A stretch of DNA of 64,000 bases from Crocinitomicaceae bacterium (GTDB taxonomy: Bacteria; Bacteroidota; Bacteroidia; Flavobacteriales_D; Crocinitomicaceae): assembly GCA_022447665.1 (NCBI GenBank), contig JAKVAQ010000001.1, positions 76,830-140,829 of the forward strand, written 5' to 3'. The notes beneath the pieces were generated by a model. It saw only the letters and a list, made by a program, of their open reading frames with translations, did no database searches and was not told the origin of the DNA. Shown here in pieces: positions 1 to 64,000 of this stretch (the stretch's first letter is position 1; the number at the start of each line of letters is the position of its first letter). The position numbers and the translations under genes are program-made.

Positions 1-59
1 TTCGACAGGCTCAATCACCATCTTATCAAAGTATAAGGTGACTGAGCTTGTCGTAGTCC
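1..59. repeat. Family A palindromic repeat, copy A1 (cut by window edge)
   Basis: Imperfect inverted repeat. The left arm reads TTCGACAGGCTCAATCACC and the right arm GGTGACTGAGCTTGTCGTAG, separated by a loop of about 17 bases. It belongs to the same family as the copies at 1203, 35879, 36231 and 36311. It marks the left side of the DUF559 island; more of it may lie outside the window. Confidence 0.75.
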
Positions 60-79
60 CGAATTAAGCGCATGGTGAA

Positions 80-171
80 CTTCCCCCTCCGGAAGGAAAA
101 GAAAGCACTGCTTTCGCTGACTGAGCGCCGTATGCTCAATACGGATCAAGCAAAAGATTGAGGGGGAGGAC
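80..171. repeat. Family B palindromic repeat, copy B1, with three hairpins in its apex
   Basis: The outer arms CTTCCCCCTC (80-89) and GAGGGGGAGG (160-169) can pair. Between them lie three back-to-back perfect hairpins: 101-115 (GAAAGC/GCTTTC), 115-127 (CGCT/AGCG) and 128-144 (CCGTAT/ATACGG). The last bases, read on the minus strand as GTCCTCCCCCT, begin directly after the stop codon of the DUF559 gene at 172-546, so this copy is also that gene's 3' untranslated region. Compact copies of the family lack the apical hairpins. Confidence 0.75.
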
Positions 172-546
172 CTATTTCGATTTTAACACAAAAACTGCAT
201 GTTCAATTTTGGTTATCACTTCATCCAATTGGTTTATCACTTCTCCTTCTTTGAATCTCAGAATTTTGTAGCCCAGTTTATTTAGATACTCCTGTCTATA
301 CGAATCATAACTAGGTTTATTAAAGTGTGAACTTCCATCGATTTCAATAATTAGCCGACATTCAAAAGAGAAAAAATCAACGATAAAATTTCCAATTGGT
401 CTTTGTCTTTTAAACTTTGCTCCAGATTGGCCCTTTGATAAAGCTGCTTTCCAAAGTAATTTTTCAGCTCTGCTAACAGACTCAAGTCTTAATTCTTTGG
501 AGTATTTCCTTAAATCTTTGTTATAGTTGTTATTGGAATATTTCAT
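172..546 (-). CDS. DUF559 domain protein, Vsr-like PD-(D/E)XK nuclease family
   Basis: The 124-residue product is almost entirely one DUF559 domain, a family related to very-short-patch-repair and restriction endonucleases. Family-typical pieces are SRAEKLLWK (25-33), FKRQRPIGNFIVDFF (45-59) and LIIEIDGSSH (65-74), then a C-terminal LGYKILRFKEGEV stretch. Candidate catalytic residues E28, D57, E68 and D70 are all kept. The CDS is framed exactly by inverted copies of repeat family B: the repeat ends GGGGGAGGAC immediately before ATG, where AGGAGG-like bases could act as ribosome binding site, and begins GTCCTCC immediately after TAG. No methylase or other restriction gene is adjacent, so a restriction role is not indicated. 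The cellular function is unknown; a role in repeat spread or repair is inference. Confidence 0.85.
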   Translation of the reverse strand: MKYSNNNYNKDLRKYSKELRLESVSRAEKLLWKAALSKGQSGAKFKRQRPIGNFIVDFFSFECRLIIEIDGSSHFNKPSYDSYRQEYLNKLGYKILRFKEGEVINQLDEVITKIEHAVFVLKSK

Positions 547-580
547 GTCCTCCCCCTGTTTCCCCCTCCAAAGGGGGATT
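547..580. repeat. Family B palindromic repeat, copy B2 (abuts DUF559 start codon)
   Basis: Compact copy reading GTCCTCCCCCTGTTTCCCCC, then TCCAAAGGGGGATT, on the plus strand. CCCCCTCCAAAGGGGG forms a hairpin. On the minus strand the copy ends GGGGGAGGAC directly against the ATG at 546-544. With copy B3 it makes an outward-facing inverted pair around about 100 bases in which I see no gene. Confidence 0.8.
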
Positions 581-677
581 AAATAATGCTGGTCAGATTA
601 ATGTTGCTGATGAACCTATCTTTTCTTTATTAGATAATTTTGTTCTTATGATTTGAGCACATAAGGTGCAAGATGCG

Positions 678-712
678 CTTCCCCCTTTGGAGGGGGACTG
701 AGGGGGAGGACC
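678..712. repeat. Family B palindromic repeat, copy B3
   Basis: Compact copy: CTTCCCCCTTTGGAGGGGGA followed by CTGAGGGGGAGGACC. It lies 8 bases beyond the stop codon of the second DUF559-like gene (720-1094), in the same relative orientation that copy B1 has to the first gene. It is the inverted partner of B2. Confidence 0.8.
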
Positions 713-719
713 TTTACTA

Positions 720-1094
720 TTACCCCAAAGGCCGAATCAAAACTCTCTTCTCGTTCAATTGCTTTAACCTGTAAACCTCATATTCAATATGCGCAAGCAC
801 AGCATAAACATTGGTTTGAATTTCACTTTCATGAAAGCGCAATACATTATATCCAGGCGTACTAAACTGCACCGGTTCAAATACTTTTGAAACCACCTTT
901 GAATTATACGCTCCTGAAGTAATCTCAATCATTAAGTTGATTTCATCTGCCAAGAACCTCGATACCAATGCAGATTTATTCTCAAAAGCCTTAAAATGCA
1001 CTCCAGCTCTGGCTCTCGACAATCCTGTACGCCATAAAAGACTATTAGTGTTTGGTGTAAACTTCTCAGTAATTTGGGTTAATATCTTTTTCAT
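720..1094 (-). CDS. Degenerate DUF559-like protein
   Basis: 124 residues, a diverged paralogue of the protein at 172-546. Matching landmarks are SLLWRTGLSRARAGVHFK (18-35, against AEKLLWKAALSKGQSGAKFK), LMIEI (54-58) and GYNVLRFHESEI near the C-terminus, followed by the same IEYEVYRLK-type end. The presumed active-site positions are mostly lost: the Glu before LLW is Asn17, the Asp of IVDFF is Ser45, and the Asp of EIDG is Thr59; only Glu57 remains. It is therefore probably not a nuclease any more. Repeat copy B3 follows its stop after 8 bases, but no copy precedes its start. The reading frame is intact, so it may still be expressed. The homology call rests on my own alignment. Confidence 0.6.
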   Translation of the reverse strand: MKKILTQITEKFTPNTNSLLWRTGLSRARAGVHFKAFENKSALVSRFLADEINLMIEITSGAYNSKVVSKVFEPVQFSTPGYNVLRFHESEIQTNVYAVLAHIEYEVYRLKQLNEKRVLIRPLG

Positions 1095-1202
1095 TTAAAT
1101 CTTATTTCTGATTCAAAATTGGCCCAAATACAAACGATTTTCTAATTGATATTCGCTATTCGATTTAGGTTTTGCGGAAAGTGCAAAAAGCCATCAAATA
1201 TG

Positions 1203-1287
1203 ACTTCGACAGGCTCAGCTACCAGCTTGCACAATGAAAGGACACTGAGGGATTGTCCCGAAAGACAATCGTCTCGAAGTGCCGAAG
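1203..1287. repeat. Family A palindromic repeat, copy A2 (rearranged right arm)
   Basis: The left arm ACTTCGACAGGCTCAGCTACC matches the family. The right arm begins GGACACTGAG and ends TCTCGAAGT but has been expanded by a perfect small hairpin, GATTGTC-CCGAAA-GACAATC. It sits between the DUF559-like gene and the 3' end of the anti-sigma gene, closing the repeat island on the right. Confidence 0.7.
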
Positions 1288-1300
1288 ATATATAAGACTG

Positions 1301-4300
1301 TTATGGCAAAGCAAATTTACCTCGGTATTCATGCACAATGTTACCTACCATGCTTTTCTGTTCATTATTCCTGTTAAGATAAGTTATTCTATATTCGAAA
1401 TCATCTTCTATTGACCAAGAACCATTAGGATCAGTTACAGTCGCGATTAATTCTCCATTTGAACCTATTAATTCCATTTTGAAGTCTTTAGGGTCTATAT
1501 TCCATTTCAACTCAAAAGGTTCATTCGACTCAAGATATTCGGGAACAATGACATCTTCTTTACCTGAAAAATTATCGTTTATATTATTTTCACCTACGAG
1601 GCATGGAAAAATCGCTGGCTTCACTTTTTCTCGAAATTCTTTCCGCCAATCATTTTCCTTCTTTCTTTGATTATTCGCTTGAGAAAGAGTAACATAGTCC
1701 ACATTTTCAGTCAAAGTTCTGACATTTGGAATTTCCTGACGAATAATCGACTTTACGGTCTCATCATCACTTAGAGCCAACTCCAATTCCCCATCATTTT
1801 TCTTCGTATTACACAATGAATAATAAATCTCGCTGCCTCGCCAAGCCATGACCAAAGTTTTATAATCATAATCGCCATTAATTTCATAGGTATAATTACC
1901 TGCAGGACCTTTATTGATTTTCAAATAACTAGTTAAATGAGTAGGCACCAAATAAAGATTTACACGATCATAGTCTCCTTCATCTTTTACTGTTGCCGAC
2001 CAATCTTTGTATCGAATTTCTTCTTTAACTCTCTCTACTGTATTTTTTACTCCATTAGCAACTCCTACTGCTATAGCACCAACACCGATTAGTGGTGCAG
2101 TAAGAATTCCTCCCACCATGCCAACAACATTATCACAATTAAACCAACCAGAAATATTGATTCTAGCCCGGTAAACTCTTGATGATCTCTCGCCTTGAAC
2201 ATTTTGCGTTGCAATATTACCTTCGCTAAAACCAGACCGGTCCACATTACCTTTAAAGTCTGATGCCGCGGCCAAATTTGTAAGTTGATTCATATTAGAT
2301 TTCGAGTCAAAATCTCTATCTAAACTATCCTGTTCTTTCCAAAAATTAGCTTGTTCCTCGGAAACCGAGTTAATAATCTCTTCTCTTCTTTTTTTATAAT
2401 ACTGCGTCAATTCTTTGCTGGCTTCATCTTCTAATTCCACCTGTCCCTCACCTCGAGCGCCAAATAAATAGAATTTTTCTTCCAAATCTCCTGCTCTTCG
2501 AGCAGCCATTGAATCCACGGTATGTAATGGAAGATTTAAATTATTGATGTACACATCTAAAACTCTTTGGTCACAAGATTCATGAATCCATTCCATTCTT
2601 TCTTCAAAAGCCTTGGTTGCTAAATTGGTTTCATTGAACTTTCTGTCCCAAATAGTTTTAACCGACGCTGGATTTATGAAATCCTTAGAATCATCTCGCC
2701 AAAAGGTAATTAATACACTATCTTCTACTGGAGAAAAGAAACGCACCTTTTTTCTCCCATTACCAAAGCCTCGATCTCCCTTGTAAGTTACCTGTCTTCT
2801 TTGGTAGGCATAGTTCAACTTTAATTGAGAAAAAGCAGATGTAAATTCAATCAAAAACTCATACTTACGCACTTCAGCATACTGTTCATTGTCTCGAGCT
2901 TCCCAATCCCAACCCTTGCCTTTTCTAACTTTCTTATCTATTCTCAAAAGTCTGCAACCTTCAGTAATATTCAAGTCTGAAAGGAATAAAGTAAGCATTC
3001 CTTCGTCTTCTATATTTGGAGTTGCAGGATTTGGTGCCCCATAGAGAAAATGGGCATTGGGTAGATCAGAATTCGTTCCTTGAATATAACATTCGAGTAT
3101 TGCTGTGTTGTTAATATTTGATCGCACCTTAAACCATACGGAATCGTTGGAGACTGTTTTTATTCGTTTTGAAGTCATATCAATATAAGGTTGATTCTCT
3201 GACTTGTTCATAATTGTTCCGAATCGACTTATATCATAGGAATTCATGGTACCTGTTGATACTCTTCCGTCAAGTTTTCTTCCAGAACGTGTCGTTGACC
3301 TATCTCTCTCAACAATCCTATTAGGCAGAACATTGGCGAAAGAATAACTCTCATAATTAACCCTTCGTGAAGTCATACCAGATCCATCAAAATCACCATT
3401 AGAATAAGCAATCAATGTATTCAAATCACTCTCATAATTTTGGTTAGAAAAGGAGTAATACATACTGTCTAAAAAATCTTTTTCAGAAAAACCCCATGCA
3501 TTCATACTTGGCTCATAGTTTGGCGGATAAAAATCCAGGGTTAAAATGTCCATAGGAATTAAGGGCTTTTCTAACGGTCGTGGATTGGTCCATAAAAGCT
3601 CATTATTCTCCGAGCGCTCGCCTCTAAAGAGTTCCATTCCAGACTTAATCTCGGCAGTAGGAATATCAACCACTATCTCACGTTTTAATGCGACTTCACC
3701 CCTACTATTCTTAGCTGTGAGATAAAACATACCCGCAGTTTGTAGTGGCACTCCATCCAAGGTTTTTGTATTTAATCCTGCATAAAGTATATCCTCCGTT
3801 TTAATGGCGGTTTGTAATATTACATCCACCTCCTTACTCGAAGTTTCAAAAGCGTCATCTGGTAGGTAGAGTACTAGCCCATCCTTTGATTCCAATACCG
3901 TATCGCGATCGGTACTCACTGTAAATATTTCTGTTTCTAAATAAGGATTTAGCTCATCTAAATCTTCTAATCCGCTAGTGGAACCAGAACTATTTGCAGA
4001 GGAATTATTATTCTCAGCAGTATTAAATTCTGTAGAACTTTGAACTTCTTTATCAGTGATCTGTGGACCTTCAATAAGACCTGTTCCGTCCTCTAATGAA
4101 TCTACCACAACTGTTTCCTCCTTATCGGCTTCGACCACATAATCATGAGTAGAAGTTGCTGGTTCTAGGTTAGCTTCAGTCAGTGGCTCCTTTTCATTTG
4201 CTGCAGTATTCAATACGGCAAAAATGGTTCCTCCAACTATAGCAGCGATACCTAGGCCAACTATCACTTTAGTCCACAATAATTTTGCCTTGTATTTTTT

Positions 4301-4492
4301 GTAGGATTTTTGTGCAGTAGTTGTTAATCCTATTCTTCTTATTCCCTCTGCTATTTGCGTTTGAATGTCCAGTTGAGATCGTAACTCAGGATTACTATTC
4401 AACTCTTTTTCAAACTCATTTTTATCTCCAGTGCTCATCGTTCCTAACAAGTAATTTTCTATTCGTTCTATTTGGGTTAATTCAATTCTCAT
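1301..4492 (-). CDS. Anti-sigma factor-like membrane protein with very large extracytoplasmic region
   Basis: 1063 residues. Residues 1-70 resemble the cytoplasmic N-terminus of Bacteroidota anti-sigma factors (RIENYLLGTMS, then an acidic helix). A single membrane segment lies at about 72-96 (VIVGLGIAAIVGGTIF). The remaining ~960 residues should be periplasmic. An acidic, Ser/Asn-rich linker is followed near residue 190 by a beta-rich module (FTVSTDRDTVLES, then LYLPDDAFE) of a kind seen in other Bacteroidota surface or signalling proteins. A second hydrophobic Gly/Ala-rich stretch near 786-815 (VVGMVGGILTAPLIGVGAIA) may be a second membrane segment or a buried hairpin. It starts 3 bases after the stop of the ECF sigma gene, so the two form an operon; it presumably holds the sigma factor inactive until an envelope signal arrives (inference). 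No enzyme motif seen. Confidence 0.7.
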   Translation of the reverse strand: MRIELTQIERIENYLLGTMSTGDKNEFEKELNSNPELRSQLDIQTQIAEGIRRIGLTTTAQKSYKKYKAKLLWTKVIVGLGIAAIVGGTIFAVLNTAANEKEPLTEANLEPATSTHDYVVEADKEETVVVDSLEDGTGLIEGPQITDKEVQSSTEFNTAENNNSSANSSGSTSGLEDLDELNPYLETEIFTVSTDRDTVLESKDGLVLYLPDDAFETSSKEVDVILQTAIKTEDILYAGLNTKTLDGVPLQTAGMFYLTAKNSRGEVALKREIVVDIPTAEIKSGMELFRGERSENNELLWTNPRPLEKPLIPMDILTLDFYPPNYEPSMNAWGFSEKDFLDSMYYSFSNQNYESDLNTLIAYSNGDFDGSGMTSRRVNYESYSFANVLPNRIVERDRSTTRSGRKLDGRVSTGTMNSYDISRFGTIMNKSENQPYIDMTSKRIKTVSNDSVWFKVRSNINNTAILECYIQGTNSDLPNAHFLYGAPNPATPNIEDEGMLTLFLSDLNITEGCRLLRIDKKVRKGKGWDWEARDNEQYAEVRKYEFLIEFTSAFSQLKLNYAYQRRQVTYKGDRGFGNGRKKVRFFSPVEDSVLITFWRDDSKDFINPASVKTIWDRKFNETNLATKAFEERMEWIHESCDQRVLDVYINNLNLPLHTVDSMAARRAGDLEEKFYLFGARGEGQVELEDEASKELTQYYKKRREEIINSVSEEQANFWKEQDSLDRDFDSKSNMNQLTNLAAASDFKGNVDRSGFSEGNIATQNVQGERSSRVYRARINISGWFNCDNVVGMVGGILTAPLIGVGAIAVGVANGVKNTVERVKEEIRYKDWSATVKDEGDYDRVNLYLVPTHLTSYLKINKGPAGNYTYEINGDYDYKTLVMAWRGSEIYYSLCNTKKNDGELELALSDDETVKSIIRQEIPNVRTLTENVDYVTLSQANNQRKKENDWRKEFREKVKPAIFPCLVGENNINDNFSGKEDVIVPEYLESNEPFELKWNIDPKDFKMELIGSNGELIATVTDPNGSWSIEDDFEYRITYLNRNNEQKSMVGNIVHEYRGKFALP

Positions 4493-4495
4493 GGC

Positions 4496-5053
4496 TTAAT
4501 CGTTTTCAGGTTTTGATTGATGTTCTAAAACAAGTTTTCGAGCGTTTTCCATGCATTTATATTTCTGCACTTTAGCCGATTGCACTGTTTTATAGCCAAA
4601 CCTTTTGGCGATTTTATCCATAGAGAGCGATTCGAAATAGAATAGCGTTAGGATGGATTTACATTTTTCTCCTATTTGATGAAGGATCTTCTCAACAATT
4701 TTGGATTGTTCTTCTTGTTGAATTTTTTCTTGAATGTTCTCTGAATCATCGATTGAAGAAAGTCCTTCTGCGGACTTTCCTTGCCTGCGTTTCTTTTTTC
4801 TCAATTCATTGTTCCAAAGAAGTTTGCTCGTTTTTACTAAAAAGCCTTCTGGTGATGTTCCGGGTTTTAATTCCTTGCTCGTAACCTTTCTATAAAATAA
4901 TACCAGTGCTTCTTGATAAATATCTAGCGCCTCTTCTTTAGAACCTGAGTTGATGCAGACATGCTTCTCAACCTTAGGGAAATATTTATACAGTTTAGTA
5001 AAGGCTTTTTCTACCTTTCCTTCGTGTAATAATTTTATTGTTTTGTCTTCCAT
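4496..5053 (-). CDS. RNA polymerase ECF-type sigma-70 factor
   Basis: 185 residues with the two-domain ECF layout. Region 2 is at about 18-92 (core-binding and -10 recognition, including EALDIYQEALVLFYRKV) and region 4 at about 120-173 with a helix-turn-helix (SMDKIAKRFGYKTVQSAKVQ). The linker is acidic and Gln-rich. It is the first gene of a two-gene operon with the membrane anti-sigma protein, 3 bases downstream. The usual ECF start and region-4 sequences are intact, so it should be functional. The regulon cannot be read from the window. Repeats B4 and B5 lie upstream of its start. Confidence 0.9.
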   Translation of the reverse strand: MEDKTIKLLHEGKVEKAFTKLYKYFPKVEKHVCINSGSKEEALDIYQEALVLFYRKVTSKELKPGTSPEGFLVKTSKLLWNNELRKKKRRQGKSAEGLSSIDDSENIQEKIQQEEQSKIVEKILHQIGEKCKSILTLFYFESLSMDKIAKRFGYKTVQSAKVQKYKCMENARKLVLEHQSKPEND

Positions 5054-5145
5054 GATCTCTTCATCTTTCCCTAAGATGTAACGAGATTGAAAAGGTAACC
5101 TTTTTTACGCAAGATTTTAGAAATAGATGAAAGAAGATAGACTGG

Positions 5146-5208
5146 ATCCTCCCCCTAGCCCCCTCCATGCTCCTACGCTGAAGCTTCAGCGCAAGCGTAA
5201 GGGGGAAT
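5146..5208. repeat. Family B palindromic repeat, copy B4, with nested palindrome
   Basis: Starts ATCCTCCCCCTAGCCCCCTCC and ends AAGGGGGAATAG. The apex carries a 16-base perfect palindrome (CGCTGAAGCTTCAGCG) inside a longer stem (ACGC...GCGT). It forms an outward-facing pair with B5, spaced about 97 bases, like B2/B3. The gap 5054-5352 between the sigma gene and the macroglobulin gene holds only these two repeats; I see no credible gene in it. Confidence 0.75.
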
Positions 5209-5305
5209 AGATTGTGCAATTCTCTTTGATTATTTATTGAATCAATACTCTTTTTCCTAAGCATTCAATTGATGAGTGGATTCATTCATGCCAGACCAAG
5301 GTCTA

Positions 5306-5339
5306 CTTCCCCCTCTGGAGGGGGGTTGAGGGGGAGGAC
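5306..5339. repeat. Family B palindromic repeat, copy B5
   Basis: Compact copy: CTTCCCCCTCTGGAGGGGGG followed by TTGAGGGGGAGGAC. It lies 13 bases beyond the stop codon of the alpha-2-macroglobulin gene and could form a strong hairpin in its 3' untranslated region. No nuclease gene accompanies this pair. Confidence 0.8.
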
Positions 5340-5352
5340 AAGATTAAAATCG

Positions 5353-8300
5353 CTACTCCACAATTACTCTAATACCCTTACTATGCGAAGTGAATTCCGG
5401 TGCATACATACATTGAACTGTTGTAATTCCGTTTGAGAAATCACCTACGTGAGATACACGTAAATCATATTCAAAGACATAAACTCCCTTAGGAACAAAG
5501 TCAAAGAAGAAATGTGTTGCCGCGTCCTTCGTAGCTTGATAATATCCTAGACCATCTTGATATCTGTATCTCGATAATACTGTAGTAGGTTCAAAACCAG
5601 CTCCGCGCATATCTTTCATATGCACGTATTCCAAATTTCGATCGGTATTCAGTTCAATTCTCACGCGTAACTTATCACCAACATGTACAACATTGTTGTC
5701 ATTAACTGGTTTTAGCTTTTCCCCTTCAGGCGTAACCTCAACCAAATAGAGTTTCTTATTTAATTTGAGATTGGTTTCTGCAAACGTAATCTTATCCAAA
5801 TCCTCGAAGTATTGCCAGTAAGCTGCTCCCCAGGCAACACCAGTATTTGACTTTGTAACTGTGATATTCCCCATTTTCGGTACCACAGCAGAACCTTCCC
5901 AGTGCGTTTTGAAATACCCCGTGCCTGCCTCTGATTTCACTTCGTATGGGTTTTCAGACTCTTCTTGCACGTACTTTATTTCTTTTCCTCCTAAAGAAAT
6001 TTGCACCAGCTCATCGCTCGCTAAAAGATCCGTTCCTTTTAATAGTAAGGCGTAAACTGCTTCGGTAGTTTGTTTGGTTGTTTTCCAGTGGGTGGTTTGT
6101 TTCTCTTTTAATAACCAAATCTTAAGTCCTTCAACTGATTCCTGGTCATTGGTTACCTCATCAAACATCTCAATCATTAGTGCTTGAGTCTCAATTGGAG
6201 CTTCATACCAGTAATAACCTACATAATAGTCTTTCCAGTACATGCCAAATTCTTCTTTATGAATCGATCTATCTTTCAACGACTTCACAATATCTGTTGC
6301 CAAGTCTTTCATTTCGAATCTATGTGCAGCAAGAGCAATCATACCCTCTGCATAAATGTTGAAGTTTAGCCAGTACTTTTTCGCTTGACCTTTGAAATAA
6401 TCTACCGCCTCAGCTTCTTTTTTGTTCATTCCAATTTCAGGGAAATAAGAACGAGCGTATAAGTATTGAATTTGTGTATATCCAATGTGCTGATCTTCAG
6501 GACTTGATGCATAACGCATGATCCAATTATAATCACTTAAAAGCTCCCCATCCAAATAACGAACACCTTTCTTAACGCAATTCCAAATCTTACGCTTCTC
6601 TTTTACATCTTTAATTCCTAGATGATCAAGATGACCCATTCCAGTAATGATATGTTGAGTAATGTATCTGCTCTCTTTCATTCCAGGGAACCATGGCCAA
6701 CCACCATTCGCAGATTGCGCCTTAATTACTTTTCCTAACGCCTTGTCCATCTCTCTCGACATTCTTTCCATATCTAATAGAATTGAGAGATTACGTTTGG
6801 TTTGTTCTTCGCTCTTAGCATTCAATACCCAAGGAGTTTCTTCAAGCATTACTGCTTTTAACTCTTGATTCTTTTGAAGATTTGATAAGAACGCTTCCGG
6901 TGAATTTTGACCCCAATCTTCAATTACTTTCTTAATCTTAGGATTTGAATTCATGATGTGTGCCGCAATCGTATTTGAATAAAATCGCGTAAACGTTTGC
7001 TCTGCACATTCATGTGGGTATTCCATCATGTATGGCATGGCTTGTAAAGCATACCATGCTGGATTTGAAGTAAATTCTAAGGTGTATCTGTGATGACGTA
7101 ATGTATTACTCTTTCCAGAATTTACGAGTTTTTCAAAGGTAAACTCCTTGCTTTCCTTACCTCTAATTGGTAGTGGTAACGACTCTGTGACCAACATTCT
7201 ATTGCTCAGAATTGGAAGTACGTTCTCTTCCCCATCGGTATGTTTACCTCCGCTCGCCACAATCTTGTACTTCACCGCAGAAACCATGTATGGTATATCT
7301 AACTCCCAAGAAACCGTGGTTGATTTCCCTTTCTCAGCCGAGAATGTTTTTTGCGCATCTTTTAATTTGAACTTTGCATCAATAGGCTCTTCGGTAAACG
7401 GGTCAATCAAGAATAACTGCGCATTACCATTTAGGTCTCCTTCAGAGATATTAGAGATTTTTGTAGATACCGTAATCTTATCACCTTCTCTAAAGAACCT
7501 TGGTACATTTGGTACTACCATTAATTCTTTTTGCGTTACCACTTGCTCAGAAATAGTTCCAATCTTTAGGTCTTTTGTATGTGCCAGCCCTAAGAATTGC
7601 CATTTTGTTAATGACTCAGGAATAGTAAATTTCACCTTTACATTACCGTCTGCATCTGTCGTTAATTGAGGATAGAAAAATGCTGTTTCATTAAAGTTAG
7701 TTCTTGCTTCAATATTCGAAAGATCCACCGCATTGCCTTGCTGGTTAGTTGATACATTTCCTCCAAGCACAGCAGTATTATCAGTTCTGCTGTTACTCTG
7801 TTCTTCCATGATCTCACTGGCAGGTGCATCCTCCGAAGCTTCCATATCCATATCGTAAAGAACTGATGAATCTGAACCGAAAATACTATTCGTGCTTTTT
7901 GCTGCGTCCTTGTTCTTTCTTCCTTTAGAACCACTTCCTGTAACAGCAACTGTTTCCAGCACATCTCCTTCTCCTCCATAATCATCGTACTCATAATTAT
8001 AGCTGCGGTACCAGTAATTAGGACCATAGTAATACGTTGAATATCCGTGATAATTCAGCGTTGGGAAATAACGGTACGGATAACTCGCACCCGAATTCCA
8101 ATAATAGGTGTTATTGTACGCGTATGATAAGCCAAGCCCTGTAGGATATTGCCATGCTCTTCTTGCATAATGAGAAGCATAAATACTCATGTAAAATTGG
8201 TTAGGAGTATATAACGCATCCAGACTTTGGTCATATAGCGTAGCAAGTAACTCAGCCTGCTCTTTACCATCTTTCGCATTTCGAATACTAATAATCCACT

Positions 8301-11300
8301 CTTCTGCTTCTCCCGGTTTTAGCTTATCTCTGAATGTTTCAAAGTTCAGGTCCAATCGCTTATTTGTATAGGGAACACTCACATATATTGACTGATTAAA
8401 ATAGTGCTTGTTCTTTATTGCTAAAATATGAATGGTAAAGCCTCCTCTATAGGCCTCAATTACATTATGCTCGAAAATGATTTGCTCATTTTTTAGATTT
8501 AAGATTTTACTATCAACGATTTCTTCTTCATGCTCTACTTCAATTTTAACATAAAGTTCCTCCTCTGCAGTTCCGAAAAGCACCTGAGCCTTTTCGCCTG
8601 GTTCACAAGAGTACTTCAATAATCTCGCCCAAAAGGTCTCATTTGTAGGTATGTTTTTCGCTTCTCTATTGTAAACAGTAAAGAACCTTTCATCTCTAAT
8701 TTCAAAGCCATTTTTATCTGTTGAAACGGCCTCGTATTTGTATACACCAGGCTCCCAATCTTTGAAGTCGTAGATGATAATAGAGTCTTCTTTCGGAGTA
8801 TCGAAATTATACTTCAACACTTTTTTACCCTTTTTCCAAGTCTGATATTTATCCTCATCTTCATACACTTCTTGTGGAAAGAGTTTCGCATATTCATCTG
8901 CTGACCAAGATTTCATATCCACTTCTTCCCATGGTCTTGAGTACAATACCTTATCTGGTTGAAGAAGTTTATGAATCGTGATATTTCCTTTTGCCGGAAC
9001 ATCTTCTCCACTCAAATTAGTCGTATATACCCTTAATTCAAATTCAGAGTTGTTTTCTATTTCACTGCTTAGGTTATTGTTTAACATTAGGCTCTGATAG
9101 CCAATGGTAATGCCTGTACTAGTGGTGTGAGTTTCTCCATTAATATCTGTGATATCGGCATAAACAGTATAAGTGAACATTGGTAAATAATTCTTATTCA
9201 ATGTTTCATCGGCAATAGCTTCAAAATCAACTGTGAATTTTCCGTTTTCATCAGTCACCGTTTCTCCACTAATAACTTCTTTCGGTTTTGTTGGCGGATA
9301 CCATCCCCACCACCATCTATTGTAATAGCTTGCGTTTCTAGTAACTCTGTATTTTACTATAGCGCCATCAATTTTATTGCCGGCATAAGCCTCCGCGAAT
9401 CCGGTTGCCGATATTTTATCACCCAACTTGAATTCCCCTTTGATTGGGTCCATTTTTCCGAAGAACTTAGGACGTTTATACTCCTCTACCCTGAAATAGG
9501 TAGTCCCATAATCAGTTTGTAGAGTCATTTGTCCAGTTAATACACCAAATGGCACCGTAAATGTTCCTTCGAACGAACCAAATTCGTTGGTCTTAAGGGT
9601 TTTCTCCTCCACTATTTGACCATTAACATCTTTGAAGTACACTTTGAACTCGCGGTCAGTTATTATATCCCGTTCCTTTCCTTTGTAATGAATCGCTATT
9701 CCCTTGAAGTAGATTGTCTGTCCAGGTCGGTAAATTTTTCTATCTGTAAAAAGATTTACTTGCTCATGATTTGGAATAGAACTCCCATAATAATAGCCGG
9801 AATTCGAATTTCGTGGTTCATAGAAATCTTTGTTTGTTTTAATCTCAGCATAGTATCCGTAGTAGTCTCCAGTATAATCGAAATTTACCATTCCATTAGC
9901 GTCAGTAATGTAAGTACCTAAAGTCTTAACATCATACACTCGAAGCTTGTAATTGTACTTTTCATAAGTAATCTTGACTTTAGCTCCTGGAACAGGTTTA
10001 CCGGTAGTTCGCGATGCAACGAATAATTCATTCGTCCCGTTTTTAGCTCTTGTTTGATACATTAAATCGGTTACCCAGAATGGAGCGTAAATAAAAGCTT
10101 CTGAACTCGTCTTATATTGAGATGAACTTGATAAAATTACGTAGTAATAACCGTTCTCTAGACCTTCAAAATCTACTTCAGTAGCATGACTTAAATAATC
10201 ACCTGGATTTGTTAATTCAAGTTCTTTTTCTTGAACTGGTTCTCTTGAAAGAATATACTTTGTTAAAGCCTCCGTTCTGAAGTTTCCTTTCCAATACTTT
10301 GAGTTTTCAACTTTAACAATTTTCATGTAGGCCTTATCTATATTCTTATAGTTAATTCTGAATTTACCCACACTATTCGGGGTTTCCACCTCCTCTAACT
10401 GCATACTTAACTCTTTGTAGCGAATTTGATCGGCTAACGCCTGACATTGTTTCGCTCCGAAAGAACCTGGATACTTTTCTATCGTGGACAGGCATATCTC
10501 GAGTGCTTTTTTCTTTTCCCATCTATGAGCTGTATCTCTTTTAAAATGATAAGTCGAAGATAGATTAGAATGATATTCAGCGATACTATACCAAACCTCA
10601 GCAACGTCGTCGTTGGTCGGGTAGTTATTGGTCATTCTTTTTAGAGCTTGGTAATAGAGCTCTTCAGCGTTTTCGACAACACTATTGTTTCGAATAAATT
10701 TTAATCTACTTAACTCAACATGTATTAAAGAGGTGATATCTTTTTCGGCCGTCCTAAATTTTGTAAGTTCTTGGATTGCCCTTAGTGCCCAAAATTTGGT
10801 GTTTAAAGAATCGACCTTATTTGGTTTTATCTTAATGAAATTGCTGTTCGCTGAAAAATACTCGGGGTGAATCAGAGAAAAAGTATTTACGTTACCACCT
10901 ACATTAAAGGAATTACCTTGAAAAAATTCGAATGCTCTAAAAGCTAAAAAATCATAAAGGGTAGGTCGTAACTCGTTCGAATAACCAGCATTGTTTAATA
11001 TCGGTTCAAAATCCTTAATAGGTTCGGATCGAGACGTTTCAGCATTAAGTAAAGATGCAGAATAATGGTGAACCACTTTTTCAGCGATTCGTTCCAAATC
11101 CCATGTGCGTATATCTTCCAGTTTAACTTCAACAACATTGGTCCTTTGGGCAAATTTCCACCTGTTGGCATTATAATACCCCCAATAAACTTCTGCCGTT
11201 AGTGAATGCAGGATCTCCTTTGAAGGTGAAGGAGCATCCTTTATCATTTCATTCAACTTATGAATTCCCAGAATATAATCGTCCTCTTCTAAATAAGTGT

Positions 11301-11553
11301 TAAACCTTAATTCATATAAAACAGCCTTGATTACTTGGTTATGCGCTTTTTCAATAGAGGCAATTTTGAAAATATTATTCACCTCTGTAAGTGCCATTCT
11401 ATAAAGGCCTTTGTTTTGAAGTGAATCAACCTTTTTCCATTGTGCTTCGTAATTCTTATTGTCAGCGGGTAAAGGATTTTTCTCAGCAGATACCAATATA
11501 AAGCCCATATAAATTAGAGCGGGTACAAATAATAAAAGAAGAAACTTTTTCAT
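5353..11553 (-). CDS. Alpha-2-macroglobulin family protein
   Basis: 2066 residues with an N-terminal export signal (1-23, LLLLFVPALIYMGFILVS). Order: an alpha-helical N-terminal part; macroglobulin beta-sandwich modules from about 400, including FTDRKIYRPGQTIYFKG typical of A2M_N; a Tyr-rich low-complexity stretch (about 1137-1195); an acidic/Ser-Asn-rich probable bait region (to about 1280); the A2M core (AFFYPQLTTDADGNVKVKFT); a thioester motif CAEQ near 1515 matching the CxEQ signature; and the helical thioester domain with GGWPWFPGM. Bacterial members trap foreign proteases in the cell envelope by a bait-and-thioester mechanism. The usual partner, penicillin-binding protein 1C, is not next to it. 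The gene is alone between repeat B5 and a divergent small gene. Confidence 0.9.
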   Translation of the reverse strand: MKKFLLLLFVPALIYMGFILVSAEKNPLPADNKNYEAQWKKVDSLQNKGLYRMALTEVNNIFKIASIEKAHNQVIKAVLYELRFNTYLEEDDYILGIHKLNEMIKDAPSPSKEILHSLTAEVYWGYYNANRWKFAQRTNVVEVKLEDIRTWDLERIAEKVVHHYSASLLNAETSRSEPIKDFEPILNNAGYSNELRPTLYDFLAFRAFEFFQGNSFNVGGNVNTFSLIHPEYFSANSNFIKIKPNKVDSLNTKFWALRAIQELTKFRTAEKDITSLIHVELSRLKFIRNNSVVENAEELYYQALKRMTNNYPTNDDVAEVWYSIAEYHSNLSSTYHFKRDTAHRWEKKKALEICLSTIEKYPGSFGAKQCQALADQIRYKELSMQLEEVETPNSVGKFRINYKNIDKAYMKIVKVENSKYWKGNFRTEALTKYILSREPVQEKELELTNPGDYLSHATEVDFEGLENGYYYVILSSSSQYKTSSEAFIYAPFWVTDLMYQTRAKNGTNELFVASRTTGKPVPGAKVKITYEKYNYKLRVYDVKTLGTYITDANGMVNFDYTGDYYGYYAEIKTNKDFYEPRNSNSGYYYGSSIPNHEQVNLFTDRKIYRPGQTIYFKGIAIHYKGKERDIITDREFKVYFKDVNGQIVEEKTLKTNEFGSFEGTFTVPFGVLTGQMTLQTDYGTTYFRVEEYKRPKFFGKMDPIKGEFKLGDKISATGFAEAYAGNKIDGAIVKYRVTRNASYYNRWWWGWYPPTKPKEVISGETVTDENGKFTVDFEAIADETLNKNYLPMFTYTVYADITDINGETHTTSTGITIGYQSLMLNNNLSSEIENNSEFELRVYTTNLSGEDVPAKGNITIHKLLQPDKVLYSRPWEEVDMKSWSADEYAKLFPQEVYEDEDKYQTWKKGKKVLKYNFDTPKEDSIIIYDFKDWEPGVYKYEAVSTDKNGFEIRDERFFTVYNREAKNIPTNETFWARLLKYSCEPGEKAQVLFGTAEEELYVKIEVEHEEEIVDSKILNLKNEQIIFEHNVIEAYRGGFTIHILAIKNKHYFNQSIYVSVPYTNKRLDLNFETFRDKLKPGEAEEWIISIRNAKDGKEQAELLATLYDQSLDALYTPNQFYMSIYASHYARRAWQYPTGLGLSYAYNNTYYWNSGASYPYRYFPTLNYHGYSTYYYGPNYWYRSYNYEYDDYGGEGDVLETVAVTGSGSKGRKNKDAAKSTNSIFGSDSSVLYDMDMEASEDAPASEIMEEQSNSRTDNTAVLGGNVSTNQQGNAVDLSNIEARTNFNETAFFYPQLTTDADGNVKVKFTIPESLTKWQFLGLAHTKDLKIGTISEQVVTQKELMVVPNVPRFFREGDKITVSTKISNISEGDLNGNAQLFLIDPFTEEPIDAKFKLKDAQKTFSAEKGKSTTVSWELDIPYMVSAVKYKIVASGGKHTDGEENVLPILSNRMLVTESLPLPIRGKESKEFTFEKLVNSGKSNTLRHHRYTLEFTSNPAWYALQAMPYMMEYPHECAEQTFTRFYSNTIAAHIMNSNPKIKKVIEDWGQNSPEAFLSNLQKNQELKAVMLEETPWVLNAKSEEQTKRNLSILLDMERMSREMDKALGKVIKAQSANGGWPWFPGMKESRYITQHIITGMGHLDHLGIKDVKEKRKIWNCVKKGVRYLDGELLSDYNWIMRYASSPEDQHIGYTQIQYLYARSYFPEIGMNKKEAEAVDYFKGQAKKYWLNFNIYAEGMIALAAHRFEMKDLATDIVKSLKDRSIHKEEFGMYWKDYYVGYYWYEAPIETQALMIEMFDEVTNDQESVEGLKIWLLKEKQTTHWKTTKQTTEAVYALLLKGTDLLASDELVQISLGGKEIKYVQEESENPYEVKSEAGTGYFKTHWEGSAVVPKMGNITVTKSNTGVAWGAAYWQYFEDLDKITFAETNLKLNKKLYLVEVTPEGEKLKPVNDNNVVHVGDKLRVRIELNTDRNLEYVHMKDMRGAGFEPTTVLSRYRYQDGLGYYQATKDAATHFFFDFVPKGVYVFEYDLRVSHVGDFSNGITTVQCMYAPEFTSHSKGIRVIVE

Positions 11554-11702
11554 AATTATGATGTTCTTTTTATGGGTACAACACTAGGCTGTAAAGGTTC
11601 ATTCTTTATTTAGAAATAACAAGTTGGTGTTGACAAAAATTAACGAATACAAGAAACCGAGCACGGTTTTTACCCGTCTTTATAGTAGTATTGCGCGCTT
11701 AA

Positions 11703-11936
11703 ATGAATCAGACTCTCGGATCAAATACCATTTTTGATACGGTCACAATTAATGACCTGAAAGACAGGCTATATGCCAATGAAACTATGGCAGAAGATGA
11801 GTTGGAAGCAATTAAAAAGTTTGATCAATACAGACTCGATCGACTGAGTAAAATAGACGATGATTCAGAATTTGAAAAAACTTATTTGCTAATTCGCGCA
11901 GAGGCAAATATGTTAGATTATCGCAGCTTTTTATAG
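11703..11936 (+). CDS. Small hypothetical protein
   Basis: 77 residues, charged and predicted mostly helical, with no signal peptide, membrane segment or motif that I recognise. It starts with ATG at 11703, about 150 bases from the divergent macroglobulin gene, and its last 6 bases overlap the end of the convergent riboflavin synthase gene. The clean frame and the absence of a competing gene support it as real. Function unknown. Confidence 0.55.
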   Translation: MNQTLGSNTIFDTVTINDLKDRLYANETMAEDELEAIKKFDQYRLDRLSKIDDDSEFEKTYLLIRAEANMLDYRSFL

Positions 11937-12518
11937 AGCTCTATCACCCATCATTTTTCTCACGTACTTCCCAACAATATCAAACTCTAAATTGACTTTA
12001 GTTCCAATTTCAAATTTTCCAAAATTGGTGTGTTCTTGTGTATATGGTATAATGTGAACTGAAAATGAATTCTCAGACGAATGAACCACCGTAAGACTGA
12101 CCCCGTTCACTGTAATTGATCCCTTTTCCACTGTGATTTCCGGATAGTCGTACTCAAAGAAATACTCTGTACTACCTTCATGATCTACTATTTTAGAACA
12201 AGTTCCAACAGTATCCACATGGCCTTGAACAATGTGTCCATCCAACCTGGATCCTACTTGAGTACAACGCTCCAAATTCACAACATCTCCTTCTTTTAAG
12301 CCTCCAATATTCGTGCGTTTTAATGTTTCGTCGATTGCGGTAACAACGTATTCATCTCCCTCTATTTCAACTACAGTTAAACAACATCCATTGTGGGCTA
12401 AACTTTGGTCTATTTTCAGTTCGTTTGTAAAAGAACTTGAAAAAGTTAAATGCGCATTTGTATCTTCTTGAACTACTTTTTTTAGCTCTCCTTTTCCTTC
12501 AATAATTCCTGTAAACAT
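11931..12518 (-). CDS. ribE: Riboflavin synthase, alpha subunit
   Basis: 195 residues. Converts two 6,7-dimethyl-8-ribityllumazine molecules into riboflavin plus a pyrimidine that is recycled. Two homologous lumazine-binding barrels are visible: the first with MFTGIIEGKG and NGCCLTVVEIEG, the second with GHIVQGHVDTVG and ITVNGVSLTVV. I start it at the ATG at 12518 because MFTGIIEG is the family N-terminus; the frame is open 7 codons further up but that would overlap the upstream gene. With this start, the gap to the preceding T9SS gene is 4 bases, so the two may be co-transcribed. No FMN riboswitch seen. Confidence 0.95.
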   Translation of the reverse strand: MFTGIIEGKGELKKVVQEDTNAHLTFSSSFTNELKIDQSLAHNGCCLTVVEIEGDEYVVTAIDETLKRTNIGGLKEGDVVNLERCTQVGSRLDGHIVQGHVDTVGTCSKIVDHEGSTEYFFEYDYPEITVEKGSITVNGVSLTVVHSSENSFSVHIIPYTQEHTNFGKFEIGTKVNLEFDIVGKYVRKMMGDRAL

Positions 12519-12522
12519 TGTA

Positions 12523-15120
12523 TTATTTTGCGTTTGCAATATGTATAATTCCGTGGAAGGATCTTGGGATATACCCTTCTAACTTAATTTCATAAACGAT
12601 TATCGTATAGGTGTACACTCCATCTGCCAAAGGTTTACCACTATCCATATCCGTTCCGTCCCAATTAATCAATGGGTCATTAGTTTTAAAGACTAAATCA
12701 CCCCATCTATTGTAAACATTGAAATCAACACTATCCACAAATTTGATGGGAAGAATTGGATGGTAGAAATCATTCACGTTGCTTCCGTCTGGTGTAAACA
12801 CATTCGGTAATTCATAAAATCCATCACAATTATCCACGCAAACTATGGTTGAAGGCTCACTTTCATTATCATATTGAATTGAGTCTAATGCCGTTACATA
12901 GTAACAACCTGCAACGCTTCCTCTTTCAGCATGCACAAATGATGTGTCTGCATCAGAATTTAAGGTTGTTAAGTACATTAAGCTATCTCCTTCAAAAGGT
13001 GCGAAGTAAATGTTATATCTGGTAACATCATCCGCACATGAATTGTTCGGATTATTCCATATCAAATAGGTCTCCTCTAACTCACAATCGACATCGACCG
13101 AAAGGGTAGGCGAACATGGTGGTGTAAAATCAAAAGGAACACCACAGGTTTCTTGCGACCAATTCTCAATAGGCCTTACAATACCATCTGCTGAATATCG
13201 ACCTATAGATTTGACCTTATAGCAGTATTGTACGCCATTTGTTAAAGTATCGTCGATATATGAATTGGTTAAGGTAAAACCAATAGAATCAAAAACACCT
13301 GAGCCTACAAAAGTTTCACGGTAAACAACAAAGGTATCGTTCGACCAAGGTGTATCATCCACCCACGTAATTTCTAACTGATTATCATTAGGAATCGTTG
13401 ACGCATAAATTGAGGTTGCTTCTATTGAACTTCCTATGAAAGTTCCATCACTATACAATTCTACTCTGTATGTATAGGCATTATCTGCAGTATTAAGTCC
13501 AGAATCATAAAAAACAGTATCTGGATTTACAATCGAAGCTTGTGGTGGTGTAGTAAGTACTAATGTTTCCATTCCTGAAGAAGCCTCCGATCGATAAAGC
13601 TGATAATGATAAGGTCCTGGAATTGCTGTTGTATTGAGCTCTTTGGGAGTTGCCCAATAAACCGAATCTTCACCGGTGCTAGCATCTGTAGTTGCGATGG
13701 AAACATGAGTCAAAATTGGTACTTCAAATTTCAAGCTTGAACATACTTGCTCAGAAATACAGCCCTCTACATTATTCCCTGATACAACGGTTATTAGGTA
13801 GCAATACTCATTCCCCACCACCAATTCTAAATTATCTACGTAATCAGATGTTGTTGAAGTGCCAATAAGCTCGTAACCCATAATTAGAGCAGCATTCGGG
13901 TCACAACATTCGAAGGTTAACGAAGAACTATCGGTAGACCTGTAAATGTTATAGGTTCCCGCACACAAGGCATCATCCCAGTCCAATTCAATAGAATTAC
14001 CAACAGGGTTCGCCGTTAAGCCAGTAACGGGAGGTATATTTACTTTAATGTTGAATGATTTGATGTCGGTCAACTGTATGTTATTGTCGTCATCTGCATG
14101 TAAAACAACACTGTAAGGTGTCTCAGAGGCATTATTACAATTTGGTGTCCAAGTAAAATTACTCGAAGTAGTTAAAAATCCTGTTGTCTCTGGAAAAGAT
14201 GCTGGATTATCAGATAAATTGAAGATAGCTCCTGTTGCAAAAAGTGTAACAAAATCCTCGCTGTCAGTAGCCGTAACTGAAATATCAATATTATCACCTA
14301 CGAATACGCATCTATCAGGAACTACAGAAATATCAGGAGGTTGATGAGAACACACAACAATATTAAATTGTAAATCTTGGATCACAGAACCCACAAATAT
14401 TCCTTCCCGCCATTCCGAAATTTTTATCGCCACATTAAAAACTCCTTGAATTAATGGTGCATCCCAGCATAATGTTCCTGTTACAGGATCAATAGAGATT
14501 ACTCCTCCTCCAACATCTGGTGGATACCTGTAAACTTCGGGAACAGCCATATCCAAGCAGTCTTCACCCTTGCAGGGAATCAAAGAATAACTCAAACTAT
14601 CGCCATCAGGGTCATACGCTGAAAGATTAAAACAAAATATTTCATTCACACATCCAAATGTGGGACAAGGGCAATCTTCAATAATTAAGGAGTTATTTGG
14701 GTCTCCTATAAATGGTGAAATAACCAGTTCTGTTTGAATACAAAATACTTTATCAACACTATTTACAATATTCACCACACCAGCATTACGATTAGGATCT
14801 TCCACACTTATTGTATAGGTTGTAGCTCCTGTAAAAGTATGAACCCCTTTGTAATAGTTCTTCTGAACTTCGTATGCAGGTAATACTTCCGTCAAAGAGG
14901 TTATTCTTTCAATAGTGTCCCTCGAACCATCTCCATAATCAATCACTAACTCTGGTCTATCAGCCTCACTTGTACTTCTTGTGCATGTAGTTACGGTAAA
15001 CTCGTAGGTAGTTCCAAATAAGTGCACGTAGGTAATAGAGCCCGCTCTATTGTGCGTAGCATTTGCGTTAGAACTTATCGCTAACAAGGCTAGGGTTAAT
15101 ATGAATAATCTTTTAATCAA
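12523..15120 (-). CDS. Secreted multidomain protein with T9SS type B (gliding-motility-associated) C-terminal domain
   Basis: About 865 residues from a TTG start at 15120, which gives a normal signal peptide (IKRLFILTLALLAISSNANA) followed by THNRAGSITY. The frame is open to 15183 but has no ATG there, and an exact promoter box lies at 15139-15146 inside that extension, so the later start is preferred. The middle consists of Ig/cadherin-like pieces (DPDGDSLSYSL) and several fibronectin-III-like modules (SIELDWDDALCAGTYNIYRS). The last ~90 residues (ELPNVFTPDGSNVNDFYHP ... YNRWGDLVFK ... DGVYTYTI) are the CHU_C/type B sorting domain, so the protein should be exported by the type IX system and attached to the surface or released. 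Probable role adhesion or structure; no catalytic motif. Confidence 0.85.
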   Translation of the reverse strand: MIKRLFILTLALLAISSNANATHNRAGSITYVHLFGTTYEFTVTTCTRSTSEADRPELVIDYGDGSRDTIERITSLTEVLPAYEVQKNYYKGVHTFTGATTYTISVEDPNRNAGVVNIVNSVDKVFCIQTELVISPFIGDPNNSLIIEDCPCPTFGCVNEIFCFNLSAYDPDGDSLSYSLIPCKGEDCLDMAVPEVYRYPPDVGGGVISIDPVTGTLCWDAPLIQGVFNVAIKISEWREGIFVGSVIQDLQFNIVVCSHQPPDISVVPDRCVFVGDNIDISVTATDSEDFVTLFATGAIFNLSDNPASFPETTGFLTTSSNFTWTPNCNNASETPYSVVLHADDDNNIQLTDIKSFNIKVNIPPVTGLTANPVGNSIELDWDDALCAGTYNIYRSTDSSSLTFECCDPNAALIMGYELIGTSTTSDYVDNLELVVGNEYCYLITVVSGNNVEGCISEQVCSSLKFEVPILTHVSIATTDASTGEDSVYWATPKELNTTAIPGPYHYQLYRSEASSGMETLVLTTPPQASIVNPDTVFYDSGLNTADNAYTYRVELYSDGTFIGSSIEATSIYASTIPNDNQLEITWVDDTPWSNDTFVVYRETFVGSGVFDSIGFTLTNSYIDDTLTNGVQYCYKVKSIGRYSADGIVRPIENWSQETCGVPFDFTPPCSPTLSVDVDCELEETYLIWNNPNNSCADDVTRYNIYFAPFEGDSLMYLTTLNSDADTSFVHAERGSVAGCYYVTALDSIQYDNESEPSTIVCVDNCDGFYELPNVFTPDGSNVNDFYHPILPIKFVDSVDFNVYNRWGDLVFKTNDPLINWDGTDMDSGKPLADGVYTYTIIVYEIKLEGYIPRSFHGIIHIANAK

Positions 15121-15138
15121 AGTATTATGATGTATCAC

Positions 15139-15146
15139 CAAAGGTA
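15139..15146 (-). promoter_or_regulatory. Promoter -7 box for the type B exoprotein gene
   Basis: TACCTTTG on the minus strand, an exact match to the Bacteroidota TAnnTTTG box. It lies 19 bases upstream of the TTG at 15120 and supports that start. Confidence 0.55.
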
Positions 15147-15271
15147 TGAATAAGGAGGTAAACGCGTAATTAAAAACGCACAAACTCTGCGTTTAGTTGA
15201 ATAATTAGTCCTAAATATTTATCCTCTAGAATTAAGAGCGATTAATAATTAACTTTACAAAAATTCCGAAA

Positions 15272-16690
15272 ATGAACATCACGTTAGAAAAAAAGGTAAA
15301 GAATTCTAGTAAGAATCATGTTTACATCGTACAAAATTTGACCGAGCTTAAAGCATTAAAACTTTCAAAAAAGAACCTTAGTTATTTCAGTGAAAAGTTA
15401 AAAGCTAAGTCCTTAGCACATATTAACGATGCTGGAACCTATACCTTCATAGTTCCATTTTCTAGTTTAAACAAGAAAAATCCAAACGGTTATCCAAATC
15501 GAGAAGGATTGAGAAAGTTAGGCAATCTAGTCTATTCAATTTTGAAAAATGAAGCTGAGTCAGTTTCGGTAGAAGGAAAATCGGCACTAGCAACAACCTT
15601 GTTTTTAGAGGGATTTACCTTAAGTGATTACACATTCGATAAGTATAAAAAGAAGAAATCTGAAACAAAACTAAAAACTGTTTTCGTCACCAATACAAAA
15701 GTGAATGCTTCGAGAATTAGTATTTCAACAGAAGCGACACATTGGGCACGCTACCTTGTTAACGAACCGGTTTCTTTTTTGACCGCAGAGGAACTTAGCA
15801 ATCAAGTTAAGTCAAAATGTAAAGGAACGGGAATAAAAGTTGAAATCTTAGAAAAGGCCAAAATTGAAGCCTTACAAATGGGAGGGCTACTTGCGGTGAA
15901 CAAAGGCTCTTTTGATCCGCCAACATTTACCATTATGGAATGGGCTCCCAAAAAAGCGAAGAATAAAAAACCAATTGTACTTGTTGGTAAAGGAGTGGTT
16001 TATGATACCGGAGGATTAAGTTTAAAACCAACAGCGAACTCAATGGATCAAATGAAATGTGATATGGGTGGAGCGGCAATGATGGCGGCAACTACTTACG
16101 CAATCGCAAAGCTTAAACTGCCTTTACACATTATCACCTTACTTCCTGCAACAGACAATAGACCTGGCAAAAATGCTTATGCTCCAGGAGATGTAGTAAC
16201 CATGTTCGATAAAACTACCGTTGAAGTGTTGAATACGGATGCTGAGGGGAGAATGATATTAGCGGATGCTTTGGCTTACTCGAACAAATTCAAACCTGAA
16301 ATAGTTATTGATGCCGCTACGTTAACAGGAGCCGCAGCAAGAGCCATTGGAACACATGCTTCCGTCTCTATGGGTAATGCTAAACAAGAAGAACTTGACT
16401 TACTTGAAAAAGCAGGACAAATCAGTCATGATCGTGTTGTGCAATTTCCATTCTGGGAAGAGTGGGGAGAAGAAATGAAATCAGATATCGCTGATTTAAA
16501 AAATCTAGGTGGAGCGAGTGCAGGAATGATTACTGCCGGAAAGTTCTTAGAACATTTCGTTAAGGCTCCTTATATTCATATAGATATTGCTGGACCTGCG
16601 TTTTTAACAGGTAGAGATAGCTATAGAGGAAAAGGTGGAACTGGAGTTGGTGTGAGATTGTTAATAGAGTACTTCACATTAAAATCATAG
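15272..16690 (+). CDS. pepA: Leucyl aminopeptidase (M17 family)
   Basis: 472 residues. Cytoplasmic two-metal aminopeptidase that removes N-terminal residues from peptides. The C-terminal catalytic half is well conserved: VGKGVVYDTGGLSLKP near 240, DMGGAAMMAA near 263 and the M17 signature NTDAEGRMILADAL near 321, giving the metal ligands and catalytic Lys. The N-terminal half is diverged, as is normal in the family. It is followed 11 bases later by pdxA in the same direction, probably one transcript. Start ATG at 15272 follows an A-rich leader with a near-consensus TAACTTTA box. Confidence 0.93.
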   Translation: MNITLEKKVKNSSKNHVYIVQNLTELKALKLSKKNLSYFSEKLKAKSLAHINDAGTYTFIVPFSSLNKKNPNGYPNREGLRKLGNLVYSILKNEAESVSVEGKSALATTLFLEGFTLSDYTFDKYKKKKSETKLKTVFVTNTKVNASRISISTEATHWARYLVNEPVSFLTAEELSNQVKSKCKGTGIKVEILEKAKIEALQMGGLLAVNKGSFDPPTFTIMEWAPKKAKNKKPIVLVGKGVVYDTGGLSLKPTANSMDQMKCDMGGAAMMAATTYAIAKLKLPLHIITLLPATDNRPGKNAYAPGDVVTMFDKTTVEVLNTDAEGRMILADALAYSNKFKPEIVIDAATLTGAAARAIGTHASVSMGNAKQEELDLLEKAGQISHDRVVQFPFWEEWGEEMKSDIADLKNLGGASAGMITAGKFLEHFVKAPYIHIDIAGPAFLTGRDSYRGKGGTGVGVRLLIEYFTLKS

Positions 16691-16701
16691 ACAAAGCTCT
16701 T

Positions 16702-17751
16702 ATGAAAGATAAAAAGTTATTAAAAGTTGGTATTTCCATGGGTGATATCAATGGTATTGGACCAGAAGTGATTATAAAAGCTCTTTCAAGCCATGAAATA
16801 TTCGCAAGTTCAATTCCAATTATTTATGGTTCTGGAAAAGTGCTAAGCTATCACAAAAAAACGCTGGATAATTCCGACTTCAATTTCCTAAGTATAAAAA
16901 GTGCAGCTGAAGCAAAACCTAAAAAAATCAACTTGGTGAGTTGTTGGAAAGAGGAAGTGAATATCGCTTTAGGAGAGAAGAACGAGAATGGAGGAAAATA
17001 CGCCCTAAAGTCACTTGAAGCGGCGACAAAAGATTTAGTAGAAGGAAAAATAGACACCCTAGTTACTGCTCCAATTAATAAAGATTGCGTTCGTGACGCT
17101 GGGTTCGAATTTCCAGGACATACAGAATATCTAGCGCATCATTCCAAAGCCGACGATGTCTTGATGTTTATGGTGTCAAACGGATTACGAATTGGAGTTG
17201 TTACAGGCCATATTCCTCTTCGAGAAGTAGCTTCAAAAATTACCCCTGAGGCCATTGAAAAGAAATTAAACCTGATGCTAACTTCATTGAAGCGTGACTT
17301 TTTAATTAAAAAACCAAGAATTGCAGTGCTTGGATTGAATCCTCACGCTGGCGACCGCGGAACATTAGGGTCAGAGGAAATTAATATCATTAATCCGGTG
17401 ATTCAAAAATACAGGGATAAGGGAGAGTTAATCTATGGATCTTATTCTTCAGATGGATTCTTCGGATCTTCCAATCTGAAGCACTTTGACGCGGTTTTAG
17501 CCATGTATCATGACCAAGGTTTGGTAGGGTTTAAATCTATTTCGTTTGATGAAGGAGTTAATTTTACGGCAGGATTGCCAATCGTTAGAACTTCTCCTGA
17601 CCATGGTACGGCCTACGATATAGCAGGCAGAAACAAGGCTTCGGAAAGATCATTTAGAAATGCCTACTTCGCAGCATGCGACATTTACAGAAATAGAAAG
17701 CAGTACGACGAAATGCATAGTAATCCGCTTGAAAAACAAAAAACTAAATAG
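16702..17751 (+). CDS. pdxA: 4-hydroxythreonine-4-phosphate dehydrogenase
   Basis: 349 residues, normal length. Oxidises 4-phosphohydroxy-L-threonine with NAD, the step before PdxJ in DXP-dependent vitamin B6 synthesis. Visible signatures: GISMGDINGIGPEVIIKAL at the N-terminus, the metal-binding histidines in FPGHTEYLAHH, GLNPHAGDRGTLGSEE and AMYHDQGLVGFK. pdxJ is encoded elsewhere in this window (43111-43866), so the pathway is complete at these two steps although not in one operon. It ends just before the yceD-rpmF transcription unit. Confidence 0.95.
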   Translation: MKDKKLLKVGISMGDINGIGPEVIIKALSSHEIFASSIPIIYGSGKVLSYHKKTLDNSDFNFLSIKSAAEAKPKKINLVSCWKEEVNIALGEKNENGGKYALKSLEAATKDLVEGKIDTLVTAPINKDCVRDAGFEFPGHTEYLAHHSKADDVLMFMVSNGLRIGVVTGHIPLREVASKITPEAIEKKLNLMLTSLKRDFLIKKPRIAVLGLNPHAGDRGTLGSEEINIINPVIQKYRDKGELIYGSYSSDGFFGSSNLKHFDAVLAMYHDQGLVGFKSISFDEGVNFTAGLPIVRTSPDHGTAYDIAGRNKASERSFRNAYFAACDIYRNRKQYDEMHSNPLEKQKTK

Positions 17752-17776
17752 TTCTAGGTTTCATTGAAATTATTTA

Positions 17777-17784
17777 TACCTTTG
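17777..17784 (+). promoter_or_regulatory. Promoter -7 box for yceD-rpmF
   Basis: TACCTTTG, exact TAnnTTTG, 20 bases before the GTG start at 17804. It gives the ribosomal-protein unit its own promoter after pdxA. Confidence 0.6.
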
Positions 17785-17803
17785 CATCCCATTTTTTGTT
17801 GAG

Positions 17804-18343
17804 GTGAAGAAAGGAAGCGAATACAAAATAACCTTTACTGGGTTAAAAGATGAGATTCATCACTTCAACTATAAAATAGGTAAACCGTTCTTTGAACTTC
17901 TTGATTATTCTGACATTTCGGACGCCGATTTGGAAGTTAAATTGACACTTGACAAACGAGAGACTATGATGGTCGCTGAGTTTGATATATCTGGCACAGT
18001 GGTTACTACTTGTGATCGTTGCACAGATGATATGGAACTGTACATCGCTACTGTTGATGAGTTAATTTATAAGTTTGGTGAGGCAGACTTGGACGATGAA
18101 AAAATAGTAATGATTCATCCTAATGATATCTCTATCAACATTCAGCATCCAATTTATGAGTTTGCTGCTTTGCAGCTTCCTTCAAAACGTGTTCACCCAG
18201 AAGGTGAATGTAACCTCGAAATGTTAAATGCGTTAGACCAATATTTAATGGTTGAGTCTGATAGCGCCTCAGATAACAGAAGTGATGAAGACGATGAAGA
18301 GGACGTTGATCCTCGTTGGAATGAATTAAAGAAATTGAAATAA
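17804..18343 (+). CDS. YceD/DUF177 family protein
   Basis: 179 residues starting with GTG. DUF177 proteins are encoded next to rpmF in most bacteria, and members are linked to ribosomal RNA or ribosome metabolism. The family CxxC pair is Cys70-Cys73 (TTCDRCTDDMELY), a probable metal site. The C-terminus is strongly acidic (SDEDDEEDVDPRW), as commonly seen in this family. rpmF follows after 18 bases; co-transcription is likely. Confidence 0.88.
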   Translation: MKKGSEYKITFTGLKDEIHHFNYKIGKPFFELLDYSDISDADLEVKLTLDKRETMMVAEFDISGTVVTTCDRCTDDMELYIATVDELIYKFGEADLDDEKIVMIHPNDISINIQHPIYEFAALQLPSKRVHPEGECNLEMLNALDQYLMVESDSASDNRSDEDDEEDVDPRWNELKKLK

Positions 18344-18361
18344 CTTTTTAAATTAACAAAC

Positions 18362-18553
18362 ATGGCACATCCAAAGCGAAAGATCTCAAAGACTAGAAGA
18401 GACAAGCGAAGAACTCATGTTAAAGCGGTTGCTGACAACCTTGCTACTTGTCCTACAACTGGTCAAGCGCATAAATTTCATCGCGCTCACTGGCACGAAG
18501 GGAAACTATACTACAAAGGAAAAGTAGTAATGGAAAAAGACTTAGCAGTCTAA
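18362..18553 (+). CDS. rpmF: 50S ribosomal protein L32
   Basis: 63 residues. The basic N-terminus [19 protein letters not shown] and the core [16 protein letters not shown] identify L32 of Bacteroidota type. It keeps one cysteine, so it is the zinc-independent form rather than the four-Cys form. It ends 20 bases before a strong intrinsic terminator. Confidence 0.97.
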
Positions 18554-18573
18554 TTCAACTCAAAATTTTAAAG

Positions 18574-18607
18574 AAAAAGGATGGCCAAAAACCATCCTTT
18601 TTTTTAT
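18574..18607 (+). terminator. Rho-independent terminator after rpmF
   Basis: Perfect 9-bp stem AAAGGATGG / CCATCCTTT with loop CCAAAAA, followed by a run of eight or more T. It separates yceD-rpmF from fabH. Confidence 0.92.
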
Positions 18608-18723
18608 TGTTTAAAGTCATTTTTAGCGATTTTTTTGTTTTTTCGACCAAAAAAAGGCCTCAGTACCGAAAATTTGGTAATTTTAGCGACCATTAATTGA
18701 AACCCTAATTGCGTTAACAAATT

Positions 18724-19710
18724 ATGACTAAAGTAACCGCAGCTATCACGGCAGTCCAAGGTTATGTCCCTGAGAAAATTTTATCCAACCACGATTTAGA
18801 AAAATTGGTGGACACCAATGACGAATGGATAACCTCTCGAACTGGAATTAAAGAACGTAGAATGGCCGCCGACGGTGAAGCGTTGTCCGATTTCGGTGTT
18901 GAGATAGTTCAGGGTATTCTAAATAAGACTGGTTATTCGCCAGAAGAAATTGACATGTTAATTGTTGGAACCATTACAGGAGATTATAGATTTCCTAGCA
19001 CGGCCAACGTTATATGTGACAAGGCAGGCTTAAAGAATGCTTGGGGATTTGATCTAAGTGCCGCCTGTTCAGGATTTTTATACTCACTTGATATTGGTAG
19101 AGTATATATTGAAAATCAAACACACAAGAAAATTATTGTAATTGGAGCGGATGTAATGTCTTCAATTATCAATTATAAAGATAGAGCTACTTGTATCATC
19201 TTTGGTGATGGTGGAGGTGGTGTGCTTCTTGAAGCGAACCATGAAGGTTTAGGTATTCAAGATGCAATTCTTAAGAGTGACGGTTCAGGTAGAGAATATT
19301 TATTGCAGAGCATTGGTGGTTCGGTTGAGCCAATCACTAAGGAAAATGCAGAAACACCTGGTCAATACGTATTCCAGGAAGGAAAAACAGTATTTAAACA
19401 TGCCGTTAAAAACATGGCGGATGTAGCTGTAGAGATTATGAATCGCAACAATCTCACTGGCACGGATGTTGATTGGTTGGTACCGCACCAAGCCAATTTA
19501 CGCATTATCGATGCCACGGCAAATCGCATGGAATTAGACAAAGAAAAAGTAATGGTGAACATTGCGAAATTTGGAAATACCACTGCTGGTACTATTCCAC
19601 TTTGTTTATGGGAATGGGAAGAAAAACTAAAAAAAGGAGATAATGTAATAATGGCTGCGTTTGGCGGTGGATTCACTTGGGGTGCTATCTACGTTAAATG
19701 GGCTTATTAA
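18724..19710 (+). CDS. fabH: 3-oxoacyl-ACP synthase III (KAS III)
   Basis: 328 residues. Starts fatty-acid synthesis by condensing a short acyl-CoA with malonyl-ACP. The catalytic triad is visible: Cys115 in LSAACSGFLYS, His about 255 in WLVPHQANLRI and Asn about 285 in FGNTTAGTIP. Length is standard. accB follows after 12 bases and accC a little later, so this is a malonyl-CoA and chain-initiation cluster. The leader contains a near-consensus TAATTTTA box. Confidence 0.96.
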   Translation: MTKVTAAITAVQGYVPEKILSNHDLEKLVDTNDEWITSRTGIKERRMAADGEALSDFGVEIVQGILNKTGYSPEEIDMLIVGTITGDYRFPSTANVICDKAGLKNAWGFDLSAACSGFLYSLDIGRVYIENQTHKKIIVIGADVMSSIINYKDRATCIIFGDGGGGVLLEANHEGLGIQDAILKSDGSGREYLLQSIGGSVEPITKENAETPGQYVFQEGKTVFKHAVKNMADVAVEIMNRNNLTGTDVDWLVPHQANLRIIDATANRMELDKEKVMVNIAKFGNTTAGTIPLCLWEWEEKLKKGDNVIMAAFGGGFTWGAIYVKWAY

Positions 19711-19722
19711 TAGAAAGTCAAT

Positions 19723-20220
19723 ATGGATATTAAAGACATTCAAAATCTAATCAAATTTGTATCTAAGTCGGGTGTAAATGAAGTAAGTCTTGAAAAAGAA
19801 GATTTTAAAATAACTATTAAAACCGATCATTCTAGTGGTGCTGAGCAAATCGTAGTTCAACAGGCTGCTCCTGTAGTGCATGCCGCTCCAGTTGTTCAAC
19901 AACCAGCTGCTGTTGCAGCTCCTCCTGCAGCTCAAGAGGCTGCGCCTGCAGCGCAACCTGCAGCAGAGGAAAACAGTAATCACATCACTATTAAGTCCCC
20001 AATGATTGGTACATTCTATCGCAGACCTGCTCCGGATAAAGATCCGTTCATTAATGTTGGTGATAGCGTGGCTCAAGGTGATGTAATTTGTATAATCGAA
20101 GCCATGAAGCTTTTCAATGAAATCGAGGCAGAGGTGTCTGGTAAAGTTGTCAAAGTATTAGTGGAGGAAAATACTCCAGTGGAATACGATCAACCACTCT
20201 TCATAATTGATCCATCTTAA
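19723..20220 (+). CDS. accB: Biotin carboxyl carrier protein of acetyl-CoA carboxylase
   Basis: 165 residues. Carries biotin between carboxylase and transferase. Three parts are clear: an N-terminal helix-rich region ([17 protein letters not shown]), an Ala/Pro/Gln/Val-rich flexible linker (about 45-85) and a C-terminal biotinyl domain with [19 protein letters not shown] and the biotin attachment site EAMK at Lys129. Its direct partner accC is two genes downstream. Confidence 0.97.
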
Positions 20221-20239
20221 ACTTTAAAACTAACAAAAA

Positions 20240-20770
20240 ATGAAAGCAACTTTATTTAGAGTATCTGCATTAGCTGGACTTATGCTAATCTTAACTGCAT
20301 GTCCTTACCAATCAAGAGTTCCAATCTCTAAACCGGTAGAGAAAATTAACAAAGACCTTTTAGGTTACTGGATCGCTTCTGGTGAAATGGAATACGGTGA
20401 AGAGGCAACTTATTTCGAAATTGGAAAATTCGATAAAGTTAAATACGAAATTATTGAGCACTCATACTCAACTTACGACTCAACTTGGTCTGAGAAGAAA
20501 TATCACATGCATACTTCAATGGTTGGTGATGAGACTTTCATGAACATTCAAGAAGATGGAATGGGAGATTACCACCTACACAAATTAGAAATCGATGTTG
20601 CTGGAAAATCAAAACAATTAACTGTTTATGAGGTGACAGATAATATTGATGAAACATTCAATACATCTGAAGATTTAAAAGCATTTATTGAGAAACATAA
20701 AGGCCTAAGTTTCTTCTACAACTCAGATGAAACTATCTATTTCCCTCACAAACCAGCTAAAAAGAAATAA
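20240..20770 (+). CDS. Hypothetical lipoprotein between accB and accC
   Basis: 176 residues. A signal sequence ends in a lipobox (LILTAC, Cys21), so it should be exported and lipidated. The mature part contains LLGYWIASGEMEYGEE and several beta-rich Tyr/Glu-rich segments; I recognise no family. It lies 19 bases after accB and 27 bases before accC, in the same direction and with no visible terminator on either side. It would therefore be transcribed with the two carboxylase subunits, although it works in the envelope. A link to fatty-acid supply is not supported by any motif. Confidence 0.75.
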   Translation: MKATLFRVSALAGLMLILTACPYQSRVPISKPVEKINKDLLGYWIASGEMEYGEEATYFEIGKFDKVKYEIIEHSYSTYDSTWSEKKYHMHTSMVGDETFMNIQEDGMGDYHLHKLEIDVAGKSKQLTVYEVTDNIDETFNTSEDLKAFIEKHKGLSFFYNSDETIYFPHKPAKKK

Positions 20771-20797
20771 TAAAACTCTTTTAGAATAGATTAAAAT

Positions 20798-22144
20798 ATG
20801 TTCCAAAAAATTCTGATCGCCAATAGGGGTGAAATTGCATTGCGTGTAATTCGTACATGCAAGGAAATGGGAATCAAAACGGTTGCTGTTTATTCATTAG
20901 CCGATCAAGACAGTCTTCACGTTCGTTTTGCGGATGAAGCTGTTTGCATCGGCCCAGCAGCCAGTTCTGAATCTTATTTAAATATCCCTAGAATAATTGC
21001 GGCCTGTGAAATAACCAATGCTGATGCTGTGCATCCTGGCTACGGATTCTTATCAGAGAACGCGGCGTTTTCAAAAGTATGTGAAGAGAACGGAATCAAA
21101 TTCATTGGTGCATCGCCAGAAATGATCAACGCAATGGGTGACAAAGCTTCGGCTAAAGCAACCATGATTGAAGCTGGTGTGCCATGTGTTCCGGGTGAAG
21201 GAGGTATCCTTGAAGATATCGATCATGCGAAAAAGGAAGCGAAGAAAATTGGCTATCCAGTAATGATGAAAGCTACTGCCGGTGGTGGTGGTAAAGGAAT
21301 GCGAATCATTTGGGAAGAATCAGAGCTGAAAGATGCTTGGGATTCTGCTCGTCAAGAAGCTAAAGCTGCATTTGGAAATGACGGAATGTACATGGAGAAA
21401 TTCATTGAAGATCCTCGTCACATAGAAATCCAAGTTGCTGGTGATAGATATGGAAATGCTTGTCACTTATCTGAAAGAGACTGCTCTATCCAACGTCGCC
21501 ATCAAAAGCTAGTAGAAGAAACACCATCTCCTTTTATGACTGATAAGTTAAGAAAGGCTATGGGAAAAGCTTCTGTTAAAGCGGTTAAGGCGATTAAGTA
21601 CGAAGGTGTTGGTACTATCGAATACTTGGTAGATAAGCACAGAAACTTCTACTTCATGGAAATGAATACGCGTATCCAGGTTGAGCACACGATTACCGAA
21701 GAGGTAATTAATTATGACCTCATCAAGGAACAAATTAAACTAGCTGCGGGTGAAAAGATCACAGGTAAAGAGTATTTTCCTAAACTTCATGCAATTCAAT
21801 GCAGAATCAATGCAGAAGATCCTTTCAGTGATTTCAGACCTTGTCCGGGAAAAATCACAGAATATCATTCACCAGGAGGGCATGGAATTCGTTTAGATAC
21901 TCATGTTTATGCTGGGTATGTTATTCCTCCTTTCTATGATTCAATGATATCTAAATTAATCACTGTTGCACAAACACGTGAAGAGGCAATTACTAAAATG
22001 GAACGTGCTTTAGAAGAGTACTACATTGAAGGTGTAAAAACCACAATACCTTTTCACCAGCAATTGATGAAAAATAAAGATTTTAAGGACGGTAATTTCA
22101 CCACAAAGTTCATGGATAATTTTGAACTGAAACCCGTAAAATAA
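20798..22144 (+). CDS. accC: Acetyl-CoA carboxylase biotin carboxylase subunit
   Basis: 448 residues. ATP-dependent carboxylation of biotin on AccB. ATP-grasp fold with the N-terminal signature [20 protein letters not shown], the glycine-rich loop [12 protein letters not shown] near 160-170 and [15 protein letters not shown] near 287-300. Length is normal for a separate subunit rather than a fused acyl-CoA carboxylase. The unit ends at the intrinsic terminator 22157-22186. Confidence 0.97.
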
Positions 22145-22156
22145 ATTTCTGTTTAG

Positions 22157-22186
22157 ACCCCCGGCGAAACCGGGGGTTTTTCTTTG
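22157..22186 (+). terminator. Rho-independent terminator after accC
   Basis: Perfect 8-bp stem ACCCCCGG / CCGGGGGT with loop CGAAA, followed by TTTTTCTTT. Confidence 0.92.
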
Positions 22187-22231
22187 TAACTTTTCAGTAA
22201 CCTAAATTGTTATACTCAGTATAATAAGCTA

Positions 22232-23293
22232 GTGATACGGGCAATTTACATTACCGTTTTTATACTGACGTGTGCATCTTTTACTGCCCGCGCCCAGGAT
22301 ATTCATTTTTCACAAACTATTCGCTCTGAATTTCAATTAAACCCTGCATTTACTGGTGCTTTCAGTGGAAACTTAAGGGGTACAGCGAATTGGAAAGATC
22401 AATGGCAATCAATAAACAATAGCTTCAGAACTTATGCGGCGAGTGGAGAAGTAAGCTTTGGAAAAGGAAGGCGAAATCCTACCTTTTTTGCACTTGGTGC
22501 TTATGCCACTCGTGATGTATCTGGCGATGTACAACTTGGAAACACTTCGGCAGGCCTCTCATTTAATACCTTATTACAGGTAAATCGAAACGCCCGTTTT
22601 TGCGTTGCAGTAAACGGTAATTTCACCAATTCCGGGTTGAATACTTCAAATATGCAATGGGGAAGTCAATACGACGGAATTAATTTCGACCCAGCATTGT
22701 CAAATGGCGAAGGAATTGAATTTGTACCACAAAACTATTTTGATGCTTCATTCGGAGTTGCTTACTGGTATAACAAACGTGATAAAAATGTTGTGCAGCA
22801 CGCACCTTACGATGCTAAAATCGGATTTTCAGTTTTCCATTTAAACAGGCCTAGATATTCCTATTTTACTGATAATACAACACGAGTTCCAATGCGAATG
22901 GTATTACACGCTAACGGCCTTTTCGGAACAAGAAACGATAACCTATTTATATACCCAAATATGACATTGGTAAAGCAAGGTGCTCAACATGAAATATTGT
23001 TGGGTACGCTCTGGAAATACAGCTTTACTACTGGGTCAAAATCTACAGGTTTGAAAACGGAAACCTCTATTGCTTTTGGTACTGATATCAGAATAACCAA
23101 CATATTTGACGCCATTGTTCCACAAGTCTATTTCCAAATGTATTCAATGTCAATAGGGTTGTCATACGATGTTAATGTTTCACGCTTAAATCAAGCATCG
23201 AATTACAGAGGGGGATTCGAACTTTCGTTACGATTTACGAATCCAGATCATTATACCCATAGAAATCCTTTCAGAAGAAGTGTTTCTATCTAG
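22232..23293 (+). CDS. PorP/SprF family outer membrane protein (type IX secretion-associated)
   Basis: 353 residues from a GTG start, with a cleavable signal (YITVFILTCASFTARA). QDIHFSQTIRSEFQLNPAFTG is the classic start of PorP/SprF mature proteins, and the C-terminus (GGFELSLRFTN) looks like a beta-barrel end. Family members are outer-membrane barrels that anchor or help export T9SS substrates such as SprB-type adhesins. No cargo gene is directly adjacent, but four T9SS-tagged proteins are encoded in the window. A terminator precedes it, so it is transcribed separately from accC. Confidence 0.88.
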   Translation: MIRAIYITVFILTCASFTARAQDIHFSQTIRSEFQLNPAFTGAFSGNLRGTANWKDQWQSINNSFRTYAASGEVSFGKGRRNPTFFALGAYATRDVSGDVQLGNTSAGLSFNTLLQVNRNARFCVAVNGNFTNSGLNTSNMQWGSQYDGINFDPALSNGEGIEFVPQNYFDASFGVAYWYNKRDKNVVQHAPYDAKIGFSVFHLNRPRYSYFTDNTTRVPMRMVLHANGLFGTRNDNLFIYPNMTLVKQGAQHEILLGTLWKYSFTTGSKSTGLKTETSIAFGTDIRITNIFDAIVPQVYFQMYSMSIGLSYDVNVSRLNQASNYRGGFELSLRFTNPDHYTHRNPFRRSVSI

Positions 23294-23324
23294 TACTTTA
23301 ACGTAAAACATCCGCAAGAATTTT

Positions 23325-23332
23325 TATATTTG
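23325..23332 (+). promoter_or_regulatory. Promoter -7 box for the substrate-binding lipoprotein gene
   Basis: TATATTTG, exact TAnnTTTG, 22 bases before the ATG at 23355. A TTTA about 23 bases further upstream could be the -33 element. Confidence 0.6.
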
Positions 23333-23354
23333 CCTTCCTGATTTAGAACGCACT

Positions 23355-25148
23355 ATGAAAATCTCAAAGCTATTGTTTTTATTTTTAGCTACTACTTCAT
23401 TACTAATGAGTTGTGGTGGCGATGATTCCGATTCAAATAATGATGAATTAGGTGATCCAAATGAGCTTACCAAAGTTGAAGGTGGTAAGTTTAAAGGTGG
23501 TATTTTGAGATTGAACTCAATAGAGAGCTATTCTACTCTTTTCCCACCATCAACAAATGATGTTTATTCAACGCACATTTCGAGTCTTGGATATGAAGGG
23601 CTTTTTAAACTAAATCAAGAAACCTTAGAAGCAGAACCCTGTATTGCTGAAAGCTTTGAGCTAGATAATTCAAAGACTAAATACACATTCAAAATTCGTT
23701 CAGGTGTAATGTTCCATGACGATGAGTGCTTTGCTGATGGTAAAGGAAGAGCAGTTAACGCAGCAGACGTAAAGTATTGCCTTGACTTTGTATGTTCAAA
23801 CCATGAAATGAACAAGTGGGCTTCGCTATTCAGAAATAGAATTGTTGGAGCTGACGATTATTTTACCGGAAAATCTGACGATGTATCAGGTATTGTAGCT
23901 AATGGAGATTCTGAATTGGAGATCAACTTAATTGATCCATATTCTGGGATGAATAACTTATTGGCTATTCTTTCAACTGCCATATATCCGAAAGAAGCTA
24001 TTGATAAGTATGGATATGAAGGAATGACGGATAGAGTTGTAGGAACTGGATCATTTATTCCTGAAACTATCAAAAACGGTGAAGAAGTTGTGTTTAGAAG
24101 AAACCCTAACTACTGGGCTAAAGACGAGTTTGGGAACCAGCTGCCATTCTTAGCAAAAGTGAATATTTCTTTCATTAAAGATAAATCTACTTCTTTAACC
24201 GCCTTTAAAAACGAAGAGTTGGATATGATTTGGGGAATTCCAGTAGAGGAAATTCCTAACGTAATGGGAACACTTGACGAGGCGTTGGATGGTAAAAACC
24301 GTCAATTCGAAGTACAAACCGTAAACAGTTTAAATATTCAATACTATGGTTTCCTATTTACTGATGAAGTTTTTGGAGATAAAAATGTACGTCTGGCCTT
24401 CAATTACGCAATTGATAGGGACTCATTAGTTGAATTCGTATTGGAAGGTGAAGGGGTTGCGGCTCACGGAGGTTTTGTTCCCCCAATGAGTGGTTATCCA
24501 TCTGAAAAAATTGAAGGATTCAATTATGATCCTGCAAAAGCTAAGTCATTAATGGCTAAAGCTGGTTATGCGAATGGAAATGGTTTTCCTGAAGTAACGC
24601 TTCACATGAATTCAAGCGGTGGTACAAATAAAAAAATCGCTGACTTCATTTCGCAAATGCTAAAAGACAACCTAGGAGTAACCGTGAATATTGAGGTTCA
24701 AGAAATGGCTGATTTATTCCCGAAAGTTGAAAAGGGTGAAGTTAATTTTTGGAGATTCGGTTGGATCGCAGATTACCCAGACCCCTCTAACTTCCTAGAC
24801 TTATTCTACGGCGGAAACTATGCAGACGTAGGAGAGGCGACCATCAACTTCTTCCGTTATAATAACCCGGAGTTTGACGCGCTTTATGAGTCTGCATTAA
24901 AAGAAATCGATCTTGAAACTAGAATGAACATGTATGCTCAAGCTGATCAAATGATCATTAATGATGCAGTAGTTATGCCATTAATGTTCAATATCGATAT
25001 TCGATTAATCAACCCATTAGTTAAAGATTTCTATATCAACGAAATGGAGTACAGAGATTTAACGAAAGTTTACTTCATTAAAGAAGATAAATCCAACGTT
25101 AGGGTTTACGATAACCTTATTGAAGAGGAAGAAAGTAACTTCGAGTAA
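23355..25148 (+). CDS. ABC transporter substrate-binding lipoprotein (SBP family 5, oligopeptide/nickel type)
   Basis: 597 residues. A lipoprotein signal ends at Cys20 (LLMSC), followed by an acidic Gly/Asp/Ser linker. Family-5 landmarks include EPCIAESFELDNSKTKYTFK, FHDDECFADGKGRAVNAADV, NVRLAFNYAIDRDSLV and FWRFGWIADYPDPSNFLDLF, typical of DppA/OppA-like proteins that bind peptides or related ligands. No permease or ATPase gene lies nearby, so it is an orphan binding protein in this window. hutI begins 12 bases after its stop, suggesting co-transcription. The ligand cannot be told from sequence. Confidence 0.9.
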   Translation: MKISKLLFLFLATTSLLMSCGGDDSDSNNDELGDPNELTKVEGGKFKGGILRLNSIESYSTLFPPSTNDVYSTHISSLGYEGLFKLNQETLEAEPCIAESFELDNSKTKYTFKIRSGVMFHDDECFADGKGRAVNAADVKYCLDFVCSNHEMNKWASLFRNRIVGADDYFTGKSDDVSGIVANGDSELEINLIDPYSGMNNLLAILSTAIYPKEAIDKYGYEGMTDRVVGTGSFIPETIKNGEEVVFRRNPNYWAKDEFGNQLPFLAKVNISFIKDKSTSLTAFKNEELDMIWGIPVEEIPNVMGTLDEALDGKNRQFEVQTVNSLNIQYYGFLFTDEVFGDKNVRLAFNYAIDRDSLVEFVLEGEGVAAHGGFVPPMSGYPSEKIEGFNYDPAKAKSLMAKAGYANGNGFPEVTLHMNSSGGTNKKIADFISQMLKDNLGVTVNIEVQEMADLFPKVEKGEVNFWRFGWIADYPDPSNFLDLFYGGNYADVGEATINFFRYNNPEFDALYESALKEIDLETRMNMYAQADQMIINDAVVMPLMFNIDIRLINPLVKDFYINEMEYRDLTKVYFIKEDKSNVRVYDNLIEEEESNFE

Positions 25149-25160
25149 ACTCACTTTCGT

Positions 25161-26396
25161 ATGAATATTCTAATCAAAAACATCAAATCACTTGTTGGTG
25201 TTCTTGAAAATTCCAGTGCCGCTTTAAAAGGAGCTGACCTTTCACAACTTTCCCAAATAGAGAATGCTTTTCTAGCAGTGGAAGACGGTAAAATCGCCTA
25301 TTACGGACCGATGGACGAACTTTCTGGTGTCTCAAACTGGAACGATTTAGAAATAATTGATGCCGAAGGAAAGTTCGTACTACCTGCCTTTTGTGATTCA
25401 CACACGCACCTTGTTTTTGCCAAACCAAGAGAAGGTGAATTTGTAGATAGAATAAATGGCTTGAGTTATGAGGAGATCGGTAAAAAGGGAGGAGGAATTC
25501 TAAATTCAGCTGCTAAGCTAGCTGAAATGTCTGAAGAAGATCTTTATCAAGATGCATTAAAGAGATTAGATGAAGTTAAAGCTTACGGAACAGGAGCTAT
25601 TGAAATAAAAAGTGGATATGGACTAAGCGTTGATGCTGAGTTAAAAATGCTACGTGTGATCAAGCGTCTTAAAGAGAATTCAAACTTAACAATCAAAGCC
25701 ACTTTTCTAGGAGCGCATGCCTTTCCTTCTGAATATAAAGAAAACCAGCAGGCCTACATTGATTTAATCATCAATGATATGCTACCTGTTATTGCAGAAG
25801 AAGGTCTAGCAGACTACATTGATGCCTTCTGCGAAAGAAACTATTTCACAGTCGCTCAACTCCAACAAATCTTAGCGGCTGGAGCTCAATACGGGTTGAA
25901 GCCTAAAGTTCATGTGAATCAGTTTTCTTCGACGGGAGGAATTCAGGCCAGCTTAGAATACAATGCAGTTTCTGTAGACCACCTTGAAGAAATGACTTCA
26001 GAAGATTTCGAAGCTTTAAAGGCCTCAGATACAATAGCAACCGGCCTGCCAAGCTGCTCATTTTTTCTAAATATTCCTTATACTCCCGTTAGGGAATTAA
26101 TCAATAATAATTCTGCAGTGGCCTTAGCCAGTGATTTTAATCCTGGATCCACCCCTAGCGGAAATATGCAATTGGTAGGCTCATTAGGATGTATCAAAAT
26201 GAAGCTTACTCCGGAAGAAGTAATCAACGCCACGACATTAAATGGAGCCTATGCCATGGAATTAGGTGATGAATTAGGCAGTATAACTATTGGCAAGAAA
26301 GCAAATCTTATAATTACCAAGCCAATGCCTTCTTTGGCCTATATGATGTATGCTTTTGGAGAAAATAACGTAGAACGCGTTATCCTGAACAAATAA
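25161..26396 (+). CDS. hutI: Imidazolonepropionase
   Basis: 411 residues. Third step of histidine degradation: hydrolyses imidazolone-5-propionate to N-formimino-L-glutamate. Amidohydrolase fold with metal ligands in DSHTHLVFAKPREGEF (about 78-93), the substrate loop INGLSYEEIGKKGGGIL, the metal His in KVHVNQFSSTGG and SDFNPGSTPSGNMQLV near the end. Length and signatures are typical. hutH, hutU and hutG are not in the window, so the rest of the pathway must be elsewhere. It follows the orphan binding protein by 12 bases. Confidence 0.94.
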   Translation: MNILIKNIKSLVGVLENSSAALKGADLSQLSQIENAFLAVEDGKIAYYGPMDELSGVSNWNDLEIIDAEGKFVLPAFCDSHTHLVFAKPREGEFVDRINGLSYEEIGKKGGGILNSAAKLAEMSEEDLYQDALKRLDEVKAYGTGAIEIKSGYGLSVDAELKMLRVIKRLKENSNLTIKATFLGAHAFPSEYKENQQAYIDLIINDMLPVIAEEGLADYIDAFCERNYFTVAQLQQILAAGAQYGLKPKVHVNQFSSTGGIQASLEYNAVSVDHLEEMTSEDFEALKASDTIATGLPSCSFFLNIPYTPVRELINNNSAVALASDFNPGSTPSGNMQLVGSLGCIKMKLTPEEVINATTLNGAYAMELGDELGSITIGKKANLIITKPMPSLAYMMYAFGENNVERVILNK

Positions 26397-26484
26397 CTCA
26401 CTTTTACCAAATAAGACACGAGAATAAGAGTTGATTTTCCTTGTAAATTCTCTATCTTGTAGTTCCTTAATTTAACCGTCGATT

Positions 26485-29286
26485 ATGACTCCAGAACATC
26501 CAAAAAAGCTGTTTTTATTAGATGCATTTGCATTAATCTATAGAGCTTATTACGCCTTTATTAAAAACCCCAGAATGAATAGCCAAGGACAAAACACCTC
26601 GGCCGCATTTGGTTTCACTACTGCGTTATTGGATGTTATTAATAGAGAAAAGCCTACGCACATTGCTGTGTGCTTTGATACGCCAGAAGAAACTAATCGT
26701 TCTGAAGAATTTTCAGATTATAAAGCGAATCGTGAAGCCATGCCAGAAGATATTGCTGCGATGCTCGGACCAATTGAAGAAATTATAGAAGCATTTAATA
26801 TTCCTGTCTTAAAAGTCGCTGGATACGAGGCTGATGATGTTGTAGGTACAATTGCTAAAAAAGCGGAAAAAGAAGGTTTCGTTACCTATATGATGACACC
26901 TGATAAGGATTACGCCCAGCTAGTATCTGAAAACATATTTATGTATAAGCCAGCTCGTGGAGGTAAACCGTCAGAAATCTGGGGAATTCCTGAAGTACAA
27001 GAAAAATTCGAAGTAGAACGTCCAGAACAAGTGATTGACATTCTAGGTCTGTGGGGTGATGCCGTAGATAACATTCCAGGCATCCCAGGAATTGGTGAAA
27101 AAACATCAAAGAAATTAGTGGCGCAATACGGTTCTGTTGAAGGTTTAATCGAAAATGCTCATGAGCTGAAAGGAAAGCAAAAGGAAAATGTAATCCAATT
27201 TGCTGAGCAAGGAATTATGTCTAAACTTTTGGCCACCATTATACTCGATGTTCCAATTGAATTTGAAGCCGAAAAATTGGTTCTTGAAGAACCTAACAAA
27301 GATAAAATTCGTGAAGTCTTTACTAAACTAGAATTCAAAACTTTAGCACGTAGAGTAATAGGTGAAGAAATAATTCTAGGAAAGTCTGTTTCAGCTGAAG
27401 GACAATTAGATTTATTTGGAACTGGAACACCAAGTATTGAAGCCAAAGCAGAGGCTGAAATGGATGGTAACCTGAATACTATCGTTGATAAAAAAGTAGA
27501 CTATCAAATAGCCATAAGTCCTGAAAAAAGAAAGCAAGTCCTGGATTTAATCATGAATGAAAAGTCTGTTTGTTTTGATACAGAGACGACAGGAATTGAC
27601 CCCTTGAATGCAGAGATCGTAGGAATGTCTTTTTCATTTAAAAAAGGCCAAGCATTCTGGATTCCAACACCAGAAGCAGAACGTCAAACTATAGTTGATG
27701 AGTTTAAACCTTTCTTTGAATCTGAAACCATCGAAAAAATAGCACACAACATCAAGTATGACATTAAAATCATAAAACGCTATGGGGTAGATGTTAAGGG
27801 ACCTCTTTTCGATACGATGATCGCTCATTATCTCATTACTCCTGAAAGTAAGCATGGGATGGATTTCTTAGCAGAACTATACCTAAAATACGTTCCTATT
27901 TCGATCGAAACCTTAATCGGAAAAAAAGGAAAGAACCAAGGGAACATGGCGGATTTAGACCCTGATAAAATTACAGATTATGCATGCGAAGATGCGGATA
28001 TCACGCTTCAACTCAAGGAGATTTTCGAACCAGAAGTAAATAAAGATCATCTTAAGCATCTATTCTACGAAATTGAAATGCCTCTGGCCAAGGTACTGGC
28101 AGAAATGGAGCTAGAAGGAATTAAGTTAGATGTGCCAGCTCTATCAAAGTTCTCAGAAGAACTAGAAGTAGGAATAAATGAATTAACTGCACAAATCCAT
28201 GAATTAGCAGATAATCAAGAGTTTAATATCGATTCACCTAGACAACTAGGTGAGGTGCTTTTTGATCAATTACAGATCGATCCAAAGGCAAAAAAGACGA
28301 AGACTGGGCAATATAAAACCAGCGAAGATGTATTAAGCAAACTAGAATCTAAACACGAAATCATTCCTTTGATTTTAAATTATAGATCCCTTCGTAAACT
28401 AAAAAGCACTTATGTAGATGCACTTCCGGCATTGGTGAATGAGAGAACAGGTCATGTGCATACTAGCTATATGCAAACCGTCGCTGCCACTGGTCGTTTG
28501 GCTTCAAACAATCCAAATCTCCAAAATATTCCAATTAGAACTGAAAAGGGAAGGGAGATAAGAAAAGCATTCATTGCCCGCAACGAAGAGTTTGAATTAC
28601 TTGCTGCGGATTATTCTCAAATAGAACTTAGAATTATCGCTGCATTGAGTAATGACGAGAATATGATATCTGCCTTTAGAGATGGGCATGATATTCATGC
28701 TGCTACCGCAGCTAGAGTGTTTGGAGTAGAGAATTTAGAAGAGGTAACTAGAGATCAACGTAGCTCCGCAAAAGCCGTTAACTTCGGTATCATCTATGGC
28801 CAATCTGCATTCGGTCTATCACAAAACCTTGGAATTTCTCGAAAAGAAGCTAAAGAAATGATCGATAACTACTTCGAACAATATTCTAAAATCAAATCCT
28901 ACATGTCTGACCAAGTTGACTTCGCTCGAAAGAATGGCTATGTAGAAACGTTAATGAAACGAAGAAGGTATTTGAAAGACATTAACTCTAGTAATGGAAT
29001 TGTTAAAGGGTTCGCGGAGAGAAATGCTGTAAATGCCCCTATTCAAGGTTCTGCAGCCGATGTTATAAAAATTGCAATGATAAACATCCAAAAAGCGATG
29101 AGCAAAAAGAACATGAAGTCCAAAATGTTGCTTCAAGTTCATGATGAATTGGTTTTTGATGCGCATAAATCAGAGCGCGATGAACTTGAAAAATTAGTTA
29201 AAGAAAAAATGGAGACCGCCGTTGAAATGGCCGTTCCTTTAGACATTGATTATAAGTTCGCTGATAACTGGTTGGCAGCGCATTAG
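26485..29286 (+). CDS. polA: DNA polymerase I
   Basis: 933 residues, full length. N-terminal 5'-3' flap nuclease (1 to about 300) with AYYAFI, AGYEADDVVGTIA, TPDKDYAQLV and the helix-hairpin-helix GIPGIGEKTSKKL. A proofreading exonuclease domain from about 360 keeps CFDTETTGIDPLN and YACEDADITLQL, so 3'-5' activity is probably intact. The polymerase domain has ADYSQIELRIIA (about 708), RSSAKAVNFGIIYGQS (about 758) and QVHDELVFD (about 884). Acts in Okazaki-fragment maturation and repair synthesis. It stands alone between hutI and the broken subtilase gene. Confidence 0.98.
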   Translation: MTPEHPKKLFLLDAFALIYRAYYAFIKNPRMNSQGQNTSAAFGFTTALLDVINREKPTHIAVCFDTPEETNRSEEFSDYKANREAMPEDIAAMLGPIEEIIEAFNIPVLKVAGYEADDVVGTIAKKAEKEGFVTYMMTPDKDYAQLVSENIFMYKPARGGKPSEIWGIPEVQEKFEVERPEQVIDILGLWGDAVDNIPGIPGIGEKTSKKLVAQYGSVEGLIENAHELKGKQKENVIQFAEQGIMSKLLATIILDVPIEFEAEKLVLEEPNKDKIREVFTKLEFKTLARRVIGEEIILGKSVSAEGQLDLFGTGTPSIEAKAEAEMDGNLNTIVDKKVDYQIAISPEKRKQVLDLIMNEKSVCFDTETTGIDPLNAEIVGMSFSFKKGQAFWIPTPEAERQTIVDEFKPFFESETIEKIAHNIKYDIKIIKRYGVDVKGPLFDTMIAHYLITPESKHGMDFLAELYLKYVPISIETLIGKKGKNQGNMADLDPDKITDYACEDADITLQLKEIFEPEVNKDHLKHLFYEIEMPLAKVLAEMELEGIKLDVPALSKFSEELEVGINELTAQIHELADNQEFNIDSPRQLGEVLFDQLQIDPKAKKTKTGQYKTSEDVLSKLESKHEIIPLILNYRSLRKLKSTYVDALPALVNERTGHVHTSYMQTVAATGRLASNNPNLQNIPIRTEKGREIRKAFIARNEEFELLAADYSQIELRIIAALSNDENMISAFRDGHDIHAATAARVFGVENLEEVTRDQRSSAKAVNFGIIYGQSAFGLSQNLGISRKEAKEMIDNYFEQYSKIKSYMSDQVDFARKNGYVETLMKRRRYLKDINSSNGIVKGFAERNAVNAPIQGSAADVIKIAMINIQKAMSKKNMKSKMLLQVHDELVFDAHKSERDELEKLVKEKMETAVEMAVPLDIDYKFADNWLAAH

Positions 29287-29368
29287 GTTCTGTACACTTT
29301 CTGCACATCTGCCTAATTTATTGAGATGAAGGCGTAATATTGGTGAATCACAATAAGATTCTACCAAT

Positions 29369-30979
29369 ATGTACAAATTCATTTTCTTCGTACTACTTTT
29401 CATTCTCACGGGAAGATTATATGCGCAAACCTCCGCGCTGGAAGGACTCGTTATCTTCGAGGTTAAGCCTGAATACTAGGCCGATATCTCAGAAGGCCAT
29501 TGGGATCTATCCCCAAGCGAGTTTGGCTTAACACAAGATGATATCGCTCAATATGGAATTACAGAAATTTACAGGCCTTATTATTCATTCAAGAATTCTG
29601 AACTCTTACAGCGAACTTTCATTCTTAAGTTCGATGAATTCGAATTAGTTAATGACTTGAGCAACACGATGAGTCAGTCGCCAAGATTTACTTATGTATC
29701 AGAGATACCTCAAGAAGAAATAACCTACATTACAGATGATGCCGAATATGTAGCTGGTAACCCATACCATATAGATATAATTGAAGCAGACTCTTCTTGG
29801 GATTATACAGAAGGTTCTGAAGAAATAGTAGTTGGAATACTAGACTTAGCCTGTATGCTAAGCCATGAAGATTTAGTAGGAAAGGTACATCTGAATTCAG
29901 AAGAAATTGAAGGAGATGGTTTAGACAATGACGGTAATGGTTATGTGGATGATTGTTACGGCTACGCACCAGAACACTTAAGCGGAGACTCTATTTACAT
30001 TATCCCAAATCCCAACTCTCAAACCCACGGTACCATAGTCACAGGAGTGATAGAGGCAGAAACTAATAATAGTATTGGAATTGCTTCTGTAGGAAATAAA
30101 GTGAAATTTATTCCCGTTGACATTGATACTGGTGGCTCTAGCCTAGGCTTCTCTGGGGATGGCTTCGACTACCTTTATTCTAGAGTAGATGAAATCGATG
30201 TAATCAATTGTTCTTTTGGCGCCAATTATGTGGGATTTGAACATCTTCTACCAGCTCACCAGGCCGTAATAGATGAATTTTATGCAGAAGGAGTAATCAT
30301 AGTGGGTTCTGCAGGAAATAATGATGATACGGATGTATTTTATCCCGGCAATCTGAATCATGCAATTGCAGTTGCGGCAACAACAGAAACAGATGAAAAG
30401 CACGGAGCTTCCTGCTATCATAAATATGACATCGATATTTCCGCACCTGGTGCACCCTTTAAATCATTAAACACTAACGGAGGGTATACCAACTTTTCTC
30501 ATACCTCAGCCGCAGCCCCTGCAGTGTCCTCTGTTTGTGCCTTAATGCGAAGCATATATCCTGAAATAACAGTTGATCAAATGCATACTTGCATGTATGA
30601 TAATGCCGATCCCGTATACGGAACTTATGCGGATTCTTTGGGTGCTGGTAGAGTGAACGCTTTGCAATCTGTACTTTGTGCAGGAGAGCTAAAATTCATA
30701 GCAGCATCAGCTGAGAATATTACTGTAGATGAACCTACTACTTATGCTTATCCCAACCCATGTACCGGAAGTTTTAGCGTAATACTGAACTATTACGCTT
30801 ATGACGAGATAAATATTCAAGTGTTGGATATGAAAGGGGCTGAAGTAGCTTTTAAAAGTGAGTTGAATAAAGCCAACGGTACTGTTGAAATAGAATTAGT
30901 AGATACCATAGTTGGGAATTATTTTGTTAAAGTGAAACAAGGTTCTATCATTAATGTGCACCAGGTAATTGTAGAATAA
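29369..30979 (+). pseudogene. Subtilisin-like (S8) secreted protease with T9SS type A domain, interrupted by one TAG
   Basis: Reading from ATG at 29369 gives a signal peptide (YKFIFFVLLFILTGRLYAQ), then an in-frame TAG at 29477-29479 (codon 37, after EVKPEY), and then an open frame of 499 codons to TAA at 30979. No frameshift is needed. Downstream parts are intact: catalytic Asp region VVGILDLACMLSHEDL, a Ca-binding-like run [14 protein letters not shown], catalytic His in QTHGTIVTG, Ser in SHTSAAAPAVSS and a C-terminal sorting domain (AYPNPCTGSFSVIL to VHQVIVE). The nearest later ATG, at 29657, would make a 440-residue product without a signal peptide, so it could not be exported. Either a recent nonsense mutation (for example CAG to TAG) or a sequencing error. 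Confidence 0.82.
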
Positions 30980-31828
30980 CTAAGCAAATCCTCTTTTGTC
31001 TTTGATTAGTTCATAGGCTTTTTGGATTTTCTGAAAACGCTCTTTTGCCATTTTTTGAAATTCAACACCCATATTTAGCACACGATCTGGGTGATGCTCT
31101 TTAGCCATTTTTCGATAAGCCTTTTTCACTTCTTTATCACTTACATTTTCTGGAATTTCTAAAAGTTCATACGCTTGTTTTAATGAAGAAGATGACTTAT
31201 ACACTTTCTTTTTCTCATTGAAGTTGCGCTTATGGTCTTCCCTATCTTTTTGAGTTCTATAATTGAACATTCCTAATATGCTTCGAAATGAAGCAAAAGG
31301 AACTCCTAGCTTTTGAGAAGTTTTTAAAATAAATCGGTACTCAGCGTCATTTAAGAATGAATCGCAAGTAGCGACAGCACATAAAAACTGAATCAATTGG
31401 ATTTTAGAACCCGCCGTATATTCATTGTTGATGTTTGCGCATAAACGGTTAAAATCAACTTCTGTTTTCAGCGTTTCTCTGAATTTTTCCTTCAACTCTT
31501 TTGCCTTTTCCGGATCAAAATTCTTCTCTAAAACCAAATCCACATACCTCTTTTCCATACTATCCTTCACCCCATCTGCTTTGATTAAGCAGGCTGCCAA
31601 ACCAATTACTATTGACTCGGAACGCGAAGTTTTATCTTGGAATAATCCACTTAGACCAGTGGGACTTTTGATCGATGATACAATAACGAAAATCACTCCT
31701 AGCCCAATTCCTCCAATGATTCCAAGCATTGGACTAAACTCCTTATAGGCATTAAAACCTATTGCACCAAAAGGAAAGAATCCCACTGCAATTCCGACCC
31801 CAAGAACGAAGAAATGACTAAATTTCAC
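30980..31828 (-). CDS. Membrane-anchored J-domain protein with TerB-like domain (DjlA-like)
   Basis: 282 residues. Two N-terminal hydrophobic segments (about 5-23 and 34-53), a helical TerB-like middle (SIVIGLAACLIKADGVKD, then VATCDSFLNDAEYRFI) and a C-terminal J domain (about 215-282) with the HPD motif in AKEHHPDRV near 246. This is the order found in DjlA, a co-chaperone that stimulates DnaK at the inner membrane. Its stop codon directly abuts the stop of the convergent broken subtilase gene. The gap to the divergent PPK2 gene is only 17 bases. Confidence 0.87.
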   Translation of the reverse strand: MKFSHFFVLGVGIAVGFFPFGAIGFNAYKEFSPMLGIIGGIGLGVIFVIVSSIKSPTGLSGLFQDKTSRSESIVIGLAACLIKADGVKDSMEKRYVDLVLEKNFDPEKAKELKEKFRETLKTEVDFNRLCANINNEYTAGSKIQLIQFLCAVATCDSFLNDAEYRFILKTSQKLGVPFASFRSILGMFNYRTQKDREDHKRNFNEKKKVYKSSSSLKQAYELLEIPENVSDKEVKKAYRKMAKEHHPDRVLNMGVEFQKMAKERFQKIQKAYELIKDKRGFA

Positions 31829-31845
31829 TTGCTAAAGATACACAG

Positions 31846-32613
31846 ATGGGAAAAATCAAATTAGGTGCAATTGATACGAGGGGACCAAAAAATTGGGATA
31901 AAGCTGAAATAAAAGCAGAAACTCAAAAGATTATTGAGGAGATTACGGCCTATCAAAAAATTCTATCTGCGTCAAAAAAACGCTCAGTTCTTCTGATTCT
32001 TCAAGGCATGGATGCAGCAGGAAAAGACGGTACAGTAAGAAATATTTTCAAAGGTATTAACCCTACTTCTTGCCGAGTTGCCGCATTCAAAAAACCGACA
32101 GAATTAGAATTTTCACATGATTTTCTTTGGAGGGTGCATCAAGTAGTTCCGAAAAACGGTGAAATTGTTGTTTTTAACCGCTCTCATTACGAAGACATCT
32201 TAGTACCTACAGTAGAAGGATACATCAATAACGATATCATTGAAAAACGCTACACCCATATTAACGATTTCGAAGAACTACTGGAGGATCATGGCACAAC
32301 AATAATCAAGTGCTATCTCCATGTATCAAAAGACGAACAATTGGAAAGGTTATCTGAGAGATTAAATAACCCATATAAATTTTGGAAGCACAATGACGGT
32401 GATTGGGACACACGAGAAAAGTGGGATGACTACATGGCAGTATACGAGAATATATTTGACAAGTGTGATAAAATTCCTTGGAATATAATACCAGCTGATA
32501 GAAATTGGGTTAAGGTTTATTCTGTAGCGAAACTACTGAGAGATGCCTTGGTCGATATGAACCTTGAGTGGCCTAAACTAGAAACGGAAAGATTTACGGA
32601 TAAGATAATTTAG
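31846..32613 (+). CDS. ppk2: Polyphosphate kinase 2 family protein
   Basis: 255 residues. Phosphorylates nucleoside mono- or diphosphates using polyphosphate. Walker A-like LQGMDAAGKDGTVRNI (52-67), the signature VFNRSHYEDILVPTVEG (about 109-125), and a lid region rich in Arg/Glu with NNPYKFWKHNDGDW. The length matches single-domain PPK2. Which subclass (ADP or AMP preference) cannot be decided by eye. It is divergent from the J-domain gene and convergent with trpS (3-base gap). Confidence 0.92.
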   Translation: MGKIKLGAIDTRGPKNWDKAEIKAETQKIIEEITAYQKILSASKKRSVLLILQGMDAAGKDGTVRNIFKGINPTSCRVAAFKKPTELEFSHDFLWRVHQVVPKNGEIVVFNRSHYEDILVPTVEGYINNDIIEKRYTHINDFEELLEDHGTTIIKCYLHVSKDEQLERLSERLNNPYKFWKHNDGDWDTREKWDDYMAVYENIFDKCDKIPWNIIPADRNWVKVYSVAKLLRDALVDMNLEWPKLETERFTDKII

Positions 32614-32616
32614 AAG

Positions 32617-33588
32617 CTATTTAAACCCTAATTTTTTTCGTACCCTCCCCAAAACGTCATTCGCTACTGCACTTGCTCGCTCCGCGCCTTTTGCCAATTC
32701 TGCATCCAATTCTGATTTATTCTCCATTAGATAATTGAATCGTTCTCTTTCCTTGCTGAATTTATCTAAAATGAGCTCAAGAATAGCCTTTTTAGTATGG
32801 CCATAACCCCAGCCTCCATTTTGGTAAGATTCTCTCATTTTTCCTATTTCAGTTTCATCAGCTAAGTAAGAATAGATTTTAAAGGCATTACACGTATCCG
32901 GATCTTTAGGTTCTTCAAGGTCTAAAGAATCAGTCACAATCTTATTGACCTGCTTTTTTAATTGCTTTTCAGGCAAGAAAATATCAATAAAGTTCCCTCT
33001 AGATTTTGACATCTTTTGACCATCTGTTCCAATAATATATTGAGTTTCTGTTTGTATCTGAGCTTCTGGCAGAACAAATGTTTCTCCCATTTGATGGTTA
33101 AATCGAGAGGCTACATCACGTGTCATCTCCAAGTGCTGGAGCTGATCTTTACCAACTGGAACAAACTCTGCGTCATACAGCAAAATATCTGCTGCCATAA
33201 GCATGGGATAGGTAAAAAGTCCCGCATTTACATCCGCAAGTCGATCTGCCTTATCTTTAAAAGAATGTGCTAATGTGAGACGCTGATACGGGAAAAAACA
33301 TGATAAAAACCATGTTAACTCTGCTGTTTGAGGCACATCACTTTGACGATAAAAAATTGTTTTATCAGTATCTAAACCAGCCGCTAACCAAGCTGCTGCC
33401 GTTTTATAGGTATTATCTTCTAACTCTTCACCGTTTTTAATTTGAGTAATAGAGTGCAAATCAGCGATAAAAAGAAACGACTCATTATTGCTTGATTTTG
33501 ACATTTCAATAGCCGGCAAAATTGCTCCTAATAAGTTCCCTAAATGAGGAGTTCCCGTACTCTGAATACCGGTTAAGATTCTTGACAT
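32617..33588 (-). CDS. trpS: Tryptophanyl-tRNA synthetase
   Basis: 323 residues from the ATG at 33588. Charges tRNA-Trp. Class I signatures: GIQSTGTPHLGNLLGA (HIGH-type motif) at the N-terminus, PMLMAADILLYDAEFVPVG, and KMSKS within GQKMSKSRGN near 193. The frame extends to a TTG at 33615, but an exact promoter box (33603-33610) lies between that and the ATG, and SRILTGIQSTG is the family N-terminus, so the later start is chosen. The C-terminus is complete. Confidence 0.96.
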   Translation of the reverse strand: MSRILTGIQSTGTPHLGNLLGAILPAIEMSKSSNNESFLFIADLHSITQIKNGEELEDNTYKTAAAWLAAGLDTDKTIFYRQSDVPQTAELTWFLSCFFPYQRLTLAHSFKDKADRLADVNAGLFTYPMLMAADILLYDAEFVPVGKDQLQHLEMTRDVASRFNHQMGETFVLPEAQIQTETQYIIGTDGQKMSKSRGNFIDIFLPEKQLKKQVNKIVTDSLDLEEPKDPDTCNAFKIYSYLADETEIGKMRESYQNGGWGYGHTKKAILELILDKFSKERERFNYLMENKSELDAELAKGAERASAVANDVLGRVRKKLGFK

Positions 33589-33602
33589 AAACTTCTTTTC
33601 CT

Positions 33603-33610
33603 CAAAATTA
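33603..33610 (-). promoter_or_regulatory. Promoter -7 box for trpS
   Basis: TAATTTTG on the minus strand, exact TAnnTTTG, 14 bases before the ATG at 33588. Confidence 0.55.
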
Positions 33611-33688
33611 CTCAAAACTTTTATTCGAGGTTAAGCGGCTTAAAGGAGAATTAATACGAATCAAATGAAAATACTAGTAAGCATTGAG

Positions 33689-33696
33689 TAAATTTG
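33689..33696 (+). promoter_or_regulatory. Promoter -7 box for plsC-gatC (very short leader)
   Basis: TAAATTTG, exact TAnnTTTG, ending only 4 bases before the ATG at 33701. If it is used, the transcript would be leaderless or nearly so. Confidence 0.55.
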
Positions 33697-33700
33697 CAGC

Positions 33701-34483
33701 ATGAAGTACCTTTTAATGCCTTTCTATGTGCTTTACCGATTGTATTTCGCAATCGTGTTCTTTTTGGTACTTTTCATTTTGTATCCAGTGTTTGCTTTGC
33801 TCTTACGAAAAGAGAAAAATTTTGAGAAGGTTCATAAATTAAAAGTATTCACAGCCAAGGTTATTCTCTTTCTTCAATTCTACTTCATTAAGAGAACAAA
33901 GAACTCAATTAAAAAGCCTGAAGGAACCTTCGTGGTTTGTGCCAACCATCAATCCTACCTTGACATCATTGCGATGTATCCACTGATGGGAAAAACGAAA
34001 TTCTTATTCCTTGGTAAATCCGAATTATTACACTGGCCATTGATTAACATTTTCTTCAGAAATTTCGACATCGCCATTGATAGAAATAAAAGGCATGCTG
34101 CTATGCGAAGCATTGAATTGGCAAAGGATGCGCTGAAAAAAGGTTGGTCCATTGTAATTTTTCCTGAGGGAGGTATTTTTCCTGAAGCACCTGAAATGGT
34201 GAACTTTAAAAATGGTGCTTTTAAAATGGCTTTAGATACAGGAACTCCTATTCTACCCCTGACTATTGTTGACAATTGGAAACTTTTTGACTCAGACAAT
34301 TTAATCTTTTCAAGAGCTCACCCGGGAATTTCACGCTTCCAATTTCACAAACCTATATTGACAGAGACTTTAAGCAAAGAAGATTTAATACCTTTGCGTT
34401 CAGTGACTCACAAAACAATTGAACTAGGTTTAATTGAGGCTGAAGTCGTTAAAGAAAAAGCTGAAGATGGAAATAACGAATGA
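33701..34483 (+). CDS. plsC: 1-acyl-sn-glycerol-3-phosphate acyltransferase
   Basis: 260 residues. Adds the second acyl chain to lysophosphatidic acid at the inner membrane. The N-terminal hydrophobic anchor (about 1-30) is followed by the HX4D motif in CANHQSYLDII (about 80-90), the region AIDRNKRHAAMRS and the FPEGG motif in IFPEGGIFPEAPE (about 150-162). Its 3' end overlaps gatC by 17 bases, so the two are translated from one transcript. Confidence 0.93.
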   Translation: MKYLLMPFYVLYRLYFAIVFFLVLFILYPVFALLLRKEKNFEKVHKLKVFTAKVILFLQFYFIKRTKNSIKKPEGTFVVCANHQSYLDIIAMYPLMGKTKFLFLGKSELLHWPLINIFFRNFDIAIDRNKRHAAMRSIELAKDALKKGWSIVIFPEGGIFPEAPEMVNFKNGAFKMALDTGTPILPLTIVDNWKLFDSDNLIFSRAHPGISRFQFHKPILTETLSKEDLIPLRSVTHKTIELGLIEAEVVKEKAEDGNNE

Positions 34484-34757
34484 TTTAATAGAACATATTG
34501 CTCATTTGGCAAGGTTAGAGTTTAATGGTGAAGAAAATGAAAGAATTAAAGCTGATCTTGAAAACATCATATCATTCGTTGATCAACTTCAAAAAGTAGA
34601 TACCGAAGGCCTGGAACCATTGGTTTACATGACGGAAGAAATCAATGTATTAAGAGAAGATACGCCAGCAGTCACTGTGACTCAAGAGGAAGCATTAAAA
34701 AATGCCCCGAATAAAGACTCTGATTATTTTAAGATCCCTAAAGTTTTAAAAGGGTAA
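34467..34757 (+). CDS. gatC: Aspartyl/glutamyl-tRNA(Asn/Gln) amidotransferase subunit C
   Basis: 96 residues from ATG at 34467 (MEITNDLIEHIAHLARLEF is the family N-terminus; an in-frame alternative start lies 33 bases upstream). GatC stabilises the GatA-GatB complex that amidates mischarged Glu-tRNA(Gln) and Asp-tRNA(Asn). The conserved C-terminus APNKDSDYFKIPKVL is present. gatA and gatB are not adjacent, a common arrangement in Bacteroidota. Its stop codon sits on the A-run that is the U-tract of a minus-strand terminator. Confidence 0.95.
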   Translation: MEITNDLIEHIAHLARLEFNGEENERIKADLENIISFVDQLQKVDTEGLEPLVYMTEEINVLREDTPAVTVTQEEALKNAPNKDSDYFKIPKVLKG

Positions 34758-34788
34758 AAAAAGAAGGCGATGCCCCCGCACCGCCTTC
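34756..34788 (-). terminator. Strong minus-strand terminator beside gatC
   Basis: Read on the minus strand: GAAGGCGGTGC-GGGG-GCATCGCCTTC (11-bp stem with one G-U pair, 4-base loop) followed by seven T. On the plus strand it lacks a T-run, so it is oriented to stop transcription coming from the right. No minus-strand protein gene lies there, which points to the small RNA at 34756-34870. Confidence 0.85.
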
Positions 34789-34870
34789 AACCCAAAATCC
34801 ATGAAATCTTGTCTCGATCAATCCTCGAGAACAAGGAAGTCTATTGACCGGTTAGTCTAATGAAAAAACT
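34756..34870 (-). ncRNA. Candidate small non-coding RNA
   Basis: A predicted ~110-115 nt minus-strand transcript in the gap between gatC and the beta-barrel gene. Its 3' end is the strong terminator at 34756-34788. A hairpin CTTGTTCTCGA/TCGAGACAAG (one bulged T, 7-base loop) fills the middle (about 34811-34838). An exact promoter box TAGTTTTG lies at 34875-34882, just upstream of the presumed 5' end. The only minus-strand reading frame across this segment has no family likeness. It may be a known Bacteroidota small RNA that I cannot identify by eye. Confidence 0.55.
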
Positions 34871-34874
34871 GTGC

Positions 34875-34882
34875 CAAAACTA
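34875..34882 (-). promoter_or_regulatory. Promoter -7 box for the candidate small RNA
   Basis: TAGTTTTG on the minus strand, exact TAnnTTTG. A TTTG about 23 bases further upstream on the same strand could serve as -33 element. Confidence 0.5.
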
Positions 34883-34971
34883 AAATTAACATTTTGCGAT
34901 TTTCGCAAAACACTCATAAACACGGTGGATTTCAATTATTTCTATTACCTTATTACTCCGTACTTTGGGGT

Positions 34972-35868
34972 ATGAAAAAAGTCCTTTTAATAATAATATT
35001 AGCAATCGGAACATATAGTTCTGGTCAAAATCAAATTGATGTTTTTCAATCGTATTATCGTATATCACCGAACAATTCGAGCAATTTTAACCAAAAAATA
35101 AACTATGTCCAATTTGGAGGTGAGCTCAAAGTTCCCGTAGTATTGAAAAATTCTGACGCTCTAATTTTCGGGTACGAATACAATTACCATAGCTTTCAAA
35201 ACAGAAATTCAGATGCTATTCCACTATCTGATATTGTGCATGAGAATAAACTAATCGCAGGAATTAAGCATAACTGGAATGAAAAATGGAATACTATTGC
35301 TTTCTACGTACCAAAATTCAATGGTGACTTTAAACCAGCTTCTATGGAGGGTTTTCAGCACGGAGGACTCGTACTTAATTCGTACTCTAAAACTGAAAAT
35401 CTTGACTTAAAATTTGGTGCTTATGTAAACTCTGAAGAGTTCGGAACTATGATAGTTCCTTTGTTGGGCTGGAACTGGAAAATTAATGATTCATGGAGAT
35501 TCAAAGGAATGATTCCTGTAAGTCTTGAGGTAATTCACTCTAGAGAAAAATCAAATTTTGGATTACTCTTCATTGGAAAGAATGCCTCGTTTTACAAGCA
35601 AAACGAAATGGGCGTTCCAACTTATGTAGACATGGCAGATAATAATGCTTGGCTATACTCTGAATTCAAGTTTGCTAAGAATTGGTTGATTCATTTTAGA
35701 GCTGGCCATTCTGTTTTAAGAAAATTCAGGTACTTTACTGATGGCGATACAATGCCTCTTAAAATAGGACCAGTGAATATTGGAGATGATCGTGTAAAAC
35801 AAGACACTTGGTTCGATAATGGGTTTAGTTTTGAAACTCGTTTGATTTTTAGATTACCAACGGACTAA
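34972..35868 (+). CDS. Outer membrane beta-barrel protein, DUF6268-like
   Basis: 298 residues from the ATG at 34972, which gives a proper signal peptide (MKKVLLIIILAIGTYSSGQ); the open frame extends upstream but without a plausible N-terminus. The mature part alternates aromatic and polar residues in beta-strands (KVPVVLKNSDALIFGYEYNY, SWRFKGMIPVSLEV) and ends with FSFETRLIFRL, typical of an outer-membrane barrel. The overall pattern resembles the DUF6268 family of Bacteroidota, but that assignment is tentative. No neighbour suggests a cargo. The partial box TACTTTG lies 5 bases before the start. Confidence 0.7.
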   Translation: MKKVLLIIILAIGTYSSGQNQIDVFQSYYRISPNNSSNFNQKINYVQFGGELKVPVVLKNSDALIFGYEYNYHSFQNRNSDAIPLSDIVHENKLIAGIKHNWNEKWNTIAFYVPKFNGDFKPASMEGFQHGGLVLNSYSKTENLDLKFGAYVNSEEFGTMIVPLLGWNWKINDSWRFKGMIPVSLEVIHSREKSNFGLLFIGKNASFYKQNEMGVPTYVDMADNNAWLYSEFKFAKNWLIHFRAGHSVLRKFRYFTDGDTMPLKIGPVNIGDDRVKQDTWFDNGFSFETRLIFRLPTD

Positions 35869-35878
35869 TAATTGTTAA

Positions 35879-35939
35879 CGGCACTTCGGCAGGCTCAGTG
35901 ACCTGACAGCATAAAGGTGGCTGAGCCTGTCGAAGCCAT
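35879..35939. repeat. Family A palindromic repeat, copy A3 (upstream of GIY-YIG gene)
   Basis: 61 bases, one mismatch from copy A4 at 36231-36291 and in the same direction. Arms CTTCGGCAGGCTCAG and CTGAGCCTGTCGAAG around a 22-base centre that also partly pairs. It lies 13 bases before the GIY-YIG start codon. Confidence 0.92.
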
Positions 35940-35952
35940 AATCAATAAAAAA

Positions 35953-36258
35953 ATGATCCAAGGATACATGTATATTCTAAAGTGTTCAGACGGAAGTTTT
36001 TACACCGGAAGCACAAAAGATCTACAAAAACGCATTGAAGAACATAATGCGGGCATTGGTTCAATTCACACTTCAAAAAGAAGACCATTAGTTTTAGTTT
36101 ATTTTGAAGAATTCAGTCAAATCGATTTGGCTTTCAAAAGAGAAAAACAAATTCAAGGACGGTCAAGACGAAAAAAGTTAGCTTTAATAAAATCACAAGA
36201 ACACCTATTACCAGATCTTGCAAAATATCCCGGCACTTCGACAGGCTCAGTGACCTGA
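35953..36258 (+). CDS. GIY-YIG nuclease family protein framed by repeats
   Basis: 101 residues from ATG at 35953 (an in-frame ATG at 35968 is also possible). It is a single GIY-YIG domain of the small YhbQ/URI-like type: MYILKCSDGSFYTGSTKDLQKRIEEHN contains the two-strand core (here YIL and FYTG), Arg27 and the Asn/His region, and AFKREKQIQGRSRRKK holds the probable metal-binding Glu64. Family-A repeat copies lie immediately upstream and across its 3' end; the last seven codons (TSTGSVT) and the TGA stop are repeat sequence. The protein end is therefore dictated by the mobile or expanding repeat. Function unknown; the repeat association suggests repeat movement or processing (inference). Confidence 0.87.
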   Translation: MIQGYMYILKCSDGSFYTGSTKDLQKRIEEHNAGIGSIHTSKRRPLVLVYFEEFSQIDLAFKREKQIQGRSRRKKLALIKSQEHLLPDLAKYPGTSTGSVT

Positions 36259-36291
36259 CAGCATAAAGGTGGCTGAGCCTGTCGAAGCCAT
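36231..36291. repeat. Family A palindromic repeat, copy A4 (supplies the GIY-YIG stop codon)
   Basis: Direct copy of A3 with one difference (CTTCGACAGG against CTTCGGCAGG). Its arms CTTCGACAGGCTCAG / CTGAGCCTGTCGAAG are perfectly complementary over 15 bp. TGA at 36256-36258 inside it ends the GIY-YIG gene. Confidence 0.92.
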
Positions 36292-36310
36292 TATCTTATG
36301 AAGAATTATT

Positions 36311-36374
36311 CGGTACTTCGAAAGTACTCGTAATCTGAAATCATAGAAAGATGGAGACTGAGCCCATCGAATTC
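36311..36374. repeat. Family A palindromic repeat, copy A5 (decayed)
   Basis: GGTACTTCGAAAGTACTCGTAATCTGAAATCATAGAAAG..., ending ACTGAGCCCATCGAA, aligns along its whole length with A4 with many substitutions. It lies 20 bases after A4, before the end of the convergent LuxE-like gene. Confidence 0.65.
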
Positions 36375-36391
36375 ATTTTCGTTAGAAGGGA

Positions 36392-37375
36392 TCAATAATC
36401 ATACATCAAATTACACCCTCGAATATCGGCCGCCTGAGATCGTCCGAGAACTTTAAAAGAATCTCCTTCAAAACGACCTAAGTCCTCGGTTGCGATGAAA
36501 GCGCAAGAATCAATATTGGCAAGATCAATAACATTAATGCCACCGGTTTTTGATGTCGTATAGCTAAATGGATCATTCACCTGACGTAACATTATTTTCA
36601 TCCAACTAGGAGTATGAAACAACTCATCTCCTTCAGAATATGCTTGCGATAATAATTCGGTCATCCCGTATTCAGAATGTACCTTTCTAAGGTTTAATCC
36701 TTCCTTTAATATACTGTGCATTTCTTTCTTCGAAATCTCTTTTCGCTGGCCCTTCATACCTCCCGTCTCAATGACAATTGCATTACTTAAATCGGGCTTC
36801 AATCCTTCGGCTAAATCCAGCAGTGCATAACTCACTCCAAAAATAATTACCTCATCGCCACTTTCAATTGCCTCGTTTACCCTTTCGCAAAAGGCCTCAT
36901 ATTTTTTTAAATAAAACCCACTTTTTGAGTTCTCTGACTTCGAAATCAATTGATCAACCATGTAGACCAAAGACGACCCTTCCCTTTCTAGATAGGATGG
37001 TAATAATCCGAGTATACACTTTCCTTTTGTCGACCCATATACATCCTCAAAAGCTCTTAAAAAACTCTCCTCGTATATTGATGGCTCTTGAACGAAGTGT
37101 TTACTAGTAATTTGACCAGTAGTACCACTGCTTGTAAAAATTAAACTTCCTTTTTCACCTGAATAAACTTCATGGCTCTTGAAAAACGAAATCGGTAAAA
37201 ATGGAATATCCTCTACATCCTTAACATTATTTGGTGATTTACCCACTTGCCTGCAAAACTCACCATAAACCGCATTTGTTTCGTATTGGTAATGAAAGAC
37301 TGCAAGTGCAAAATCTAGGAATGACTCCTCAGAATCAATCCGGAAAATATCTTCTGTATTTGGCCGTTTTGTCAT
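36392..37375 (-). CDS. LuxE-like acyl-protein synthetase domain protein
   Basis: 327 residues of the LuxE/acyl-protein synthetase family (ANL-like adenylating fold). Visible: DIPFLPISFFKSHEVYSG, the phosphate-binding motif IFTSSGTTGQITSKH (about 80-94), GLLPSYLEREGSSLVYMV, VHSEYGMTELLSQAYSEG and ATEDLGRFEGDSFKVLGR near the end. Family members activate a carboxylic acid with ATP; LuxE acts in bioluminescence, but no luciferase or reductase gene is present, so this homologue has another, unknown substrate, possibly in surface polysaccharide or lipid modification. Monocistronic as far as visible, divergent from the lipoprotein gene at 37426. Confidence 0.85.
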   Translation of the reverse strand: MTKRPNTEDIFRIDSEESFLDFALAVFHYQYETNAVYGEFCRQVGKSPNNVKDVEDIPFLPISFFKSHEVYSGEKGSLIFTSSGTTGQITSKHFVQEPSIYEESFLRAFEDVYGSTKGKCILGLLPSYLEREGSSLVYMVDQLISKSENSKSGFYLKKYEAFCERVNEAIESGDEVIIFGVSYALLDLAEGLKPDLSNAIVIETGGMKGQRKEISKKEMHSILKEGLNLRKVHSEYGMTELLSQAYSEGDELFHTPSWMKIMLRQVNDPFSYTTSKTGGINVIDLANIDSCAFIATEDLGRFEGDSFKVLGRSQAADIRGCNLMYDY

Positions 37376-37425
37376 TATTACCGATAGGTTTATCCCCTAA
37401 AATGTTATAATTTTAAACAATAATA

Positions 37426-37941
37426 ATGATTTCAAGTTCAACTATATTAAAGCGATGCTTAACTCTACTCCTTCTTGGAGTTTTGTTGACAGCTTGTTTT
37501 AAAGCGGAAACTTATCCAAATGAACCAATCATTTCTAATGCTCAAGTAAGTATTTCTGGAAGTACAGCTATTTTAAAATTTGATTTTACCGATGGTGATG
37601 GTGATATTGGTCTTTCTGATAGTCAACAGTCCGCTCCATATGATAGCTCTAGCTACTACCATTTCAATTTATATATAGAATATTTTGAGTCTGATGATGT
37701 TTTGGGTTGGGTTCCTGGACAAGCAATAAATGGAGACACCATTGTTTTTACCAACCGCTTAGAACCGATTTCATTCAATGGAAAAGCAAAAGGAATTAAG
37801 GGTGTAATGGAAGTAGAGATGGATCCTTTTCGAAATCCTTCCTCTTCAGAATCAGACACGATTAAGTATAAAGTTACCTTGATTGACCGCGCTCTGAATA
37901 TCAGCAACGAGCTGGAGACAGGCGCTATAGTTGTTCCTTAA
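37426..37941 (+). CDS. Hypothetical lipoprotein
   Basis: 171 residues with a lipoprotein signal (LLLLGVLLTAC). The mature part begins FKAETYPNEPIISNAQVSI and contains LKFDFTDGDGDIGLSD, a motif common in a group of small Bacteroidota lipoproteins with an Ig-like fold; the function of that group is unknown to me. It ends 10 bases before the preferred start of the rimK-like gene, so it may be the first gene of a three-gene unit. Confidence 0.8.
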   Translation: MISSSTILKRCLTLLLLGVLLTACFKAETYPNEPIISNAQVSISGSTAILKFDFTDGDGDIGLSDSQQSAPYDSSSYYHFNLYIEYFESDDVLGWVPGQAINGDTIVFTNRLEPISFNGKAKGIKGVMEVEMDPFRNPSSSESDTIKYKVTLIDRALNISNELETGAIVVP

Positions 37942-37951
37942 CCTTACCAAA

Positions 37952-38827
37952 TTGCTTATATACATACTCTCACGCGACGAAAATTTATATTCTACTCGTA
38001 GATTGTATTTGGCTGGAACAAAACTTCGTCAAAATGTGAGGGTGGTAAATCATATGCATTGTGATTTACTCATTTCTGATAAGGGCCCAGAAATTTATTT
38101 GAACGACCAGCGGTTACTTGTTCCTGACTTAGTAATCCCAAGAATTGGAAGTTCAGTAACGGAATATGGAACTGCAGTAGTGCATCACTTTGAGCAAATG
38201 AAAATTCCAGTGTTAAATAGTTCACGAGGTATTCTAGACTCACGTGATAAATATAAGTGCTTACAGATACTAAGTAAAAACGGTATCCCAGTTCCAGCAT
38301 CTTATTATTCGTATGACCTTAACTATGCGCATAAAATTGTTAATTCAAAATTGGGTTATCCATTTATTCTGAAAGTACTAGAAGGCACACAAGGAAAAGG
38401 AGTCTATTTGGTGCATGATGAAATTGAGGCCGAAAAACTGTTCAATCATTTTTATCGGAAATCAATTCGAATTCTTCTTCAAGAATTTATAAGCGAATTT
38501 TCAGGCAAGGATATAAGAGTGATTGTTGTGGGAAATAAAATTGTTGCCTCCATGATGCGTGTGGCCGAAGAAGGAAATTTCAGGGCGAACATACATCAAG
38601 GTGGAAAGGGAGAAAACATTACCCTCTCCGAAAAAGAAAAAGATATTGCCATTCGTAGTTGTCAAATTTTAGGATTAAAGTTTGCTGGCGTGGATATACT
38701 AAGATCCGTCAACGGTCCAATGGTATTAGAAGTAAACTCTTCTCCCGGACTTGAAGGTATTGAAACGACTACCAAAGTTTCAATTGGTACAGAAGTGTTT
38801 AACGAGGCATTAAAAATGATCGAATGA
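37952..38827 (+). CDS. rimK: RimK-type ATP-grasp alpha-L-glutamate ligase
   Basis: About 291 residues from a TTG at 37952, chosen because LLIYILSRDENLYSTRRL matches the usual MKIxILSR family start; a further TTG at 37931 would overlap the lipoprotein gene. ATP-grasp domain with GIPVPASYYS, LKVLEGTQGKGVYLV, GKDIRVIVVGNKIVASMMR and the metal-binding end LEVNSSPGLEGIE. The family adds Glu residues to protein C-termini (ribosomal S6 in E. coli) or related acceptors. It overlaps the next gene by 4 bases (ATGA). Gene name by family; target unproven. Confidence 0.88.
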   Translation: MLIYILSRDENLYSTRRLYLAGTKLRQNVRVVNHMHCDLLISDKGPEIYLNDQRLLVPDLVIPRIGSSVTEYGTAVVHHFEQMKIPVLNSSRGILDSRDKYKCLQILSKNGIPVPASYYSYDLNYAHKIVNSKLGYPFILKVLEGTQGKGVYLVHDEIEAEKLFNHFYRKSIRILLQEFISEFSGKDIRVIVVGNKIVASMMRVAEEGNFRANIHQGGKGENITLSEKEKDIAIRSCQILGLKFAGVDILRSVNGPMVLEVNSSPGLEGIETTTKVSIGTEVFNEALKMIE

Positions 38828-39762
38828 AAATTTACAATAAAGAAATACGCGCAGGTAAAAACGAAAAAGTCCTTATACCAATCGCAAATCTACCTTCTGG
38901 AACTTCAATTGATTTGAGCGTATTTGTTTTTCGTAGTAAGAACCCTGGACCTACTATGCTTTTATTGGGGGGAGTGCATGGTGATGAGATTAACGGAATC
39001 GAAATTGTGCGAAAAGCCATTGCCGAGGATTATTTCAAAAACTTGAGCTGCGGTGCCGTAATAGCTATTCCCTTATTAAATGAGTTTGGCTTTATCCAGA
39101 TTTCGAGAGAATTTCCAGGCGGTAAAGACATCAACCGTAGCTTTCCAGGCACCAAAGGCGGTTCACTAGCTTCAAGGGTAGCTTATACATTAAGAAAGTA
39201 CATTCTTCCAAATGCCGACTTTGGGATTGATTATCATACCGGAGGAAATATGATTTATAATTATCCTCAGGCGCGCTATTACGGTGGTAATCCTGAAAGT
39301 GCCTCATTGGCCAAAGAATTCAACATGCCGTATGCCATTGAATCCTCGTTAATTAAGAAATCTATTCGAAAAACAGCACACGACAAGGGCATTCCTATGG
39401 TTGTTTTTGAAGGGGGTGAATCCTCACGAATAGATAAATACAGTATTGAAGAAGGACTTCGAGGTTTGAGAAACATCATGGCCTCCAAGGGCTTAAAATC
39501 AATGGAGCATACCGCGGTAAAAACTCAAATTCTAACAAACGGAAAATGGCAAAGAGCCGGTAGAAGCGGCATTATGAATCTATTTCATGAGTCTGGAAGT
39601 TACGTTGAAAAAGGTCAAATTGTAGGTGAAATTCAGGACCCCAATAACTCATTCAAACATGAGATTAAATCCATTATGACCGGGGTGATTTATGGTCATA
39701 ACAATAATCCTGTGATTAATAAAGGAGATGCTATTTTACATATAGCAGAAATAAAGCATTGA
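38824..39762 (+). CDS. Succinylglutamate desuccinylase/aspartoacylase family zinc hydrolase
   Basis: 312 residues. Zn-dependent M14-like fold: GGVHGDEINGIEIV gives ligands His52 and Glu55, DYHTGG near 136-140 the third ligand, and VVFEGGESS the region with the catalytic Glu. Such enzymes release acyl groups from amino acids or act as C-terminal carboxypeptidases. It starts inside the last codons of the rimK-like gene, and the same pairing occurs in many genomes, which suggests that the hydrolase edits or removes what the ligase adds (inference). Confidence 0.88.
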   Translation: MKIYNKEIRAGKNEKVLIPIANLPSGTSIDLSVFVFRSKNPGPTMLLLGGVHGDEINGIEIVRKAIAEDYFKNLSCGAVIAIPLLNEFGFIQISREFPGGKDINRSFPGTKGGSLASRVAYTLRKYILPNADFGIDYHTGGNMIYNYPQARYYGGNPESASLAKEFNMPYAIESSLIKKSIRKTAHDKGIPMVVFEGGESSRIDKYSIEEGLRGLRNIMASKGLKSMEHTAVKTQILTNGKWQRAGRSGIMNLFHESGSYVEKGQIVGEIQDPNNSFKHEIKSIMTGVIYGHNNNPVINKGDAILHIAEIKH

Positions 39763-39886
39763 AATAATACGCTCAAAAACAATAGTTTAAGATGTAGGCC
39801 TCCAAGATTGCCAATATTTTAATGCCAACCATAGTGGTTTTTCGAACGTTGCTTTATTAACTTGATACTCTCAAAAAAACCACACC

Positions 39887-41764
39887 ATGAAGAAATTTTT
39901 ACTTATTACCCTATCCATATTTGGACTGGGAACAATGACAAAGGCGGCCGAAACGGAGTTTATTCCAGGCGACCTTATTTTTATGTTAGATGAAAATCAG
40001 CATCTATCAGAAGTACTTAATTCCGTGAAGTATGTTGACGGAACGTATACCGATGCAGAAATCGTTAAGCCCCTTTCTTACGATTCTCACATTTGGTTAA
40101 TGCATTTCAATCCTGAAACGGTTGCGATTAATGTTGTTCTGAGAGCACTCAGAGGAAATAATCATGTGATTTTAGCGCAAAAGAATTTTGTTGTTTATGA
40201 ACGTGCTACTGTACCGGGAGATCCCGGATTTGGTTCGCAATGGCACCATATAGATCCAGAAGACAATGATATTGATTCTGATCTTGCTTGGGATGAAACT
40301 ACTGGAGGTACCACAGCAAATGGCGATAGAATAGTCGTTGCCGTGCTTGAAGGTGGAGGATCTAATTGGGATCACTCTGACCTACTGGACAATCACTGGG
40401 TAAACGAAGATGAAATTGATGGAAATGGAATTGACGATGACGGAAATGGTTATGTTGATGACTACCACGGATGGAACACAGGTTCAGATGACGATAATAT
40501 CGCAGCTGGTGGACACGGAACTGGCGTAAGCGGAATGATTGGCGCTGTTGGAGACAATGGAACTTTAATTTCTGGAATTAACTGGGACGTAGATATTATG
40601 CAAATTGATATGGGCGGCGGATTAAGTGATGCCCTTGTTATTGAAGCATATACCTACCCATTAGTAATGCGTAAAAGATTTAATGCTAGTGGAGGTACAG
40701 AAGGTGCTTTTGTAGTTGCAACTAATGCATCTTGGGGGATAGATTATGGCGATCCTGCCGATCACCCCTTATGGTGCGCATTCTACGACACGTTAGGTTA
40801 TCACGGAATTCTAAACTTAGGAGCAACTAGTAATAGTGCCTTAAACATTGACCTTACTGGTGACATGCCAACAGCATGTTCTAGTGATTATATGATTTCA
40901 GTTACAGCCACTAATAGCAGTGATGTGAGAACTTTCTCGGCATATGGTTTAACCACAATTGATTTAGGTGCACCTGGACAAAGTGTTAGAACTACTTCAG
41001 GTTCTTCAGGAACAAATACCCCTAGTGGAACTTCGTATGCAACACCTTTAACAGCGGGTGTAGTAGCATTAATGTATTCTGCTGATTGTTCCAACTTGGC
41101 GGATCTTGCTATTATAGATCCACGAGGCGCAGCTGATATTGTAAGAGCGGCCTTATTGGATGGTACTGATCCTGTATCTGACCTTGATGGTATGACTGTG
41201 ACGGGTGGAAGACTGAATGCTAATAATTCTATTCAAATAATTCTTACGGATTGTCCGAGTTATGATGTGTGTTCTTCAGTTTCAATGACGAGCAGCTATA
41301 CCAGTGATGCAGATAACGGAGGCTCTGATGGTTCAATTGATATTACTGTTTCAGGCGGAACACCTGCTTACACTTATTCTTGGACCGGTCCTGGAGGATT
41401 TACCTCTACAGATGAAGACCCAACAGGTTTGGAAGCAGGGAACTATTCAGTAACAGTAACTGACGCCAATGGATGTACTGAAACATTTACCAATATCGAG
41501 GTAATATCAGGCTTAGGTATTGACGGAATTTCTGCTGCAACAACTGTCTACCCTAACCCATCTGAAGGAATAATTCAAATTGAATCACCACTAGCAACAT
41601 TTGATTTTATACTTTACGATAACCTTGGTAAAGTAGTAGAGAACAAAACTATCACTGGTGCTAAGACGGTTGATTTATCGCACCTAAGTGCGGGTAACTA
41701 CGTGTACATAATTATGCACGAAGGATTAGAAATTAAGAAGGAGAAATTAGTCCTTTCGAAATAA
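39887..41764 (+). CDS. Subtilisin-like (S8) secreted protein with SprB repeat and T9SS type A domain
   Basis: 625 residues. Signal peptide ([19 protein letters not shown]), a prodomain-like segment to about 110, then a subtilase domain: His210 in GGHGTGVSG and Ser383 in [12 protein letters not shown] are present, but the first catalytic position reads [15 protein letters not shown] with Glu155 where Asp (AVIDTG) is expected. [14 protein letters not shown] Ca-type loop is present. Next come one SprB-type repeat ([20 protein letters not shown], about 478-545) and a type A sorting domain ([12 protein letters not shown] to KEKLVLSK). It should be exported by the type IX system; activity is uncertain because of the Glu. 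Related to the broken gene at 29369. Confidence 0.87.
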
Positions 41765-41805
41765 TACGAATTGGTTTTCTTATGTGCTTAATAGGGTGGT
41801 TTTCA

Positions 41806-41813
41806 TAATTTTG
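41806..41813 (+). promoter_or_regulatory. Promoter -7 box with almost no leader
   Basis: TAATTTTG, exact TAnnTTTG, ending 5 bases before the ATG at 41819; as for plsC, a leaderless transcript would result. Confidence 0.5.
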
Positions 41814-41818
41814 AGTTT

Positions 41819-42355
41819 ATGAAGTACCCAAAGCTTTTTCTATTTCTGACCTGTTCGGTCGTTCTTCTATCCTGTGAAAAACCATACGAAGAAGGAGGAA
41901 ACTTTTCCTTAAGGAACAAAATGAATCGGCTGACTGGGAACTGGAAACTAGTGCAAATGGAAGGTATAGAGAGACTCAATCCAGAAATTGACCAGTTTAT
42001 GTCATTAACTGATGAGAGCATTGGAAACGATTTTATTGCTCATTTTGAAAATTTCCAAGATGACTTTTACTCAGTTTCATCAGAATTAAAGGACCATAAA
42101 CTTTTTAATTGTAGTGGAAGGTGGGATTTAGGTGGTGAGTATGAATGGAATTCTTGTGCTTCTTCGGAATTACTGCTAAAAAACCAAGGATTATTTCTTG
42201 TACTAGAACCGGGAGGGGATACAACTGGCGTGTTAGACATTTGGAAAATTAAAAAACTCAAACACGATGAACTAATTATCGAATGCTTAGAATGTGACTT
42301 TGATTATTATTCAGTTGGAAGAACTTTATCTTTTGAAAAAATTGAGAATTATTAG
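41819..42355 (+). CDS. Hypothetical lipoprotein, lipocalin-like
   Basis: 178 residues. Lipoprotein signal (FLFLTCSVVLLSC, Cys20), then KPYEEGG and RLTGNWKLVQMEGIERL, the Gly-x-Trp opening seen in small lipocalin-like proteins of Bacteroidota. Beta-rich remainder with several cysteines (FNCSGRWDL, EWNSCASS, LECLECDFD in outline). No function recognised. It ends 3 bases before the convergent hydrolase gene. Confidence 0.78.
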   Translation: MKYPKLFLFLTCSVVLLSCEKPYEEGGNFSLRNKMNRLTGNWKLVQMEGIERLNPEIDQFMSLTDESIGNDFIAHFENFQDDFYSVSSELKDHKLFNCSGRWDLGGEYEWNSCASSELLLKNQGLFLVLEPGGDTTGVLDIWKIKKLKHDELIIECLECDFDYYSVGRTLSFEKIENY

Positions 42356-42358
42356 TCT

Positions 42359-43114
42359 CTATAAAAATCCTCTAACAAGACTGTAAAATTCACGCGGGGC
42401 CTCGGCATGTACCCAGTGCCCTGCGTTATTTACAGTTTCAATCTCAACATCAGAGAATACTTCTTCAAGACTATCGTAATCTTCTTCCAGAATATAGTTT
42501 GATAATTCTCCTCTAATAAATAACGTAGGAACATCACAAGATTCCAGGTCAATTGCTCCTAGAATGTTCTCCATATTTTTAACGATCGCTGGAATATTCA
42601 TTCTCCATCCTAACTGACCTTTCTCTACCCAGTAAAGATTTTTCAATAAGAACTGGCGCACTCCAATATTTTCTACATAATTGGCCAATTGTTTGTCTGC
42701 AGCACCTCGTGATTTGATCACATTTAAATCAATCGATTCTAATCCTTCTATGATCACATCATGATGACTTTGATATCCTTTTAAACCTATATCCGCAACA
42801 ATCAATTTCTCAATTCTATGAGCGTTATTTTTTACAAATTCCATAGACGTCTTACCCCCCATGGAATGACCTAATAAGTAGATTTTCTCATGCCCTAAAT
42901 CATTCATTAGCTCCAACAAATCAGCAGCCATTGCTTGATAATTGAATTCATCATCATGAGGAGAATGACCATGGTTTCTTTGATCAACAAATACCACCTG
43001 ATAGTCCTCAGCAAATTTTCTACCTAAGGTTTGCCAGTTATCCGAATATCCAAATAACCCGTGTAATATATATAACGGCGTTCCTTCGCCTAAAATTCTA
43101 TGGTGTAGTTTCAT
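42359..43114 (-). CDS. Alpha/beta hydrolase (YbfF-like esterase)
   Basis: 251 residues. Alpha/beta hydrolase with oxyanion region [11 protein letters not shown], nucleophile elbow [12 protein letters not shown] (Ser about 84), an acid region near [14 protein letters not shown] and the catalytic His in [11 protein letters not shown]. The pattern ([11 protein letters not shown]) resembles YbfF-type esterases acting on acyl thioesters or short esters. It overlaps pdxJ by 4 bases and is translated from the same transcript. Substrate unknown. Confidence 0.88.
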
Positions 43115-43866
43115 AATAAATGCGCCTTGTAGAGCATAATTGTATTTTCTAATCCATGATATAAAGCATCAGAAATCAACGCATGCCCTATACTAACCTC
43201 TAAAAGGTTTGGAATGTTCTTTTTGAAATAGTTAAGGTTTTCAAGATTCAAATCGTGACCGGCATTAATCCCCAAATCACATTCAATGGCCTTATTCGCC
43301 GCCGCTATAAATGGAGCAATGGCCTTTGCTTTGTCTTCATGAAAACCTTCAGCATACGGACCAGTGTATAATTCTATTCTATCCACACCCAACTTCGCAG
43401 CACCCTCAATCATCTCTTCGTCAGTTTCAATAAAAATAGAAGAACGTACTCCCCAAGTCTTCAATTGGTCAATCACTTCTTTTAATTGATCCGCATTAAC
43501 CTTTGTGTCCCACCCAGCATTAGAAGTAAGCACACCAGGAGGATCCGGAACCAACGTTGCTTGCTTTGGCTTTATCTCCTCTATAATCTTCATGAATCGC
43601 TCATTCGGGTAGCCCTCTATATTAAATTCCGTTGTAATTAAAGGAGCGATGGCGTAAACATCATTTTTAGTAATATGACGCTCATCCGGTCTCGGATGCA
43701 CCGTAATACCATCTGCGCCAAATACTTCGCAGTCAATTGCCGCCTGTGAAACATTAGGATGTGTCCCACCACGGGCATTTCTAATTGTTGCAATTTTATT
43801 GATGTTAACGCTCAATTTGGTTTGAGTATCAACTACTTTGGGGATTGTTGGTAATTGTTGAATCAT
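43111..43866 (-). CDS. pdxJ: Pyridoxine 5'-phosphate synthase
   Basis: 251 residues. Condenses the PdxA product with 1-deoxy-D-xylulose 5-phosphate to pyridoxine 5'-phosphate. Signatures: [65 protein letters not shown] and [12 protein letters not shown]. The N-terminus has about 14 residues more than usual before TKLSVNINK; the next plausible start is not ATG, so I keep 43866. Promoter box TACCTTTG at 43911-43918. Confidence 0.95.
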
Positions 43867-43910
43867 TCTTTAACCTTTAACTCGTATAATATTCTAATTA
43901 AAAAACAGTT

Positions 43911-43918
43911 CAAAGGTA
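43911..43918 (-). promoter_or_regulatory. Promoter -7 box for pdxJ-hydrolase
   Basis: TACCTTTG on the minus strand, exact TAnnTTTG, 45 bases before the pdxJ ATG. Confidence 0.6.
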
Positions 43919-43969
43919 GAAAGGTTAGAACAAATATTCGTTACTTTCGTTATCAATATACCTTAAGAA

Positions 43970-44632
43970 ATGCGTGCAGATCAACTCATATCAGAAATGA
44001 TTCCTCCGTTAAAATTCACAGAGACAGGGGATCGTGCACTCACTTGGATGAATGAATTCAGGGTAAGTCACTTACCTATCGTAGACAAAAATGACTACAT
44101 CGGTTTAGTTTCAGAAGATGATATTTATGATATGCCTGACCCAAGTCAGCCACTATCATCTCACTTCAAAATGTTACCAAAACCTTTCATTTATTCGAAC
44201 CGCCACGTTTATGACATTATGAAGGTGATTGCCGATCATAAGATCTCAGTGGTACCAATTCTTGACGAAAACAATGAATACATCGGATGCACAGATGTGT
44301 TATACTTGATGTCACAAATCACTGCAATTAATTCCATTAAAGAAGATGGAAGTATTGTGGTTCTTGAAATGAATCAACACGATTATTCATTGACTCAAAT
44401 AGCTCGTATTGTTGAAGAAAACAATGCAAAAATCTTGAGCTCTTACATTACTTCGCTTCCGGAAAGCACTCAAATTCAAGTAACACTTAAGATTAACTCA
44501 ACTGACCTAGAACGCATACTTCGATCTTTTATCAGGTATGACTACATTATTAGCGCAACCTTTGACAGAGGAAGATTCCAAGAGGATTTAAAAAGACGCT
44601 ATGACGAGCTGATGAAGTACATTAACCTCTAA
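43970..44632 (+). CDS. CBS domain protein with ACT-like C-terminus
   Basis: 220 residues. Two CBS motifs (LTWMNEFRVSHLPIVDKNDY and ADHKISVVPILDENNEYIG) form a likely adenosine-nucleotide-binding pair in residues 1-125. Residues about 130-205 (GSIVVLEMNQHDYSLTQIAR ... IQVTLKINSTDLERILRSF) have the pattern of an ACT-type sensor. It ends 2 bases before nadK, which makes it a candidate sensor of adenine nucleotides or NAD state for that enzyme; this is inference from position. Cytoplasmic, no membrane segment. Confidence 0.83.
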   Translation: MRADQLISEMIPPLKFTETGDRALTWMNEFRVSHLPIVDKNDYIGLVSEDDIYDMPDPSQPLSSHFKMLPKPFIYSNRHVYDIMKVIADHKISVVPILDENNEYIGCTDVLYLMSQITAINSIKEDGSIVVLEMNQHDYSLTQIARIVEENNAKILSSYITSLPESTQIQVTLKINSTDLERILRSFIRYDYIISATFDRGRFQEDLKRRYDELMKYINL

Positions 44633-44634
44633 CC

Positions 44635-45513
44635 ATGAAAGTAGGCATATACGGGCGTTCATTCGACGACTCTTTTATTCCAAGAATACAGGAGCTATTC
44701 AATACGATTGAAGATTTTGGATGGGACTTCGCCATCTACGAGCCTTTTGATAAGTACTTAAAACCGCGTATAAAATGTAAACCTTCATTTTTCACTTTTA
44801 CCAATAGTGAAGAGATAAAGGGTAAAGTTGATATCATGATTTCTATTGGAGGAGATGGTACTTTCTTAGATGCTGCAACCATAATAAAGGACTCAGGAAT
44901 TCCGGTTCTTGGTGTGAATACTGGACGACTTGGTTTTCTTGCTTCTACCCACCAGGATGAAATTGTTGAGGCACTTAAAAATCTTAGAGATAAAAAGTAT
45001 CGTCTTCAGCAACGTTCATTAATTCAGTTGGAAACGGAGAACAACTTATTTGGTGAGAACAATTTCGCGCTGAACGAGATTACAGTGCATAAAAAGGATA
45101 GCTCTTCCATGATTACTATCCATACCTATATTGGAGATTTATATTTGAACAGTTATTGGGCAGATGGATTAATCATTGCCACACCAACAGGATCTACTGC
45201 TTATTCATTAAGTTGTGGGGGGCCAATTATGGTGCCTGGTGCTAAAGATTATGTCATTACCCCGATTGCTCCACATAACCTAAACGTTCGTCCGGTTGTA
45301 GTTCCAGATGCCCGAACTATACGTCTTAAGATTGAGGGTCGTGGACGTGATTATCTTTGCTCTTTAGATTCACGATCCGTTACTATTGATTCTGCAATTG
45401 AATTGGTCATTACAAAAGCACAGTTTCAGATTAACGTAATTCAAACAGAAGGGCAAAATTTCCTAAACACTATTCGTAATAAAATGATGTGGGGATTAGA
45501 TCGTAGAAACTAA
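44635..45513 (+). CDS. nadK: NAD kinase
   Basis: 292 residues. Phosphorylates NAD to NADP. GGDG motif in ISIGGDGTFLDAAT (Asp about 75), NTGRLGFLAS, the NE motif in FALNEITVHKKDSS and TPTGSTAYSLSCGGP. Normal length, cytoplasmic. Translated right after the CBS protein (2-base gap). Confidence 0.97.
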   Translation: MKVGIYGRSFDDSFIPRIQELFNTIEDFGWDFAIYEPFDKYLKPRIKCKPSFFTFTNSEEIKGKVDIMISIGGDGTFLDAATIIKDSGIPVLGVNTGRLGFLASTHQDEIVEALKNLRDKKYRLQQRSLIQLETENNLFGENNFALNEITVHKKDSSSMITIHTYIGDLYLNSYWADGLIIATPTGSTAYSLSCGGPIMVPGAKDYVITPIAPHNLNVRPVVVPDARTIRLKIEGRGRDYLCSLDSRSVTIDSAIELVITKAQFQINVIQTEGQNFLNTIRNKMMWGLDRRN

Positions 45514-45537
45514 TCTTAGTAGGCTACGTAAATTACT

Positions 45538-45545
45538 TATCTTTG
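45538..45545 (+). promoter_or_regulatory. Promoter -7 box for metF
   Basis: TATCTTTG, exact TAnnTTTG, 16 bases before the metF ATG. Confidence 0.6.
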
Positions 45546-45561
45546 CCAAAATTTTTGAAGC

Positions 45562-46515
45562 ATGCAGGTAACTGAGCACCTTAAAAATGCAAAAGGAAAA
45601 ACCTTATTTTCTTTTGAAATTCTTCCTCCTTTAAAAGGAAAAAGTATTCAATCAATTTATGATGGAATTGAACCTTTAATGGAATTTGATCCGAAGTTTA
45701 TTAATGTAACTTATCATAGAGAAGAATACATCTACAAGACTAGAGAAAATGGGTTGCTCGAAAAAGTATCTATTCGAAAGAGACCTGGCACTGTAGGTAT
45801 TTGCGCGGCGATCATTAACAAGTATAATGTAGACGCTGTTCCGCATCTTATTTGTGGTGGTTTTAGCAAAGAAGAGACTGAAAATGCTTTAATTGATCTT
45901 CATTTCTTGGGAATTGACAACGTATTGGCGTTAAGAGGTGATGCTGTAAAAACTGAAGCGAACTTCAGGCCTCATGCGAATGGTCACGCATATGCCCGTG
46001 AATTGGTAGACCAAATCGTTCAAATGAATGATGGGCAATATTTAATGGATGATGTTTCATTAGATCCTACAAACTTCTGTATCGGGGTTGCAGGATATCC
46101 TGAAAAGCACTTTGAAGCCATGAATCTTCCTTCTGATATGGAATATTTAAAACAAAAGGTAGATGCCGGTGCTGATTATATAGTTACGCAGATGTTCTTC
46201 GATAACACAAAATATTTTGAGTTCGTTGACAAATGCCGAGCGAACGGAATTAATGTTCCAATCATACCAGGACTTAAGCCAATTAAAACCCTGAAGCATA
46301 CTTCTTTCTTGCCTAAGTTCTTTCATATTGACTTCCCAGATGAATTGGCAGAAAACCTACTCAAGTGTAAGTCAAATGATGAAGTAAAAGCATTGGGAAT
46401 TGAATGGGGAATTAAGCAAGCAAAAGAATTAAAAGAAGCCGGCGTTCCGTGCATCCATTTCTATACCATGAGTAATTCCGAGTCGGTTAAAACAATTGCG
46501 AAAGAAGTTTTTTAA
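45562..46515 (+). CDS. metF: 5,10-methylenetetrahydrofolate reductase
   Basis: 317 residues. FAD enzyme producing 5-methyl-THF for methionine synthesis. Catalytic Glu in LFSFEILPPLKGKS near 20, FINVTYHREEYIY, GIDNVLALRGDAV, VAGYPEKHFEA and ADYIVTQMFFDNTKYFEF are all family hallmarks. No S-box or other riboswitch seen in the short leader. Single-gene unit. Confidence 0.96.
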   Translation: MQVTEHLKNAKGKTLFSFEILPPLKGKSIQSIYDGIEPLMEFDPKFINVTYHREEYIYKTRENGLLEKVSIRKRPGTVGICAAIINKYNVDAVPHLICGGFSKEETENALIDLHFLGIDNVLALRGDAVKTEANFRPHANGHAYARELVDQIVQMNDGQYLMDDVSLDPTNFCIGVAGYPEKHFEAMNLPSDMEYLKQKVDAGADYIVTQMFFDNTKYFEFVDKCRANGINVPIIPGLKPIKTLKHTSFLPKFFHIDFPDELAENLLKCKSNDEVKALGIEWGIKQAKELKEAGVPCIHFYTMSNSESVKTIAKEVF

Positions 46516-46546
46516 TTCAAACCTAATAAGGCTATTTAAGTAGTTA

Positions 46547-46554
46547 TATCTTTG
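46547..46554 (+). promoter_or_regulatory. Promoter -7 box for the lipoprotein gene at 46567
   Basis: TATCTTTG, exact TAnnTTTG, 12 bases before the ATG. Confidence 0.58.
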
Positions 46555-46566
46555 ATGTAAATCACA

Positions 46567-47490
46567 ATGATATTTACTATGCTTAGGTTATTTGTTCCTC
46601 TTTTCTCCATTTTTTTTCTGCTGTCATGCAATGAAGAGAATGATTCATCAAATGATAATAATGAAGAATCTCCTAGGGAAGATGTAGAATTTGCAGAAAC
46701 CGAAGAATGGATCGAAGATGATCGAGATACCTCAACTTTTTTCCCTTTTATAAAAGAAAGGCTATCAGCCGACCCTTATGATTTATTGGTTTCCATTAAA
46801 CATCAATACGAGGAAGTAAAAACAGAAGAAGATGTATTCATTCTGTATAACGACTTTGTTAGTGAGGGATTGGACATTTTAAATGAAGCCATGATGGATG
46901 ATGAGACTTACGACTACGAGATTGGGCCAGATGAAGTTTGGAATAAAGTAACGGACGACCTGCCATTCTACGAGGCTGATAGGTTTTGCAGTGAATGCGA
47001 ATTTGAATTTGTAATTAATGCCTATCCATTTTATGAGTTAGCTCAAAAGACTCCAGGAAAAAATGACGATGCCTATTTCAAAGTTTTGGGTATGATTAAC
47101 GGAGATGGAAGTGATGAGGATTTCTCTTACGGAATTTATGTAAGGGCTGGCAACAACTACTATTTCCAAACACTATCATGTGATTTCTGTTCAAGTAATC
47201 ATCTTGGATCTGGTGTGTTTTATGATGTTTTAGAAATTACTTCGGTAAACCAAGATTCTACCAATTTGTTTAAGGACTTAATTTATGAGGAAGAACGGTA
47301 TACCCTAAATTACCTGGAAGCCTACTGCTATTCGGGGTCTCAAGATGAAGCTATGGGAGAATTAGAGCGCATAGCCACCAATATAGTTATGCCTGATAAT
47401 CATATGCAAATGCTGTACGATGCAATTGATTTCCTCGATACAAATGACGAACTTCAATTTAATGACGAATGTGATTATGACTTTTTTTAA
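46567..47490 (+). CDS. Hypothetical acidic lipoprotein
   Basis: 307 residues; the start could also be the ATG at 46579. Lipoprotein signal (FVPLFSIFFLLSC), then a strongly acidic Asn/Ser/Glu/Asp-rich spacer. The mature part contains paired cysteines (FCSECEFEF, SCDFCSSN) that could form disulfides or bind metal, and Tyr-rich beta segments. No family recognised. It has its own promoter box and no operon partner. Confidence 0.75.
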   Translation: MIFTMLRLFVPLFSIFFLLSCNEENDSSNDNNEESPREDVEFAETEEWIEDDRDTSTFFPFIKERLSADPYDLLVSIKHQYEEVKTEEDVFILYNDFVSEGLDILNEAMMDDETYDYEIGPDEVWNKVTDDLPFYEADRFCSECEFEFVINAYPFYELAQKTPGKNDDAYFKVLGMINGDGSDEDFSYGIYVRAGNNYYFQTLSCDFCSSNHLGSGVFYDVLEITSVNQDSTNLFKDLIYEEERYTLNYLEAYCYSGSQDEAMGELERIATNIVMPDNHMQMLYDAIDFLDTNDELQFNDECDYDFF

Positions 47491-47549
47491 TCAATTCTCA
47501 AAACTTCCCATTTAATCAATCAAAATTACCGTAGAGTCATTAGGACCAT

Positions 47550-47557
47550 TATTTTTG
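47550..47557 (+). promoter_or_regulatory. Promoter -7 box for the asparaginase gene
   Basis: TATTTTTG, exact TAnnTTTG, 29 bases before the ATG at 47587. Confidence 0.5.
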
Positions 47558-47586
47558 TTTTATAAATCTTTACTTTGAAAACGGCG

Positions 47587-48609
47587 ATGCAAAGCCCCAA
47601 CGTACTTTTAATATATACTGGAGGAACAATTGGAATGGTTAACGACCCTGAAACAGGTGCATTAATCCCTTTCAACTTCGAACATTTATACGAGAATGTT
47701 CCTGAACTCCGACAGTTTGATTATACCATTAATGTAGCGTCAATTGATGAACCCATTGACTCTTCAGAAATGCAACCAAGTAACTGGGCAGCAATAGCCA
47801 AAACGATCTTTGATAAGTATACACATTACGACGGATTTGTAATATTACACGGCTCTGATACGATGGCCTACACCGCCTCGGCATTGAGCTATATGTTACA
47901 AGGAATTCGCAAACCCATTATTCTAACAGGCTCTCAACTTCCCATTGGTCAAATTCGAACCGACGGCAAAGAAAACCTAATTACTGCTGTTGAAATAGCA
48001 GGAATGAAGGATTTAGATGGTAACGCTATTTTGCAAGAAGTGGCCATTTATTTTGAATATCGTCTTTACAGAGGAAATAGAACATCGAAAGTTTCTGCCA
48101 ATCATTTTGAAGCATTTCAAAGTGGAAACTATCCAAACTTAGCTGAGGCAGGAGTGAACATTTTCTTCCAACCAGAATACCTTTTTAGAACAGAACTTTC
48201 AGCACCAACCTTGGTCACTGAAATGGACAACGCTGTTGCTGTAATAAGGCTCTTTCCAGGAATTAACATTGAACACTACGCATCGATCTTCGAATCTACC
48301 AAAGGAATAGTCATTGAATCTTTTGGCGCAGGTAATGCCCCTTCTAATAAGAGTTTAGAAAAAGCTTTATCTGATTATACAGCTAAAGGAGGCTTGCTTT
48401 TGAACGTTACCCAGTGTTCAAGTGGCAGCGTGAGTTTAGGTAAATACGAGACAAATGAAATATTTACAAGGGTAGGTGCAGTAAATGGCAAGGATTTAAC
48501 CACTGAAGCTGCTGTTACCAAACTTATGTTTGTCTTGGCCCAAAATATTGATATTGAGCTCAAAAAAGAAATCCTCGAAAAGAATTTATGTGGTGAGTTA
48601 AGTGGGTAA
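47587..48609 (+). CDS. ansA: Type I L-asparaginase
   Basis: 340 residues from ATG at 47587 (an in-frame TTG lies 12 bases upstream). Hydrolyses asparagine to aspartate and ammonia. First catalytic Thr in LLIYTGGTIGMVND; second Thr-Lys-Asp set around ILHGSDTMAYTASALSYML and SQLPIGQIRTDGKENL. No signal peptide, so the cytoplasmic low-affinity AnsA type rather than the secreted type II. Ends before the exb cluster, separated by about 110 bases. Confidence 0.93.
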   Translation: MQSPNVLLIYTGGTIGMVNDPETGALIPFNFEHLYENVPELRQFDYTINVASIDEPIDSSEMQPSNWAAIAKTIFDKYTHYDGFVILHGSDTMAYTASALSYMLQGIRKPIILTGSQLPIGQIRTDGKENLITAVEIAGMKDLDGNAILQEVAIYFEYRLYRGNRTSKVSANHFEAFQSGNYPNLAEAGVNIFFQPEYLFRTELSAPTLVTEMDNAVAVIRLFPGINIEHYASIFESTKGIVIESFGAGNAPSNKSLEKALSDYTAKGGLLLNVTQCSSGSVSLGKYETNEIFTRVGAVNGKDLTTEAAVTKLMFVLAQNIDIELKKEILEKNLCGELSG

Positions 48610-48721
48610 AATCCCTTAACAATAGAATTACATACTTAGAAAAGCTCGGAATAATAAAATTTAGTACTTTAGCACCTCGTAAAAACGAGATAATTAAAAT
48701 AGGTAAATAAAAAAACAAAAA

Positions 48722-49456
48722 ATGAAAAGATTATTCGCATTTTTCGCTTTAGCTGGAACAACATTCGCAATGGCACAAGCAGAAGGCGCTCCAGTTGAGG
48801 GTGGTGCAGCAGCTCCTGGCGATTTAACGTTCTCGCAACAATTATTACAATGGTTCATTCAGGGTGGTCCTGAATTCATGGGTATTGTACTTGTATGTTT
48901 GATCTTAGGTCTTGCATTAGTAATTGAGCGTACAGTTTATTTGAACTTAGCGACTACGAACACGAAGAAATTATTAAACGACGTAGAAAGCGCTTTAGCT
49001 TCTGGTGGTGTTGATGCTGCTAAAGAAGTTTGTAGAAACACAAGAGGTCCTGTTGCTTCAATCTTTTACCAAGGATTAGACAGAGCTGATGAAGGTGTAG
49101 AAATGGTTGAGAAATCAGTTGTTTCATATGGTGGAGTTCAAATGGGTCTATTAGAAAAAGGAATGTCTTGGATTGGATTATTCATTGCCTTAGCACCAAT
49201 GCTTGGGTTCATGGGTACGGTAATCGGTATGATTCAGGCCTTTGAAGATATTGCAACAGCAGGTTCAATGGATATTAAAGTCGTTGCGACTGGTATTAAA
49301 GTAGCACTACTAACAACGGTATTCGGACTAGTAGTAGCGATTATCCTTCAAATCTTTTACAATTACCTTATCGCTAAGATCGATAGTATTGTAAACGACA
49401 TGGAAGATGCTTCGATTTCTTTAATCGATGTATTAGTTAAGCACAAAGCGGCTTAA
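48722..49456 (+). CDS. exbB: MotA/TolQ/ExbB proton channel family protein
   Basis: 244 residues. An N-terminal signal-like segment (LFAFFALAGTTFAMAQAEG) precedes the first membrane helix, as in many Bacteroidota ExbB. Three membrane helices: about 52-72 (FMGIVLVCLILGLALVIE), 150-172 (GLFIALAPMLGFMGTVIGMI) and 190-215. The ExbB motif ApmLGfmGTViGMI with its conserved Thr is present. With ExbD it forms the inner-membrane motor that energises TonB-dependent transport. First gene of a four-gene unit; a CTCGT-AAAA-ACGAG hairpin lies in its leader (48676-48689). Confidence 0.94.
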   Translation: MKRLFAFFALAGTTFAMAQAEGAPVEGGAAAPGDLTFSQQLLQWFIQGGPEFMGIVLVCLILGLALVIERTVYLNLATTNTKKLLNDVESALASGGVDAAKEVCRNTRGPVASIFYQGLDRADEGVEMVEKSVVSYGGVQMGLLEKGMSWIGLFIALAPMLGFMGTVIGMIQAFEDIATAGSMDIKVVATGIKVALLTTVFGLVVAIILQIFYNYLIAKIDSIVNDMEDASISLIDVLVKHKAA

Positions 49457-49495
49457 GAATAGAATTAATAAATAACGGCAAATTAAACTGCTATT

Positions 49496-49963
49496 ATGAA
49501 TAAAAATTTATCATTAGGAATCAGTATTGGTGTTTTCGTGATTGCGATTGTGGGCCTTTTATTAGGATACTTCGCAATGACTGACCAAATTGATGATCCT
49601 ATCTCAGGAGGTACTGTACCAGATCCTGCTTCAATTGATTCGGCATTGAATTTTACCTATTTAGCCATCATTTTAGCATTAGCTGGTTGGATCATATTCT
49701 CAATTTGGAAAATCATCCAAAACCCAAAAGGTTTTATTGTAACAGGAATTGGTATTGTATTATTCGCAATCATCCTTTTTATTGGATATAGTGTTGCGGG
49801 TGGTGCTGACACTTCTTTCTTAGATAGACCTGCAGAAATTACAGACGGTAGTGTATTAAATAGTAATACAGGATTAATCGTGACGTACATCACCTTGATC
49901 ATTACTGTTCTTACTATCGTTGCTGGATTAGCATTGGGATTACTTAGATATTTTAAAAAGTAA
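49496..49963 (+). CDS. Small membrane protein of the exb cluster
   Basis: 155 residues with four likely membrane helices (about 5-25, 50-68, 80-100 and 130-150; for example LGISIGVFVIAIVGLLLGYF). No motif. It lies between exbB and the first exbD, 6 bases before the latter, so it is co-expressed with the proton motor. Equivalent small membrane proteins occur in Bacteroidota exb clusters, but their function is unknown to me. Confidence 0.8.
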   Translation: MNKNLSLGISIGVFVIAIVGLLLGYFAMTDQIDDPISGGTVPDPASIDSALNFTYLAIILALAGWIIFSIWKIIQNPKGFIVTGIGIVLFAIILFIGYSVAGGADTSFLDRPAEITDGSVLNSNTGLIVTYITLIITVLTIVAGLALGLLRYFKK

Positions 49964-49969
49964 TTAAAG

Positions 49970-50692
49970 ATGGCAAAAAGAGAATTACAAGAAATAAATG
50001 CAGGTTCGATGGCGGATATCGCCTTCTTACTACTCGTATTCTTCCTAGTAACTACTACGGTAGAGATGGAAGCGGGAATTTCTAGAACACTGCCTGTTAA
50101 ACTTGATAATACCAAACTGCCTCCACCCCCACCAGTAAACGCTAGAAACATTTTCTCAATTCAGGTGAATTCGCAAGATGCCCTTCGTGTTGAAAATCAA
50201 CCTATTCTTTTGGAAGAATTAGAAGAAAAAACACGTGACTTTTATCTTGCCAATGCCGTTGCTGAAACAAACCCTGAGTTAGCTAAATACAATCCTGTAT
50301 CTCGTCAAACAGTTAACGCTGAAATGACAGAGGTTATGAAAAACATTGAAAACTCAACTGGAGCGTTCAAAGCAGTTTTTGAGGGAGAAAAAAGAAAGCT
50401 TGAGAAAAAATTATTGGTTCTTGATGTAGTAGGAAACTCTTACATGGAAATCGATAAAACAGCAGTTATTCAATTGAAAAATAATGCTGGTACTAGTTAC
50501 GGAATGTATATCCAAATCCAAGACGTACTTAAAAAAGTAATCGAGGATTTAAGAAGAGAGAAAGCAGAAGAACTAGGTTGGACGTATTCAGAGATTGATT
50601 GGTCTAAAGAGGCTTCAGAAGAAGACCAAAAGAAAGCAGAAGTGTTGAAGGTATTAGTGCCTGAGCGAATCATTGAATCGAAAATTAAATAA
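49970..50692 (+). CDS. exbD: ExbD/TolR family protein, long form
   Basis: 240 residues. Single membrane helix with the proton-carrying Asp in INAGSMADIAFLLLVFFLVTT (Asp16 region), then a periplasmic domain. That domain is about 70-100 residues longer than in ordinary ExbD because of a helical insertion (about 75-160, MTEVMKNIENSTGAFKAVFE). The C-terminal ExbD fold (YIQIQDVLKKVIEDLRRE) is recognisable. Part of the exbB-exbD-exbD unit. Confidence 0.92.
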   Translation: MAKRELQEINAGSMADIAFLLLVFFLVTTTVEMEAGISRTLPVKLDNTKLPPPPPVNARNIFSIQVNSQDALRVENQPILLEELEEKTRDFYLANAVAETNPELAKYNPVSRQTVNAEMTEVMKNIENSTGAFKAVFEGEKRKLEKKLLVLDVVGNSYMEIDKTAVIQLKNNAGTSYGMYIQIQDVLKKVIEDLRREKAEELGWTYSEIDWSKEASEEDQKKAEVLKVLVPERIIESKIK

Positions 50693-50699
50693 TTCGAGC

Positions 50700-51152
50700 A
50701 TGTCAAAGTTTAGAAAAGATGGTAAAAAAGGTGTTCCTGGAATTAACTCAGGATCCTTACCAGATATTATTTTCATGTTATTATTCTTCTTCATGGTGGC
50801 AACACGTATGAAGGAAAATAAACTTCAAGTAGAGATTATTAAGCCTAAAGCTGAGATGTCTGTAGAACTTGAGGATAAAGATAATGTTGATTTCTTATAC
50901 ATTGGTTTTCCTGTAGATGTAGAGAAAGAAGGAACTGAGCCACGTGTTCAATTGGATGATCAATTAATTAATGATATTCAGGCAATTGGAAGATGGAAAA
51001 ACGCTGCAGCAACAGACGGTAAAACACCTTTTGATGTACCTACTTCACTAAAAGTACACCAAGACGTAAGTATGCTTATTGTTTCTAATGTAAAGGAAGT
51101 TTTAAGAGACGTAGATGCACTGAAAATTGTTTACTCAACAGATATGAAGTAA
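50700..51152 (+). CDS. exbD: ExbD/TolR family protein, second copy
   Basis: 150 residues from ATG at 50700 (the frame is open further into the preceding gene). Membrane helix with Asp in INSGSLPDIIFMLLFFFMVA, then a short periplasmic domain ending DVDALKIVYSTDMK. It starts 8 bases after the first exbD. Two different ExbD proteins with one ExbB are common in Bacteroidota and may form mixed dimers in the motor. A terminator follows. Confidence 0.93.
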   Translation: MSKFRKDGKKGVPGINSGSLPDIIFMLLFFFMVATRMKENKLQVEIIKPKAEMSVELEDKDNVDFLYIGFPVDVEKEGTEPRVQLDDQLINDIQAIGRWKNAAATDGKTPFDVPTSLKVHQDVSMLIVSNVKEVLRDVDALKIVYSTDMK

Positions 51153-51175
51153 ATACGATTATAACATAAAATACT

Positions 51176-51207
51176 TAAAGCCTTTATCATTTGATAAGGG
51201 CTTTTTT
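51176..51207. terminator. Bidirectional terminator between exbD and the sulfurtransferase gene
   Basis: Stem AAAGCCTTTATCA / TGATAAGGGCTTT with loop TT; T-run on the plus strand (CTTTTTTT) and A-run on the other side, so it can stop both convergent transcripts. Confidence 0.88.
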
Positions 51208-52034
51208 TATGGGGTAACTTTCAACCCTTGTTTCTCCGCCCATTCGGTCCACGAACCGTCATAAAGCTGCATACTTTCCACTCCAGCAATTCTACCCGCC
51301 AATAAGATTATACACGCCGTTAGCCCAGAACCACAACTGTACACGACCTCTTTTTCTGCATCTAAAATCTCTTTAAATATTTTCTGAAGGACTGGTTTTT
51401 CCTTCAAGCGAAAACCATCAAGCACTTCTTTATACGGAATATTTATGGAATTAGGTATAGCGCCGGATTTTAGCCATTCTCTTGGTTCAGGATCCACTCC
51501 TTCAAATCTTCCTGCTGAACGCGCATCAAGTATATTGAATTCACAATAGGTAGCGTTTTCAACGATTTGCTCATACATTTTTACCCAAGATTCATTTAAT
51601 CTGGCTTCAAAATTACCGCGATTAAATTCTGTATTCGGATTATCTATCGTTTTGTTTTCTTCTTCTATCCAGGCAGGAAGTCCACCATTTAAAACACTGA
51701 CTTTTTGATGTCCCATAGCTTTAAACATCCACCACACTCTAGGTGATGTGTATACGCCAATGTTATCATAAACAACTATCTCAGTGTCGCTGTTAATTCC
51801 AAGATTTCTTGCTCCTTCAGTAAATTGCTTCTCTGAAGGAAAAGTATTGGGAAATTCACTCCCCTTGGCGCTAAAATCTCCTTTTAAATCCAATTTACGC
51901 GCTCCGGGTATGTATGCGCTCGAAGCGGAAGTTTCTCCCGTGATTGTAGCTTTAGGGCTTGAATCTAGAATAATTAGATTAGGATTGTTTAAACGCTCCT
52001 GTAACCAGTTTGAGTCGACGATGAGATGTTCCAT
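51207..52034 (-). CDS. sseA: Thiosulfate/3-mercaptopyruvate sulfurtransferase
   Basis: 275 residues, two rhodanese domains. The inactive N-terminal one has VDSNWLQERLNNPNLIILDS and YIPGARKLDLKGDFS. The C-terminal catalytic one has NILDARSAGRFEGVDPEPRE and the active loop VVYSCGSGLTACI (Cys about 233). The CGSGxTA loop is the mercaptopyruvate type rather than the thiosulfate type. Transfers sulfane sulfur to thiols or cyanide. About 140 bases without a recognised feature separate it from the CPBP gene. Confidence 0.93.
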   Translation of the reverse strand: MEHLIVDSNWLQERLNNPNLIILDSSPKATITGETSASSAYIPGARKLDLKGDFSAKGSEFPNTFPSEKQFTEGARNLGINSDTEIVVYDNIGVYTSPRVWWMFKAMGHQKVSVLNGGLPAWIEEENKTIDNPNTEFNRGNFEARLNESWVKMYEQIVENATYCEFNILDARSAGRFEGVDPEPREWLKSGAIPNSINIPYKEVLDGFRLKEKPVLQKIFKEILDAEKEVVYSCGSGLTACIILLAGRIAGVESMQLYDGSWTEWAEKQGLKVTP

Positions 52035-52171
52035 AATATAAATTTAAAGATTTTTGGAAGTCGAGTCCCCCAGTTCTGGAAGGTGTCACTTTGAAATTCT
52101 TTAAGACTACTAAATTCTTCTCAACTCCGCTATTAGACAACAGTTCAATCTATAATAAAGAATCTATTCAA

Positions 52172-52927
52172 TTAAGCGAATGCCTCAGGTCCCAACACGA
52201 ATCCAACGATAAGCTGAGAGCTATTAATCAAGGCATGAAACAATATGGGATACTTTAGATTCTTACTTTCTACGTATAAATACCCCAAACACATTCCCAA
52301 GAAAATCATTGGCAATAGCTTAAGCGGCTGAAGGTGCAAACCTGCAAAAATTAAAGACGAAGTCAATACCGCAAAGTGCTTGTTTCCTCTAGAGATTCGT
52401 AAGAAAGAACCCAATAAAAATCCTCTAAAAAATAGCTCTTCACAAATCGGAGTCAATATCCCAATAATTAAAAGCATGAAAAAGAACTGGGCATAACTTT
52501 CAGTAGTTACCAGCTCGTTCATAAAAAGATCTCCCTCCTTCTCAGAAAGGATAAGTGAATTATTTGGTATTATATCCTCTAAACGGCCATTTATCACAGC
52601 AAGTATTTCCATGATAAATAAAGAGGCAATAAAAACGAACAAAGTAATTCCTATCCACTTCCAAGTCAACTTACTAAGTCCTATAAAATCAGTATATGGC
52701 CTCCCTGATGTACGTATAATGATTAAGGGGGGAATGGCAAAAGCCATGACTTGAAGCATTACTGCACCACCCAAAAAGATTCTTGGATCTTGCATGTTTT
52801 CGTTCAAGAATTCAATGTCTCCAAATAATGAAAGTATTATACCGAATAGTACTTGACTAGCAAAGTACATAAAGAACATCCATAACAGGAGCTGCATTAA
52901 TTCGATATGTGGTGATTTTCTTCCCAT
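52172..52927 (-). CDS. CPBP family intramembrane glutamic protease
   Basis: 251 residues with about six to seven membrane helices. CPBP/Abi motifs: EExxxR as PICEELFFRGFLLGS (Glu pair about 161-162), FAGLHLQP (second motif His) and LFHALINSS (third motif). Family members cleave membrane substrates (CaaX-like or bacteriocin/regulatory peptides). It starts directly after the rodA stop codon, so it is the last gene of the rod-shape operon; its substrate is unknown. Confidence 0.9.
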   Translation of the reverse strand: MGRKSPHIELMQLLLWMFFMYFASQVLFGIILSLFGDIEFLNENMQDPRIFLGGAVMLQVMAFAIPPLIIIRTSGRPYTDFIGLSKLTWKWIGITLFVFIASLFIMEILAVINGRLEDIIPNNSLILSEKEGDLFMNELVTTESYAQFFFMLLIIGILTPICEELFFRGFLLGSFLRISRGNKHFAVLTSSLIFAGLHLQPLKLLPMIFLGMCLGYLYVESKNLKYPILFHALINSSQLIVGFVLGPEAFA

Positions 52928-54322
52928 TTATTGCAAAACAACCTTTCTTTCGGCATCAAATTTAAGCAGTAAGAATAAGAAAATAGAAAAAGCCATCACC
53001 GAAGATCCACCGTAAGAGAAAAAAGGTAATGGAATTCCAATTACTGGTGCCAGTCCTATTGCCATACCCACATTAATCATGAAGTGATAAAAGAAGATAC
53101 AGCCTACGCAATAAGCAAAGACTCGTGTGAACTCAGAACGCTGTCGTTCCGCAATGATCACGATCCGCAAAAGCAGAATGGTAAATAAGATCACAAATCC
53201 AGCCGAACCTATAAAACCTCGCTCCTCACTCCATGTACAGAAAATAAAATCAGTACTCTGCATTGGCACGTGGCCTTGATTTGCATTGGCCAGTGTTGCT
53301 TGTTGAAAGCCTTTACCTAAAAATCCTCCAGACCCAATGGCTGATTTGGCACGGTTGATATTATAACCATCCCCATCAGGATCATCAATCTTTCCTAATA
53401 ATAAATCAATCCTCGTTTTTTGATGTTCCTGCAATATGTTTTCATAGCCCCATTCAATACAATTGACAAATACGACCGCAATCACCAAAGAACCAATTAA
53501 AGCTCTGTAAAGAGGTCCTCTATTTCTTTTAAGGACAAAATTTCTAATTAGAAGATAGAAGATTAAAGAAAGGATCATTAGACTGATAACAATCCCTGTT
53601 TTACCACTTAACTTTATTTTCAGGAATGGCATTATAAAAGAAGAATCTGCTACAAGTAATGTTATCACGGCGATTACAACAGCAATCAAAACAAAGAGAA
53701 GGAAGTTACCTGTATAGCCTTCTCTGTAAAGCACAAGAATAAATGAAGTGAAAATGATAAAGGTTCCGGCATCTGGCTGTAATAAGACTAGAATACACGG
53801 TATTCCGATAATTAATACAATTTCAATGTTCTTTTTTATCAAAGGAATCAACCCCCAAAGGTTGGCCACACCCATGTTTACAACACCTTTACGTCTACCT
53901 TCAAATTGGCTTTTTCCTACATCGCCAATAAACCTTGCCAAAGCCAAGCTCACGCCAACTTTTGCAAATTCTGATGGTTGAATTTTAAAGCTTCCAAAAC
54001 CGAACCACGAGTGTGCTCCGTTTACTGCAGGCATAAACAGCACAGCCAAGAGCATTACCAGCGTAAATCCGTAAAACCAAAAGGCGTATTTACGAATGAA
54101 TGCAAAATCCAAAAAGAAAATAATCATTCCCAAAAAGAGGGAAACCCCTATCCACATGATTTGCTTTCCATGTTCTGCACTAAAATCAAAAAGACCTTGC
54201 TGTTCAGTATCATAACCCGCCGAGTAGATATTTGAAATACCTAGGCTCACGAGCAAAAAGTAGATTAAGAGGACTACCCAGTCTACATTCAACCAAACGT
54301 TATCTTCACTAGTCCTTCTCAT
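52928..54322 (-). CDS. rodA: Rod-shape peptidoglycan glycosyltransferase RodA
   Basis: 464 residues, about ten membrane helices. SEDS-family glycosyltransferase that polymerises lipid II during lateral growth together with PBP2. Signatures: HSWFGFGSFKIQPSEFAKVG, LLQPDAGTFIIF, AIGSGGFLGKGF, STDFIFCTWSEERGFIGS and the end IPLPFFSYGGSSVM. It is longer than E. coli RodA because of an insertion of hydrophobic and polar segments in the middle (about 210-280). Overlaps mrdA by 14 bases. Confidence 0.95.
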   Translation of the reverse strand: MRRTSEDNVWLNVDWVVLLIYFLLVSLGISNIYSAGYDTEQQGLFDFSAEHGKQIMWIGVSLFLGMIIFFLDFAFIRKYAFWFYGFTLVMLLAVLFMPAVNGAHSWFGFGSFKIQPSEFAKVGVSLALARFIGDVGKSQFEGRRKGVVNMGVANLWGLIPLIKKNIEIVLIIGIPCILVLLQPDAGTFIIFTSFILVLYREGYTGNFLLFVLIAVVIAVITLLVADSSFIMPFLKIKLSGKTGIVISLMILSLIFYLLIRNFVLKRNRGPLYRALIGSLVIAVVFVNCIEWGYENILQEHQKTRIDLLLGKIDDPDGDGYNINRAKSAIGSGGFLGKGFQQATLANANQGHVPMQSTDFIFCTWSEERGFIGSAGFVILFTILLLRIVIIAERQRSEFTRVFAYCVGCIFFYHFMINVGMAIGLAPVIGIPLPFFSYGGSSVMAFSIFLFLLLKFDAERKVVLQ

Positions 54323-56168
54323 AATGAGCCTCTACTTTTTCGAGGAATTCAGCATTTAATATTCGATTTTCCTTCACTGTATCAGTCACAGCACCTGTAA
54401 GGTATTTTTCTATCATTAGGCTCGCCGTTGGTGCTGCCCAAGTTCCACCAAAACCAGAATTTTCAATAAATACCGCAATGGCAATTTGTGGATCGTCTTT
54501 TGGTGCAAAAGCCATGAACATAGAGTGGTCAATTAGCTGAATTTTAACACCATCTCTCAATACAAAGTTCTCTACCGTACCGGTTTTTCCACATACAGCA
54601 ATACTATCTAAACGTGCTCTCCGAGCTGTACCACCAGGCTCATGTACTACTCGCCACATTCCATCAATCACGTACTTAAAGTGTGGTGTATCAACCATAG
54701 TATAATTCTTTGTAGTGTATTTTTCAGGAATTCCTACATCTTCAATGTCCTTAATAAAATGAGGGGTATAATAATAACCTCGATTGGCCAAGGTTGCGGC
54801 AAAGTTGGCCACCTCAAGCATATTGGCGTTTACTTCTCCCTGCCCTATGGCAATGGAGTAAATTGTGCTAAATGCCCAAGAACCTGGTGGATAAACCTTA
54901 TCGTAATACTCTCTTGAAGGAATAAAACCTCTACCTACTCCCGGCAGGTCGGTTTCTAATCCCACGCCGAAACCAAAACTCTTTACATATTTCTCCCAAA
55001 TCTCCATACCCTGCGCTGCATCCTTAAATACACTCCTTGTTTTACCTTGTTGAATAATTCTTCTGGTGAGGTAATAGAAATATGGATTACAGGAAAATTT
55101 AACTCCATCCGAAATTGACATAGCTGTTGGATGATTGTGACAACCCACTAAATCTTTATGGCAAGAAAAGCTTGCGTTTGGTGTAACCACGCCTTCCTGA
55201 AGCCCAATTAATGCCTGTAAAATCTTAAATGCAGAACCTGGTGAATAAGAAACCCCATAGGAACGGTTAAGTAATGGAAGCTGTACAGTATCTTCTTGAA
55301 GTTTTGAATAGTTCTTCCCTAAACGACGACCTACCAATAGATTGGGATCATAATTTGGGGCTGTTACCATACAAAGAATTTCACCCGATGAAGGTTCAAT
55401 AGCCACGATACTGCCCATTTTATTTGACATTAATTCTTCACCATAAGCTTGTAATTCTGCATCAATTGAAAGTGTTATGTTCTTTCCTTGTACCGCTAAA
55501 GTATCATACTTCCCTTCTTCATAAACGCCAGTAGGCCTGCCTAATGCATCTTGTAAATAGTATTTTACTCCACGCTTTCCTCTTAAGACCTCTTCATAAC
55601 TGCGTTCAATTCCAATTCTTCCAATAAAATCTCCGGGTTTGTAATAGGGATTTTTCTCTATATCTGAAGGGTTAACCTCGTTCATATACCCCAAAACGTG
55701 CGCTGCTGTGGCTTGAGGATACACCCGTAATGTTCTTGGAATTTCAAAGAAACCTGGATATTTATGGAGCTCCGGGGCAATGAGTGCAAATTCATTAGGG
55801 GGTATCAACTTAACAAATTCTGACTTTTTATGCCTTGAATATGAACGCGCCGCATTCATTTTTTCAGTGTAATCTTCAATGGTAATGTCCAACAATTTCG
55901 CTAAGGCAAAACTATCTACATCTTTAACGTTTTTCGGTTTTACGTAGATATCGTAATACACCTCATTAGCAATTAATTTCTCTTTATTTCTATCGTATAC
56001 AATTCCTCTTGCTGGGTAGGTAACGATTTTATTTTCAGAGATTTCAGCGGCCCTATCTTTCCACTTATCATCTATAATTTGCATGTAAAATAACCGAACA
56101 ATGAAGATGAGTGAGACCATTACAAACAATAGTGCAATGATATATTTTCTGTTCTCGTTTGTTCTCAT
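54309..56168 (-). CDS. mrdA: Penicillin-binding protein 2 (transpeptidase)
   Basis: 619 residues. N-terminal membrane anchor (IIALLFVMVSLIFIVRLFYM), PBP dimerisation/pedestal domain, then the transpeptidase domain with SxxK in YSPGSAFKILQAL (Ser about 311), SxN in KFSCNPYFYYL and KTGT in VCGKTGTVENF (about 525). It crosslinks lateral wall peptidoglycan with RodA. Translationally coupled to mreD (4-base overlap) and rodA (14-base overlap). Confidence 0.97.
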   Translation of the reverse strand: MRTNENRKYIIALLFVMVSLIFIVRLFYMQIIDDKWKDRAAEISENKIVTYPARGIVYDRNKEKLIANEVYYDIYVKPKNVKDVDSFALAKLLDITIEDYTEKMNAARSYSRHKKSEFVKLIPPNEFALIAPELHKYPGFFEIPRTLRVYPQATAAHVLGYMNEVNPSDIEKNPYYKPGDFIGRIGIERSYEEVLRGKRGVKYYLQDALGRPTGVYEEGKYDTLAVQGKNITLSIDAELQAYGEELMSNKMGSIVAIEPSSGEILCMVTAPNYDPNLLVGRRLGKNYSKLQEDTVQLPLLNRSYGVSYSPGSAFKILQALIGLQEGVVTPNASFSCHKDLVGCHNHPTAMSISDGVKFSCNPYFYYLTRRIIQQGKTRSVFKDAAQGMEIWEKYVKSFGFGVGLETDLPGVGRGFIPSREYYDKVYPPGSWAFSTIYSIAIGQGEVNANMLEVANFAATLANRGYYYTPHFIKDIEDVGIPEKYTTKNYTMVDTPHFKYVIDGMWRVVHEPGGTARRARLDSIAVCGKTGTVENFVLRDGVKIQLIDHSMFMAFAPKDDPQIAIAVFIENSGFGGTWAAPTASLMIEKYLTGAVTDTVKENRILNAEFLEKVEAHYEKD

Positions 56169-56680
56169 TTACGTGATGACTTGAAGAAAATGTACTGAAA
56201 AAGAATTACAAGAACTAATGTGAAAATGAGTGAAAAGAATACTTTCCCTAGTATCAATCCAAATAAGTCTAAACGAAACACCTCCATTATAAAAAACCAA
56301 AGATGATGAATAGCTAAAAGAATGGAGCAATATAACATAGACCACAGTAGCCCCATGTCATGTAAGGTTGGAAGCATATTATTGTCGTAACCGTCACGTG
56401 GCTTAATGTACCTGAGCACTATAGGTCGTGTATAACCTACTACAATAGTGGCTGCTGCATGCAAGCCAAATGTATTACTCAAGGCGTCAACGCTAAAACC
56501 TAGCAATAGGCAAATCAGCATCATCACGAAGAAATTAATCTCATAAGGAAGCAGAAGAATTAATACCGGATAAATCATTGGATTAATGTAGGTATTGATG
56601 CTAATATGGTTAATCACAAAGCCCTGAAGAATAACCAACAAGAGAAATAAAAGGCTATATTTTACATAATTATTATTCAT
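56165..56680 (-). CDS. mreD: Rod shape-determining protein MreD
   Basis: 171 residues, five or six membrane helices (for example YSLLFLLLVILQGFVI and VILLLPYEINFFVMMLICLLL in part). Sequence weakly conserved as usual, but its position between mreC and mrdA and the hydrophobic profile identify it. Integral part of the elongasome. Overlaps mreC by 8 bases. Confidence 0.9.
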   Translation of the reverse strand: MNNNYVKYSLLFLLLVILQGFVINHISINTYINPMIYPVLILLLPYEINFFVMMLICLLLGFSVDALSNTFGLHAAATIVVGYTRPIVLRYIKPRDGYDNNMLPTLHDMGLLWSMLYCSILLAIHHLWFFIMEVFRLDLFGLILGKVFFSLIFTLVLVILFQYIFFKSSRK

Positions 56681-57518
56681 TCTCTCCTGCTAAATCTAAA
56701 ATTTGATTTTCCAATTCAAGTTGTTCTTCTCTAAAGGCGTTCTTAATAATGTATACGTGGTAGATATTTGAGAAATTCACCGCTAGCTTAATGTTCAGAT
56801 TTAATAAAGGATTTCCATCTTCTGAAATTATTTCATCAACCGTTCCAACTAAAACTCCTTCTGGAAATTGTCCCATTCCTCCTCTTGTAACTATTGAGTC
56901 ACCAACCTCTACGTCAATATCGCGTTTTACATTTTCAATACTGGCAATGGTCTTATCTTCTCCATCCCAAATCAAAAACCAATATTCATTATTCTTAGAA
57001 GATTTTACACCTAAACGGATATTATCAGAAAGCACCGTTTTAACGAGAGAGTAATGTTCGCTAACAGACATTACAACTCCAGCTGCTCCATAATCATTAA
57101 TCACGCCCATCCCTTCTTCAATTCCCTGTGCAGATCCTTTATTAAGGGTAAGGTAATTATCTCTTTTATTATCTGTTGATTGAACAACAAGTGCTGGAAG
57201 GTAAGTATACTGGCGCTTTACGATCTTATCATCTACCCTATAGGTTTCGCCTTGCAATTGATAAAAGCTTTCGGGTTGATTATTTAAAAGTTCTGCAACT
57301 TCGGCAAGTAATACCGCGTTTTGGTCCTCTAAATCGAAATGCTTAGTGATGTTGTGTTTTTTCTCCATGAACCAACCTACCATAGCACTAGAAGTGTTGA
57401 CCATAGCGGCCTTGTGGTAGTTACGGGTATTGAAAAAAATAGAAAGGACTAGAAACTGCAAAGCCAAGAAGATCAGAAAATCTCTAAATTTTGTGAGAAA
57501 CTGAATCAGTCTTCGCAT
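56673..57518 (-). CDS. mreC: Rod shape-determining protein MreC
   Basis: 281 residues. One N-terminal membrane helix (about 13-32), a coiled coil (about 55-85, KKHNITKHFDLEDQNAVLLA) and beta-barrel domains with ALVVQSTDNKRDNYLTLNKG, GVINDYGAAGVVMSV and DSIVTRGGMGQFPEGVLVG. It links cytoplasmic MreB to the periplasmic synthases. Follows mreB after 26 bases. Confidence 0.95.
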   Translation of the reverse strand: MRRLIQFLTKFRDFLIFLALQFLVLSIFFNTRNYHKAAMVNTSSAMVGWFMEKKHNITKHFDLEDQNAVLLAEVAELLNNQPESFYQLQGETYRVDDKIVKRQYTYLPALVVQSTDNKRDNYLTLNKGSAQGIEEGMGVINDYGAAGVVMSVSEHYSLVKTVLSDNIRLGVKSSKNNEYWFLIWDGEDKTIASIENVKRDIDVEVGDSIVTRGGMGQFPEGVLVGTVDEIISEDGNPLLNLNIKLAVNFSNIYHVYIIKNAFREEQLELENQILDLAGENE

Positions 57519-57544
57519 GGTTAAACTCCCTCTTTACCTATAGA

Positions 57545-58570
57545 TTAACGCATTAAGAATTGGAACTTACCGATATTCTTTAATGATATTGAAGTACCTC
57601 TTGCTACGGCTCTAAGTGGATCCTCAGCAATGTGTACAGGTAATTTTGTTTTTTGCGAAATACGTTTATCCAGCCCTCTTAACATTGAGCCTCCACCAGC
57701 TAAATAGATACCTGTTTTATAGATATCAGCTGAAAGCTCTGGTGGTGTCATCTCCAGTGCTGATAAAATCGCTTCCTCAATCTTAGAAATACTCTTATCA
57801 AGTGCATGAGCAATTTCACTATATGTAATCTGAATCTCTTTAGGAATACCCGTCATTAAGTCTCGCCCACGAACCGCAAATGGCTGAGGTGCTTTATCTT
57901 CAAGATCGGTTAAGGCAGATCCAACTTCAATTTTAATTTGTTCAGCAGTTCTTTCTCCTACAAGAATATTATGCTGACGTCTCATATATTCTTCGATATC
58001 AGAAGTAAAATCATCTCCTGCTACACGAATTGATTTATCACAGACGATTCCTCCAAGCGCTATTACGGCAATTTCAGAAGTACCTCCTCCAATATCAATA
58101 ATCATGTTCCCCATTGGCTCTTCCACATCGATTCCAATACCAATAGCAGCTGCCATTGGCTCGTGGATCAAGTATACCTCTTTCGCTCCTGCGTGCTCAG
58201 CGGAGTCACGTACCGCACGTTTCTCAACCTCAGTGATACCAGATGGGATACAGATTACCATTCTTAAAGAAGGAGTTATTAATTTTGATCCTGTATCAAT
58301 CATCTTGATCATACCACGAATCATTTGCTCCGCAGATTCGAAGTCTGCAATCACACCATCCTTCAATGGACGAATCGTCTCAATAAGTTTGTGGGTTTTA
58401 CCGTGCATTTGCTGCGCGGTCCTACCTATGGCGACAATCTTATTCGTTTGAATATCTTTTGCAACAATAGACGGTTCATCTACTACCACTTTATCGTTCA
58501 TGATAATAAGCGTATTCGCTGTCCCTAAATCGATCGCAATTTCGCGTGAAAGAAAATCAAATAATCCCAT
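57545..58570 (-). CDS. mreB: Rod shape-determining actin-like protein MreB
   Basis: 341 residues. Actin-fold ATPase forming membrane filaments that direct elongation. Phosphate 1: AIDLGTANTLIIMND; phosphate 2: MIIDIGGGTSEIAVIALGG (about 155-173); adenosine region: GIYLAGGGSMLRGLDKRI. First gene of mreBCD-mrdA-rodA-CPBP, with an unusually strong Shine-Dalgarno site (next entry). Confidence 0.98.
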   Translation of the reverse strand: MGLFDFLSREIAIDLGTANTLIIMNDKVVVDEPSIVAKDIQTNKIVAIGRTAQQMHGKTHKLIETIRPLKDGVIADFESAEQMIRGMIKMIDTGSKLITPSLRMVICIPSGITEVEKRAVRDSAEHAGAKEVYLIHEPMAAAIGIGIDVEEPMGNMIIDIGGGTSEIAVIALGGIVCDKSIRVAGDDFTSDIEEYMRRQHNILVGERTAEQIKIEVGSALTDLEDKAPQPFAVRGRDLMTGIPKEIQITYSEIAHALDKSISKIEEAILSALEMTPPELSADIYKTGIYLAGGGSMLRGLDKRISQKTKLPVHIAEDPLRAVARGTSISLKNIGKFQFLMR

Positions 58571-58576
58571 GAGTTT

Positions 58577-58585
58577 ACTCCTCCT
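58577..58585 (-). promoter_or_regulatory. Strong Shine-Dalgarno site of mreB
   Basis: AGGAGGAGT on the minus strand, 6 bases before the ATG. Most genes here have A-rich leaders without such a site, so mreB stands out as having a strong ribosome-binding sequence. Confidence 0.7.
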
Positions 58586-58633
58586 ATAAAATGTCTCCTC
58601 TTGTCTACTCCGAAAGTGGAGAAAATGTTACCC

Positions 58634-60160
58634 CTAATGTTTGAAATGGCGATTTCCTGTGAATACCATACTCACATTATTCTCGTTACAATAGTCGATT
58701 GAAAGTTGATCTTTGATTGAACCGCCAGGTTGAACAACCGCAGTAATACCCGCCTTTTGAGCGATCTCAACGCAATCAGGGAATGGGAAAAATGCATCAG
58801 AAGCCATTACCGCACCTTTTAAATCAAAATTAAATGATTCTGCCTTGTGAATTGCTTGGCGTAAAGCATCAACTCTTGATGTTTGACCCGTTCCACTTGC
58901 CAATAATTGTTTGCCTTTAACTAGGACAATTGTATTGGATTTTGTGTGCTTGACCATCTTGTTGGCGAATACCAAATCTTCCACTTCAGAAACCGTTGGC
59001 ACCGTGTTTGTAATCGTTTTAAAATCGTTTTCTATTTCCGTAATATTATCTCTATCTTGCTCTAAAACACCATTTAAGACTGTTCTTATCATCTTTTTAG
59101 GCAATACGCATGGTTTTTGAACCAAGAGCACACGATTTTTCTTTCCTTTTAATAATTCAAGGGCCTCTGCATTGTATCCTGGAGCAATAACTACTTCACA
59201 AAATAGCTCATGAACTTGTTCTGCAGTCTCCATGTCAATCTCACGATTTGAAATTAAAATACCACCGAATGCAGAAACCGGATCGCCAGCCAAAGCATCA
59301 GCATATGCTTGACTTAATGTTGATCTAGTAGCAATACCACATGCATTATTGTGCTTAAGTATCGCAAACGTTGGATCATCATTTTTAAAATCCTCCATTA
59401 TATTCACTGCAGCATCAACATCTAAAAGATTATTATAGCTTAGTTCCTTTCCATGTAGTTTATCAAAGATTCCATCAAGATCTCCGTAGAAAACTCCTTT
59501 TTGGTGCGGATTTTCGCCGTATCGTAAAACCTTGGCTTTATCTTCGCTCACTCTCAATACCTCAGCTTCCGGTTTAAAATATTTAAAGATATGCGTGTCG
59601 TAATTTGAAGAAACTCTAAAAGCATGAGAAGCAAACTCCTTACGTTCCTCCATAGTCGATTCACCTTTTCCTGATGCTAATAAATCAGAGAACGCTTGAT
59701 ATTGATCTTGACTAGGAACGATAATTACATCATGATAATTTTTCGCTGCAGCTCTTATCAGCGATATTCCTCCTATATCAATTTTCTCGATAATAGCTTG
59801 ATGCTCGGCTCCCGAGGCAACTGTGTCTTCAAACGGATAAAGATCTACGATAACTAAATCAATCTCAGGAATTTCATATTCCTCAATTTCCGCTACATCT
59901 GAATCATTCGATCTTCTCGTTAGAATTCCTCCAAAAACCTTCGGGTGTAAAGTTTTAACTCTTCCGCCTAAAATTGAAGGGTATGAAGTTAAATCTTCAA
60001 CTCGTTCAACTGGAATGCCAAGGTCTAACAAAAACTTCTCAGTTCCTCCAGTTGAATAAATTTTTACGCCCAAATCGTTTAATTGGTGGGCTATTTTATC
60101 GATTCCGTCTTTATTAAAAACAGAGATCAATGCACTTTTAATTTTCTTAGTATTGCTCAT
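58634..60160 (-). CDS. purH: Bifunctional AICAR formyltransferase / IMP cyclohydrolase
   Basis: 508 residues from ATG at 60160. Last two steps of IMP synthesis. N-terminal cyclohydrolase (MGS) domain with KSALISVFNKDG, YSTGGTEKFL and LGGRVKTLHPKVFGGIL. C-terminal formyltransferase with LRYGENPHQKGVFYG, LKHNNACGIA and GDPVSAFGGIL; ends MVFTGNRHFKH. The frame is open to 60220, but MSNTKKIKSALISVFNKDG is the normal start and a promoter box lies at 60190-60197 inside the extension. No purine riboswitch seen. Confidence 0.97.
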   Translation of the reverse strand: MSNTKKIKSALISVFNKDGIDKIAHQLNDLGVKIYSTGGTEKFLLDLGIPVERVEDLTSYPSILGGRVKTLHPKVFGGILTRRSNDSDVAEIEEYEIPEIDLVIVDLYPFEDTVASGAEHQAIIEKIDIGGISLIRAAAKNYHDVIIVPSQDQYQAFSDLLASGKGESTMEERKEFASHAFRVSSNYDTHIFKYFKPEAEVLRVSEDKAKVLRYGENPHQKGVFYGDLDGIFDKLHGKELSYNNLLDVDAAVNIMEDFKNDDPTFAILKHNNACGIATRSTLSQAYADALAGDPVSAFGGILISNREIDMETAEQVHELFCEVVIAPGYNAEALELLKGKKNRVLLVQKPCVLPKKMIRTVLNGVLEQDRDNITEIENDFKTITNTVPTVSEVEDLVFANKMVKHTKSNTIVLVKGKQLLASGTGQTSRVDALRQAIHKAESFNFDLKGAVMASDAFFPFPDCVEIAQKAGITAVVQPGGSIKDQLSIDYCNENNVSMVFTGNRHFKH

Positions 60161-60189
60161 TTGATTGCTAAGGGTGTCCGACAAAAGTG

Positions 60190-60197
60190 CAAAGTTA
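60190..60197 (-). promoter_or_regulatory. Promoter -7 box for purH
   Basis: TAACTTTG on the minus strand, exact TAnnTTTG, 30 bases before the ATG at 60160; supports that start. Confidence 0.55.
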
Positions 60198-60296
60198 TTG
60201 CTATTCTTTGGATACAGCAATACTTAGATGAGTTATTTCACCTGTTTTTAATAAGTGCTATAACTTGTTAATTATTCGCCTGAAATTCAATTCGAT

Positions 60297-60602
60297 TTAG
60301 AAGAAAAGCGGAATACTTATTAGAATAGCTATAACTGAAAATCCTAGTCCATAAGCATGCATGTATTTTCTTTCAAGGAAATAGTAAATCGCTGAGATTA
60401 ATGTTGAGATAGATCCTATAATAACCGCTATAATGGCACCATTTTTCGTTAAGCGCATAGCCTTGACCCATAGCGAATAGTAAGGATCTTCTTGAAGGTG
60501 AGAAATGCTATCAGCGAATGGAAGCAATTCAAAAAAGTTGACCAGCGCAAGAACTAAAGCTAACACTGCCAAACCAAAACCTATAAAACCGAATACTTTC
60601 AT
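60297..60602 (-). CDS. Small membrane protein of unknown function
   Basis: 101 residues with three membrane helices (about 4-25, 55-73 and 82-100; for example FIGFGLAVLALVLALVNFF). The loop between the first two is polar (HLQEDPYYSLWVKAMR). No motif and no operon partner (purH is 77 bases or more downstream in the same direction). Hypothetical. Confidence 0.7.
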   Translation of the reverse strand: MKVFGFIGFGLAVLALVLALVNFFELLPFADSISHLQEDPYYSLWVKAMRLTKNGAIIAVIIGSISTLISAIYYFLERKYMHAYGLGFSVIAILISIPLFF

Positions 60603-60749
60603 GATAATCAGTTAATTGCTTTCCAAAAGGAATATTTAATCGAATATAAATCAATGTTCGTCGATAATATTTAACGTTTTATCTATATTTTTGATTTTTA
60701 GTAATTTCAATTAATTTGAAATGAAAGTCAGCGGTGAATGAAAAAGGTT

Positions 60750-60757
60750 TAAATTTG
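60750..60757 (+). promoter_or_regulatory. Promoter -7 box for the gene at 60783
   Basis: TAAATTTG, exact TAnnTTTG, 25 bases before the ATG. Confidence 0.58.
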
Positions 60758-60782
60758 CGCCGCGAAAAAACTCTTACCATTT

Positions 60783-61160
60783 ATGCTATTAAAAAACGTA
60801 CTCCTCCGCGCTCAAAATCCATTCGAAAAAGTAATCGAAGATTGGGCAAAAACAAAATCGGTACATGTATCCTATTTTGATGGAAAGGAGAGTCTTTTTG
60901 ATATCACAGATGCTGTTGTGATCTTGCACGAAGACCACAACATTTCTAGAGAATTAAATGACCTAAGGTCACAACTTGAAAAGCTCTACAAGCCTACGCA
61001 TCAAATTGATATTAATGGCACCATTAATGCATCGGTGAACTCATTACGTTTTTGGCTTGAGAATAATTCACCTAATAATTTATTGATTGTTGGTTCAGAT
61101 AAAGTGGTCCAAAATGAAAGACTGAACACTTACCTTACAAAGCTTTCGGAGTTTATTTAA
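60783..61160 (+). CDS. Hypothetical cytoplasmic protein
   Basis: 125 residues, no signal peptide or membrane segment. The arrangement (DAVVILHEDHNI, then helical RELNDLRSQLEKLYKPTHQI, then LLIVGSDKVVQNERL) suggests a small alpha/beta Rossmann-like fold, but no family is recognised. Its last 8 bases overlap the end of the convergent CotH gene. It has its own promoter box. Confidence 0.7.
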   Translation: MLLKNVLLRAQNPFEKVIEDWAKTKSVHVSYFDGKESLFDITDAVVILHEDHNISRELNDLRSQLEKLYKPTHQIDINGTINASVNSLRFWLENNSPNNLLIVGSDKVVQNERLNTYLTKLSEFI

Positions 61161-63051
61161 CGACGAACTTTTTCTTGATTGACACATTTCCATCTTGCAC
61201 CAAGATGAAATATGTTCCTGGAGCATAATCATTCACGTCAATGATTTCTTTAGAAGATTGAGAAACACGCTCTTCAATCAATTGACCATTTAAATTTCTA
61301 ACCATTAGGGTAGCATTTTCTGGAATACCTGAAATATTTACAATATCTGTTGAAGGGTTTGGATATAGTTTCAACTGAACCAAATTTTCCTCTTCAGGAG
61401 TTTCAAGCACCTGATCTACATAATAATGATAGTAGAAATACTCGGCCCTTCTTGGTGATAATTCCATAGCATCAGCATTCGTAGCTTCAATGTAATACTT
61501 TACATGATCATTCGAAGTAGTAAAAGGTATCGCTGCTGTATAGATCCCGTCTCCGGCAACATCATCTCCGCCTAAACCATCGTCAAGCATAGTTACAGCA
61601 ATGTAATCAGAAGCATACGTTTCATTTGTATTGGTCACTTTCAATAATACTTGAGTGGCGTCGGAAACAGTCGCGGTAATGTAAACAATATCAGAACTAG
61701 TAGGGTTTTCAATGTTTTGCGTAACATCTGAAATTACCGGTGGAACTTTAATTACCTCTGGGTGTGCTGCCAAGAACGGAGCTCTTTCATTAATTGTAGA
61801 AGTAATACCTCCAATTTGTGTAAAAAACCATAGCACTATGTTATCAACGTTTTGCGACATTTGTGACATTGTAAAGACTTTATTAAAGTCCGTTTCAATG
61901 GCCGAATAACCTGTTGCCTGAAAATCTTGAACCCAAGCCTTAATCTCATCGGCATCGTAATATTCGTCCATCACGGTCCTCACATGGTGCAAGAATTTCA
62001 TTCTATAAGTTGGGTTCATTAACAACTGATAAACTAAAGGGCGATCAGCAGCATAAGGTGAAAAACCATATTGTGGATCTCTAAAATAATGTATACCAGT
62101 ACCTCCATCCGCAGCTACTAATCCACCACCATAAGTTTCACTCAAATCCCACGGAATCATTTGCCATTTCCCATCACCTGTCTGATACATGTAGTAATTA
62201 TGCAGCACGTGTGTGTTGTAAGCGTCTTCGTTTGGTAAAACAGTGGTCACTGCAAAATACCAAAGCGTCCTATCCACATTTAATACGGATTCAATATTTG
62301 CAGGGTCGTTATTCAAAACATCGATCATATCAATGAATTCCGGCCAACCTAAAGAATCCGATTTACGCTCGTAACTTTCATAATAAAGCAATGAATCATC
62401 GGAACCTCTCCAAAGTAAATCTGCCGGCACAAATGTATCACCTGTACCAAATGCGGCTGTTGGTTCGCATTTCATAAACGCGCCATTTTTTTCTCTAAAG
62501 TGCTTTTGTAAAAACTGTTTATTAATGGATTCAGTATTGATATATGCTCCCAAATAAGCATCCTGTACATATAATTTCACCATTGCCGCTTGAGGGGACG
62601 GGAGGTAATTTCTGTAAATAAATGATGCCGAAGCCTCCTTTGAAAAAGTAGGGTCTAAATATGCATTTGCCAACTTTAGCTTCTTATAGCCTCTAACCTT
62701 TTGACCTCCCACGTAATGGTTTATATCAATATTGTAAGGTACTTTCGGATTGTTTACTAAATCGGCTAAATAGAAGGTCGAGTTTCCTTTGTACCGAACG
62801 CCTACACTGTCAAAAGCCACGCCATCCATCCAAAATTTTGCCGGCAACCTGGATTTATCTTCAGCGAACCATTTACTAGTTAAAATATTATGATAATCCG
62901 TGTTGTAAAACTCTATACGAATCTCATAAACATTATTGTAATCAAACAATTGTCCTGGCCCGTCATAAATCCATGTTGGATCATATAATGCCTGACTATA
63001 ACCGAACATACCAAGCAATGAAAGGTGTACTAAAAGAAGCATTCTTTGCAT
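61153..63051 (-). CDS. CotH-family protein with T9SS type A sorting domain
   Basis: 632 residues from ATG at 63051 (an ATG 7 codons upstream is also in frame), giving the signal QRMLLLVHLSLLGMFGYSQ. CotH kinase-like core: VGVRYKGNSTF, KKLKLANAYLDPTFSKEAS, RNYLPSPQAAMVKLYV, GAYINTESINKQFLQKHF and WQMIPWDLSETYGGG with the conserved Asp. CotH proteins are atypical kinases (spore-coat CotH phosphorylates CotB). An Ig-like module (IVYITATVSDATQVLLKVTN) and a type A sorting domain (LYPNPSTDIVNISG to KKKFVVK) follow. It should be exported through the type IX system. Substrate unknown. Confidence 0.88.
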   Translation of the reverse strand: MQRMLLLVHLSLLGMFGYSQALYDPTWIYDGPGQLFDYNNVYEIRIEFYNTDYHNILTSKWFAEDKSRLPAKFWMDGVAFDSVGVRYKGNSTFYLADLVNNPKVPYNIDINHYVGGQKVRGYKKLKLANAYLDPTFSKEASASFIYRNYLPSPQAAMVKLYVQDAYLGAYINTESINKQFLQKHFREKNGAFMKCEPTAAFGTGDTFVPADLLWRGSDDSLLYYESYERKSDSLGWPEFIDMIDVLNNDPANIESVLNVDRTLWYFAVTTVLPNEDAYNTHVLHNYYMYQTGDGKWQMIPWDLSETYGGGLVAADGGTGIHYFRDPQYGFSPYAADRPLVYQLLMNPTYRMKFLHHVRTVMDEYYDADEIKAWVQDFQATGYSAIETDFNKVFTMSQMSQNVDNIVLWFFTQIGGITSTINERAPFLAAHPEVIKVPPVISDVTQNIENPTSSDIVYITATVSDATQVLLKVTNTNETYASDYIAVTMLDDGLGGDDVAGDGIYTAAIPFTTSNDHVKYYIEATNADAMELSPRRAEYFYYHYYVDQVLETPEEENLVQLKLYPNPSTDIVNISGIPENATLMVRNLNGQLIEERVSQSSKEIIDVNDYAPGTYFILVQDGNVSIKKKFVVK

Positions 63052-63106
63052 ATTGTTACCTTTTCTTAACATTAAATTTACATAAAGTAATTTACTTTGT
63101 CCCGTA

Positions 63107-64000
63107 ATGCGCTTAACTGGCCTATATATAATCTTCTTATTTCTAGCGAATTCAGGATCACTTGTTCATTCACAAGTCGTGAAACCGGATGAAATCACCT
63201 ATTCATTCAAAGGAGGAATTTTTTTTGCGCATCGTCCTTCCATGAATCATTTAGTTAAAAGAAACGCATGGTCACATGAAATTTCACTTGTACGCAACCT
63301 TGCTGACCCTGAAATGAACCAAATCTTCAATCAGCCAAAACGAGGGCTAACTTTTGAAGCTAGAAATTTTGGAAATAACGAAGTTCTCGGCCATGCTTTT
63401 AGCATTTCTTGTTTCAACCAAATGAACCTGTTTTCAAATCAGAAAGGATTTATGTTGAACATGAGAATAGCAACTGGCTTAGGGTACATTACAAAAACTT
63501 ATGACGAGTTTGAAAATCCTAAAAACAATGCGATTGGATCTCATTTAAATGCGAAGGTCGCCCTTTCGTTCACCGCTAGAAAGTATTTCAATTCGAAGTA
63601 CTATATGGATTTTGGTGCGGAGTTCAATCACTTCTCCAATGGTTCGTTGACAACGCCTAATCTGGGTTTAAATAGTCCTAGTCTAATTTTAGGTATAGGC
63701 TACAATTTTGATGAAAAAAATACGGATCCTTATCGCAACGCAGGTAACTTCATTTATCCTGATACTAACTCTAAAGTGAAACACGAATTCTACGCCACAA
63801 TGATTGGTTCAATTAAAGAAATTGGTGAAGTTCCCTATGAGGCGCAGCGATACCGTGTTGGAGCGATTAAACTCGGTTACGGAATTCAACCTTTTCATAA
63901 ATGGAGTTTTGAGGGTGGAATAGATATAATTTATAATGAAGCCAATCTATACAAATACCGGGACTCCACTTTTACCTCAAGCGATGTGCCTCAAGTAGGT
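63107..64000 (+). CDS. Acyloxyacyl hydrolase / PagL-like lipid A deacylase, 3' end beyond window
   Basis: 298 codons from ATG at 63107 to the window edge, no stop reached. Signal peptide (GLYIIFLFLANSGSLVHSQ), then an outer-membrane beta-barrel. The PagL active-site signature is visible as FNHFSNGSLTTPNLGLN (about 172-188; His-x-Ser-Asn with catalytic His and Ser), followed by LILGIGYNF. PagL-type enzymes remove an acyl chain from lipid A in the outer membrane. Divergent from the CotH gene with only 55 bases between start codons, so the promoters overlap. It is longer than classical PagL (about 170 residues); Bacteroidota members are usually longer. Confidence 0.82.
   Translation, partial: MRLTGLYIIFLFLANSGSLVHSQVVKPDEITYSFKGGIFFAHRPSMNHLVKRNAWSHEISLVRNLADPEMNQIFNQPKRGLTFEARNFGNNEVLGHAFSISCFNQMNLFSNQKGFMLNMRIATGLGYITKTYDEFENPKNNAIGSHLNAKVALSFTARKYFNSKYYMDFGAEFNHFSNGSLTTPNLGLNSPSLILGIGYNFDEKNTDPYRNAGNFIYPDTNSKVKHEFYATMIGSIKEIGEVPYEAQRYRVGAIKLGYGIQPFHKWSFEGGIDIIYNEANLYKYRDSTFTSSDVPQVG

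Follow-up and report, generated by a model that had tools for sequence, protein, structure and literature searches.

A small GIY-YIG nuclease gene flanked by REP-like hairpin repeats whose class, in relatives, is predicted by the C-terminal tail of the nuclease

A gene for a small GIY-YIG nuclease lies, in the DNA analysed here, between two nearly identical hairpin repeats, one of which runs into its coding end. This raises the question of whether the gene and the repeats form a unit and, if so, what ties a given nuclease to a given repeat. The window, i.e. the whole stretch of DNA analysed (64,000 nt; C1:76830-140829), belongs to a genome of 4.06 Mb in 84 contigs.

The window locus and the design of the repeats

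The nuclease gene (35953..36258, + strand) encodes 101 aa from an ATG at 35953; a GTG at 35917 would allow a longer frame. Its product matches PF01541 at 4.2e-18, which agrees with the GIY-YIG identity proposed in an earlier, sequence-only reading of this DNA. Residues Y7, Y17, R27, H31 and E64 are all retained, and the catalytic Y7, Y17, R27 and E64 were invariant across the 28 rows of an alignment. Sequence comparison and folding delimited an upstream repeat, A3 (35879..35939), and a downstream repeat, A4 (36231..36291), which overlaps the end of the gene. Both are 61 bp long and lie in direct orientation; 60 of the 61 bases are shared (position 11 has the only mismatch, G/A), and the match stops exactly at the 61-bp limits on both sides. 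The distance of 352 bases given in the earlier reading is correct when measured from start to start; 291 bp lie in between. A3 ends 13 bases before the ATG, as had been described. A4 starts inside the gene, its first base being the third position of a G codon, and translation confirms that it supplies the last seven codons, TSTGSVT, followed by the TGA (36256-36258). This repeat-encoded C-terminus with its stop (36235..36258, + strand) stands where relatives carry the tail that predicts the class of repeat (see below).

Each 61-bp repeat consists of two class-A REP units, GGCACTTCGACAGGCTCAGTGACC and GGTGGCTGAGCCTGTCGAAGCC, in inverted orientation and separated by a 12-base spacer. By match to a 15-mer, the units of A3 were placed at 35884..35898 (+ strand; loop TTCGGCAGGCTCA) and 35921..35935 (- strand; loop TTCGACAGGCTCA), and those of A4, both with the loop TTCGACAGGCTCA, at 36236..36250 (+ strand, inside the last part of the nuclease ORF) and 36273..36287 (- strand). 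The same search found a lone class-A copy at 1204..1218 (+ strand). As single-stranded DNA, A3 and A4 fold into hairpins of -19.7 and -21.9 kcal/mol (z -5.3 and -7.9), and none of 200 shuffled sequences folded as well as either. Allowing up to two mismatches, the 15-mer has six matches in the window against 0.06 expected; with up to one mismatch it occurs 26 times in the 4.06 Mb genome, against once for the reversed pattern. A more general motif has 37 copies in this genome and none in reverse. That these copies may be cognate to the nuclease is suggested by the match between tail and repeat class described below. Other genomic sites bear single units, several of them in an extended form, CCGGCACTTCGACAGGCTCAGTGACCT; the 61-bp pair was found only at the window nuclease gene among the 19 genome stretches compared. 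Just past A4, at 36312-36376, a stretch GGTACTTCGAAAGTACTCG...GACTGAGCCCATCGAATTC looks by eye like a diverged copy of the repeat.

Comparison of 441 instances defined the unit as a hairpin whose stem varies and covaries and whose loop ends (TTCGA...CTCA) are conserved. At stem positions 1-3, pairing was observed in 94, 89 and 89% of the instances, compared with 61, 33 and 41% after the right arms had been dealt anew. All four Watson-Crick types are present at positions 2 and 3 which, together with the high pairing, indicates that the stem is maintained by pairing and not by sequence. The units share the features of REP sequences in being short imperfect palindromes that are dispersed and partly arranged in inverted pairs. 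Such pairs (><) were the commonest arrangement of neighbours within 120 bp (87 of 227), and the window repeats are arranged likewise. REP repeats are reported to end in a GTAG or CGTC tag (PMC3733652). Base counts beside the loop showed no fixed tetranucleotide in the 441 instances.

Four classes of loop were distinguished. Class A is of the TTCGAC-ARG-CTCA type; class B is TTCGRC-NNN-GCTCA, where NNN is mostly TNC; class C is TTCGAG-NN-CCTCA; and class D has TCGATAC, a variable apical hairpin and then YACTCR. A narrow first motif, TTCGRCNNNGCTCA, captured one class only and undercounted the repeats; the union motif TTCG[AG][CG]N2-3[CG]CTCA was used in its place. The narrow motif had no match in flanks of up to 5 kb around viral homologues of the nuclease on 42 contigs.

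Association of the repeats with one clade of nuclease genes

A profile of the clade to which the window gene belongs was used to collect the best 80 of 568 loci, with flanks of up to 10 kb. According to their records, these 80 loci span Bacteroidota, Fibrobacter, Chloroflexi, Kuenenia, Nitrospira, Neomarinimicrobiota, Cloacimonadota, Ignavibacterium, Melioribacter and Aggregatibacter, and many come from metagenome bins. Twelve had less than 400 bp on one side, which left 68 fully flanked. Within these best 80 of 568 loci, the union motif lay no more than 400 bp from the nuclease gene in 61 of the 68 (upstream in 52, downstream in 55, on both sides in 46), while only 33 of 703 control ORFs from the same loci had it on either side and two on both. 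Its density was 6.3 per kb within 200 bp of the nuclease genes and 0.01-0.09 per kb beyond 2 kb, and the reversed pattern did not occur within 5 kb of them. The earlier suggestion that nuclease and repeat travel together thus holds as an association, and the repeat is far from equally frequent at genes of every kind.

Two further comparisons were made. Words of at least 13 bp common to the upstream and downstream flanks were present in 115 of 165 loci and, among 1002 control blocks, in 37. Of 30 PF01541 loci of other kinds, taken from eight genomes, two (L173 and L197) had the motif within 400 bp. In a larger collection of 228 loci, a motif of any class was found within 400 bp in 191, and on both sides in 134. 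The first downstream motif begins before the stop codon of the nuclease gene in 47 of the 159 loci of this collection that could be judged. Repeat-encoded C-termini such as that of the window gene are therefore common, but they are not a rule, and coverage of the stop codon by the repeat is not universal.

Match between the tail of the nuclease and the class of repeat

The residues directly after the GIY-YIG core predict the class of the flanking repeat: AYRD goes with class C, ECxNExH with class B, SKNY-like tails with class A and KKxF with class D. The class of a locus was taken as that of the commonest motif within 400 bp; five loci (L063, L097, L235, L427 and L428) gave ties, which were counted as they fell. 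Loci below 75 bits were left out, as were L059 and L094, which duplicate L017 and L022. The KKxF-tailed genes had at one point been considered repeat-free, an idea that was ruled out when comparison of their flanks revealed the fourth class, D.

Among the 102 loci of the discovery set, class and tail agreed in 31 of 31 loci with a class-C tail, 21 of 23 with a class-B tail and 14 of 15 with a class-A tail; they also agreed in 15 of 18 with a class-D tail, the other three having no motif, and 15 tails could not be called. With the rule for classes A-C frozen, hold-out set 1 (69 loci) gave 25 matches out of the 26 loci that had both a repeat and a called YRD, ECxNExH or SK/RNY tail; 11 further called tails had no motif. 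Class D was defined when the discovery set and hold-out 1 were already known, and the KKxF pattern was widened after hold-out 1 and frozen before hold-outs 2 and 3, so that only hold-out 3 tests class D blindly. This last set, examined with all rules frozen, comprised 57 loci in 49 new genomes, 19 of them with uncalled tails. The classes matched in 32 of 33 loci (C, 10/10; B, 13/13; A, 1/1; D, 8/9; p = 2e-15 against the marginals, uncorrected for kinship), and in 31 of 31 when two ties were removed. Four more B-tailed loci and one more D-tailed locus of this set had no motif.

The discovery set and hold-outs 1 and 3 together make up the 228 loci mentioned above. Subtraction of 46 uncalled tails and of 24 called tails without a class A-D motif (15 ECxNExH, one SK/RNY, eight KKxF) leaves 158 loci with both tail and repeat, of which 153 matched; the mismatches were L115, L120, L235, L248 and L428. 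Removal of the five ties gave 150 of 153, and loci with repeats of one class only gave 138 of 139. The downstream repeats taken alone matched the tail in 131 of 137 loci. The upstream repeats taken alone matched it in 120 of 125 loci (28 of 28 in hold-out 3), which argues against a mere linkage of tail codons with the downstream repeat.

Hold-out 2, whose 40 loci nearly all fall outside the clade, was used to control for specificity. A class A-D motif was found at one of its 38 genes with uncalled tails. Its two loci with an ECxNExH tail, one with a class-B repeat and the other with no motif, were left out of the pool. Most of the loci L361-L398 form a neighbouring GIY-YIG subfamily with an NPxxKDL tail, which is without class A-D repeats at these loci.

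Agreement between tail and repeat might reflect no more than common descent of both. However, pairs of nucleases with cores 88-92% identical differ in tail and in repeat class (L066/L110, L060/L073 and L027/L098), and class was shared with the nearest neighbour by core sequence in just 51 of 83 cases. Among 33 class-C tails, 29 distinct coding sequences were counted. On a core tree of 102 loci, 34 class changes were counted, against a mean of 55 after shuffling; on that of 158 loci the repeat class changed 57 times and the tail 55 times. As these trees are weakly resolved, their well supported (starred) branches gave only two to three independent contrasts per class, none of them against the rule, which is too few for significance. 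The best control against mere descent is provided by paralogues within one genome. In all seven genomes of hold-outs 1 and 3 that contain differently tailed paralogues (15 loci), tail and repeat matched gene by gene; one of them, that of L262, also contains class-B motifs, as a minority. Another member of the clade lies on contig C53 of the window's genome; as its tail, KKNF, predicts, class-D repeats stand on either side of it, at 5150 and 5639. At this locus (L352; G000:C53:5105-5700) the class-D repeats are long and nearly identical, and class-A and class-C repeats lie further out. Taken together, these sequence comparisons suggest that the evolution of the enzyme is matched by that of its hairpin.

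The window protein itself has YPGTSTGSVT at the tail position, which matches none of the tail classes. W70, nearly invariant in relatives, is R in this protein, and its gene sits on a long branch of the core tree (1.13, against a median of 0.25). We infer that the tail codons were replaced by the repeat, so that the putative reader is overwritten and the catalytic core intact. With its tail replaced in this way and R at position 70, the specificity of this copy may have been lost or changed. An AlphaFold2 model of the protein had a mean pLDDT of 84, with residues 92-101 below 50; the model of a class-C relative (pLDDT 90) has a short tail helix at 93-96, itself of modest confidence. In these models the tail would lie outside the conserved fold, as expected of an exchangeable reader. 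A Foldseek search with the model returned only the UPF0213 proteins 1zg2 (3e-6) and 1ywl at E < 0.001, and these two were also the only hits of the clade profile among the sequences of solved structures (E 5.6e-22 and 2.1e-17). The clade thus resembles UPF0213-type proteins by profile and by fold; both entries come from structural genomics and their function is unassigned. Slx1 chains followed in Foldseek at E 0.002 and above, but Slx1 is larger, structure-specific and works with a partner. Searches of Rfam gave sub-threshold matches only, NCBIfam gave no match above its cut-off, and PADLOC gave none.

Gain, loss and possible modes of spread

Presence and absence of the gene and the repeats could be compared at three sites. 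At one intergenic site in the genus g88, the gene was accompanied by class-D repeats in all five gene-bearing loci (query locus included), while none of the 14 gene-free loci with both neighbours had a class-D repeat. The gap in these gene-free loci was below 200 bp in eight, and in six it was 620-1373 bp and held something else; 11 of the 30 loci of this genus lacked one neighbour gene and were left unjudged. At the window locus, neither gene nor repeat adjoins the lux-like neighbour in 29 relatives, which are distant (50-58% protein identity), and the other neighbour of the window locus was found beside the lux-like gene in none of the 29. This comparison covered 30 loci of 56 matching genomes, with L325 omitted for having only 258 bp on the relevant side. 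No case of the gene remaining at this locus without a repeat was seen.

The third site lies within hsdR. Five contigs, by record or kinship from Bacteroidota (three), Nitrospira and Cloacimonadota, carry a cassette of repeat, gene and repeat there that keeps the reading frame and separates FQTFM from FGEYP (L064, L072, L081, L100 and G165, the last equivalent to L244 and L300). The set of hsdR homologues comprised 12 loci, one with the cassette and L309 left out; all ten uninterrupted homologues were without a repeat at the site and had 8-27 residues there. At the cassette-free hsdR, g88 and lux-like sites compared, no repeat was kept, not even the single copy that the earlier reading had asked about.

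Repeats are also numerous away from the genes. At least ten class-C repeats were present in seven of 17 genomes with an identified class-C gene (one of them, G497, assigned by eye, the pattern missing its tail VAYRD) and in eight of 282 others, which may include class-C genes outside the loci fetched. At least two copies were found in 16 of the 17 and in 33 of the 282, a difference that is partly automatic, as the copies adjoining the gene are counted. Four genomes (G490, G001, G536 and G043) have 32-84 class-C repeats (84 in G490, 40 in G001) and no identified class-C nuclease gene; the repeats may outlive the gene, the gene may have been missed, or something else may spread them.

The best reading of these observations, by analogy with RAYT-REP systems, would be a site-specific GIY-YIG nuclease with cognate hairpins. 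It is probable that the cassette consists of a small nuclease and its own REP-like hairpins, that the tail reads the loop, and that cutting spreads the repeats or the whole unit. The short C-terminal tail beside the GIY-YIG domain would recognize the loop of its own class; the nuclease would probably cut its own hairpin in DNA that is single-stranded or extruded; and repair or copying after the cut would spread or maintain the hairpins and sometimes the gene, so that a REP-gene-REP unit could enter new sites. The sequences themselves show the association and its specificity, the match of tail and loop, the covariation of the stem, and the joint presence or absence of gene and repeats at one site; contact between tail and loop, cleavage and mode of spread are inferred. 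GIY-YIG enzymes are hydrolytic nucleases and are not known to act as transposases, which makes the passage from cut to new copy the weakest link of this mechanism.

The arrangement resembles REPIN-RAYT systems in its short stem-loops with a conserved loop, its inverted pairs and dispersed copies, the concentration of repeats around a single enzyme gene, and the way enzyme and repeat vary in step. It differs in the enzyme, which in those systems is a Y1 HUH transposase; the window protein has no Y1 HUH domain, PF01541 being its only match. We tentatively put forward a broader view, which may well prove wrong: a transposase-free counterpart of RAYT-REPIN, in which a nuclease disperses both the hairpins and itself, a tail of about ten residues acts as an exchangeable loop reader, cores swap targets by swapping tails, and four loops and four tails form a code across several phyla. 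The literature, as far as our incomplete coverage of it goes, yielded no description of such a four-class hairpin family, a tail code or joint gain and loss, nor of hairpin repeats paired with a GIY-YIG nuclease.

A pairing of small GIY-YIG nucleases with genomic repeats is already reported for Ssn. These site-specific single-strand GIY-YIG nucleases, which act on the NTS repeats of Neisseria, were reportedly described in Nature Communications in 2025; that study is said to include homologues with cognate sequences of their own, and Ssn of Neisseria is said to have a role in DNA uptake and transformation. The present system resembles it in that a repeat of the genome goes with a small protein of the GIY-YIG type, and the clade is probably akin to the Ssn nucleases. 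An alternative is thus that the nuclease guards against or modulates incoming single-stranded DNA in natural transformation, with the repeats as marks of the host and mobility as an incidental trait. Such a role fits every result of this analysis. In its favour, the superfamily is the same, a small enzyme goes with numerous repeats in the genome, as reported for Ssn of Neisseria, and UPF0213 proteins are the sequence relatives of solved structure. We nevertheless hold it to be somewhat unlikely, as the concentration of repeats around the gene itself and the insertion within hsdR also indicate a mobile cassette.

A selfish nuclease of the homing type, which would cut hairpin-like sites and have its gene inserted by repair, leaving the repeats as remnants of the target, is less probable still. 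The REP-gene-REP units found in frame at a single hsdR site, on contigs of such different kinship, speak for it, and a mobile-looking gene in frame inside host genes is indeed what GIY-YIG homing endonucleases present. However, no intron or intein was recognized, and the repeat was absent from the uninterrupted hsdR homologues and the gene-free g88 sites, so that it was no pre-existing target there; besides, repeats also occur alone, in tens of copies.

That Y1 transposases (RAYTs) spread the repeats, with the nuclease as a passenger, was rejected as very improbable after a search for PF01797 in 59 genomes. Y1 genes, some of RAYT length, are present in 39 of these, including that of the window, but the motif lay within 400 bp of none of 30 Y1 loci (some shortened by contig ends), as opposed to its regular presence beside the GIY-YIG genes, and the class of the repeat tracks the tail of the nuclease. 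Ordinary terminators or mRNA-protecting hairpins, lying by chance beside small genes, would share the hairpin shape and the intergenic location but can hardly be credited, given that the repeats are specific to the clade, that among the 134 control ORFs with a length of 80-150 aa only 11 had the motif on either side and two on both (best 80 of 568 loci), and that it was so rare at the uncalled-tail genes of hold-out 2, mostly NPxxKDL-type GIY-YIG genes.

Should the reading of a nuclease with cognate hairpins be right, unexplained but widespread hairpin repeats of bacteria would become a testable enzyme-target system. The code predicts that an exchange of tails would exchange the hairpin preference, and it would yield small nucleases with distinct predicted DNA targets. 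It may also explain how some bacterial proteins come by C-termini and in-frame inserts that derive from repeats.

Some further peculiarities were seen at individual loci. L064 and L081 contain other repeat-derived in-frame inserts, e.g. TVRQAHRP; L300 has a PELVDSV array, and in L064 the open frame stops early downstream. In L051, L058, L083 and L091, the clade gene shares an open frame with a downstream sequence that by eye looks GHMP-kinase-like.
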